Assembly: GCA_018266935.1 (NCBI GenBank)
Contig: JAFDZL010000495.1
Coordinates: forward strand, 1-34,179
Direction: 5' to 3'
From: Bacteroidota bacterium
GTDB taxonomy: Bacteria > Bacteroidota > Bacteroidia > Sphingobacteriales > Sphingobacteriaceae
Length of the DNA: 34,179 nucleotides
The notes under the pieces are model-generated. The model did not search any database and was not told where the DNA came from. It saw only the letters and a program-made list of their open reading frames with translations. Numbering within the stretch: position 1 is the first letter of the stretch; every line of letters begins with the position of its first letter. The position numbers were made by a program, and so were the translations under genes. Below are positions 1 through 34,179 of this stretch, piece after piece.

Positions 1-602
1 TTAAACTTGAGGCAGTTGAAGGTACCCATGCTGCATTTGATCTGCTCCCGGCCCAGGTAGGTAATACTAAGGATGTGCACGCCATCATCCAAAAAATACT
101 GCATATCGAGTTTTTCGCCTAGACGCAGCTTCGAGACATCAATACAGCGCGCAAAATAATAAGCAGAAACGAAATCAAACACATCGCCCGTAAATTCGAA
201 AACACCCTTCGCCGCCTTTATTGTATTATTATTACGGTTAAATGTAACGTTGTCGCTATGCCGGTAGCTCGATTCGCGCCTGTTCTCGGTATAGAAATAA
301 GGCAGCAGCGTATTTTCGTCAATGTAACTCTCGTACCGGTTCCGCACCTTGTACAGAAAATCAAAAGTACCTGCCGTTTTCCCTTCGGCAACAATGTGAT
401 AAACCGGTTTGCCCTCGAATTTCAACGGGCTTTCCTCTACCCTTATATTGGCTTCAGCAGCGGTAAAAATCCCATACCGCAATTTGTAATTTAGCGCTTC
501 GCCGGGCTTGAACGCCGTTTCGTCTATTTTGGTAAATTGCTGTGCGAAAGCATTGTCAAGACAGATAAACGCGAGAAGAAATGCGAGCACGTAAATCTTC
601 AT
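1..602 (-). CDS. DUF3108 domain-containing secreted protein (3' end outside window)
   Basis: The reading frame starts at ATG 600-602 and runs open to the window edge, so only the first 200 residues are seen and the stop is missing. Residues 1-21 form a signal peptide (MKIYVLAFLLAFICLDNAFA followed by Q), so the product is exported. The mature part (KPGEALNYKLRYGIFTAAEA, later GKPVYHIVAEGKT and YFLDDGVHIL) reads like the DUF3108 family, periplasmic beta-rich proteins of unknown function. It is the last minus-strand gene here, 22 bases after the DUF2480 gene, so the two are probably co-transcribed. The family call is from remembered sequence character; no function is claimed. Confidence 0.75.
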   Translation of the reverse strand, partial: MKIYVLAFLLAFICLDNAFAQQFTKIDETAFKPGEALNYKLRYGIFTAAEANIRVEESPLKFEGKPVYHIVAEGKTAGTFDFLYKVRNRYESYIDENTLLPYFYTENRRESSYRHSDNVTFNRNNNTIKAAKGVFEFTGDVFDFVSAYYFARCIDVSKLRLGEKLDMQYFLDDGVHILSITYLGREQIKCSMGTFNCLKF

Positions 603-624
603 TGCTTACCGGGTATGTTGAAGA

Positions 625-1143
625 TCATGGATCTTTTCTTTTGTATATAGGAACTGTCGAACACGGTTCGCCGAACATGATGCTTTTAGCCACGGGTGTC
701 AGCCGCTTAGTCAGTTCGACGTAAGCAGAAACCGGCACATCAACATCGCCGCACCCCTTAATAACGATGCGCTGATCACGATATTGCTCAGCATCGAACC
801 CGGCCATGGCCTTTTCAAACAGCACGGTTTCAAGCACGTCCTTATCGCCGAATACGATCTCGCCGGCATAAGGCGCCATTTTATTGGCGACAAGCATATA
901 GGCCCAGGCAGGCACAATGGCATCGGCCGTGCAGGTGATGCCCACGTTCTTGCCTGCGTATTGCGACCAGTCGTGGTTCTTTACAAACTCCCTGAAATCC
1001 TTCTCGCGCAGGATGAGGCCCATATACAGGTTATCTTTGATATCATAGATCACCCGCTCGCCGGCCGGGTAAAATGCCGCCGGATCAATCGTCACCAACC
1101 CGCTCTGCGCAACCTTATTGACTATATTTTCCTGGATATCCAT
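625..1143 (-). CDS. DUF2480 family protein
   Basis: This 172-residue protein starts at ATG 1141-1143 (MDIQENIVNKVAQSGLVTID) and has no signal peptide or membrane segment, so it is probably cytoplasmic. The pattern of an N-terminal VTIDPAAFYP-type strand, a central DWSQYAGKNVGITCTADAIV and a C-terminal KGCGDVDVPVSAYVELTKRL matches the Bacteroidota DUF2480 family, whose function is unknown. Two cysteines near the middle and C-terminus (in ITCTAD and KGCGDV) lie in the best conserved stretches. It follows the PpiD-like gene but is separated from it by a terminator and a palindromic repeat, so it likely has its own promoter. Confidence 0.8.
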   Translation of the reverse strand: MDIQENIVNKVAQSGLVTIDPAAFYPAGERVIYDIKDNLYMGLILREKDFREFVKNHDWSQYAGKNVGITCTADAIVPAWAYMLVANKMAPYAGEIVFGDKDVLETVLFEKAMAGFDAEQYRDQRIVIKGCGDVDVPVSAYVELTKRLTPVAKSIMFGEPCSTVPIYKRKDP

Positions 1144-1165
1144 TTTCGTCCCCTTTCAGCTTTTT

Positions 1166-1266
1166 GCCTCACCTAAATCCTCTCCAAGGGAGAGGACTTT
1201 CACAACCTGTTTAACTTTTTAAAGTTTCCCCAACTCCCTCTCCCTTGGAGAGGGCCAGGGTGAGGC
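1166..1266. repeat. 35-bp imperfect inverted repeat (CCTCTCC/GGAGAGG palindrome)
   Basis: Arms at 1166-1200 and 1232-1266 are imperfect reverse complements, both beginning GCCTCACC when read outside-in. Each arm also contains its own perfect hairpin: CCTCTCC-AAG-GGAGAGG on the left and CCTCTCC-CTT-GGAGAGG on the right. The element sits between a terminator and the DUF2480 gene. This double-palindrome layout is typical of dispersed REP/MITE-like elements; I recall similar CCTCTCC-rich units in other Bacteroidota genomes but cannot check copies here. Confidence 0.75.
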
Positions 1267-1308
1267 TAAAATAAAAATCCGGAAGCAGCGCTTAAACTGC
1301 TCCCGGAT
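1267..1308 (-). terminator. Intrinsic terminator of the PpiD-like gene
   Basis: On the minus strand a stem ATCCGGGAGCAG / CTGCTTCCGGAT (11 of 12 pairs, arms 1297-1308 and 1277-1288) with an 8-base loop is followed at once by TTTTATTTTA. It begins 22 bases after the stop of the PpiD-like gene. Stem plus T tract is the standard factor-independent form. Confidence 0.75.
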
Positions 1309-1329
1309 ACAAAGTTACTTCAAAATCTC

Positions 1330-3438
1330 TTACAAGAACTTAGCCCTGTAATCTTTTACATTCGCCTTATCTTTCAGCGACTCAAATATGCTCGCCTGCG
1401 AACGGCTCAGCAGGGTCTGCGCTATCTGCGCCCGCTGCGTTACCGAGTTACCAAGCGGCGCCGGGTTGATGAAATTCATCACCGAGAATACATAAACGCC
1501 GTGGTCGCCTTCGATCGGCTTCGACAGTTGGTTCGGCTTCGAACCGAACATGGTGCCTATTACTTTATACTCTACAGCCTGGCCCGGAATATTTGGGTTC
1601 GCAAATACCACGTTCTGTACCGGCGTTGCGGTCAGGTTCAGCTTCTGCGCCACCTGGTCGATGGTTTGTGAACCACTCTCGGCAGCCTGTATTTTCGCGA
1701 TCAATTGTTTAGCTTTTACCGCTTTGCGCACATCAGGCTCAATCTGTTTCTTCACATCGTCCAACGACAAGGTGCCTTTTGGTTTGATGGCGGTCAGCAC
1801 GGGTACGATATAATGATCTCCTACCACATAAACCTGGTCGCCGTCGTCGCCTACTTTAGATTTGTAAGCCCACCTTACTATCGCGCGTGCATCATCAATG
1901 CCCTGCACCGAGGCAGCAAGCGCCTTAAAATCATTGGCCGATTTAACGGTCAGCCCTTCTTTTTTTGCTTCCGCGTTGAAGTTGGTATTATTTGCAAGCG
2001 CGCCCAGGAAAGCTTGTGCCTTGCTATAGGCAACGGTTTGTGTTTTCTGGCTTGGCGTTATAGGCTTGTCAACCAGCGCTACCTTGGCTACTTTCTCGGA
2101 ACCTTTCTGATCCTCAATATGGATCAGGTGTACACCAAATTGTGTGGTGGTGATAACCAGGTCGCCCTTCTTGCCATTAAAGGCCGCTTCTTCAAACGGG
2201 GCAGCCATAATGCCGCGTCCAAACATGCCGAGCTCGCCGCCTTTTTTGGCTGAACCGGGATCGCTCGAGAAAGTCTGAGCAAGGTCGGCGAATGACTTAC
2301 CGCCCTGTACCAATTTCTTTAGCGAGTCGGCTCTTTTAAGCGCAGCATCTAAACCAATGCCCTGCGCCGAGATCAGGATGTGGCTTGCTTTTACCGAATC
2401 GGGGCCTACACGCGCATCGATCAGTTTGGCGATCTTATAGCTGCCATTAGACAGGTACGGACCGTAAACAAAGCCGTTCGGTTCGTTAAACATCACCGAA
2501 TCCAGCTTTGGATCGCCCAATTGTCCCTTCTTCCTGTAGGCGAAAGGCGTTTTGGTTTCCGCATTCTGCTGTACAAAAAGCGAATCGTTGGTGCTGCTCT
2601 TAAAAAGCGGCGCCAATTTTTCAACCTGGTCCTTAACGGCTGCAGAATCTTCTTTGGTCGCCGAACCGTTAACGCTCACGTAGTCAAAGCTTCTCAACTC
2701 TTCTTTGTTGTTGAACTTGTATTTGTGATCCGCGTAATATGCTTTATAGTCGTCGTCCGAAAGGGTTACTTTATTGTCAGGTATCGAAGCGTAATCCAGC
2801 GTCACGTATTTGAAATTAACCAGCCTGTTCTTCGCCTCGTAGTCATCCTTTGTATCCAGCGAGTTCACGTACATACCGTTCGTCGCCAGCGCCACAAATT
2901 TTTGCGCAATTTTATTAAGCCCCATCTGGTTGATGAAGGCATTCCACTTCTGGACCATCGGGTCGTCCGCCGGAGCGCTTTTTATGTTATTCACAAACTG
3001 GCGCAGCTTATTCTGATCAACTTTACCGGTTTGCGGATCGCCGAAGTTTTGTACAATGGTCTGATCGGGATTATTGCCGAATATCATTTCCGACTTCTCG
3101 TCGGGAGTAACCGTCAGGCCAAGCTTATCAACTTCCTTGTTGAGCAGCACCTGGTTCACCATCTGGTTCCAGGTATTTTCCTGCATATATGCGGTAAACT
3201 GGGGGGTAAGGTTCTGCCCCGATTGCTGGAATTGTTCCTCCTGCGATTTCAACTGGTTGTTGAAATCGTTATACGATATTTTTTCGCCGGCAACGCTGCC
3301 AAGTTCATCGCGGTCACTGCCGAACAATGAACTCCCCTTCTGCAGCACGTCGATCAAAATAAACAAAGAAAGCGAGAGGCCGATGGCAATGGCTACTATC
3401 TTGCCCATGCGCTCGCGCAAATAATTCATTACACCCAT
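1330..3438 (-). CDS. PpiD/SurA-type peptidyl-prolyl isomerase, membrane-anchored periplasmic chaperone
   Basis: This 702-residue protein has one N-terminal membrane segment (about 14-32, IVAIAIGLSLSLFILIDVL) that anchors it to the inner membrane with the rest in the periplasm. Residues about 40-250 resemble the SurA N-terminal chaperone region. A parvulin rotamase domain follows at about 345-450, with VKASHILIS, a DPGSAKKGGELGMFGRG loop and FGVHLIHI as landmarks. This is the layout of PpiD-like SurA_N/rotamase proteins, which help fold outer-membrane proteins. Its neighbours upstream are lptC and an outer-membrane barrel, consistent with that role. ATG 3436-3438 is the start; a second in-frame ATG lies three codons in. 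A terminator follows its stop. Confidence 0.85.
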   Translation of the reverse strand: MGVMNYLRERMGKIVAIAIGLSLSLFILIDVLQKGSSLFGSDRDELGSVAGEKISYNDFNNQLKSQEEQFQQSGQNLTPQFTAYMQENTWNQMVNQVLLNKEVDKLGLTVTPDEKSEMIFGNNPDQTIVQNFGDPQTGKVDQNKLRQFVNNIKSAPADDPMVQKWNAFINQMGLNKIAQKFVALATNGMYVNSLDTKDDYEAKNRLVNFKYVTLDYASIPDNKVTLSDDDYKAYYADHKYKFNNKEELRSFDYVSVNGSATKEDSAAVKDQVEKLAPLFKSSTNDSLFVQQNAETKTPFAYRKKGQLGDPKLDSVMFNEPNGFVYGPYLSNGSYKIAKLIDARVGPDSVKASHILISAQGIGLDAALKRADSLKKLVQGGKSFADLAQTFSSDPGSAKKGGELGMFGRGIMAAPFEEAAFNGKKGDLVITTTQFGVHLIHIEDQKGSEKVAKVALVDKPITPSQKTQTVAYSKAQAFLGALANNTNFNAEAKKEGLTVKSANDFKALAASVQGIDDARAIVRWAYKSKVGDDGDQVYVVGDHYIVPVLTAIKPKGTLSLDDVKKQIEPDVRKAVKAKQLIAKIQAAESGSQTIDQVAQKLNLTATPVQNVVFANPNIPGQAVEYKVIGTMFGSKPNQLSKPIEGDHGVYVFSVMNFINPAPLGNSVTQRAQIAQTLLSRSQASIFESLKDKANVKDYRAKFL

Positions 3439-3480
3439 ATACTATAACTATAATATTAAAAAAACTCACTCAGAGCAGAA

Positions 3481-3553
3481 AGCTAAAAGCGCAAAGCATA
3501 AAGCTATTAAAAGAAACTTTCGGCTTTGGTCTTTCTGCTTTAAGCTTTTAGCT
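3481..3553. repeat. 22-bp imperfect inverted repeat (AGCTAAAAGC type)
   Basis: Arms at 3481-3502 and 3532-3553 are imperfect reverse complements sharing AGCTAAAAGC at their outer ends, with AAAGC words repeated through the loop. It lies between the lptC stop and the PpiD-like start. It could act as an lptC transcript end, but no T tract follows; a dispersed repeat is equally possible. Confidence 0.6.
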
Positions 3554-3621
3554 CAAAAAGAGGGCGCAAGATACAATTTTTGGTAAAATTATAAACAGAA
3601 AAAATTCTACGTGCGCGCCGC

Positions 3622-4206
3622 CTATTGCTTTGGAATATCCTGGCTTTTAACATTTATGTCGCCGTGCGCGTTGCCGAATTTCCAGTGATTAAGTCCTTCG
3701 TCGCTGCTGAAGCTTGATCCGTCGAGCGCCGTTCCGTCAGCCATCCGCACATGCACCAGCGTATTCGAGGTTACCTGCTTGCTATTCTGATCCCATATCA
3801 ATTCGTCCGAGGTGAAAGTTTCGCCTTTCACATTGGTGCCTACCACATTGTTGCGCAACACAATATTTTTCTCTTGTTTATGGTAAACAGCGTATTTGGC
3901 GGTAATGGTTCCTGTTTCGTTCAGGTCGGGGCCGTAGAATATTACCTTAACGCCTTTTGGCATCTCGGTGTAAGGCTGTTTCACCGAATCGTAGTCCATC
4001 ATCAGGGGCGCCGTCATGTGGGCCTTTACCTTGGCCGAGTCGCTGTAGATCACATCGACATTAGTATAGCTGGTAACCGGTTTATTCACTTCGGCGGCGG
4101 ATATTTTCTGCAGATCTTTCAGGTCGTTCTCGCAGCCCGTTAAAATGCCGGCGCCGGCGATCGTTAGCGGCAAAATCAACCATGTGAACAGATTTGCCTT
4201 TTTCAT
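3622..4206 (-). CDS. lptC: LPS export ABC transporter periplasmic protein LptC
   Basis: This 194-residue protein starts at ATG 4204-4206 (MKKANLFTWLILPLTIAG) and carries a lipoprotein signal with lipobox LTGC (Cys25). An upstream TTG would add six residues overlapping the barrel gene but would spoil the signal peptide. The mature part has the LptC/OstA-like beta-jellyroll pattern: DVIYSDSAKVKAHMTAPLM, then GTITAKYAVYHKQEKNIVLR and GETFTSDELIWDQNSKQVTS. LptC couples the LptB2FG transporter to LptA and moves lipopolysaccharide across the periplasm. The lipoprotein form in place of a membrane helix is, as I recall, usual in Bacteroidota. It is 10 bases downstream of the barrel gene, implying one transcript. 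Confidence 0.85.
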   Translation of the reverse strand: MKKANLFTWLILPLTIAGAGILTGCENDLKDLQKISAAEVNKPVTSYTNVDVIYSDSAKVKAHMTAPLMMDYDSVKQPYTEMPKGVKVIFYGPDLNETGTITAKYAVYHKQEKNIVLRNNVVGTNVKGETFTSDELIWDQNSKQVTSNTLVHVRMADGTALDGSSFSSDEGLNHWKFGNAHGDINVKSQDIPKQ

Positions 4207-4216
4207 ACCGGCATGA

Positions 4217-5548
4217 TTAATCAAACTTATATCGCACGAACCATTTGTCGTTCAGCGTAAAGCCCAGGTGCAGGTTGACATAATTCTCCTGTACGAGGCC
4301 GCTCTGCAAGGTACCGCGTTTGCCTATTTCGGCCGAGAAATTCACCTTATAAAAAGCGGTGGAGACACGGTCGTGCGGAAGCGGAATGCCAAAGCCGAAA
4401 GTGAAAGCGTATCTCTTTATATCAACGTTATTGATATTAAGATAAGTGTCTTCATAGATAAAGCCCACGCGGTAATCAACCAGCGCCAGGTAACTGGACA
4501 ACGCGTTCGGGTTAGGAATAACCGAAGCGCCTATATTGAACGTTTTGCTGTTTTGCAATCCCGCGTTGCTGCCGGCAATCGAAAGGTCGGACCAGTTACC
4601 CGTGGTAAATTCAGCACCGATCATATAAAAACCGTCCTTCTGGTAAACGAGCCCATAGTGATTGATGCGCGGTAACTGCAGCTTTCCATTGGGTGTTTGG
4701 CTGTTCACTACGGTATCGGACGGGTTGTTCTGATTTCCGGTGGAATCATAGGTGTACTGGCTGACGATGTACGAATTCTGAACATTGAGGCTATTGCCTA
4801 TGGATGCCGAATAGCCCAGTGTAAGGTGTTTGAGCGTAGAAAAATCGAACGTATATTGAGCGCCGTAGTCGAAATTAAAGCCGCCGACGTGGTTATCCTG
4901 CTCCACGCGCGAATCGAGCATACCATACAGGTTTGGTATCTCTGTTGACTGGAACTGTTTCAGGTTGCCAAATATATATGAAGCGTTGACGCCTAAGGCC
5001 AAATGCCGGGCGACGGTAAAGCCATAACCTAAAAATGCTTTTGATAAACCTCCTTCTCCCGAATAAATGTAGTTAACGGCGTTGGTGTCGGCAGGCGATG
5101 AAGTGCCGAAACCTTTGGATAACGTCTGTTTATAATTATACCCCACTTCGCTGTATGGCATCAATCCGAAACTAACCGCCGAATGCTCGCTTACCGGAAG
5201 GCCTATAGCAAAGTGGCTAAGTCTCAGGTTCGAGTACTTGTCGGCGCCCGTAACGCCTGACTGGCTAAGCGTCAAAAAATTGGTAGCGATGCCGGCATCG
5301 ATCACCGTGTAGTCGATATAGCCATTGGCTGCGGGATTGATGACGTTGACATTCCTGAAATTGCCCATGATATTGGTGGCCACGGATATGCCGCCCATGC
5401 CGATATTTTGGGGCATAAGCTGATTGCTGAAATCGCCTATACCATAACGTGAATATGGCGAACTGGTAGTGGCGGTGGATTGGGCCCTGGCCTCAGCTAT
5501 GATAACAACAAGCAAAAATGTAACAAAGAGCCTGGTATATTTAATCAT
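4217..5548 (-). CDS. Outer membrane beta-barrel protein, FadL/OmpP1-like
   Basis: This 443-residue protein has a signal peptide (1-22, ending AEARA) and a mature N-terminus with SSPYSRYGIGDF, a phrase common in Bacteroidota FadL-like barrels. The rest is alternating beta-strand sequence rich in Gly, Asn and aromatic residues (AVSFGLMPYSEVGYNY, HLTLGYSASIGNSLNV). The C-terminal strand ends FVRYKFD, an aromatic ending expected by the BAM machinery. Its ATG at 5546-5548 overlaps the coaX stop by 8 bases, so translation is probably coupled. The gene precedes lptC and the PpiD-like chaperone. Substrate unknown; possibly a hydrophobic-compound channel by family. Confidence 0.75.
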   Translation of the reverse strand: MIKYTRLFVTFLLVVIIAEARAQSTATTSSPYSRYGIGDFSNQLMPQNIGMGGISVATNIMGNFRNVNVINPAANGYIDYTVIDAGIATNFLTLSQSGVTGADKYSNLRLSHFAIGLPVSEHSAVSFGLMPYSEVGYNYKQTLSKGFGTSSPADTNAVNYIYSGEGGLSKAFLGYGFTVARHLALGVNASYIFGNLKQFQSTEIPNLYGMLDSRVEQDNHVGGFNFDYGAQYTFDFSTLKHLTLGYSASIGNSLNVQNSYIVSQYTYDSTGNQNNPSDTVVNSQTPNGKLQLPRINHYGLVYQKDGFYMIGAEFTTGNWSDLSIAGSNAGLQNSKTFNIGASVIPNPNALSSYLALVDYRVGFIYEDTYLNINNVDIKRYAFTFGFGIPLPHDRVSTAFYKVNFSAEIGKRGTLQSGLVQENYVNLHLGFTLNDKWFVRYKFD

Positions 5549-6284
5549 TCGTATATTGTATAACTGCGTTTAATCCCTTCAGAACCAAGTAAGGCTCATT
5601 TTTAATGCAGGTGGCAAAGATGCTATTTTTCAATAGAGTATCAAAAAAAATGCTGTCGCCTCCTGTAAGTATAACATTCAAATCCCGCGTACTCTTGCGG
5701 TAGCTTTCAATAAAACCTGTAAGCTCGTATTTTATCCCGTTCTGCACACCCGAACGTATAGCGCTTACCGTATCATCGCCATAGCTTTCGCCGAATTGAG
5801 CATCCGCATCGATGAGCGGCAGCGCCCCCGTATAATAATTCAATGCTTTATAACGCATATTCAGCCCCGGCGATATGCTGCCCCCCAAATAATTTCCGGC
5901 AGCGTCGATGAAGTCGTAGGTGATCGCTGTGCCCGCGCCTATCACCAGGCTGTTTTTCCCGGGATACAGTTTATGCGCGCCAACCACCGCGGCTATCCTG
6001 TCCGGGCCCAGCGTTTCGGGCGTTTTATACCTGTTGGTGATGCTCACGGCCATACCAACGGTAAAATATTTTACTGCAATTTTTCGGCTGACGGCCTCGC
6101 GCCATGCTTCCGTTTCCTTTCTTACCGACGATATGATCGCCTTTTGTATATCATATTTGGCGATCAGGCCGAGCAAGGTTTCTGCGTCTGCAGCCTGGTA
6201 TTGCTCAAACTGCAACAATTCATCTTGCCTGAAAACCGCGACTTTGATTAGGGTATTGCCAATGTCAATAACCAGGTTTGCCAT
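5541..6284 (-). CDS. coaX: Type III pantothenate kinase
   Basis: This 247-residue ASKHA-fold enzyme phosphorylates pantothenate, the first step of coenzyme A synthesis. Visible motifs are the phosphate loop DIGNTLIKV (7-15), GPDRIAAVVGAH (93-104, with the catalytic Asp95), GTAITYDFID (118-127) and GGSISPGL (134-141), all typical of CoaX. Length fits the usual 240-260. Its ATG (6282-6284) overlaps the purQ stop by one base and its own stop overlaps the next gene by 8 bases, so the three are one transcription unit. CoaX is insensitive to CoA feedback in characterised cases. Confidence 0.93.
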   Translation of the reverse strand: MANLVIDIGNTLIKVAVFRQDELLQFEQYQAADAETLLGLIAKYDIQKAIISSVRKETEAWREAVSRKIAVKYFTVGMAVSITNRYKTPETLGPDRIAAVVGAHKLYPGKNSLVIGAGTAITYDFIDAAGNYLGGSISPGLNMRYKALNYYTGALPLIDADAQFGESYGDDTVSAIRSGVQNGIKYELTGFIESYRKSTRDLNVILTGGDSIFFDTLLKNSIFATCIKNEPYLVLKGLNAVIQYTND

Positions 6285-6976
6285 CAGGCCCTTACCATTG
6301 CTAATATCGATTCGAATATTGCAAGCCCATCCTGGTTGGCTAATATAGGATCAGCAGCGCGCTCGGGGTGCGGCATCATGCCAAACACGTTTCGCCCTTT
6401 GTTGCATACGCCGGCAATGTTTTGCAACGAACCGTTGGGGTTTGCCTCATCGGTGATATTACCGTACTCGTCGCAATACCTGAACAATACCTGGTCGTTA
6501 TCGTTCAGCATTTTCAGCGTGTCCGCGTCGGCAAAATAATTACCTTCACCGTGTGCTATAGGTATTTTGAGCGCCCTTTGCAGATCGATCTGCGAGGTGA
6601 GCAGCGAATCGTTTGTTTGCGCCCTCAGGTAAATATTGCTGCAATTGAACTTGCGGTTGGTATTGTGCAGAAGTGCCCCTGGGACAAGCCCGGCTTCGGC
6701 TACGATCTGGAAGCCATTGCATACCCCCCAAACATAACCGCCTTTTGCCGCAAACTGGATAACTTCCTGCATAATGGGCGAGAAACGCGCGATAGCGCCC
6801 GAGCGCAGGTAATCGCCGAATGAAAAACCACCGGGCAATACGATAAAATCGCAGCCCCGCAGGTCATGCTCTTTATGCCACAGGCGAACCACCTGCTGGC
6901 CCATTATTTTTTCCAGTACGTAGATGATATCCTCATCACAGTTGGAACCGGGAAATATTACAACTCCGAACTTCAT
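6284..6976 (-). CDS. purQ: Phosphoribosylformylglycinamidine synthase subunit PurQ (glutaminase)
   Basis: This 230-residue class I glutamine amidotransferase supplies ammonia to PurL for conversion of FGAR to FGAM in purine synthesis. The catalytic triad is visible: nucleophile Cys86 in WGVCNGFQ, and His203 and Glu205 in MMPHPERA. FPGSNCDED (8-16) and LPGGFSFGDYLR (47-58) are PurQ hallmarks. A separate PurQ implies a small PurL elsewhere in the genome rather than the fused long PurL. A perfect -7 box lies only four bases before the ATG. The gene starts the purQ-coaX-barrel-lptC run. Confidence 0.95.
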   Translation of the reverse strand: MKFGVVIFPGSNCDEDIIYVLEKIMGQQVVRLWHKEHDLRGCDFIVLPGGFSFGDYLRSGAIARFSPIMQEVIQFAAKGGYVWGVCNGFQIVAEAGLVPGALLHNTNRKFNCSNIYLRAQTNDSLLTSQIDLQRALKIPIAHGEGNYFADADTLKMLNDNDQVLFRYCDEYGNITDEANPNGSLQNIAGVCNKGRNVFGMMPHPERAADPILANQDGLAIFESILAMVRA

Positions 6977-6980
6977 GGCA

Positions 6981-6988
6981 CAAAGCTA
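6981..6988 (-). promoter_or_regulatory. Candidate -7 box upstream of purQ
   Basis: Read on the minus strand this is TAGCTTTG, a perfect match to the Bacteroidota -7 consensus TAnnTTTG. A weak -33 match (TTCG) lies 21 bases upstream. The box ends four bases before the ATG, which would put transcription start at or next to the start codon, giving a leaderless or near-leaderless message. Confidence 0.4.
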
Positions 6989-7021
6989 ACATAACCCCCG
7001 AAATTAGGACGAATGTAAAAG

Positions 7022-8008
7022 TTAAAAAGTGTTAAACTGGAAATAAATGATGCTGGCCAGCAATATGATATACAAGGATTCATAGAACCAGCGGTAACTT
7101 CCATAGAGAAAATAATAGGAAAAAAATATCGCAGCAGGCACGGCGCAAAGCAGGAAGTGGTCGGCGTGGAAGCCGGGGCGTATGTAGAACGAAAAACCGC
7201 CAATAACCGCCACGAAAAGCAGCAATTGCATTGATTTTCGGGTTTGTACGTAGCTTTTTAAGAAGTTTTGCTGCAATTTGAAAAAACCGAGCACCAGGAT
7301 GATGATCACCGGGATCAAAACCAAATAATTATAGTAATTGAAGCTGATCTTGAACTGGAACTTCGTAGCCAGGGGCAGCCAGATATCATAAAACTGCTGC
7401 ATGCTGCCGCCCAAATAGTAGGAGACTGCCAGGAAGAAGAATACCGTTGCAAAGCCGATGATGCAGGCTACCCACTCGCGCCATTTGAACGGCCTGAAGA
7501 TCACCAGCGCTATCCACACGCACATGAACATGAAGATAAAGGGCAGGTAGAAAAGCGTACCCACCGCCACGATCATGCCCAGGTCGTACGAGGTGGATTT
7601 GGCATCCTCGCCTTTGTAAAAACTGAATATTTTAAACAGCATCCATATCACCAGGAAATTGCACACCAAAGGCGGTCCCAGCAGCAAAAATGGCGTCAGC
7701 AGGCCCGAAGCAGTTACATACATCACCGCCGGCAGATAGGTTGACTTACCCAACAGGTTGTGGTAATTGACCAGGAAGTTGAGCAGCAGCGCCTGTGCCA
7801 ATACCAATATGGCGGCAATAAGCAAGTTTAAAGCAGGCGGTATGTTGTAACGGTATGCCGCGGACAGGTGCAGGCGCGAAAAAAGCTCGTCAAAGGGGAA
7901 ATCGGTTTTGGCGGGGAGACTATACAGGTAACCCACGCGCAATACGCAGAGCAAAACAACCAGCCAGATGATATTCAGGGGATTGTACGATCGGAAAAAT
8001 TTGATCAT
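7022..8008 (-). CDS. Polytopic membrane protein, DUF6427-like
   Basis: This 328-residue integral membrane protein has roughly eight to ten hydrophobic helices (for example NIIWLVVLLCVLRVGYLY near the start, LNLLIAAILVLAQALLLNFL, LVLIPVIIILVLGFF). Its start MIKFFRSYNPLN and overall plan resemble the Bacteroidota DUF6427 family, whose members I recall near purine or upp genes and which have no established function. The ATG is at 8006-8008. It lies between the glycosyltransferase and purQ, on the same strand. Some relatives were once called beta-carotene monooxygenases; nothing here supports that. Confidence 0.65.
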   Translation of the reverse strand: MIKFFRSYNPLNIIWLVVLLCVLRVGYLYSLPAKTDFPFDELFSRLHLSAAYRYNIPPALNLLIAAILVLAQALLLNFLVNYHNLLGKSTYLPAVMYVTASGLLTPFLLLGPPLVCNFLVIWMLFKIFSFYKGEDAKSTSYDLGMIVAVGTLFYLPFIFMFMCVWIALVIFRPFKWREWVACIIGFATVFFFLAVSYYLGGSMQQFYDIWLPLATKFQFKISFNYYNYLVLIPVIIILVLGFFKLQQNFLKSYVQTRKSMQLLLFVAVIGGFSFYIRPGFHADHFLLCAVPAAIFFSYYFLYGSYRWFYESLYIILLASIIYFQFNTF

Positions 8009-8047
8009 GACCGGCGGATTTCGATGGCAATAATACAGAAAAACTGC

Positions 8048-9052
8048 TTAAGCCGAAACCACTTCCGCCCTGGCATATTTCCTGACCATGTCGTCAACGA
8101 TCCTGGCGGTTTCATCCGGAAAATCGACGATGATACGTTGTCCGTTTGAAATCCAGTTATGTACCGTGTCAACAAAGTTTTCGTCTATGGCTTGAACCAC
8201 CGGCACGCCCAGCCTTGAGGCTGCCAAAGCGTTGCATTGCTGCTCATACTGACCGGTCATAGGTATCATCATCACCTTCTTTTGCAGGAACAAGGCCTCG
8301 GCCGGGCCCTCGAAACCACCGCCGGTGAGCAACCCATCGCAACTCGCCAGGCTTTTATTGAAGGCGTCATTGTTCACGGGGAACACGCTCACATTACCCT
8401 CGCGATAGGTGGTCTTCTGGCGTTTTGAGAATATTTGCCATTCCACATCCTTCACCTTGCCTAAATGACTTATCAGGGTCTTATCGTCGTACGCTGGCAG
8501 ATAGACCGCATAATGTCCCTCGTTAGTCGGTTCAAGGTTCCTGATCTCGCTGCGGATGACCGGCGTATGGATAAAATCGTCATACCGCTCAAAGTGAAAA
8601 CCGATATGCCAGGTGGTCGGCGAATAATATTTAAAGAGCCATTCGGCAACATTCCATTTCGCAGGCCGCGGCGTTTTCGGCGAAATAAACGAACACTGAT
8701 GACTCAATGATACGGACGGAAGCTTCTGCCTGCGGCAGGCCCAGGCGCTTACCGGCTCAAAATCATTAACTATCAAATCATACTGCTTCAGCGGAAGATG
8801 GTTGATATCGTGCCAGAGCTGGCGCAGGTTCATCAATTTGTATGTCGCCCACTTATCGACACCGCCCTTTGTGCCAAATACAAAACTAAAACCATGCAAA
8901 CGATATTTCAACGGTTGGGACAATGACACTTCCGCCTCGGTGCCGCTCACCAAAAGGTCCAGTTCGCCGTATTGCTGCAGCAGCGGGACGATCTCGCGCG
9001 CCCGGCTGATGTGGCCGTTCCCGGTTCCTTGTATAGCGTAGAGGATTTTCAA
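8048..9052 (-). CDS. MJ1255/VC2487-type glycosyltransferase (GT-B fold)
   Basis: This 334-residue protein begins KILYAIQGTGNGHISRA, the glycine-rich loop of the MJ1255/VC2487-like family related to MurG and UDP-glycosyltransferases. The C-terminal half holds the donor-site motif LLTGGGFEGPAEALFLQKK followed by MMIPMTGQYEQQCNA, as in family members. It most likely moves a nucleotide-activated sugar to an unknown acceptor on the cytoplasmic face. The start is TTG (9050-9052); there is no in-frame ATG nearby and the motif begins two residues later, so TTG is well supported. It is 151 bases downstream of the metallophosphoesterase gene. Confidence 0.78.
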   Translation of the reverse strand: MKILYAIQGTGNGHISRAREIVPLLQQYGELDLLVSGTEAEVSLSQPLKYRLHGFSFVFGTKGGVDKWATYKLMNLRQLWHDINHLPLKQYDLIVNDFEPVSAWACRRQKLPSVSLSHQCSFISPKTPRPAKWNVAEWLFKYYSPTTWHIGFHFERYDDFIHTPVIRSEIRNLEPTNEGHYAVYLPAYDDKTLISHLGKVKDVEWQIFSKRQKTTYREGNVSVFPVNNDAFNKSLASCDGLLTGGGFEGPAEALFLQKKVMMIPMTGQYEQQCNALAASRLGVPVVQAIDENFVDTVHNWISNGQRIIVDFPDETARIVDDMVRKYARAEVVSA

Positions 9053-9059
9053 TGTCGTG

Positions 9060-9200
9060 GGAAGATTGTAAAGTTGTACTGTTGAAAGGTTACCGCTGAT
9101 TTTAGCATTTAGAACCGTGTTTTGTTGAATATGTTACAAATGTAATCGTTGGAAGATTGAAATAACATTCCAACTTTCCAACCTTACAACTTTTCAACAA
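9060..9200. repeat. Intergenic palindromic region built from GTTG-rich words
   Basis: A 7-bp perfect inverted repeat GTTGGAA/TTCCAAC lies at 9148-9154 and 9168-9174. Outside it, two words occur in opposite orientation on the two sides: TTGTAAAGTTG and TGTTGAAAGG near 9065-9089, and their near-complements near 9178-9200. This looks like a degenerate copy of a dispersed intergenic repeat rather than a clean terminator. Confidence 0.4.
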
Positions 9201-9203
9201 AAT

Positions 9204-10058
9204 TTAGTGTACTTCCAGCTTAAAGCGTTCCAGCAGGTTCTTTACGTCCATTTTGGCCTCCAGGTCCTCGGCGTCGGTATGGTCGTCCTCATCAATATCG
9301 GCTTTGAAGTTCGCCGGATCATATTTGAAGACCGTCCATTCATTGTCATGATATTCGAGTGCAGTGAGGCTTTCCACCCAGTCGCCTGAATTGAGGTAAA
9401 GCACAGAACCGGATTTATCAGTGGATTGCATTTCTCGTATTTCGGCATGATGGATGTGGCCGCAGATCACGTAGCTGTATTTTTTTTCTACGGCCAGGTC
9501 CGCAGCGGTCTGTTCAAATTGGTTGATAAATTTGACAGCATCCTTAAATTTACCCTTTACCTTTTGGGAAAAGCTCATCTTTTCCCTGCCCATTTTAGTC
9601 AGCCACCAGTTCACAAAACTATTAAGCAGGATCAGCGTATCATAACCTACCGCGCCCAGCTTGGCCAGCCATTTGGAGTGCTGCATGGTTACGTCGAACA
9701 CGTCGCCATGGAATATCCAGGCTTTTTTACCGTCAACATTCAGCACCAGTTTATTTTTCAGGTGGAATGAACCCAGGTCGAAATCAGCGAATTTGCGCAG
9801 CATTTCGTCGTGGTTACCGGTAAGATAGTAAACCGGTACGCCTTCGGTCACAAATTTCAAAATACGGCGCACTACCTTCATGTGCGTCTCGGGCCAGTAT
9901 GATTTGCTGAACTGCCAGATGTCGATAATGTCGCCATTCAGGATCAGCATTTTAGGCTTTATACTCTTCAGGTATTTCAACAGCTCTTTAGAATGGCACC
10001 CATAAGTGCCCAGGTGCACATCGGAAATAACGACGATGTCTATTTCGCGCTTTGCCAT
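9204..10058 (-). CDS. LpxH-like calcineurin-type metallophosphoesterase
   Basis: This 284-residue protein has the full metallophosphoesterase motif set: SDVHLG (12-17), LNGDIIDIW (40-48), LTGNHDE (79-85), a WIFHGDVFD block and CGHIHHAE near residue 200. The order and spacing match UDP-2,3-diacylglucosamine pyrophosphatase (LpxH) and its Bacteroidota relatives, which make lipid X in lipid A synthesis. It is longer than E. coli LpxH (240) with an acidic C-terminal tail (DIDEDDHTDAEDLEAKMDV). Being near lptC and a glycosyltransferase fits an envelope role. It may be an LpxH paralogue with another substrate, so no gene symbol is given. Confidence 0.75.
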   Translation of the reverse strand: MAKREIDIVVISDVHLGTYGCHSKELLKYLKSIKPKMLILNGDIIDIWQFSKSYWPETHMKVVRRILKFVTEGVPVYYLTGNHDEMLRKFADFDLGSFHLKNKLVLNVDGKKAWIFHGDVFDVTMQHSKWLAKLGAVGYDTLILLNSFVNWWLTKMGREKMSFSQKVKGKFKDAVKFINQFEQTAADLAVEKKYSYVICGHIHHAEIREMQSTDKSGSVLYLNSGDWVESLTALEYHDNEWTVFKYDPANFKADIDEDDHTDAEDLEAKMDVKNLLERFKLEVH

Positions 10059-10084
10059 AAATGTTTGGGGGGATAATGTTCCTT

Positions 10085-10101
10085 CCGGTAGTTTTTACCG
10101 G
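10085..10101. other. Small perfect hairpin downstream of the microprotein gene
   Basis: CCGGTA-GTTTT-TACCGG is a perfect 6-bp stem with a 5-base loop, 33 bases past the stop of the 36-residue ORF on the minus strand and just before the metallophosphoesterase start. There is no T tract, so it is at best a weak terminator or processing signal. Confidence 0.35.
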
Positions 10102-10133
10102 TCAATGGATCGGAAGACCTTGGTATGTAACGA

Positions 10134-10244
10134 CTATTCGTCGTCCTCGTCTTCATTAACTTTCAATTCATAAGGGCTGACGTAAAATATGCCCAGCAGT
10201 AAAAGCAGCCCTACAACAACTAAATACGCAAACTCAAAATTCAT
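10134..10244 (-). CDS. 36-residue single-pass membrane microprotein with acidic tail
   Basis: An ATG at 10242-10244 opens a 36-codon frame ending at TAG 10134-10136. The product has a short N-terminus (MNFEF), a hydrophobic segment at about 5-23 (AYLVVVGLLLLLGIFYV), then SPYELK and a strongly acidic end (NEDEDDE). This is the look of a genuine small membrane protein, with the tail probably cytoplasmic or periplasmic depending on topology. It fills an otherwise empty 258-base gap between the DinB-like and metallophosphoesterase genes, both on the same strand. I recognise no family. Random frames seldom combine a clean transmembrane helix with an acidic tail. Confidence 0.6.
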   Translation of the reverse strand: MNFEFAYLVVVGLLLLLGIFYVSPYELKVNEDEDDE

Positions 10245-10316
10245 AACTGCGATATTTAACAAATGTCAGAAACTCAGATTATCTGAATATTAAGACTATA
10301 TGAAATTAAAAAGGTT

Positions 10317-10847
10317 TCATCCGCGCAGAAATTTTTTTTCGATCCGGTTCAATTGCTTAATGTGGTGATTTAAATGGATGAGGATGAATTTGAACCATTG
10401 CGCCGCGTTGAGCATGCCCATCCGCGGATGTTTCATCCGCTTGTTGATGGCGGAATCATGGATAAGCGGTGCCACTTCGGCTATACGTTTGCGGCATTTG
10501 ATGATGAGGTTGCGGGCATCTTCTTTGCTGATCTTTTTTGTTGGGGTCCTTTCCGCAATTGTTTTGGGCACTTTAACTTTTACCGGCGGGAATCGATTAA
10601 AGGTCAGCACAAACAACCCGATCAGGCTGCGACCCTTAGCGGTCGGCATGCAAATGCTGAGCGTACATTTCTCCAGCGCCATGCTCGAACCCAGCGTAGT
10701 TTGCATGATATGGCTGTAAACCTCGGCGTAAGACCAACCACCATCCGGTGGCGTCAGGTCGAACTGTTCGTCGGGGATAGTATCCAGCCGGCTGCGGTAA
10801 ACATCCAGGGCGGCCTCAATGGCTTTACGTTCAGCTTCGATCTTCAT
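10317..10847 (-). CDS. DinB-like family protein
   Basis: This 176-residue cytoplasmic protein resembles the DinB/YfiT-like four-helix family: an N-terminal helix (AIEAALDVYRSRLDTIPDEQ), then WSYAEVYSHIMQTT with a candidate metal-ligand His, and a C-terminal helix with MLNAAQWFKFILIHLNHHIKQ carrying more His residues. Family members bind a divalent metal through three His; several are thiol transferases but most are uncharacterised. The start is ATG 10845-10847. It is transcribed away from the plus-strand barrel gene, so 10848-10965 probably holds divergent promoters. The fold-level assignment is reasonable; the reaction is unknown. Confidence 0.7.
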   Translation of the reverse strand: MKIEAERKAIEAALDVYRSRLDTIPDEQFDLTPPDGGWSYAEVYSHIMQTTLGSSMALEKCTLSICMPTAKGRSLIGLFVLTFNRFPPVKVKVPKTIAERTPTKKISKEDARNLIIKCRKRIAEVAPLIHDSAINKRMKHPRMGMLNAAQWFKFILIHLNHHIKQLNRIEKKFLRG

Positions 10848-10965
10848 ACCCGCATTTTGTCAATAAAGTTACTCCTTTTGTCAAGTAAATCGGCATGATC
10901 GTATAATTCACCGAACAAGGCGCCCTTTTTGCCTTAGATTTATTTGACCTGATAAATCATTGATC

Positions 10966-11784
10966 ATGAAAAAGTTAATCCTTTTTTTATTTCTATTATC
11001 GATCTGTTCATCTGCGGCTATCGGGCAGGGCAATAATAAATTGCAGTTATCCGCAGGTTACTCCCACGGCTTTTTCAGCAGCTTTACCGGCGACGCTTAT
11101 AAAGAAACGTCAACTCTCGGCGGCGGATTCAGCGATACGGTCGGCAAAAAAATGTCGCATCAATTGAACGGGCTCGATATCTCAGGTGCTTACCGGCTTT
11201 CAGACTATTTCGCTGCGAAAGCAGGTTTTGGGTGGTTTAGCGGATCAGTAACAGGCAGTAATGTCCCGGGCGGTTCTTTCGGAAGGGGAAACGCGGACCA
11301 GCCCACCTATGTTTTTGTCGTACCCGGGTATTCCGTCCAGCATACCAAACAATCCTATCTTTCCTTTTTGGCAGGCGCCGAATACAGGGATTTCAAATCG
11401 GCACATAAGGTAAACCCATTTGCGCAATTGATGATCGGCGTAGGATTTGAAGGTACATCGTATGATCTCACCAACACCACTCACGCTATTATATATCAAA
11501 CCGAAAATTACAAAGCAACCGCAGTCGTGTTCAGTATCGATGCCGGGGCCGGGCTCGATTTAAAACTGAATAAAAATTTCGATATCCGTATCATCCAGGC
11601 AGACTTTGTGCCGACATTCCCCGGGAAAAAATACATACAGAAACGCGGCGATCTGCGCGGTCCGTTCCCGGGTACTTCTTTTCCCAATGATCGATTATAT
11701 ACATTACAGGATGTGACAACGGACACCGGTTTCCAGGCCAATTTCAGGCTTGGTGCAGGCATTGTGTTTACGCCGGATTTATAA
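10966..11784 (+). CDS. Outer membrane beta-barrel protein
   Basis: This 272-residue protein starts at ATG 10966 with signal peptide MKKLILFLFLLSICSSAAIG; a TTG six bases earlier is an inferior start. The mature part shows repeated amphipathic strands ending in aromatic residues (KLQLSAGYSHGFFSSF, AKAGFGWFSGSVTGS, FQANFRLGAGIVFTPDL), the pattern of a small 8-10 strand outer-membrane barrel like the OmpW/OmpA-barrel group. A middle portion (VQHTKQSYLSFLAGAEYRDF) reads like porin-type strand-turn sequence. No specific family or substrate is recognised. It converges on the 1239-residue gene; its stop overlaps the end of a HAD gene remnant on the opposite strand. Confidence 0.65.
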   Translation: MKKLILFLFLLSICSSAAIGQGNNKLQLSAGYSHGFFSSFTGDAYKETSTLGGGFSDTVGKKMSHQLNGLDISGAYRLSDYFAAKAGFGWFSGSVTGSNVPGGSFGRGNADQPTYVFVVPGYSVQHTKQSYLSFLAGAEYRDFKSAHKVNPFAQLMIGVGFEGTSYDLTNTTHAIIYQTENYKATAVVFSIDAGAGLDLKLNKNFDIRIIQADFVPTFPGKKYIQKRGDLRGPFPGTSFPNDRLYTLQDVTTDTGFQANFRLGAGIVFTPDL

Positions 11785-11841
11785 GAGCTGTATCAATTCT
11801 TTTAATTGCGTGATTTGCACGGGCACATCGCCAGTTTTCGG
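11780..11841 (-). pseudogene. Remnant of a YjjG-like HAD gene 3' end
   Basis: Read on the minus strand the last 20 codons before TAA 11780-11782 give PKTGDVPVQITQLKELIQLL. The intact HAD gene at 15691 ends PKPDDVHAQITHLKELTSLL, so 13 of 20 residues match. At DNA level the core at 11793-11820 is nearly identical to 15705-15732. An in-frame TGA lies directly upstream, and no other HAD sequence remains. The fragment sits between the stops of the barrel gene and the 1239-residue gene. It appears to be a displaced or decayed copy of the HAD gene end. Confidence 0.65.
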
Positions 11842-11853
11842 TCAATTCGTTTA

Positions 11854-14800
11854 TTATTCGACCTTATAACGGTAAACGCTCCTGCCGATATTGCCGTGGC
11901 CGTCGATGCCTTCTACGATCACGATGCAAGTGCCGCGCATGTCAGAATTAAAATAATCAAAAGACAGGTTACCGTCTTTATCCGGGACCATTTCAGGATT
12001 CCAGTAAATCGTCGGCCTTATATCCTGCGGACTTGTATCCCGTGGATGGTCATACCTCGGCGAGTAAAACTGACGGGGTTTATAAAATCCGTTCAGCTGA
12101 AATATAACCAGCCCCGGGGATGCCGCAGCCGGAGAACTTGACCTTTCACCGCCACGTTTGGTGGTAATAACGACCGCTCCACCCGCTGCCGCCGACCCAT
12201 ACAGCGCCAGATACGCTCCGCTTGAGAGCAGCTCGATACTGTATATGTCGTGTACACTTACTATATCATAAACATAATTTTGATTGGGCACAGGCACACC
12301 GTCAAGTATAAACAAAATTGGCGGGGTTGGCTGAAGATAAGTAGGGCTGAATTGGCCAAAATGTTCCGGGGTGCGAATTAGATACAATTTTCCCCTTTTT
12401 GAAATAGTACCCGGAAGCTTACCGAATAAACAAGGCAGATCGATGCAATTATCCAGTTGATCACCCACGAGCACGTAATTGGCATGCCCCGCTCCGTTCA
12501 GGTTGGCGGAATGCTGAAGCTTAAATGTTCCCGGATTGTTACGGGCTGATATTTGGACAGTCTTAAGATTGATAACCCTGGACAATGACGAACTTTTTTT
12601 TACCTGCTGATATCGTTCCTGCGCTAATACCGCATACTGTTGCGGAACAACGACACGGTATGTGTCCGTTGCGGTTACCGGCGGCGGCTGATCCTGGCTT
12701 ATGGTTACTTTCACGTCGCCGCTGTTATTGCCTTTGTGGGCTGAAACTATGACCGTGCTCGTGTCCGAAATATCAAGATTATCAAATTTAAAATTGCCCC
12801 CGGCATCGGTTATCGTATCCCTCACGATACCATTTTTGCCATCTAAAAAAACAACTTTGCCCTTGGGAACCGGTTTGCCGGATAATGTTGCAAGGGTTCC
12901 CGCCACCTCCAATGCGGTTTCAGCCTGAAATGCAGGCGCCGCGCCACTTCCGAGCACGGCCTTCCATTCAAAGCGCCGGTAACCCTGTGTAAGCATCAGC
13001 AGATCCAGGTCGTTGTGAGCATTTTGAGCATCGGACGCAAAGTAATAGTTCGGTTGTTCGACATAGCCTTTCAGATCGGGCGTCAGAAGCAGGTCAGTAA
13101 GTATCGTATGCTCACTATTTTCGTCGAAAGCTACCTGGTTGCCGTCGATCACTGACACTGAAAAATGGCCATCCACAGGCAATCCGGTATTTTTCGCGTG
13201 GAGACTGATCCTTATGTTTTCCCTTTTAGCGTACATCATCTTATCGCTGTGAATATCCAGATCGAGCAGGTCGTTATTCTTTATGAAGAACAACCGCTCT
13301 GCCAATGGTTCATTCGCGGAAGAAAATAGGGTGGCTCGCGCCACGCCGGTATGCAAATCATGAGTATCAATATCGATCGCAATAGTAAGTTCGTTCAGCC
13401 TGAAAACAGCTGGTATGGCTTCGCCGCCTGAATAAACCACGATACTAAACTCATTGTCCCTATTCTTTTCATAAAAAGCTTTATTGGCGCTTACTTTCAC
13501 TATTGCTTTTCCCGGCTGATCATTGTTTATGGAAAGCACCAGACCGTCGCTCCGGGGTTTGGGGAGGTCGATATCGATTTTTGCGCTATCCCTATAAGTT
13601 AATTCAGCCTTATAACTCTTATTCGGAGCCGGTTCCAAATAGAAATACCCCATTCCCAAATGCCGGGAGGCAAAATCGCAAACTTTGTTACCATTGTTAT
13701 CGGTAACAATACCTTGCACATCAACGCCAAGCCCGTTAGGGCCTACAGCTTTGAAGCCAACTTTTGACCTTATTCCTGCAACTAATTCACCGCCTTCCGG
13801 GAAAAATTGTATATCAATTTGGCTATTCGCAATGCCCGGGCTTATCACGCTCTCGGTGATCCGGCTATTTTTAACGACAGTAACCGGCACTTTTCTTTCA
13901 AAATATGCAGGCTCGGCTTCATTTTCAATTAACCTGGTATATGCCCTTATCCGATAGCCATCATTGTGAACGGAATCCGGTAAAGCAAAATCGCCCCAGG
14001 CTATACCATTGTTCAATTGCAGTTTGATGGATCTACCGACCTTGTTATTTGCATTGATCAGGTCGACATGCAGTATCTTGCTCATAGGTGACAATTTATG
14101 TTGCTCGCCTGTGGTTACGTAGGCCTTGAAATAAACTGTGTCACCTGCCGCGTACCATGGCCTATCCAACTGCAAGTGCACTTTTTCTACGGGATGAGCC
14201 GTCAAAAATGCTTTTAATTTATCCAGCAGGCTTTTTACAGCCTGTTCGCCGGAATTTGCTTCCAAAGACAAGGGTATTTCGTTATCGGCTTCAACTCCAT
14301 TAATAGGCAGGGATTGCTTGTCCTGATAATCCCATGGCAATAAACCCGCAACCTTCGCATTATCCATATACCCTTTGGTAAACAGGCCACCATTATAGCT
14401 ACCGTCCGGGTAAATGGTTATTTCATTTGCCGTCATTAAAGTGTACCGCAACTGATGAGCACTATTACTGCGCAAGTCGGTTTGCAAATTTTCCAGTGTA
14501 AATCCGCCGCCGTTTGCCGGCAGGTGGAACGGCATGCTTTTAGTGCCGCCATTGTCCGAATACTGTATCAACAGCGTATCCGGCAAGCGTAAACGCCCAT
14601 TATGGTCGGTGCTGATTTGTATATTTCTGTCCAGGTGTGCCGACGAAGTATCTTTAATAATATAATCAGGTTCACTTAATTCGTGGTCATAATATGCAAC
14701 CGTATCCCTATTTCCATTGGCAACCGAGGCGAGTGTAACTGTATTGACGTTCCTGTTTTCGAGATAAGCCTGCGCCCTGGCGCCGGATATCATGTGCAGT

Positions 14801-15573
14801 ATCCGCTGCTTCTCTGCATTGGGCCTCGCATGTATTGCAACTACCGCGAAACCTTTAGTGTTATAATTTTTCTGATATAACGCCCTGATAAAATCCATTT
14901 TCGAACCGCGGAAGGCAATGCCCCTGTTGGCGTCAAACTGCTTTTGTTCGGAAGCATCCGCCGGCTTTATATGCTCAAAAAATACTGTGATGTCACTCTG
15001 AAGCCGGAGCGTGGTAAATGAATAGGTAAACAAGTTCAGGTCGATCTTATAGACATAACCCAAAGCCCTGTTCTCCACGATTAATGTGCTGCGCGAGCTT
15101 ACTTTCAACTCGTTATCAGCACGGTTATAATGGAACGCAAGCACTTCAGGGTTTTTGATCACGCATTTCTTAGCGAAGGCCGAGGTACCTATAAAATAAT
15201 CGGTAAATAACCTATGCCATTTTCGCCATCCGCGCAGGGGATCGTTGACGATCACAACCTCGTCCAAAACGTTGGTCTTAGGTTCCAGGCTGATTGTGAG
15301 CTTTACCGGTATGGGGCCGGCGGTTAAGGTTATCACTTTTTTCTGAAAGGCGGTGTGTGATATTACCAGCTCGATCCTGCCGTTATAGTTGGTATTGAGG
15401 ATGAAAGCTCCGTTCGCATCGGTTACCGTTCCTATCGATGTATTGTTAATAAATACAGAAACATCGGGAATTGGCGTATTCGTAGCAGCGTTGACCACCT
15501 TGCCAGACACACTGATCTGGCCGTTGGCAGCTAATGCAAGGCATAAAAAACAAAAGACAAGGATAAGTTTCAT
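11854..15573 (-). CDS. Giant envelope protein: CarboxypepD_reg domain, MG2-like domains and TonB plug-like domain
   Basis: This 1239-residue protein has a signal peptide (1-18) and then a carboxypeptidase-regulatory beta-sandwich (20-97: VSGKVVNAATNTPIPDVSVF, GTVTDANGAFIL). Residues 110-427 resemble the body of a Bacteroidota family of about 430 residues (FIGTSAFAKKCVIKNPEVL, LIVENRALGYVYKIDL). From about 445 a second protein type begins: VEKVHLQLDRPWYAAGDTVY (462-481), a macroglobulin MG2-like entry, more beta-sandwiches, and near 1040-1150 a plug-like block (FILDGVPVPN, IYSIELLSSGAYLALYG, GAVVITTKRGG). No 22-strand barrel follows, so it is not a TonB-dependent transporter. The end is tandem TAA TAA. 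Probably periplasmic or outer-membrane associated; function unknown. Confidence 0.75.
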   Translation of the reverse strand: MKLILVFCFLCLALAANGQISVSGKVVNAATNTPIPDVSVFINNTSIGTVTDANGAFILNTNYNGRIELVISHTAFQKKVITLTAGPIPVKLTISLEPKTNVLDEVVIVNDPLRGWRKWHRLFTDYFIGTSAFAKKCVIKNPEVLAFHYNRADNELKVSSRSTLIVENRALGYVYKIDLNLFTYSFTTLRLQSDITVFFEHIKPADASEQKQFDANRGIAFRGSKMDFIRALYQKNYNTKGFAVVAIHARPNAEKQRILHMISGARAQAYLENRNVNTVTLASVANGNRDTVAYYDHELSEPDYIIKDTSSAHLDRNIQISTDHNGRLRLPDTLLIQYSDNGGTKSMPFHLPANGGGFTLENLQTDLRSNSAHQLRYTLMTANEITIYPDGSYNGGLFTKGYMDNAKVAGLLPWDYQDKQSLPINGVEADNEIPLSLEANSGEQAVKSLLDKLKAFLTAHPVEKVHLQLDRPWYAAGDTVYFKAYVTTGEQHKLSPMSKILHVDLINANNKVGRSIKLQLNNGIAWGDFALPDSVHNDGYRIRAYTRLIENEAEPAYFERKVPVTVVKNSRITESVISPGIANSQIDIQFFPEGGELVAGIRSKVGFKAVGPNGLGVDVQGIVTDNNGNKVCDFASRHLGMGYFYLEPAPNKSYKAELTYRDSAKIDIDLPKPRSDGLVLSINNDQPGKAIVKVSANKAFYEKNRDNEFSIVVYSGGEAIPAVFRLNELTIAIDIDTHDLHTGVARATLFSSANEPLAERLFFIKNNDLLDLDIHSDKMMYAKRENIRISLHAKNTGLPVDGHFSVSVIDGNQVAFDENSEHTILTDLLLTPDLKGYVEQPNYYFASDAQNAHNDLDLLMLTQGYRRFEWKAVLGSGAAPAFQAETALEVAGTLATLSGKPVPKGKVVFLDGKNGIVRDTITDAGGNFKFDNLDISDTSTVIVSAHKGNNSGDVKVTISQDQPPPVTATDTYRVVVPQQYAVLAQERYQQVKKSSSLSRVINLKTVQISARNNPGTFKLQHSANLNGAGHANYVLVGDQLDNCIDLPCLFGKLPGTISKRGKLYLIRTPEHFGQFSPTYLQPTPPILFILDGVPVPNQNYVYDIVSVHDIYSIELLSSGAYLALYGSAAAGGAVVITTKRGGERSSSPAAASPGLVIFQLNGFYKPRQFYSPRYDHPRDTSPQDIRPTIYWNPEMVPDKDGNLSFDYFNSDMRGTCIVIVEGIDGHGNIGRSVYRYKVE

Positions 15574-15611
15574 AGATGATTATTTAGGCGTTTAACAGGG
15601 CATTATATCCA

Positions 15612-15664
15612 TGTCACGGTGTGCGTGACACATAAGGCTTCGCTCTACGGTTTTAACGCGAAGC
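15612..15664. repeat. Two adjacent perfect hairpins between HAD and giant gene
   Basis: TGTCACG-GTGTG-CGTGACA (15612-15630) and GCTTCGC...GCGAAGC (15638-15644 with 15658-15664) are two perfect 7-bp stems seven bases apart. They follow the HAD stop and precede the giant gene start on the minus strand. They could end the HAD transcript, though no T tract follows, or be a dispersed repeat unit. Confidence 0.55.
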
Positions 15665-15690
15665 AATATAACTAATTTTTTAGTAATAAG

Positions 15691-16398
15691 TTATAGTAAT
15701 GAAGTCAATTCTTTTAAATGGGTGATTTGCGCATGTACGTCATCGGGCTTTGGCAGTCCGTTTGGGTTAAAATAAATGGCATCCATGCCAAAGTTCATAG
15801 CACCGTAAACGTCAGCTTCCAGGCTATCGCCGATCATCAGGCTTTCTTCAATAAAGGCACCGGCAAGGTTGATGGCATGCTCAAATATGCCCCTATGCGG
15901 CTTGTTATATCCTACTACTTCGGATATGATGACATGCTGAAAATATTTGGCGATATCCGTCCCCCCTATCTTAATGGTCGTTGATTCAAGAAAACCGTTA
16001 GAGATCAAATGCAGGTTGTACTTTGAGCTCAGGTATTGCAGCGTTTCATGTGCATCGGGGAAAAGGTTGGTTTTAGTGGGGCAAAGCTTTACATAGGCAT
16101 CCTCAAACCCTGCCGGTATCAGTTCGGGGCTCATGCCCAATTGCAAAAACGTTTGTTTGAAACGCGCCTCGCGCAGTTCATCCTTGGTGATCTTGCCTAA
16201 GTGATATTCCGCCCAAAGCTTATGATTGTTGCGGGTATAGGTTTCGATGAAAAGACCAGCCGAATCCAGGCCGAGCTCTTTCAACCCATAAATCCCGTAA
16301 AGTTCGTGCAAAGCCTCTTCCGCATTTTTATCAAAATCCCAGATGGTATGATCAAGGTCGAAGAAAAGGTGTTTATATGTCGAACTGCGGATGTTCAA
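15691..16398 (-). CDS. YjjG-family HAD hydrolase (noncanonical pyrimidine nucleotidase)
   Basis: This 235-residue HAD phosphatase has motif I FFDLDHTIWDFD (nucleophile Asp14, acid Asp16), motif II LHLISNGF, the motif III lysine in GYNKPHRGIFEHA, and motif IV LMIGDSLEADVYGA. The helical cap between motifs I and II and the phrase DHTIWDFDKNA fit the YjjG/TIGR02254 group, which dephosphorylates non-canonical pyrimidine nucleoside monophosphates. The start must be TTG 16396-16398, since an in-frame stop lies five codons upstream and motif I is already at residue 12. It lies next to upp, another pyrimidine gene. Its last codons are duplicated 3.9 kb away, beyond the giant gene. Confidence 0.82.
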   Translation of the reverse strand: MNIRSSTYKHLFFDLDHTIWDFDKNAEEALHELYGIYGLKELGLDSAGLFIETYTRNNHKLWAEYHLGKITKDELREARFKQTFLQLGMSPELIPAGFEDAYVKLCPTKTNLFPDAHETLQYLSSKYNLHLISNGFLESTTIKIGGTDIAKYFQHVIISEVVGYNKPHRGIFEHAINLAGAFIEESLMIGDSLEADVYGAMNFGMDAIYFNPNGLPKPDDVHAQITHLKELTSLL

Positions 16399-16468
16399 TT
16401 TCGATTTTTTTTAGATGGGCAAAACTACGCTTAAATCCGAAATTGAAATTTCGAAATTCGAAATCCTT

Positions 16469-17116
16469 CTAAATCATTTTCTCGCCATATGCCAGATCCC
16501 CCGCATCACCCAATCCCGGAACGATATACGCCTTCGAAGTCATTTCCTCATCCACAGCCCCAACCCAGATATGCGCCTTGGGCAGATGCGCCTTAACATG
16601 CTCGATGCCGATCGTGCTGGCAATGATTGCTGCTATGTGCAGTTCTTTAATGGAGAACATGGCCAGCAACTCCTTACATACATCTACCATACTTTGGCCG
16701 GTGGCCAGCATGGTATCACACATGATCAAAGTATGCCCGTCAAGGTTGGGCGTCGAGATATGATCGATATTGATGATAAAATCGCCGTTCTTTCGCACTT
16801 TGCGATAAGCAGTAATAAAAGCGGACGGCGATTTATCGAAATAGTTTAGAAAACCCTGGTGAAAGGGTAAGCCAGCACGTAAAATGGTGCCCAGCACCGG
16901 GTAGGCGACCGGCACGTTCACAGCGGCAATGCCCAGCGGTGTTTGCACCTCCACCGGCGTGTACTTCAGTTTTTTACTGATCTCGTAGGCCAGTATTTCA
17001 CCTAATCGTTCCTGGTTACGCCGAAACCTGGCCATATCCAATTGGGTATTGGCGTCGCGCAGTTCGGCGATGAACTGGTTGCCCAAAGTGTTGGTTTTGT
17101 TCAGTACGAAAAGCAT
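16469..17116 (-). CDS. upp: Uracil phosphoribosyltransferase
   Basis: This 215-residue enzyme makes UMP from uracil and PRPP in pyrimidine salvage. The PRPP-binding loop MCDTMLATGQSMVD, the preceding VLGTILRAGLPFHQGF and the C-terminal uracil-site stretch KAYIVPGLGDAGDLAYG are clear. ATG 17114-17116 gives MLFVLNKTNTLGNQFIAELR, where Bacteroidota homologues usually begin. The frame stays open for 42 more codons up to a GTG at 17242, but that extension (QKEKYLVRFQFKSF and so on) has no counterpart I know and is probably untranslated. It is divergent from uvrB. Confidence 0.92.
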   Translation of the reverse strand: MLFVLNKTNTLGNQFIAELRDANTQLDMARFRRNQERLGEILAYEISKKLKYTPVEVQTPLGIAAVNVPVAYPVLGTILRAGLPFHQGFLNYFDKSPSAFITAYRKVRKNGDFIINIDHISTPNLDGHTLIMCDTMLATGQSMVDVCKELLAMFSIKELHIAAIIASTIGIEHVKAHLPKAHIWVGAVDEEMTSKAYIVPGLGDAGDLAYGEKMI

Positions 17117-17306
17117 GTCTAAATCTACTGATTTTGGGCGCAATCTTTCTAATACTACCATAGGGGCGAATGATTTAAACTGAAACCTGACTAAATACTT
17201 TTCTTTTTGAATTAACGTCTCGTTTTTGCTTAAGTTTTCCACTTTTGAACTATTTGATTTCGACTCATATTATGTTTAACCTGCTGACATAATGTTGTCA
17301 AAACCG

Positions 17307-17329
17307 ATCAGCAATTTTGTATTGCTGAT
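17307..17329. promoter_or_regulatory. Perfect 9-bp inverted repeat in the upp/uvrB divergent region
   Basis: ATCAGCAAT-TTTGT-ATTGCTGAT is a perfect dyad of 9-base arms with a 5-base spacer, centred about 88 bases before the uvrB ATG. Dyads of this size between divergent genes are often operators. It matches no SOS box I know. A second, weaker dyad TGACA/TGTCA lies about 20 bases to the left. Confidence 0.45.
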
Positions 17330-17387
17330 GTGGCATTAACCTGACGGTGTGCGAAACAATCTCAACCGGATGGCATTATTTAATTCG

Positions 17388-17395
17388 TATTTTTG
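17388..17395 (+). promoter_or_regulatory. Candidate -7 box for uvrB
   Basis: TATTTTTG is a perfect match to TAnnTTTG, 10 bases before the uvrB ATG. No convincing -33 TTTG is found 19-23 bases upstream, so the call rests on one element. Confidence 0.4.
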
Positions 17396-17405
17396 TTAAA
17401 TCTCT

Positions 17406-19430
17406 ATGGATTTCAAATTAACTTCCCAATACCAACCCACCGGCGACCAGCCCGAAGCGATACGTCAATTGGTGGACGGTGTTATAAATGGTGATACGTA
17501 TCAAACCCTGCTTGGTGTAACAGGCTCCGGAAAAACTTTTACGGTTGCCAACCTTATTGCCCAAACACAGCGCCCGACACTCATCCTCAGCCATAACAAA
17601 ACCCTTGCCGCACAGCTTTACGGCGAGTTCAAACAGTTCTTCCCCGAGAACGCCGTGAATTATTTTGTATCCTACTACGACTACTACCAGCCCGAGGCTT
17701 TTATCCCCTCGACGAACACCTATATCGAAAAAGACCTTAACATTAACGAAGAGATCGAAAAACTGCGTCTGCGCACCACTTCTGCCTTAATGTCGGGCCG
17801 GAGGGATGTGATCGTTGTATCGTCCATTTCGTGTATATACGGTATGGGTAACCCGGAAGATTTTAAGGATTCGGTATTTCGTTTCGCGGTCGGCACCAGG
17901 ATCAGCCGCAACGCGTTCCTGCACAGGTTGGTTGAGATATTATACGCCCGCACGACCGCAGATTTTCGTAGAGGAACATTTCGCGTGAAGGGCGATGTAG
18001 TGGATATTTATCCGGCTTATCTGGACTATGCTTATCGTGTTTCATTCTTTGGCGACGATATCGAGGAATTGAGCACCTTCGAGCCATCAACGGGAAAAAC
18101 CCTGGAGAAAATGACGCACATGGTTATTTTCCCGGCCAACCTGTACGTGGCCCCGCGCGAACGTTTCCAGCAATCCATCTGGGCCATACAGGAGGAACTG
18201 GAAGTACGCAAACAGCAGTTCATCAATGACCAGCGTTTTTTGGAGGCTAAACGTTTGGAAGAAAGAGTCAATTACGACCTGGAGATGATCCGGGAACTGG
18301 GCTATTGTTCGGGTATCGAGAACTATTCGCGGTTTTTTGATGGCCGAAAGCCAGGCGCAAGGCCTTTCTGCCTGCTGGATTACTTCCCGGACGATTATTT
18401 GATGGTGATAGACGAGAGCCACGTAACCGTACCGCAGATCAGGGCTATGTACGGCGGCGACCGCTCGCGTAAGATATCATTGGTTGAATACGGCTTCCGG
18501 CTGCCCGCGGCTTTAGATAACCGGCCGCTCAATTTCCAGGAGTTTGAGCGACTGGCGCCGCAGACCATTTATGTAAGCGCTACGCCCGGTGATTTCGAAC
18601 TGGAAAAATCCGGCGGTGTGGTGGTGGAGCAGGTGATTCGCCCTACGGGGCTGCTCGATCCGGTGATCGACGTGCGCCCGGTGATCAACCAGGTGGATGA
18701 TCTTTTGGAGGAAGTTGACCAGACCGTCAAAAAAGGCGACCGTGTGCTGGTAACAACATTGACCAAGCGTATGTCCGAAGAGTTAGCCAAATACATGGAT
18801 CGTCTCGGTATCAAATGCCGCTATATTCACAGTGAGGTGAAGACTTTAGATCGCGTGGAGATATTGCGCGGCCTGCGCTTAGGCGAATTCGACGTGTTAA
18901 TCGGTATCAACCTGCTGCGTGAAGGTTTGGACTTGCCCGAAGTATCCTTAGTGGCGATATTGGACGCCGATAAAGAAGGCTTCCTGCGTTCCGAACGTTC
19001 GTTGATACAAACCATCGGCCGCGCCGCGCGTAACGACCGCGGACGGGTGATCATGTATGCCGATACGATCACAGAATCGATGCAGATCACGATAGACGAG
19101 ACCAACCGCCGCCGCGAAAAGCAGATCGCTTATAACCTGGAGCATGGCATTGTACCGAAAACGGTCGGCAAATCACGCGAAGCGATCATCGAACAAACCT
19201 CGGTCGTAGATTTTGTAGGCGGGGTGCAAAAAGCCTATGTGGAGTCGGAAGCCTTATCCATCGCCGCCGATCCCATTGTTCAGTACATGACCAAACCCGA
19301 CTTGAAAAAAGCCATCGAAAATACGCGCAAGGAAATGCTTACCGCCGCCAAGGATATGGATTTCCTGCTTGCCGCCAAGCTTCGCGATGAAATGTTCGCT
19401 TTGGAAAAGATGATGGAAGAAAGATTTTAA
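17406..19430 (+). CDS. uvrB: Excinuclease ABC subunit UvrB
   Basis: This 674-residue protein is the damage-verifying helicase-like subunit of nucleotide excision repair; it is loaded by UvrA and recruits UvrC. Walker A is LLGVTGSGKTFT (35-46). The beta-hairpin region that inserts between strands is YFVSYYDYYQPEAFIPSTNT (about 88-107). The DEAD-like box is MVIDESHVTVPQ, followed by motif V/VI sequence (GINLLREGLDLPEVSLVAIL, QTIGRAARNDRG). The C-terminal UVR motif (DLKKAIENTRKEMLTAAKDM and on) contacts UvrC. Length is normal. A large palindromic repeat begins at the last base of its stop codon. Confidence 0.97.
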   Translation: MDFKLTSQYQPTGDQPEAIRQLVDGVINGDTYQTLLGVTGSGKTFTVANLIAQTQRPTLILSHNKTLAAQLYGEFKQFFPENAVNYFVSYYDYYQPEAFIPSTNTYIEKDLNINEEIEKLRLRTTSALMSGRRDVIVVSSISCIYGMGNPEDFKDSVFRFAVGTRISRNAFLHRLVEILYARTTADFRRGTFRVKGDVVDIYPAYLDYAYRVSFFGDDIEELSTFEPSTGKTLEKMTHMVIFPANLYVAPRERFQQSIWAIQEELEVRKQQFINDQRFLEAKRLEERVNYDLEMIRELGYCSGIENYSRFFDGRKPGARPFCLLDYFPDDYLMVIDESHVTVPQIRAMYGGDRSRKISLVEYGFRLPAALDNRPLNFQEFERLAPQTIYVSATPGDFELEKSGGVVVEQVIRPTGLLDPVIDVRPVINQVDDLLEEVDQTVKKGDRVLVTTLTKRMSEELAKYMDRLGIKCRYIHSEVKTLDRVEILRGLRLGEFDVLIGINLLREGLDLPEVSLVAILDADKEGFLRSERSLIQTIGRAARNDRGRVIMYADTITESMQITIDETNRRREKQIAYNLEHGIVPKTVGKSREAIIEQTSVVDFVGGVQKAYVESEALSIAADPIVQYMTKPDLKKAIENTRKEMLTAAKDMDFLLAAKLRDEMFALEKMMEERF

Positions 19431-19550
19431 TGTGCAGATATGCAGATGTGCGAATGTGCAAATGGGTTCATGTGCCAAGCATTTACACATCAAATATCAT
19501 CAGTAAATCATAATTCATCTGCACATCTGCATATTTGCACATCCGCACAT
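19430..19550. repeat. 35-bp inverted repeat of ATGTGCA/ATGCAGATG words after uvrB
   Basis: Arms at 19430-19464 and 19516-19550 are imperfect reverse complements made of tandem words such as ATGTGCAGAT, ATGCAGATGTGC and ATGTGCAAATG. The left arm starts at the last base of the uvrB stop. It can form a long hairpin and may end the uvrB transcript, but the internal word repetition suggests a dispersed repeat family. Confidence 0.7.
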
Positions 19551-19628
19551 AAAACTGTGTAATATTTTGGGCCCTCATTCGTCCTAACTGATAGATAGCG
19601 TTATAAAACATTTTCAGTTATATAACCT

Positions 19629-19636
19629 TATATTTG
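19629..19636 (+). promoter_or_regulatory. Candidate -7 box for the DUF4834 gene
   Basis: TATATTTG matches TAnnTTTG exactly and lies 19 bases before the ATG at 19656. No clear -33 element is at the expected distance. Confidence 0.45.
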
Positions 19637-19655
19637 TAGGCTTAAATTATCCAAA

Positions 19656-19913
19656 ATGGAATTTATTCGTTTCCTGTTCATAGCGATACTCGTATTATAC
19701 ATCATACGCAGCCTGGTGCGCCTGGTGCTGCCCATGCTTTTCCAGAGCGTGGTTAACAAAGCGCAGGAGCATGCCCAGCAACAGCATCAGCAACAATACC
19801 GCGCAAAACAGCCCGAAGGCAAAGTGACCGTGGATTACGTACCCGAAAAGAAAAAGAAAGGCACAATTTCTGATTCGGCGGGGGATTTTATTGATTACGA
19901 AGAAGTAAAATGA
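19656..19913 (+). CDS. DUF4834 family small membrane protein
   Basis: This 85-residue protein has one N-terminal membrane helix (about 5-32, RFLFIAILVLYIIRSLVRLV), a Gln/His-rich coil (AQEHAQQQHQQQYRAK) and a C-terminal GKVTVDYVPEKKKKGTI plus DFIDYEEVK. That ending matches the Bacteroidota DUF4834 family, of unknown function. The ATG at 19656 follows a candidate promoter, and the stop overlaps the next gene start by four bases (ATGA), so the two are coupled. Confidence 0.75.
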   Translation: MEFIRFLFIAILVLYIIRSLVRLVLPMLFQSVVNKAQEHAQQQHQQQYRAKQPEGKVTVDYVPEKKKKGTISDSAGDFIDYEEVK

Positions 19914-20197
19914 GCATAGACCGCGGCGGAGCCGGACCCGTATTCAAACGCAGGCACTTCGGAAACCCGCAGGTATTTAATGTTATTGTCACTAACTACG
20001 TCGTTGTCTTCTTCGGCCTAATGCTATTCGTCAATTCAAAACATCATATTCATTGGTTCTTTTGGGTGGTGATGGGCGTACTGGCGGCCTATAATGTTTT
20101 CATGATCTACAGGCACCGCGATGAGATCACCCTGGTTTCCATCATCGCGTATATCATCGGTCTTGCCGGTTTGCCGCTTATCTTTTTAATGGTTTGA
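19910..20197 (+). CDS. Small membrane protein of unknown function
   Basis: This 95-residue protein has a short charged N-terminus (MSIDRGGAGPVFKRRHFG) and three probable membrane helices: VFNVIVTNYVVVFFGLMLFV, HIHWFFWVVMGVLAAYNVFM and LVSIIAYIIGLAGLPLIFLM. The basic N-terminus suggests the cytoplasm-inside orientation. It overlaps the DUF4834 gene by ATGA, so the two products may act together. I do not recognise a family. Confidence 0.7.
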   Translation: MSIDRGGAGPVFKRRHFGNPQVFNVIVTNYVVVFFGLMLFVNSKHHIHWFFWVVMGVLAAYNVFMIYRHRDEITLVSIIAYIIGLAGLPLIFLMV

Positions 20198-20258
20198 CCC
20201 GCACCGGCATTGTTACTTAAGGCGGGTAAAATTTAATTCCATTTATAAGCCAAATTTC

Positions 20259-20266
20259 TATTTTTG
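20259..20266 (+). promoter_or_regulatory. Candidate -7 box for the YfhO gene
   Basis: TATTTTTG matches TAnnTTTG exactly, 35 bases before the ATG at 20302. A TTTA at 20232-20235 could be a degenerate -33 element with 23-base spacing. Confidence 0.4.
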
Positions 20267-20301
20267 GGGAATTTTATTTTTTTGTCCCTAAAAAAACTCA
20301 G

Positions 20302-22773
20302 ATGAGCAACTGGTTCAAACGCAATGGCATCCACCTGGCCATTACAGTCATATTTTTCGCGATCTGCTTATTTTATTTTTCCCCGGCGTTCCAGGGAAAA
20401 GCCCTTGGTCAAAGCGACGTCATCGGCGCGCAATCGACTCAAAAGGAGATCATGGATTACCGGGCAAAGGATACGACGATCCTTTGGACCGACCAGATCC
20501 TCGGCGGTATGCCCACTTACCAGGTATGGGCGCCTTATTCGCACAATATCGCCAATTACGCGGTTGACGCCGTTGCCAAATTGTTCCCTAATCCGGTGGG
20601 TATCATACTGATGCTGATGCTGGGTTCATACTTCCTTTTTATCGTCCTGAGACTGAATCCCTGGCTGGCAGCGGCCGGTGCGCTGGCTTTCACTTTCTCA
20701 TCTTACAATATTATTTACGTTGTCGTCGGGCACGTCAACCAGGAGATCGCTATCGCCTTTTTCGCGCCGATATTGGCTTCTGTTATTCTTATCCTAAGGG
20801 GCAGACACTGGACCGGGTTCGCTTTGCTGGCGCTGTTCCTTGCGGCCGAGATCAAGGCCAACCACATCCAGATGACCTATTACCTGATGATCGCTTTGCT
20901 GATACTCATGGTATTTGAATTGGTAAATGCTATCCGCACCAAACAAACCCAACAGTTCTTTAAAGCCCTGGCTTACATGGCCGGCGCCCTGGTGCTGGCA
21001 TTGATGGTGAATGCATCTGTTTTGTGGAGCACTTACGAATACGGCAAAGATTCAATCCGCGGCAAATCGAACCTTACAGCAGGCGTTAAGGAAGCAAGCA
21101 GCGGCGTTCCAAAAGAGTACGCTTACGAGTTCAGTGAAGGTGTCGGCGAATCTTTAACACTGCTTGTGCCCAACCTGTATGGCGGCGCTACTGCCGGTCC
21201 AGCCAATCCCGATTCGCACGTCGTAAAAGCGCTTGAGGATCTCAAGCAAACTCCTGAACAATCACAGGCAATTGCCCAGCAGTTTCCGATGTACTGGGGC
21301 GAAAAACCTTTTACCGAAGGCCCCTGGTACTTTGGCATACCGATATTGTTTCTGTTCGTACTTGGTTTATTTATTGTGAAGAACAGGATCAAATGGTGGC
21401 TGCTAGCGACCGTTGTGCTGACGTTGCTACTTTCTTTCGGTAAGAATTTCACACTAATCTCCGACCTGTTCTTCAACTACTTCCCGCTATATAATAAGTT
21501 CCGTGTGGTAGAGTCGATATTGACGGTGACCTCGCTATGCTTCCCGATACTGGCTTTGCTGGCGGTGGATGAGATCATAAAGTCGGCCGACAAAAAATCC
21601 CTCGTCAAAAAATTATTCATCACACTCTATATTGTTGGCGGCGTTACCGTCATCCTGGCCGCCGTTCCTGATATGTTCTTCTCGTTTAGGCCGAGCAACC
21701 ACCTTGAATTTGTACAACGGCTCACTCAGGCCACAGGCGGCGACTCAGGTGCGGCCAATTCGATAGCGAATGCACTGGTCCAGGATAGGATATCTGCCGC
21801 GCGCACAGATGCTTTGCGAACACTGCTGTTTGTAGCGCTCACATTTGCGTTGCTTTGGGCCTACCTTACCCAAAGACTGAAAAACACTGTCGCCTTTTCG
21901 GTGCTCTTCCTTATCGTTGTTGTAGCCGACCTGTTCACTATCGACAAACGTTACCTGAAAGACGAATACTTTGTAGATAAACAGCAGGTTCAGCCCCCGG
22001 CGCCGCGGCCGGTGGACGAATTCATCATGAAAGACACTGATCCCGATTTCCGCGTATTTGACACCAGCCAGGGAATCAATACCGACCGGACGACACCCTT
22101 TTTCTATAAATCAATAGGCGGTTATTCGGCGGCAAGGATGAAACGCTATCAAGAGCTGATTGAAAACCAGCTTTCGGCAAGCATCAACCATGATGTACTC
22201 GATATGCTGAATACCAAGTACATCATCGTGCAGGACCAGAAAACGGGCAACCTGAGCATGCAGCGCAATGAGACCGCCTGCGGCCATGCGTGGTTTGTAA
22301 AAGAAATTGAGTACGCAAAGAATGCGGATGACGAGATGAAAAAGATCACCGCGTTCTCACCAAAGGACAAAGCCATCGTCGATCAGCAGTATAAGAGCCT
22401 GATCGATGGCAAATCGCTGGCGATCGATCCAGCTGCAACTATTACCCTGGCTAAATATACACCCGATCACTTAACCTACAAGAGCAGCAGCGCTACAAAT
22501 GCTGTAGCCGTTTTCTCAGAGATCTATTACAATAAAGGCTGGAAGATGTACATTGATGGCAAAGAATCTCCGTATTTCCGCGCCGATTATTTATTACGTG
22601 CTGCGGTGATCCCGGTAGGTAACCACACCATCACTTTCGATTTCCACCCGGCATCATACTATACCGGCGAAACCATCTCGCTGGCAGGCTCGGTACTGCT
22701 GGTGTTATCCTTAGGCGGGGCGATATTTATGAGTTTCCGGCATAAGAAAGAAGAGGAGAAAAAGGAGGCATAG
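20302..22773 (+). CDS. YfhO-family polytopic membrane protein (GT-C-like)
   Basis: This 823-residue protein has an N-terminal helix (IHLAITVIFFAICLFYF), then a first extracytoplasmic loop, and about ten more membrane helices to about residue 560, ending with a last helix (ISLAGSVLLVLSLGGAIFM) near the C-terminus. Loop phrases such as GGMPTYQVW, FSSYNIIYVVVGHVNQE and IKANHIQMTYY are typical of the Bacteroidota branch of YfhO (PF09586). YfhO in Gram-positives helps glycosylate lipoteichoic acid, so a lipid-linked sugar transfer is a fair guess. The C-terminal part (KGWKMYIDGKESPYFRADYL) is the usual beta-rich outer domain. Gene is last before a strong palindrome at its 3' end. Confidence 0.8.
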   Translation: MSNWFKRNGIHLAITVIFFAICLFYFSPAFQGKALGQSDVIGAQSTQKEIMDYRAKDTTILWTDQILGGMPTYQVWAPYSHNIANYAVDAVAKLFPNPVGIILMLMLGSYFLFIVLRLNPWLAAAGALAFTFSSYNIIYVVVGHVNQEIAIAFFAPILASVILILRGRHWTGFALLALFLAAEIKANHIQMTYYLMIALLILMVFELVNAIRTKQTQQFFKALAYMAGALVLALMVNASVLWSTYEYGKDSIRGKSNLTAGVKEASSGVPKEYAYEFSEGVGESLTLLVPNLYGGATAGPANPDSHVVKALEDLKQTPEQSQAIAQQFPMYWGEKPFTEGPWYFGIPILFLFVLGLFIVKNRIKWWLLATVVLTLLLSFGKNFTLISDLFFNYFPLYNKFRVVESILTVTSLCFPILALLAVDEIIKSADKKSLVKKLFITLYIVGGVTVILAAVPDMFFSFRPSNHLEFVQRLTQATGGDSGAANSIANALVQDRISAARTDALRTLLFVALTFALLWAYLTQRLKNTVAFSVLFLIVVVADLFTIDKRYLKDEYFVDKQQVQPPAPRPVDEFIMKDTDPDFRVFDTSQGINTDRTTPFFYKSIGGYSAARMKRYQELIENQLSASINHDVLDMLNTKYIIVQDQKTGNLSMQRNETACGHAWFVKEIEYAKNADDEMKKITAFSPKDKAIVDQQYKSLIDGKSLAIDPAATITLAKYTPDHLTYKSSSATNAVAVFSEIYYNKGWKMYIDGKESPYFRADYLLRAAVIPVGNHTITFDFHPASYYTGETISLAGSVLLVLSLGGAIFMSFRHKKEEEKKEA

Positions 22774-22778
22774 GCTGC

Positions 22779-22870
22779 TGTCTGAACTAAGATTTATAGG
22801 ATTAAATAATTGTAAGATTCAAAATTGCAATCCTGGCTATCCTTGAATTCTACAAATCTTAGTTCAGACA
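22779..22870. repeat. 17-bp perfect inverted repeat TGTCTGAACTAAGATTT
   Basis: TGTCTGAACTAAGATTT at 22779-22795 is repeated in perfect reverse complement at 22854-22870, with more partial pairing inside (AGGATTAA, CAATCCTGG). It fills the gap between the convergent YfhO and glycosyltransferase genes. I recall very similar TCTGAAC...GATTT units between genes in many Bacteroidota, so a dispersed palindromic family is likely; it may also serve as a two-way terminator. Confidence 0.75.
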
Positions 22871-22871
22871 A

Positions 22872-23624
22872 TTAATCATTCGTCCTTCTATGCAGCAGCC
22901 AATACCACCCCAGGTTAAAGGCAATGACGATATGGTTGAAAAAGGTCCGTACCGGCCCGTAATGGTGCCGCATAATATGGTAGCGCTCTTTTAAGCTTTG
23001 GCGATGCCGCTTTTTCGACATGCCCCCTACCAGGTATTTGGCCACATACCGATTGACATTGACAATGGTTTTGGCCTTTTTCGCTGCGTTCAGTATCCAG
23101 TCGATATCGGCGCTTAACTCATATTTTCGGTTGAAAGGTTCGATGAGCGACCGCTTGATATAGATAGCCTGGTGGCTGATGCTCATCCCGTATTTAAAAC
23201 TGCGCCAGGTAAATTGCTCAGGCGCTTTGTGCCGGCGTTGCCCAAGGCTTTGACCCTGCTCATTGATCATTTCGGTTTCACCGTAATAGATGTCCGCGCC
23301 ATCGGCGGAAGCGAAAACGCCGGCAACGGTATCCTTGTCGTAAAACTCGTCGCCGGAATTCATGAATATCACATAGTCACCCGTGGCTAAAGCGAGGCCC
23401 TTATTCATCGCGTCATAAATACCTTCGTCCTCTTCGCTGACCAATTTGCTGATCTTGTCACCGTATTTTTTGACGATGTCCAATGTCCCATCGGTCGAAA
23501 GGCCATCGATAATAATATACTCGATATTCGGGTATTTTTGGCCCAAAACTGAAAGCATAGTCCTCTCGATGTGTTTGGCATCGTTGAAGACAATGGTGAT
23601 GACGGATAATTTAGGCCGGAACAT
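22872..23624 (-). CDS. Family 2 glycosyltransferase
   Basis: This 250-residue GT-A enzyme has the family 2 start LSVITIVFNDAKHIERTMLS, the nucleotide stretch IIDGLSTDGTLDIV, and FMNSGDEFYD in the DXD position. EDEGIYDAMNKGLALATGDY is diagnostic of the WcaA-like subgroup that acts in surface polysaccharide synthesis. The C-terminal part is basic (GGMSKKRHRQSLKERYHIMR) with a hydrophobic stretch near 233-243, suggesting membrane contact. Its ATG (23622-23624) overlaps the preceding GT4 gene by 14 bases, so the pair is one operon. Confidence 0.85.
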   Translation of the reverse strand: MFRPKLSVITIVFNDAKHIERTMLSVLGQKYPNIEYIIIDGLSTDGTLDIVKKYGDKISKLVSEEDEGIYDAMNKGLALATGDYVIFMNSGDEFYDKDTVAGVFASADGADIYYGETEMINEQGQSLGQRRHKAPEQFTWRSFKYGMSISHQAIYIKRSLIEPFNRKYELSADIDWILNAAKKAKTIVNVNRYVAKYLVGGMSKKRHRQSLKERYHIMRHHYGPVRTFFNHIVIAFNLGWYWLLHRRTND

Positions 23625-24918
23625 TAGCCCCTCCCGTCCCCTGAAGGGGAAGCTTTAATACATTCTTGTAAACTTCGACATATTTCTTTGCAATAATTTC
23701 TTCCGAAAATTTCTCCATCACTGTTTGCCTGGCATTTTCCTGTAGCTTTCCCCTGTCCGGATGGTTAATGATCCATTGCATGCCATCCGTAAAGCTTTCG
23801 GACGATCGGTATTCGGCCAGGTAGCCGTTCTGTTCGTGATCGACCATATCGGGTATGCCGCCCGTGGTAAATGCGATAACCGGCGTACTACAAGACAGGC
23901 TTTCCATTACGGTGTTGGGCAGATTATCCTCCAATGAGGGGATCAAAAAAGCATCCGCTGCCGAATAACACAATGCAAGCTTCTCATCGTCATTGATTGT
24001 CCCGAGGAAGCTGGTTTTGAACGGGAATTCGGGTATATCTTCTGTATTCCTGTTGCCGAACACGACCAACTCTATTTGATCTGCTTTATCGCCCAGGCTG
24101 TTCTTCAATAATTCCAGGCTTTCGAGTAAATAGCCCGTCCCCTTGTGCATATCCTTGCGCGAAGGCATAAAGCCGCTCAGGAAAACGAATTTATCTTTAG
24201 GCAAACCCAGCCGCTCTTTAGCGGACGTCTTATCAGTTGGCCTGAAAACATCCGTTTCCAGCGTATTCGGAATTCGGTTTACCGACTTACCTTTCATCAG
24301 GCTGCTTTCCGCGACAGAGTGCTGCATCCAGGCACTTGGCGCGATGATCGTAAAATCCAGTTTGGCATACGCATCCTCTTTTTGCAGCCATATCCTGTGC
24401 GATGCATCATTATCACCCGCGTCATTCAACAACGGGCAATTACCGCATTCGGCCTTGAAATGATCACAAGTATAGCGCACGTGACACCCCCCGGTGAAAG
24501 CATTGCTATCATGGAAGGTCCAAACGACGGGCTTATTCAATTTAGCTATTTCAGCGATGTGCTTTGGATTCAAAAACCCGTGATTGACCCAATGCAGATG
24601 GATGATATCAGCTTCTTTAACATCTTTATTGCGAATCACCGACCTGCCGAACCATGTAAACGAAAAAGGAGTTTTCACCGCTTTCAGGTATCGTTTGGCC
24701 CAAATACGCTCAAGTATGATCGAAGCTGCTGTCCGGGCTTTTTGAAACAAATTTGTGCTGAATTCCCCTATTTCAGGATTTTTCCCAAATTTGTAATGAA
24801 CGATGATTTTAGATTCGATACCTTGCCTTAGTAATGCGCGGTTTAGCCTGATACAGGCCCTGCCCGCTCCGCCGTTACCATCGTAGGTATTTAAATGCAC
24901 GACTTTCAAGATGTCCAA
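23611..24918 (-). CDS. Family 4 glycosyltransferase
   Basis: This GT-B enzyme of about 430 residues begins VVHLNTYDGNGGAGRACIRL, the glycine loop of GT4 proteins for surface glycans, and carries WVNHGFLNP plus WTFHDSNAFTGGCHVR with a cysteine group (CHVRYTC, CGNC) seen in this branch. The retaining-site stretch PSLEDNLPNTVMESLSCSTP holds the EX7E motif. No ATG is near the start: an in-frame TGA is five codons before TTG 24916-24918, while TTG at 24907-24909 would give MKVVHLN, closer to usual family starts. A perfect -7 box overlaps the first TTG, favouring the second. It is divergent from the tricorn-like gene. Confidence 0.85.
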   Translation of the reverse strand: MDILKVVHLNTYDGNGGAGRACIRLNRALLRQGIESKIIVHYKFGKNPEIGEFSTNLFQKARTAASIILERIWAKRYLKAVKTPFSFTWFGRSVIRNKDVKEADIIHLHWVNHGFLNPKHIAEIAKLNKPVVWTFHDSNAFTGGCHVRYTCDHFKAECGNCPLLNDAGDNDASHRIWLQKEDAYAKLDFTIIAPSAWMQHSVAESSLMKGKSVNRIPNTLETDVFRPTDKTSAKERLGLPKDKFVFLSGFMPSRKDMHKGTGYLLESLELLKNSLGDKADQIELVVFGNRNTEDIPEFPFKTSFLGTINDDEKLALCYSAADAFLIPSLEDNLPNTVMESLSCSTPVIAFTTGGIPDMVDHEQNGYLAEYRSSESFTDGMQWIINHPDRGKLQENARQTVMEKFSEEIIAKKYVEVYKNVLKLPLQGTGGANVPA

Positions 24919-24923
24919 AAATA
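24916..24923 (-). promoter_or_regulatory. Candidate -7 box overlapping the GT4 start
   Basis: Read on the minus strand this is TATTTTTG, a perfect TAnnTTTG. A TTG lies 24 bases upstream as possible -33 element. Transcription would begin near 24909-24912, after the first TTG codon, implying a near-leaderless message starting at TTG 24909. Confidence 0.35.
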
Positions 24924-24955
24924 CATTTATTCACCGCAAATAAATTTCAAGTGAT

Positions 24956-27900
24956 ATGAAAAAACTGTACCTGTCCCTGTTCACAACCCTGGTATGCGTT
25001 GTTGTTGCGACCGCACAAGACCAGGAGGTTTACTTTACCTCATACCCGACACTTACCCCCGACGGCAAGACTGTGATCTTCAGTTATGAGGGCGATCTGT
25101 GGAAGGTTGATACCGGCAACCCGGTAGCTGTACGGCTCACCGCCATGCAGGGCGAAGAAACCGATCCGCGTGTATCACCGGATGGCAAGTGGCTTGCTTT
25201 CTCGTCGAACCAGTTTGGAAATAACGATGTTTACATCATGCCTCTGGCCGGTGGCGAGATCAGGCAGTTGACCTACCATGACGCCAATGACCAGGTGGAC
25301 TCATGGAGCTGGGATTCAAAGTCAGTTTATTTCAACTCCAACCGTTACAACGGTTTCAGCGAATATAAAGTGAGCATTGATGGCGGCACGCCGAAACGGG
25401 TTTTTGGGAATTATTTCAATACGATACATGGCGTTGTCGAGCACCCCACGTCCGGCGAACTGTTCTTCAGCAATACCTGGGAAAGCGCCTTTTTTTCCAA
25501 CCGAAAACATTATAAGGGCGCTTACAACCCGGATATTCAGTCCTACAATCCGCAAACCAAAGCCTACAAGCAATACACTGATTGGATAGGAAAGGATTTC
25601 TGGACCACCATCGACCGCAAAGGCAATATCTATTTCGTGTCCGACGAAGGCAATGGCGAATACAATCTATATACTTTCGTCGATGGTAAGAAAACTGCTC
25701 TGACGCAATTTCCGACATCCATCAAGCGTCCTTCCGTTAGTGCTAACGGCGAAAAGGTGGTTTTTGAAAAAGATTACCAGTTGTACTTATACGACATCGC
25801 CTCAAAACAAACACAAAAGCTGGCGATCAGCCTGTACCGGAACGATGTGCTGCCAAGGGAACAGGAGTATGATATCAAAGGCAAGATCGACAACTTTGAC
25901 GTCTCACCTGACGGTAAAAAATTCGCCTTCATATCGCGGGGTGAGCTGTTTGTGAGCGATGTCGAAGGTAAGTTCATCAAGCATCTCGACAAAGGCAACA
26001 GCGAACGCGCGGCCGAAGTGAAATGGCTGCCGGATAACCGTTCGCTCATCTTCAGCCAGACCGTGGGCGGATATTATAACTGGTACACTATTCCGGCCGA
26101 TGGTTCGGGTCCCGGGAAACAGATCACCGGCGACAAGGCAAACGATCGGCAACTGACGACCAATAAAGATCATACCCAGGGTGTTTATCTGAGCGGGCGA
26201 GAGGAAGTACGGCTGATCGACCTGAAAACACTCACAGGTAAAACCATTGCCAAAGACGAGGTTTGGGGCTTTGAGGATGGCGCCCCGTATATCTCACCAA
26301 AAGGCGATTACGTGGTTTACAGCGCCCACCGCAATTTCGAGGAGGACATTTTTGTTTATAATGTCAGTTCGGGCCAGTCGATGAACCTTACCAACAGTGG
26401 TGTATCCGAGTCTGATCCGTTCTGGTCGCCGGATGAAAAATATATCTATTTCACCACTTCGCGTACGCGTCCTGAATATCCGTATGGCGCGTCGGACGCG
26501 CATGTCTATCGCATGCCGCTGTATAAGTTTGGGGATGAGTTCAGAATAGACAAATTCAATGATCTGTTCAAGGCGAAAAAAGACTCCGCAGCTGAAAAAA
26601 CCGCCGACAAAAAAGCCGAAAAGAAAACCGAACAGCCGGCGCCGAAAACCGCCGAACTAACCATCAACACCGAAGACCTGATGAAGCGGCTGCAGCGGAT
26701 AAGCGGCGGTTTTGGCACACAGCGGGCGCCGTATGTGATCCAAAAAGGCGATAAAACACACGTATTTTATGTCTCAAACCAGGATGACGGCAAATGGGGC
26801 CTTTTCCATACTACCCTGCAGCCGTTCACGGATGATAAGACCGACAAAATAAGCGGTGACATTTTTGGCTATGACATCGAAACAGCCGCAGACAAATACT
26901 ACGTGCTGGCATCAGGCACTATCAATACGTTTAACATCGATAACAACAAACTCGACAAGATCGACATGAGCTACAAATTCGACCGCAATATGGCGGGTGA
27001 ATTTAAGCAGATGTTTGACGAAGCCTGGGCTGGATTGGAGGAGAATTATTACGATGGCAACTTCCATGGTACCGATTGGAAAAAGATGCATGATCAATAC
27101 GCCACTTATCTGCCTTACCTGACCAACCGCGCCGATCTGAGGCTGCTGCTGAATGACCTTTTGGGCGAACTCAACTCATCACACCAGGGCTTTTATTCAA
27201 ACGGCAGCGAGGAGACCAAAACGCTGCACTACCGCACGATGGAAACAGGCCTCGTCTTTGATGACGATGATCCTTATAAGGTGCAGGAGTTGCTGAAAAC
27301 CTCGGCCAATTACCGTTTCGGGGTAGATATTCAGCCCGGCGACCGGCTGAAAGCGGTGAATGGCGTAGCAATAGATGTGAAACAGGACCGCAATTTCTAT
27401 TTCACCAAGCCTTCCCTCGAAAAGGAAATGGAGCTCACTTTCGACCGCGGCGGCAAGATGGTTACCGTGAAATTGCATCCTAAATCAAGCGGCGAATTGT
27501 CCGGCAATTTGTACGATGAGTGGATAGAAAACAACCGCAAGGAGGTTACCGAAAAAAGCAAGGGCCGCATTGCCTATTCCTATATGAAAAATATGGGCGG
27601 CGAAGCGCTGGAAAACTTTATGGAGGATATGGTGGATGATGCTTATAAAAAAGACGCCCTAATACTCGACCTGCGCTACAATACCGGCGGCAATGTGCAC
27701 GATGCCGTATTGCAGTTCCTGTCGCAAAAACCCTACCTGCAATGGCAATACCGCGGCGGGCAGAAGACGCAGCAGCCAAACTTCTCGCCATCGGGCAAAC
27801 CAATTATCCTACTGGTAAACGAGCAAACGCTCAGTGACGGCGAAATGACCGCAGCAGGCTTTAAGCAGTTGGGGCTGGGCAAGATCATCGGTACGGAGAC

Positions 27901-28117
27901 CTATCGCTGGATCATCTTCACCAGCGGCAAGGGTTTGGTGGACGGCTCGTTCTACCGCATACCAGCCTGGGGATGTTTCACACTGGATGGTAAAGACATT
28001 GAAAAAAACGGTGTAAGTCCGGACATCTATGTGAAAACAGGCTTTACCGACCGCCTCGAGAATAAGGATCCGCAGTTGGACCGGGCCATTGACGAGATCA
28101 TGAAGCAATTGAAATAA
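24956..28117 (+). CDS. Tricorn-like S41 family protease
   Basis: This 1053-residue exported protein (signal peptide 1-20, ending VVVATA) has N-terminal WD40/PD40 propeller repeats (TLTPDGKTVIFSYEGDLWKV, PRVSPDGKWLAFSSNQFG) to about residue 530. A Lys/Glu/Ala-rich linker follows (AAEKTADKKAEKKTEQPAPK), then a second beta region, a tricorn C1-like domain, a PDZ domain (VDIQPGDRLKAVNGVAIDV) and the S41 core. His743 (NSSHQGF), Ser960 and Asp961 (NEQTLSDGE) sit close to where archaeal tricorn has His746, Ser965 and Asp966. Tricorn trims peptides; here the signal peptide puts the action in the periplasm. It ends with LKK-free DEIMKQLK. Confidence 0.9.
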   Translation: MKKLYLSLFTTLVCVVVATAQDQEVYFTSYPTLTPDGKTVIFSYEGDLWKVDTGNPVAVRLTAMQGEETDPRVSPDGKWLAFSSNQFGNNDVYIMPLAGGEIRQLTYHDANDQVDSWSWDSKSVYFNSNRYNGFSEYKVSIDGGTPKRVFGNYFNTIHGVVEHPTSGELFFSNTWESAFFSNRKHYKGAYNPDIQSYNPQTKAYKQYTDWIGKDFWTTIDRKGNIYFVSDEGNGEYNLYTFVDGKKTALTQFPTSIKRPSVSANGEKVVFEKDYQLYLYDIASKQTQKLAISLYRNDVLPREQEYDIKGKIDNFDVSPDGKKFAFISRGELFVSDVEGKFIKHLDKGNSERAAEVKWLPDNRSLIFSQTVGGYYNWYTIPADGSGPGKQITGDKANDRQLTTNKDHTQGVYLSGREEVRLIDLKTLTGKTIAKDEVWGFEDGAPYISPKGDYVVYSAHRNFEEDIFVYNVSSGQSMNLTNSGVSESDPFWSPDEKYIYFTTSRTRPEYPYGASDAHVYRMPLYKFGDEFRIDKFNDLFKAKKDSAAEKTADKKAEKKTEQPAPKTAELTINTEDLMKRLQRISGGFGTQRAPYVIQKGDKTHVFYVSNQDDGKWGLFHTTLQPFTDDKTDKISGDIFGYDIETAADKYYVLASGTINTFNIDNNKLDKIDMSYKFDRNMAGEFKQMFDEAWAGLEENYYDGNFHGTDWKKMHDQYATYLPYLTNRADLRLLLNDLLGELNSSHQGFYSNGSEETKTLHYRTMETGLVFDDDDPYKVQELLKTSANYRFGVDIQPGDRLKAVNGVAIDVKQDRNFYFTKPSLEKEMELTFDRGGKMVTVKLHPKSSGELSGNLYDEWIENNRKEVTEKSKGRIAYSYMKNMGGEALENFMEDMVDDAYKKDALILDLRYNTGGNVHDAVLQFLSQKPYLQWQYRGGQKTQQPNFSPSGKPIILLVNEQTLSDGEMTAAGFKQLGLGKIIGTETYRWIIFTSGKGLVDGSFYRIPAWGCFTLDGKDIEKNGVSPDIYVKTGFTDRLENKDPQLDRAIDEIMKQLK

Positions 28118-28143
28118 ACATTCCGTGAACCTGTGATTCTTTC

Positions 28144-28207
28144 TCTGTGCTCGTGTGGTTTAAAATTAACCACAGAGGGCACGGAGATTTTCACAGAGGC
28201 CACAAAG
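28144..28207. repeat. Palindrome of CTCTGTG...CACGGAG / CACAGAGG words
   Basis: CTCTGTGCTCGTGTGGTT (28144-28161) is an imperfect reverse complement of AACCACAGAGGGCACGGAG (28169-28187), followed by a further CACAGAGGCCACAAAG (28192-28207). It lies just after the tricorn-like stop and before the methyltransferase. Similar CACAGAGG-type units occur between genes in many bacteria, as I recall. Confidence 0.6.
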
Positions 28208-28250
28208 GCATGGCGTCTGTACATTATATTTTTCTTTTCTTTGCACCCTG

Positions 28251-28997
28251 ATGGGCAATGAACTAACGGATAGAGCATTTTGGGCCAATTACTGGGAATC
28301 GAAAAAAGGACTGGCATTTAACGTGCCGGCCAATTATACTTTCCACAAGTTGCTGAAGGATATTGTTAACCAGAACCAAATCAAAACAGCTATTGAACTT
28401 GGCGGCTTTCCCGGTTATTATGCCATATTCCTGAAAAAGTATTTCAGTCTTAAGACCACGCTGTTTGACTACTACATCCATCCGGGTGTCTTGAAAGATG
28501 TTTTAGGCGCCAACGACCTGAACGAAAAGGATGTGGAGGTTATCGAAGGCGACCTTTTCAGCTATCAGCCGAAAGAACAGTACGACCTGGTACTTTCCTG
28601 CGGGTTGATCGAGCATTTTAACGATACCAAAGACGTCGTCGCCCGTCACCTTCCATTCCTGAAACCGGGAGGCACTTTATTCATCACCCTGCCCAATTTC
28701 ACCGGCGTCAACGGATGGGTTCAGCGTAAGTATGACATGGGAAACTATGAAAAGCACAATATCAGCAGCATGGATCCGAAGCGGCTGGCGGATTATTGTA
28801 AAGAGCTCGGCCTAAAAAATGTCGAAACCGGATACTACGGTAAATTCTCGATCTGGCTTGAGAACCGTGATGAGCAATCAGGTTTTACTAAGGGTTTTCT
28901 TAAAATGCTGTGGTTAGCTGGGAAGGTCGCCACTAAAATAGTTCCTGTTGAAAGTAAGAGGTTTTCGCCCTATATTGTGGTGAAGGCCGTTAAATAA
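28251..28997 (+). CDS. Class I SAM-dependent methyltransferase
   Basis: This 248-residue protein has SAM-binding motif I AIELGGFPGYYAIF (47-60), a variant with GGFPG in place of the usual GxGxG, an acidic motif II at LFDYYIHP, then DLVLSCGLIEHFND and LKPGGTLFITLPNFTG. These fit class I methyltransferases used on surface sugars or lipids. The start is ATG 28251; an in-frame run from TTG is not needed. It is alone on the plus strand between the protease and the minus-strand glycan genes. The substrate cannot be told. Confidence 0.82.
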   Translation: MGNELTDRAFWANYWESKKGLAFNVPANYTFHKLLKDIVNQNQIKTAIELGGFPGYYAIFLKKYFSLKTTLFDYYIHPGVLKDVLGANDLNEKDVEVIEGDLFSYQPKEQYDLVLSCGLIEHFNDTKDVVARHLPFLKPGGTLFITLPNFTGVNGWVQRKYDMGNYEKHNISSMDPKRLADYCKELGLKNVETGYYGKFSIWLENRDEQSGFTKGFLKMLWLAGKVATKIVPVESKRFSPYIVVKAVK

Positions 28998-29013
28998 CCT
29001 CGTAGATGTTAAA

Positions 29014-29141
29014 CATTGGTAGAAAAATTCATCCAAATAAAAATTGCCATGCCATAGGTATGGAACCTAAACGTGGCGTACCTATGGCACGCAAATCGTT
29101 TTATAATTATAATTCTACCAATATTTTGCGCCGATGGCGCA
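29014..29141. repeat. MITE-like element with ATTGGTAGAA ends and internal palindromes
   Basis: Outer arms CATTGGTAGAAAAATT (29014-29029) and AATTCTACCAAT (29111-29122) form an inverted repeat. Inside, TGCCATAGGTA (29050-29060) and TACCTATGGCA (29079-29089) are perfect 11-bp complements. A perfect hairpin TGCGCC-GAT-GGCGCA (29127-29141) follows, ending three bases before a gene stop. I recall similar units (TTGGTAGAA, a TGCC..TAGGTA core, CGATGGCGC) in other Bacteroidota genomes. Confidence 0.7.
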
Positions 29142-29144
29142 TTC

Positions 29145-30062
29145 TTATTTTTTTGCGAGGTATTTGGTTTGTAGTTGCCTGATAAACCTTAGTCCTCTTT
29201 GCACCAAAGTTCCCTTCCGCCCGCCAAGGAATTGTTTGATCGCATTATAAGCCTGCTGGTTCTCCTTTAGTTCGGTCGGAAATTCTGTCACCGGTTGCTG
29301 CGCCACCTGCACATGATAGGTTTTCTCCCTGTTGGAATGTACCCCGCTGCCGTCATGCCCAATATTATGCACCAGCGAATGTGAGGGGTTTAGTGTGAGG
29401 CCATTTTTCAGGAAAATGGATGCGTACCAGCGTATTGCCCATGAGTTGTTTTTACCTGCTTTAAAACCCTCCATCTGTTTCCAGAAGTTCATATTTCCTT
29501 CTATCGAGAACTGGTTGATCTTCTGCCTGTCAAACTGCCCGATCAGCTTATCGATATCCGGCTCAAAATCCTTCCAGGCTCGGGCCCAGGTGGCCCAGCC
29601 CCAACTGGTCGCGGCGCGATAGAAGAAAGTCTGGGGCAGATTTTTATCCGGCAGATCATACATATAGGCGCCGATGTGCATTACCTGATCTTCTTTGGCA
29701 TAGCGATCGAGGGCCTCGTTGAAATATTGCAAGGTGTAAGGCGAAGAAAGCAGGTCGTCCTCAAAGACGATCACTTTGTCGTATTCCATTACTAATTTGG
29801 TGACTCCGCTGATAATGGAATTCGCCAGGCCCAGGTTTTCGCTCCTTTCCGTAACCTTAACCGATTTGAAACCGGTTACGCCCTTAATGATTTGGCGCAC
29901 CTCATCCACCCTGGCCTTGTCAGTCTCAGTTTTCGGCCCGTCTGAAAAAACAAACAGGCGCGACTCGTCCGCCAGCAAATTCTTTTGCAGGTAGGTCAGC
30001 GTGCGCCGCGTATGCTCGGGACGGTTATAGACAAAAAGGGCTATCGGGGCCAGGTTCTGCAT
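29145..30062 (-). CDS. Glycosyltransferase, GT-A fold (GNT-I-like)
   Basis: This 305-residue protein starts at ATG 30060-30062 (MQNLAPIALFVYNRPEHTRR), 13 bases after the upstream methyltransferase; an in-frame ATG 32 codons earlier would overlap that gene and encode a basic, non-homologous stretch. LFVYNRPEHTRRTLTYLQKN, VIVFEDDLLSSPYTLQYF (with the acidic DXD-like EDD) and RAATSWGWATWARAWK are landmarks of the Bacteroidota GNT-I-like/sugar-transferase family. It probably adds a sugar to a surface polysaccharide. It is last in the flippase operon and is followed by a MITE-like repeat at its stop. Confidence 0.8.
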   Translation of the reverse strand: MQNLAPIALFVYNRPEHTRRTLTYLQKNLLADESRLFVFSDGPKTETDKARVDEVRQIIKGVTGFKSVKVTERSENLGLANSIISGVTKLVMEYDKVIVFEDDLLSSPYTLQYFNEALDRYAKEDQVMHIGAYMYDLPDKNLPQTFFYRAATSWGWATWARAWKDFEPDIDKLIGQFDRQKINQFSIEGNMNFWKQMEGFKAGKNNSWAIRWYASIFLKNGLTLNPSHSLVHNIGHDGSGVHSNREKTYHVQVAQQPVTEFPTELKENQQAYNAIKQFLGGRKGTLVQRGLRFIRQLQTKYLAKK

Positions 30063-30075
30063 AAAAGGATTGGCT

Positions 30076-30849
30076 TCAGAATATGCCCATCTGCTGGTCA
30101 GAGCGTTTGCACAATACGGTATAGGCGCTCGCTTTTTCTTCGGCTTTCTTCTTGCCAAACATCGCGACTACAGCCTTTTTCATAGCGTATTCTGCGCTTA
30201 TTTTCAGATCGGTTACCAGGCTTTTGGGCTTCTTCTGGTTTATATACGTATTGAATTTGGTTACTTCCGGCTCTATCATCGAGGTCAGGTCGGCCACTAC
30301 TTCAAACCCTTCGGTGAGCAGCAGGTACCTGAGCGATGTCGGGGTGTACATATTAATATGTCCGTAGGCTAAAAAATGTTTTATTTTTTTATCGACGCCT
30401 GCCTTGTAATCGCGCGGCACTTCGATCACACAAAAGTTGGCAACCCTTTTCAGTTCGCGCAGCAATAAACGTTCATGTTCCACGTGCTCCAAAACGTGTG
30501 AAAGGATGGTCAGGTCGAAGCTGTTATCGGCATAAGGTAAATGATATCCATCGAAGATTTGAACCGACTTCACCCCCGGTATATTGCGCTGTTTGATACG
30601 TTCCACACCACTATCGGATATTTCGACGGCATGGTATTCGGGTGCAAAATTCGCATCCGCCAAATATTTCAGGATACTTCCATCCCCCGCTCCAACTTCA
30701 AGCACTTTTTTAAAAGTATGCCCCCTGCAAACATCGATGATGTGCTGCGCTTTGAATTTGGCGCCCAGCATGCGCCAGGCCTCATCGTGCTTCTCGTAAA
30801 ACTCGTCGTAGGCTTGCTTTACATTCTCGCTTACTTCTTTTTCCGCCAT
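30076..30849 (-). CDS. Class I SAM-dependent methyltransferase (UbiE/Methyltransf_11-like)
   Basis: This 257-residue protein has motif I KVLEVGAGDGSILKYL (48-63), a motif II acid in YHAVEISDSGVERI, and the motif IV/post region NSFDLTILSHVLEHVEHERLLLRE, the usual Methyltransf_11 layout. YGHINMYTPTSLRYLLLTEGF near the C-terminus is common in sugar/O-antigen methyltransferases. The last 60 residues are Lys-rich and likely helical. It is one base downstream of the neighbouring methyltransferase gene and 13 bases before the glycosyltransferase, so all share a transcript. Substrate unknown. Confidence 0.85.
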   Translation of the reverse strand: MAEKEVSENVKQAYDEFYEKHDEAWRMLGAKFKAQHIIDVCRGHTFKKVLEVGAGDGSILKYLADANFAPEYHAVEISDSGVERIKQRNIPGVKSVQIFDGYHLPYADNSFDLTILSHVLEHVEHERLLLRELKRVANFCVIEVPRDYKAGVDKKIKHFLAYGHINMYTPTSLRYLLLTEGFEVVADLTSMIEPEVTKFNTYINQKKPKSLVTDLKISAEYAMKKAVVAMFGKKKAEEKASAYTVLCKRSDQQMGIF

Positions 30850-30850
30850 A

Positions 30851-31498
30851 TCAGATCCCTAAACAATTTTCGTCCTTATAAAAAACAGAGGTTGCCTTCC
30901 GGTAAAATAGCCCCGGTGAAACCCCAGTAAATGCAAGCTGCTTAAACCCTTTCTTCAGCAGGAAATCCACACCCTCACGATAAAATTCCCGTTCTGAATC
31001 ATCCAAAACGACAACTCCATCGGGAGATAACGCATCCACCGCTTGTTTACAACAGTTCACCCGGTCGCGCCCATCTACGATAATCATATCAAATTTTTCT
31101 TCCAGTTTGACCGGCATCTTGGAATAATCTCCGCCCCGGATCAATTCACAAAAGATCATCTCCGAATTTTCCGGCTTATCTTTAACGATCTTATCGTACC
31201 ATTCCTTATCATGCTCGACCGAAACTACCATGCCGGCGTATTTGCCATAGAAAAAGGTCGAATTTCCTGAACCGAACTCAAAAATAGTATGGTGTTTTTT
31301 GATGCGTTCCTTAATAAAATCGATAAACGAATAAGTAACCCATGGGATAGGATTTCCGTCACCGTCCACCGGGCTTTTGGACCTGAATGCGCTGAACCAG
31401 CCTATATCGTGCAGGTAGCCTTTATGATTGAACGACAATAACATTTTAAGCCGGGAAGGCTTGCTAAGCACCTGTAGCAGCGACGCGTATTTATTCAA
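30851..31498 (-). CDS. SAM-dependent methyltransferase-fold protein of the glycan operon
   Basis: This 215-residue protein has a SAM-binding loop IFEFGSGNSTFFYGK (72-86), motif II VVSVEHDKEWYDKIV, then MIIVDGRDRVNC and GVVVLDDSEREFY, typical of the FkbM/class I group found in surface polysaccharide loci. The start is TTG 31496-31498, overlapping the flippase stop (TTGA), with an in-frame stop two codons upstream. The next ATG (residue 19) would cut conserved-looking N-terminal sequence (LSKPSRLKML). The overlap implies translational coupling to the flippase. Substrate unknown. Confidence 0.78.
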   Translation of the reverse strand: MNKYASLLQVLSKPSRLKMLLSFNHKGYLHDIGWFSAFRSKSPVDGDGNPIPWVTYSFIDFIKERIKKHHTIFEFGSGNSTFFYGKYAGMVVSVEHDKEWYDKIVKDKPENSEMIFCELIRGGDYSKMPVKLEEKFDMIIVDGRDRVNCCKQAVDALSPDGVVVLDDSEREFYREGVDFLLKKGFKQLAFTGVSPGLFYRKATSVFYKDENCLGI

Positions 31499-32811
31499 CT
31501 TTTACTGAGTTTTTGAAACAACGAAAATAGGAATAATGACCTTAACATCATTACACCTTGTTTGTTCACTTTCGGGATGACCAAAACGAAAAACGCCGCC
31601 CCCGCATAAGCCGCCAGCGTTGCTATTGCCGCACCCATCATGCCCATTTTGGGAATGAGTATCAAGTTCAAAACGATATTCACGATGGCACCAAACCCGG
31701 TACGCAAAAAAGTCAGTGTATTCAGGTCCTCCGCGATCAGGTACTGGCTGTTGGCCGCACCCAGGAAAACGAATACCCCTGACCAGATATGTACCGACAG
31801 CACGGGCGCGGCATAGGCATACTCGTGCTTATACAATTTATAGATCAGCGGCGAAGCAAAGGTGATGACAATGGCAACCGGCACGCTCAGGTAAACCATC
31901 AGATCGTACAAATGCTGAATGCGCTTGTTATAGCGGTTCATATCATCGCGGCGGGCATTCAATATCGCCGGGAACAAGGAAGTCACAATCACCGAGGGCA
32001 CAAAATTCCAGGCTTCGCTTAGGTTTGCCACAGTTTGATAGGCGCCGGCTTCCTTCACCCCCTTCATGTTCTGGAGCATGATCGCATCGATCTTCATGTA
32101 CAACGCGACCATAATGCCTGAAATGATCAGCGGCCAGGAATACAACAGCAGTTTTTTGGCTAAAGCCGAATCGTAGGTCCATTTGAAGATATTCCTGTCA
32201 TTGCGCTGATAAGTAAAATAGTATCCGATCGATATCAGTAAAAAATCCAGGGCATAAGCATAAACGAAATAAACCAGCGGCATTTTGGTAAAGATCAAAG
32301 CCAGCTTGATGGCCGCGGATACCAGGTTGCCCGCGATCTGAACCTGCATGATATATTTCGACTGCACCTGCGATTGGAAGTAGGAGTCGATTACCGTAAA
32401 AGCCTGGATAATGCCGATGAACGATAGAATGAACACGTAGCCGTACGGCGTTCCCTTTGCAGGATAGATCTGAAACGCGAGCCAGATAAGCGGGATGCAA
32501 AGCAGGCCCGCCATCAATTTCATGCCCAGGGCGGTACCCAATATTTTGTCCCTGCTGTCGGGGAAAGCGTGGAGTTCTTTTACAATGAATTGATCCAATC
32601 CAAGGGTAGCGATAGCGGAAAAGAAGTAGATGTAAACAATACCGCCGGTCAGGATACCGTTTTGTCCCCGTCCCAGGTAATTGGCTAGGGCGATACCGAC
32701 AATCATCTTGATCGCCAAACTGCCCACCCTGCCGACAAACAACGCCCCGGTATTTTTGAAATACTTTTCTAAAGCTTCCTGGTCGAATCCTGGTATCCGG
32801 GGTATGCGCAT
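31495..32811 (-). CDS. Wzx-type flippase / polysaccharide biosynthesis protein
   Basis: This 438-residue membrane protein starts at ATG 32809-32811 (MRIPRIPGFDQEALEKYF); an in-frame upstream ATG/start would add nine residues. About twelve to fourteen helices are visible, among them ALFVGRVGSLAIKMIVGIAL, GGIVYIYFFSAIATLGLDQF and MGMMGAAIATLAAYAGAAFF, with the last two typical of MATE/MOP-superfamily flippases (Polysacc_synt). It would move undecaprenyl-linked glycan units across the inner membrane. It heads an operon with two methyltransferases and a glycosyltransferase. No polymerase or ligase is in view, so those would be elsewhere. Confidence 0.87.
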   Translation of the reverse strand: MRIPRIPGFDQEALEKYFKNTGALFVGRVGSLAIKMIVGIALANYLGRGQNGILTGGIVYIYFFSAIATLGLDQFIVKELHAFPDSRDKILGTALGMKLMAGLLCIPLIWLAFQIYPAKGTPYGYVFILSFIGIIQAFTVIDSYFQSQVQSKYIMQVQIAGNLVSAAIKLALIFTKMPLVYFVYAYALDFLLISIGYYFTYQRNDRNIFKWTYDSALAKKLLLYSWPLIISGIMVALYMKIDAIMLQNMKGVKEAGAYQTVANLSEAWNFVPSVIVTSLFPAILNARRDDMNRYNKRIQHLYDLMVYLSVPVAIVITFASPLIYKLYKHEYAYAAPVLSVHIWSGVFVFLGAANSQYLIAEDLNTLTFLRTGFGAIVNIVLNLILIPKMGMMGAAIATLAAYAGAAFFVLVIPKVNKQGVMMLRSLFLFSLFQKLSKS

Positions 32812-32830
32812 AGTTTCGGTAAAGATATAA

Positions 32831-32866
32831 AAAAGCAAAACCCCAACTATGTTGAGGCTTTGCTTA
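32831..32866 (-). terminator. Intrinsic terminator of the Tectonin-type lipoprotein gene
   Basis: On the minus strand AAGCAAAGCCTCAAC / GTTGGGGTTTTGCTT (13 of 15 pairs, arms 32851-32865 and 32833-32847) with a three-base loop runs into TTTTTTATA. It begins about 20 bases after the lipoprotein stop and ends shortly before the flippase start, separating the two units. Confidence 0.75.
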
Positions 32867-32884
32867 TATCGTTGGTAATATTGC

Positions 32885-33898
32885 TTACTGAGTGAGCAAC
32901 GTGCCGGAAGTGGCGTCCAGCCACCAAATGGTACCGGTCGGCCCTACAGCTAAAGACGCCCCGTAGGCGGCATTCACCTGTGTCCAATTACCTGAGCTAT
33001 ATCTATATATCGGCAGGTTATCCCCTAAAACACCGGGAAGTACTGCAGTCACACACACCAACCCGTTAGCTCCGATAGCAATATCTTTGGCATTCACACC
33101 ACTAACCACGTTCCAGGTTATATTGCCGCTGTATTGGTAAACCACATTGGATTTATTTGCCACCCATGGGGTACCATTCGGATCAACTGCAATATGAATA
33201 CCTGAACAATCAGTCATTGTATCAAAACCGCTTCCGTTCCATTTTAGCACCGTATTGCCACCGGTTGGCGAATATGCAATAGTACTAATGGCAAATATCG
33301 AACCGTTTGCGCCTATAGCAATATCAGTCGCCAAGCCTTGTTTTAACTGCCATGCACCTGCGGCATAGGTCAATACCTGGTTTTGGTAGTTTACAACCCA
33401 GGGCACTCCCTCCGGTGAAACAGCTATCTTTACAGCTCCGCAATCAGGCAACTTGTGAACTTCGCCATTAACATATTTATACACCCGGTAACCTGTAGTA
33501 CCGGCTAACTGGTCAGCTCCAACCAAATACATCGAGCCATCTGCGCCTATACCCACGTCGGTGAACTTGCCGTTCGTAACTTTTAGGCTAAAAGTTGTTG
33601 AAACATTATGCTCGGTATTCTTAACGTTGATCGTCACCTGTCCAGCTTTAAGTGCAGTTATTACACCAGCATTATCAATGGTGGCTATAGTAGTATCAGA
33701 CGAAGTCAATGTTAACTGGCTGATTGTATAGTTTGTAGAGCTTATTTGCCCGGTAAGCCCAGCTCTGACAGTCATTGTATCAGCGGCTAATTTGATTGAA
33801 TAATCAGGTTTAACTCCCTGCTTTTTTTTGCATGATGTTATTACCAGTAAACTGGCAAAGGCAATCAATGCTGTGGCGATCGCACGTTTCATGTTCAT
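32885..33898 (-). CDS. Lipoprotein with Ig-like (BIG2) domain and Tectonin-type propeller repeats
   Basis: This 337-residue protein starts at ATG 33896-33898 and has a lipoprotein signal with lipobox ITSC (Cys23), followed by KKKQ. Residues about 33-108 form a bacterial Ig-like domain (ATIDNAGVITALKAGQVTIN). Then about three repeats of some 75 residues follow, each with DIAIGANGS- and AVDPNGTPWV-type phrases (TDVGIGADGSMY, DIAIGANGSIFAI, DIAIGANGLVCV), the mark of Tectonin/TECPR-like beta-propellers that bind glycans or phospholipid head groups in other proteins. Its neighbour on the same strand is another such protein. A terminator follows the stop. It is probably surface or periplasm exposed. 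Confidence 0.8.
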   Translation of the reverse strand: MNMKRAIATALIAFASLLVITSCKKKQGVKPDYSIKLAADTMTVRAGLTGQISSTNYTISQLTLTSSDTTIATIDNAGVITALKAGQVTINVKNTEHNVSTTFSLKVTNGKFTDVGIGADGSMYLVGADQLAGTTGYRVYKYVNGEVHKLPDCGAVKIAVSPEGVPWVVNYQNQVLTYAAGAWQLKQGLATDIAIGANGSIFAISTIAYSPTGGNTVLKWNGSGFDTMTDCSGIHIAVDPNGTPWVANKSNVVYQYSGNITWNVVSGVNAKDIAIGANGLVCVTAVLPGVLGDNLPIYRYSSGNWTQVNAAYGASLAVGPTGTIWWLDATSGTLLTQ

Positions 33899-33933
33899 AG
33901 TTTAGGGGTTTAATAGTTAATTAATTTCGCTTA

Positions 33934-34179
33934 TTATGGTTTGTGCAATACACCTGCTTTGTCAATGTAATAGGCATTGCCGGACGGATCGACCGAAATG
34001 CTTACCCCAGATGCCTGCGGAACCATATTCCATTGATTGTTATTGAAGTTATACACAGGTGGCTGATAGCTCGCAGAACTCGGGTCGTCTTTGCCGGTTA
34101 CAAAAACTGCCCCGTTTGCGCCAATGCCGATATCATTTGCATCAACACCAAACAAAGGATTCCATAGATAAGTACCGCC
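33934..34179 (-). CDS. Tectonin-type repeat protein, C-terminal end (5' end outside window)
   Basis: The frame runs open from the window edge (GGTYLWNPLFGVDANDIGIG at its edge) to tandem TAA TAA ending at 33934, giving the last 81 residues. ANDIGIGANGAVFVTG and SISVDPSGNAYYIDKAGVLH are the same repeat phrases as in the downstream lipoprotein, so this is a paralogue in tandem, 35 bases away. A short gap suggests a shared transcript. The N-terminus is unseen, so a lipobox cannot be checked. Confidence 0.75.
   Translation of the reverse strand, partial: GGTYLWNPLFGVDANDIGIGANGAVFVTGKDDPSSASYQPPVYNFNNNQWNMVPQASGVSISVDPSGNAYYIDKAGVLHKP

Follow-up and report, generated by a model that had tools for sequence, protein, structure and literature searches.

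The window analysed here, a stretch of 34,179 nucleotides, comes from a soil bacterium of the genus Mucilaginibacter, for which a draft genome of 554 contigs is available. We focus on the part that surrounds an intact HAD gene and a second, short HAD-like end some 4 kb away, which contains the following features.

10317 to 10847, minus strand: DinB-like gene (dinB), in many relatives directly 3' of HAD, with the HAD stop and dinB start overlapping.
10855 to 10879, minus strand: possible third, weak HAD-end remnant, AAAAGGAGTAACTTTATTG, just upstream of dinB; suggestive only, and missed by the tail model described below.
10960 to 11784, plus strand: convergent gene of 274 aa with no Pfam or NCBIfam match; also found between HAD and dinB in the genomes G122 and G076.
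11779 to 11847, minus strand: original 3' end of HAD, now displaced; it looks like coding sequence as far as 11841 and can be aligned as far as 11847, and its stop overlaps that of the convergent gene.
11848 to 15691, no strand: lineage-specific insert relative to the sister genome L065, 3.84 kb with one gene; boundaries good to a few bases.
11854 to 15573, minus strand: giant gene of 1239 aa, with CarboxypepD_reg-like and MG2/alpha-2-macroglobulin-like beta domains, and at the C-terminus a TonB plug that has a SusC signature but lacks a barrel.
15574 to 15690, minus strand: new intergenic DNA that separates HAD from the giant gene, with a palindrome, ACTAAAAAATTAGT, and hairpins.
15691 to 16398, minus strand: intact HAD gene, a YjjG-type pyrimidine nucleotidase (TIGR02254, E 2.1e-56; Pfam HAD_2), whose present 3' end is 15691–15753.

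The giant gene is a large new surface-protein gene, set at the extreme 3' end of HAD, a housekeeping gene. Its product has an N-terminus that is signal-peptide-like by eye, and the CarboxypepD_reg and MG2 domains score above cut-off; the Plug match falls slightly short (22.9 versus 23.9 bits) and the SusC signature is also below its cut-off. Residues 430–1239 were modelled with a pLDDT of 78, and Foldseek matches this model to bacterial A2M at E 3e-16 with low TM-scores, so that the predicted likeness to alpha-2-macroglobulins is at the domain level only. The CxEQ thioester motif is absent from the translated protein as read by eye. The family is represented by about 11–21 matches per genus genome searched, and the best full-length relatives genus-wide are only 39–41% identical. 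The 15574–15690 stretch contains strong hairpins on the minus strand (DNA folding z −3.65) and possibly serves as terminator and as promoter/operator of the giant gene. The palindrome TTACTAAAAAATTAGTTATA (15666–15689, minus strand), which precedes the giant gene, resembles DNA in front of other genes of the genus (L188, L191) and looks like a candidate repressor operator, perhaps of the BlaI/MecI-like type. The convergent gene occurs in 3 of 149 genus genomes, and its homologue in G122 is a tandem duplicate.

The short fragment at the far side of the giant gene carries the central observation. Minus-strand 11779–11841 translates to PKTGDVPVQITQLKELIQLL followed by TAA (11779–11781) and, as the original prediction had noticed, it is in register with the HAD end PKPDDVHAQITHLKELTSLL-TAA at 15691–15753, matching in 13 of 20 residues and the stop. 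The near-identical DNA reported for the two ends is also present (24 of 26 bases between 11793–11818 and 15705–15730; blastn E 8.5e-5 within the window), and the giant gene does lie between them. This repeat is the longest direct repeat in 10800–16500 (37 nt, 81%); when the two ends are aligned over their last 60 nt, 40 positions are identical and the longest exact match is 13 bp. A tail model of 63 nt, built from 68 HAD ends of relatives with the window excluded, matches 11779–11838 at E 4.4e-10 in a whole-genome search and ranks it above several genuine HAD ends. The resemblance is not due to chance. Only 6–12 bp separate the giant-gene stop from the fragment, which has no evident coding role at present. 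An assembly artefact might be suspected in a draft of 554 contigs but is highly improbable, as a repeat only 67% identical over 60 bp is too divergent for a false join, and the flanking genes are intact and in ancestral order.

The closest genome by UvrB, UPRT and MPE is that of SZAS-82 (L065, G122:C64). There, UPRT-HAD abuts the homologue of 10960–11784 directly, stop over stop, and the giant gene is absent. Window positions 10954–11847 align to L065 without a break, 11781–11847 covering L065's HAD end, so that with the sister genome as reference the match to a HAD end stretches to about 11847; the window from 15692 onward aligns to the same L065 HAD end. The two alignments place the insert at 11848–15691, make it a lineage-specific gain, and identify the fragment as the original HAD end, still at its ancestral position. 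Among relatives in the genus, most loci in which dinB and a metallophosphoesterase can be placed have these two genes next after HAD, often with the HAD stop overlapping the dinB start, and the giant gene is absent beside HAD in all 80 named loci examined. An empty site exists, and the pre-insertion arrangement survives in the sister species. This supports the earlier suggestion that DNA entered at the 3' end of HAD and shifted the old end across to the other side. The other proposal, a tandem duplication that decayed, finds no support as a duplication of HAD plus giant gene: apart from the tail there is no second HAD, the block is absent in relatives, and none of their examined HAD loci contains the giant gene.

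Displaced HAD ends are not confined to this window. Across the 149 genomes, tail-model matches outside HAD at E below 1e-3 comprise, apart from the window, two displaced ends near HAD and one match inside a valS-like gene (G006:C202), the latter dismissed as chance and setting the noise level. Both additional ends are on the strand of HAD, a short way downstream of it, with unrelated inserts, bringing the genomes with a second HAD end to 3 of 149. In G076 the second end lies 454 bp from HAD, before a hicB-like frame (E 9e-8), and direct reading of the insert finds a small convergent ORF. In SG564/G022 it lies 179 bp from HAD and runs into the dinB start (E 2.7e-4); here the insert (SG564, L073), within 207 bp after HAD and between HAD and dinB, is palindromic and REP/MITE-like, with 15-bp inverted ends GTGTCATTTCGACGA/TCGTCGAAATGACAC. 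The shortest inserts are about 0.2 kb. In both genomes the displaced end is closer to the ends of other species than to the intact end alongside. Tail models of nine neighbouring control genes, put through the same analysis, yielded no displaced ends; apparent extra tails for UPRT, UvrB, u22872 and c5541 were attributed to these genes themselves being truncated or frame-split, partly at contig edges. Tail-like matches before dinB in L089, L105, L128, L118 and L125 were set aside as too weak, an old HAD end and a conserved promoter being inseparable there. The HAD 3' end has been the spot of such displacement at least three times. As a separate observation, the HAD-dinB gap varies between −3 and more than 2,700 bp and has the look of a gene-turnover spot, and HicB-like frames seem to begin just after HAD in several species (L148, L064, L083, L112, L114, L130).

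The original prediction had also thought of an integrating element supplying a replacement end, while seeing no integrase. The two-ended anatomy holds and recurs in two other genomes. The element itself does not emerge: integrase, transposase and tRNA were not found in the window, no recombinase is present among the window proteins scanned, and the ends lack an att-like identical core. A remnant of an integrase-driven element, one whose attachment site is the 3' end of HAD and which supplies the replacement end, would account for the two-ended anatomy and for the reuse of the same gene end with different cargo. We nevertheless regard it as improbable, since no integrase is evident inside the G076 and SG564 inserts either, the longest identity that could serve as an att core is 13 bp, inserts go down to about 0.2 kb, and a second end occurs in just 3 of 149 genomes.

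The divergence of the two ends bears on where the present HAD end came from. On a basis of 60 bases, fragment and intact end differ at 20, distributed 4/5/11 over the codon positions and thus coding-like; the genus-wide mean between the HAD ends of two species is 18.6/60, with 27/20/53% by codon position. The ends of 16 other species match the fragment as well as or better than the intact end does. The score of the fragment falls within those of genuine ends and is equivalent to about 4–8 neutral changes. Counting against this comparison, besides its short length, is that a score as high as the fragment's or higher arises after 10 neutral changes with p 0.018 when starting from the intact end and p 0.11 from high-scoring ends generally. 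As the fragment scores like genuine ends though already different, the simplest reading is late displacement of an already-different end, in which the incoming DNA would have supplied its own HAD end. A difference of the size seen between two species, combined with little decay of the old end, favours a divergent HAD-bearing donor over local duplication.

We consider it somewhat better than an even bet that the block, the gain of one gene at the 3' end of HAD in this lineage, was brought about by a donor HAD end and one-sided homology. In the incoming DNA, the giant gene would have lain directly behind a HAD end. On one side it would pair with the resident HAD through homology; on the other, a non-homologous join would form inside the last ~22 codons of the resident HAD, just past the giant gene's stop. 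The donor would in this way supply HAD with a full end and deliver the giant gene whole, and the resident HAD end would keep its place next to gene 10960, still overlapped by that gene's stop codon. The product would be one of homology-facilitated one-sided (illegitimate) recombination, for which an integrase is unnecessary and which is documented in transformable bacteria (PMC6382021). Besides the comparison of ends given above, here and in G076 and SG564, further observations support this route. First of all, there is an empty site, 11781–11847 aligns unbroken, and no relative examined has the giant gene beside HAD. Second, recurrence is seen only just downstream of HAD and in none of the nine controls. 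Third, integrase, transposase and tRNA are all absent.

A foreign origin of the HAD end is not, however, demonstrated, as vertical descent with the sister genome is not rejected by trees of the whole HAD, its N-half or its C-half (AU p 0.46–0.69). GACGTA and GCG codons occur both in the intact end and in that of the sister; this is in keeping with native descent and speaks against the donor route. Xenologous replacement of the whole HAD, considered with protein and DNA trees, is neither supported nor rejected, and as to a donor, no match in the genus was found for the HAD-giant intergenic DNA, nor, in a giant-protein search, for HAD followed by the giant gene. With the trees neutral and a donor not found, local duplication thus remains a serious rival, to which we assign a lesser though appreciable probability. 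Here, slippage or templated repair would first have duplicated the HAD end, the giant gene would then have inserted between the copies by any route, and both copies would have diverged, the spare one freely. Besides the trees and the codons shared with the sister, it draws on CAAATC and TTAAAAGAATTG, which are common to intact end and fragment and uncommon in the genus. It requires two events, however, and sits poorly with 20/60 differences in a coding-like pattern and a spare copy so little decayed.

A further property of the HAD end concerns dinB. The motif TAnnTTT(A/G) lies 9–16 bp (mostly 12–13) before the dinB start in 29 of 35 genomes in which HAD overlaps or nearly touches dinB, and upstream of dinB in 18 of 33 with the two genes >20 bp apart; it precedes 1.8% of all ATGs as background, and was found upstream of the next gene in 0 of 69. 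The motif matches the Bacteroidota −7 element, located at −12 to −5 (PMC6847099), and in most relatives dinB is thus probably almost leaderless, with its promoter within the last codons of HAD. In many relatives (L064–L148, 80+ genus loci), HAD's last codons contain the element TAACTTTA, 12–13 bp upstream of where dinB starts. Such a promoter would explain the HAD-end sequence kept with dinB in SG564; it would not explain the window fragment, which faces the convergent gene. That HAD ends carry a probable dinB promoter in many relatives could also suggest that the second end serves in regulation, as promoter or terminator, and merely resembles a HAD end. We give this hardly any weight for the window, where the fragment lacks TAnnTTTA, faces a convergent gene, matches over 20 codons plus the stop, and aligns unbroken to the sister's HAD end. 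A broader proposal is offered tentatively, and we think it rather unlikely as a whole: the yjjG 3' end in Mucilaginibacter would be a recurrent, integrase-free insertion spot where, owing to the overlap with the dinB promoter, an insertion survives only if a HAD end is left on either side of it, so that gene gain systematically results in a duplicated, gradually decaying gene end.

Taken together, the locus records a genuine gene gain, specific to this lineage, in which the end of a gene was displaced; it is unusual in lacking visible element machinery, its ingredients being ordinary. It provides a polarised example of how one large gene enters a tight junction between genes with no mobile element in sight, the pre-insertion state being kept in a sister species. 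Furthermore, recurrence in three lineages makes it testable whether overlapping gene ends, with shared coding and promoter sequence, filter the insertions that survive.

In comparison with known systems, the giant protein shares with Bacteroidota alpha-2-macroglobulin-like and SusC-like proteins the CarboxypepD_reg and MG2-type beta domains, TonB plug and SusC signature, but has no beta-barrel and no CxEQ thioester motif in its sequence. As for transposons and IS elements, no transposase, terminal inverted repeats or short target duplication were found for the window insert; the SG564 insert does have its 15-bp inverted ends. Integrative elements use the 3' ends of tRNA genes or protein genes as insertion sites, and our locus resembles them in the complete end on the target gene, the old end on the far side, the reuse of one gene end and the empty site in relatives. 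It differs in having no recombinase (the insert's only gene is the giant gene), no identical att repeats or core (40/60 identity, 13 bp exact at most) and inserts that are single-gene or very short. Homology-facilitated illegitimate recombination is another parallel, inferred here from a natural locus: under the proposed route, our arrangement would share with it one homologous anchor, one non-homologous join and the entry of foreign DNA without an integrase.
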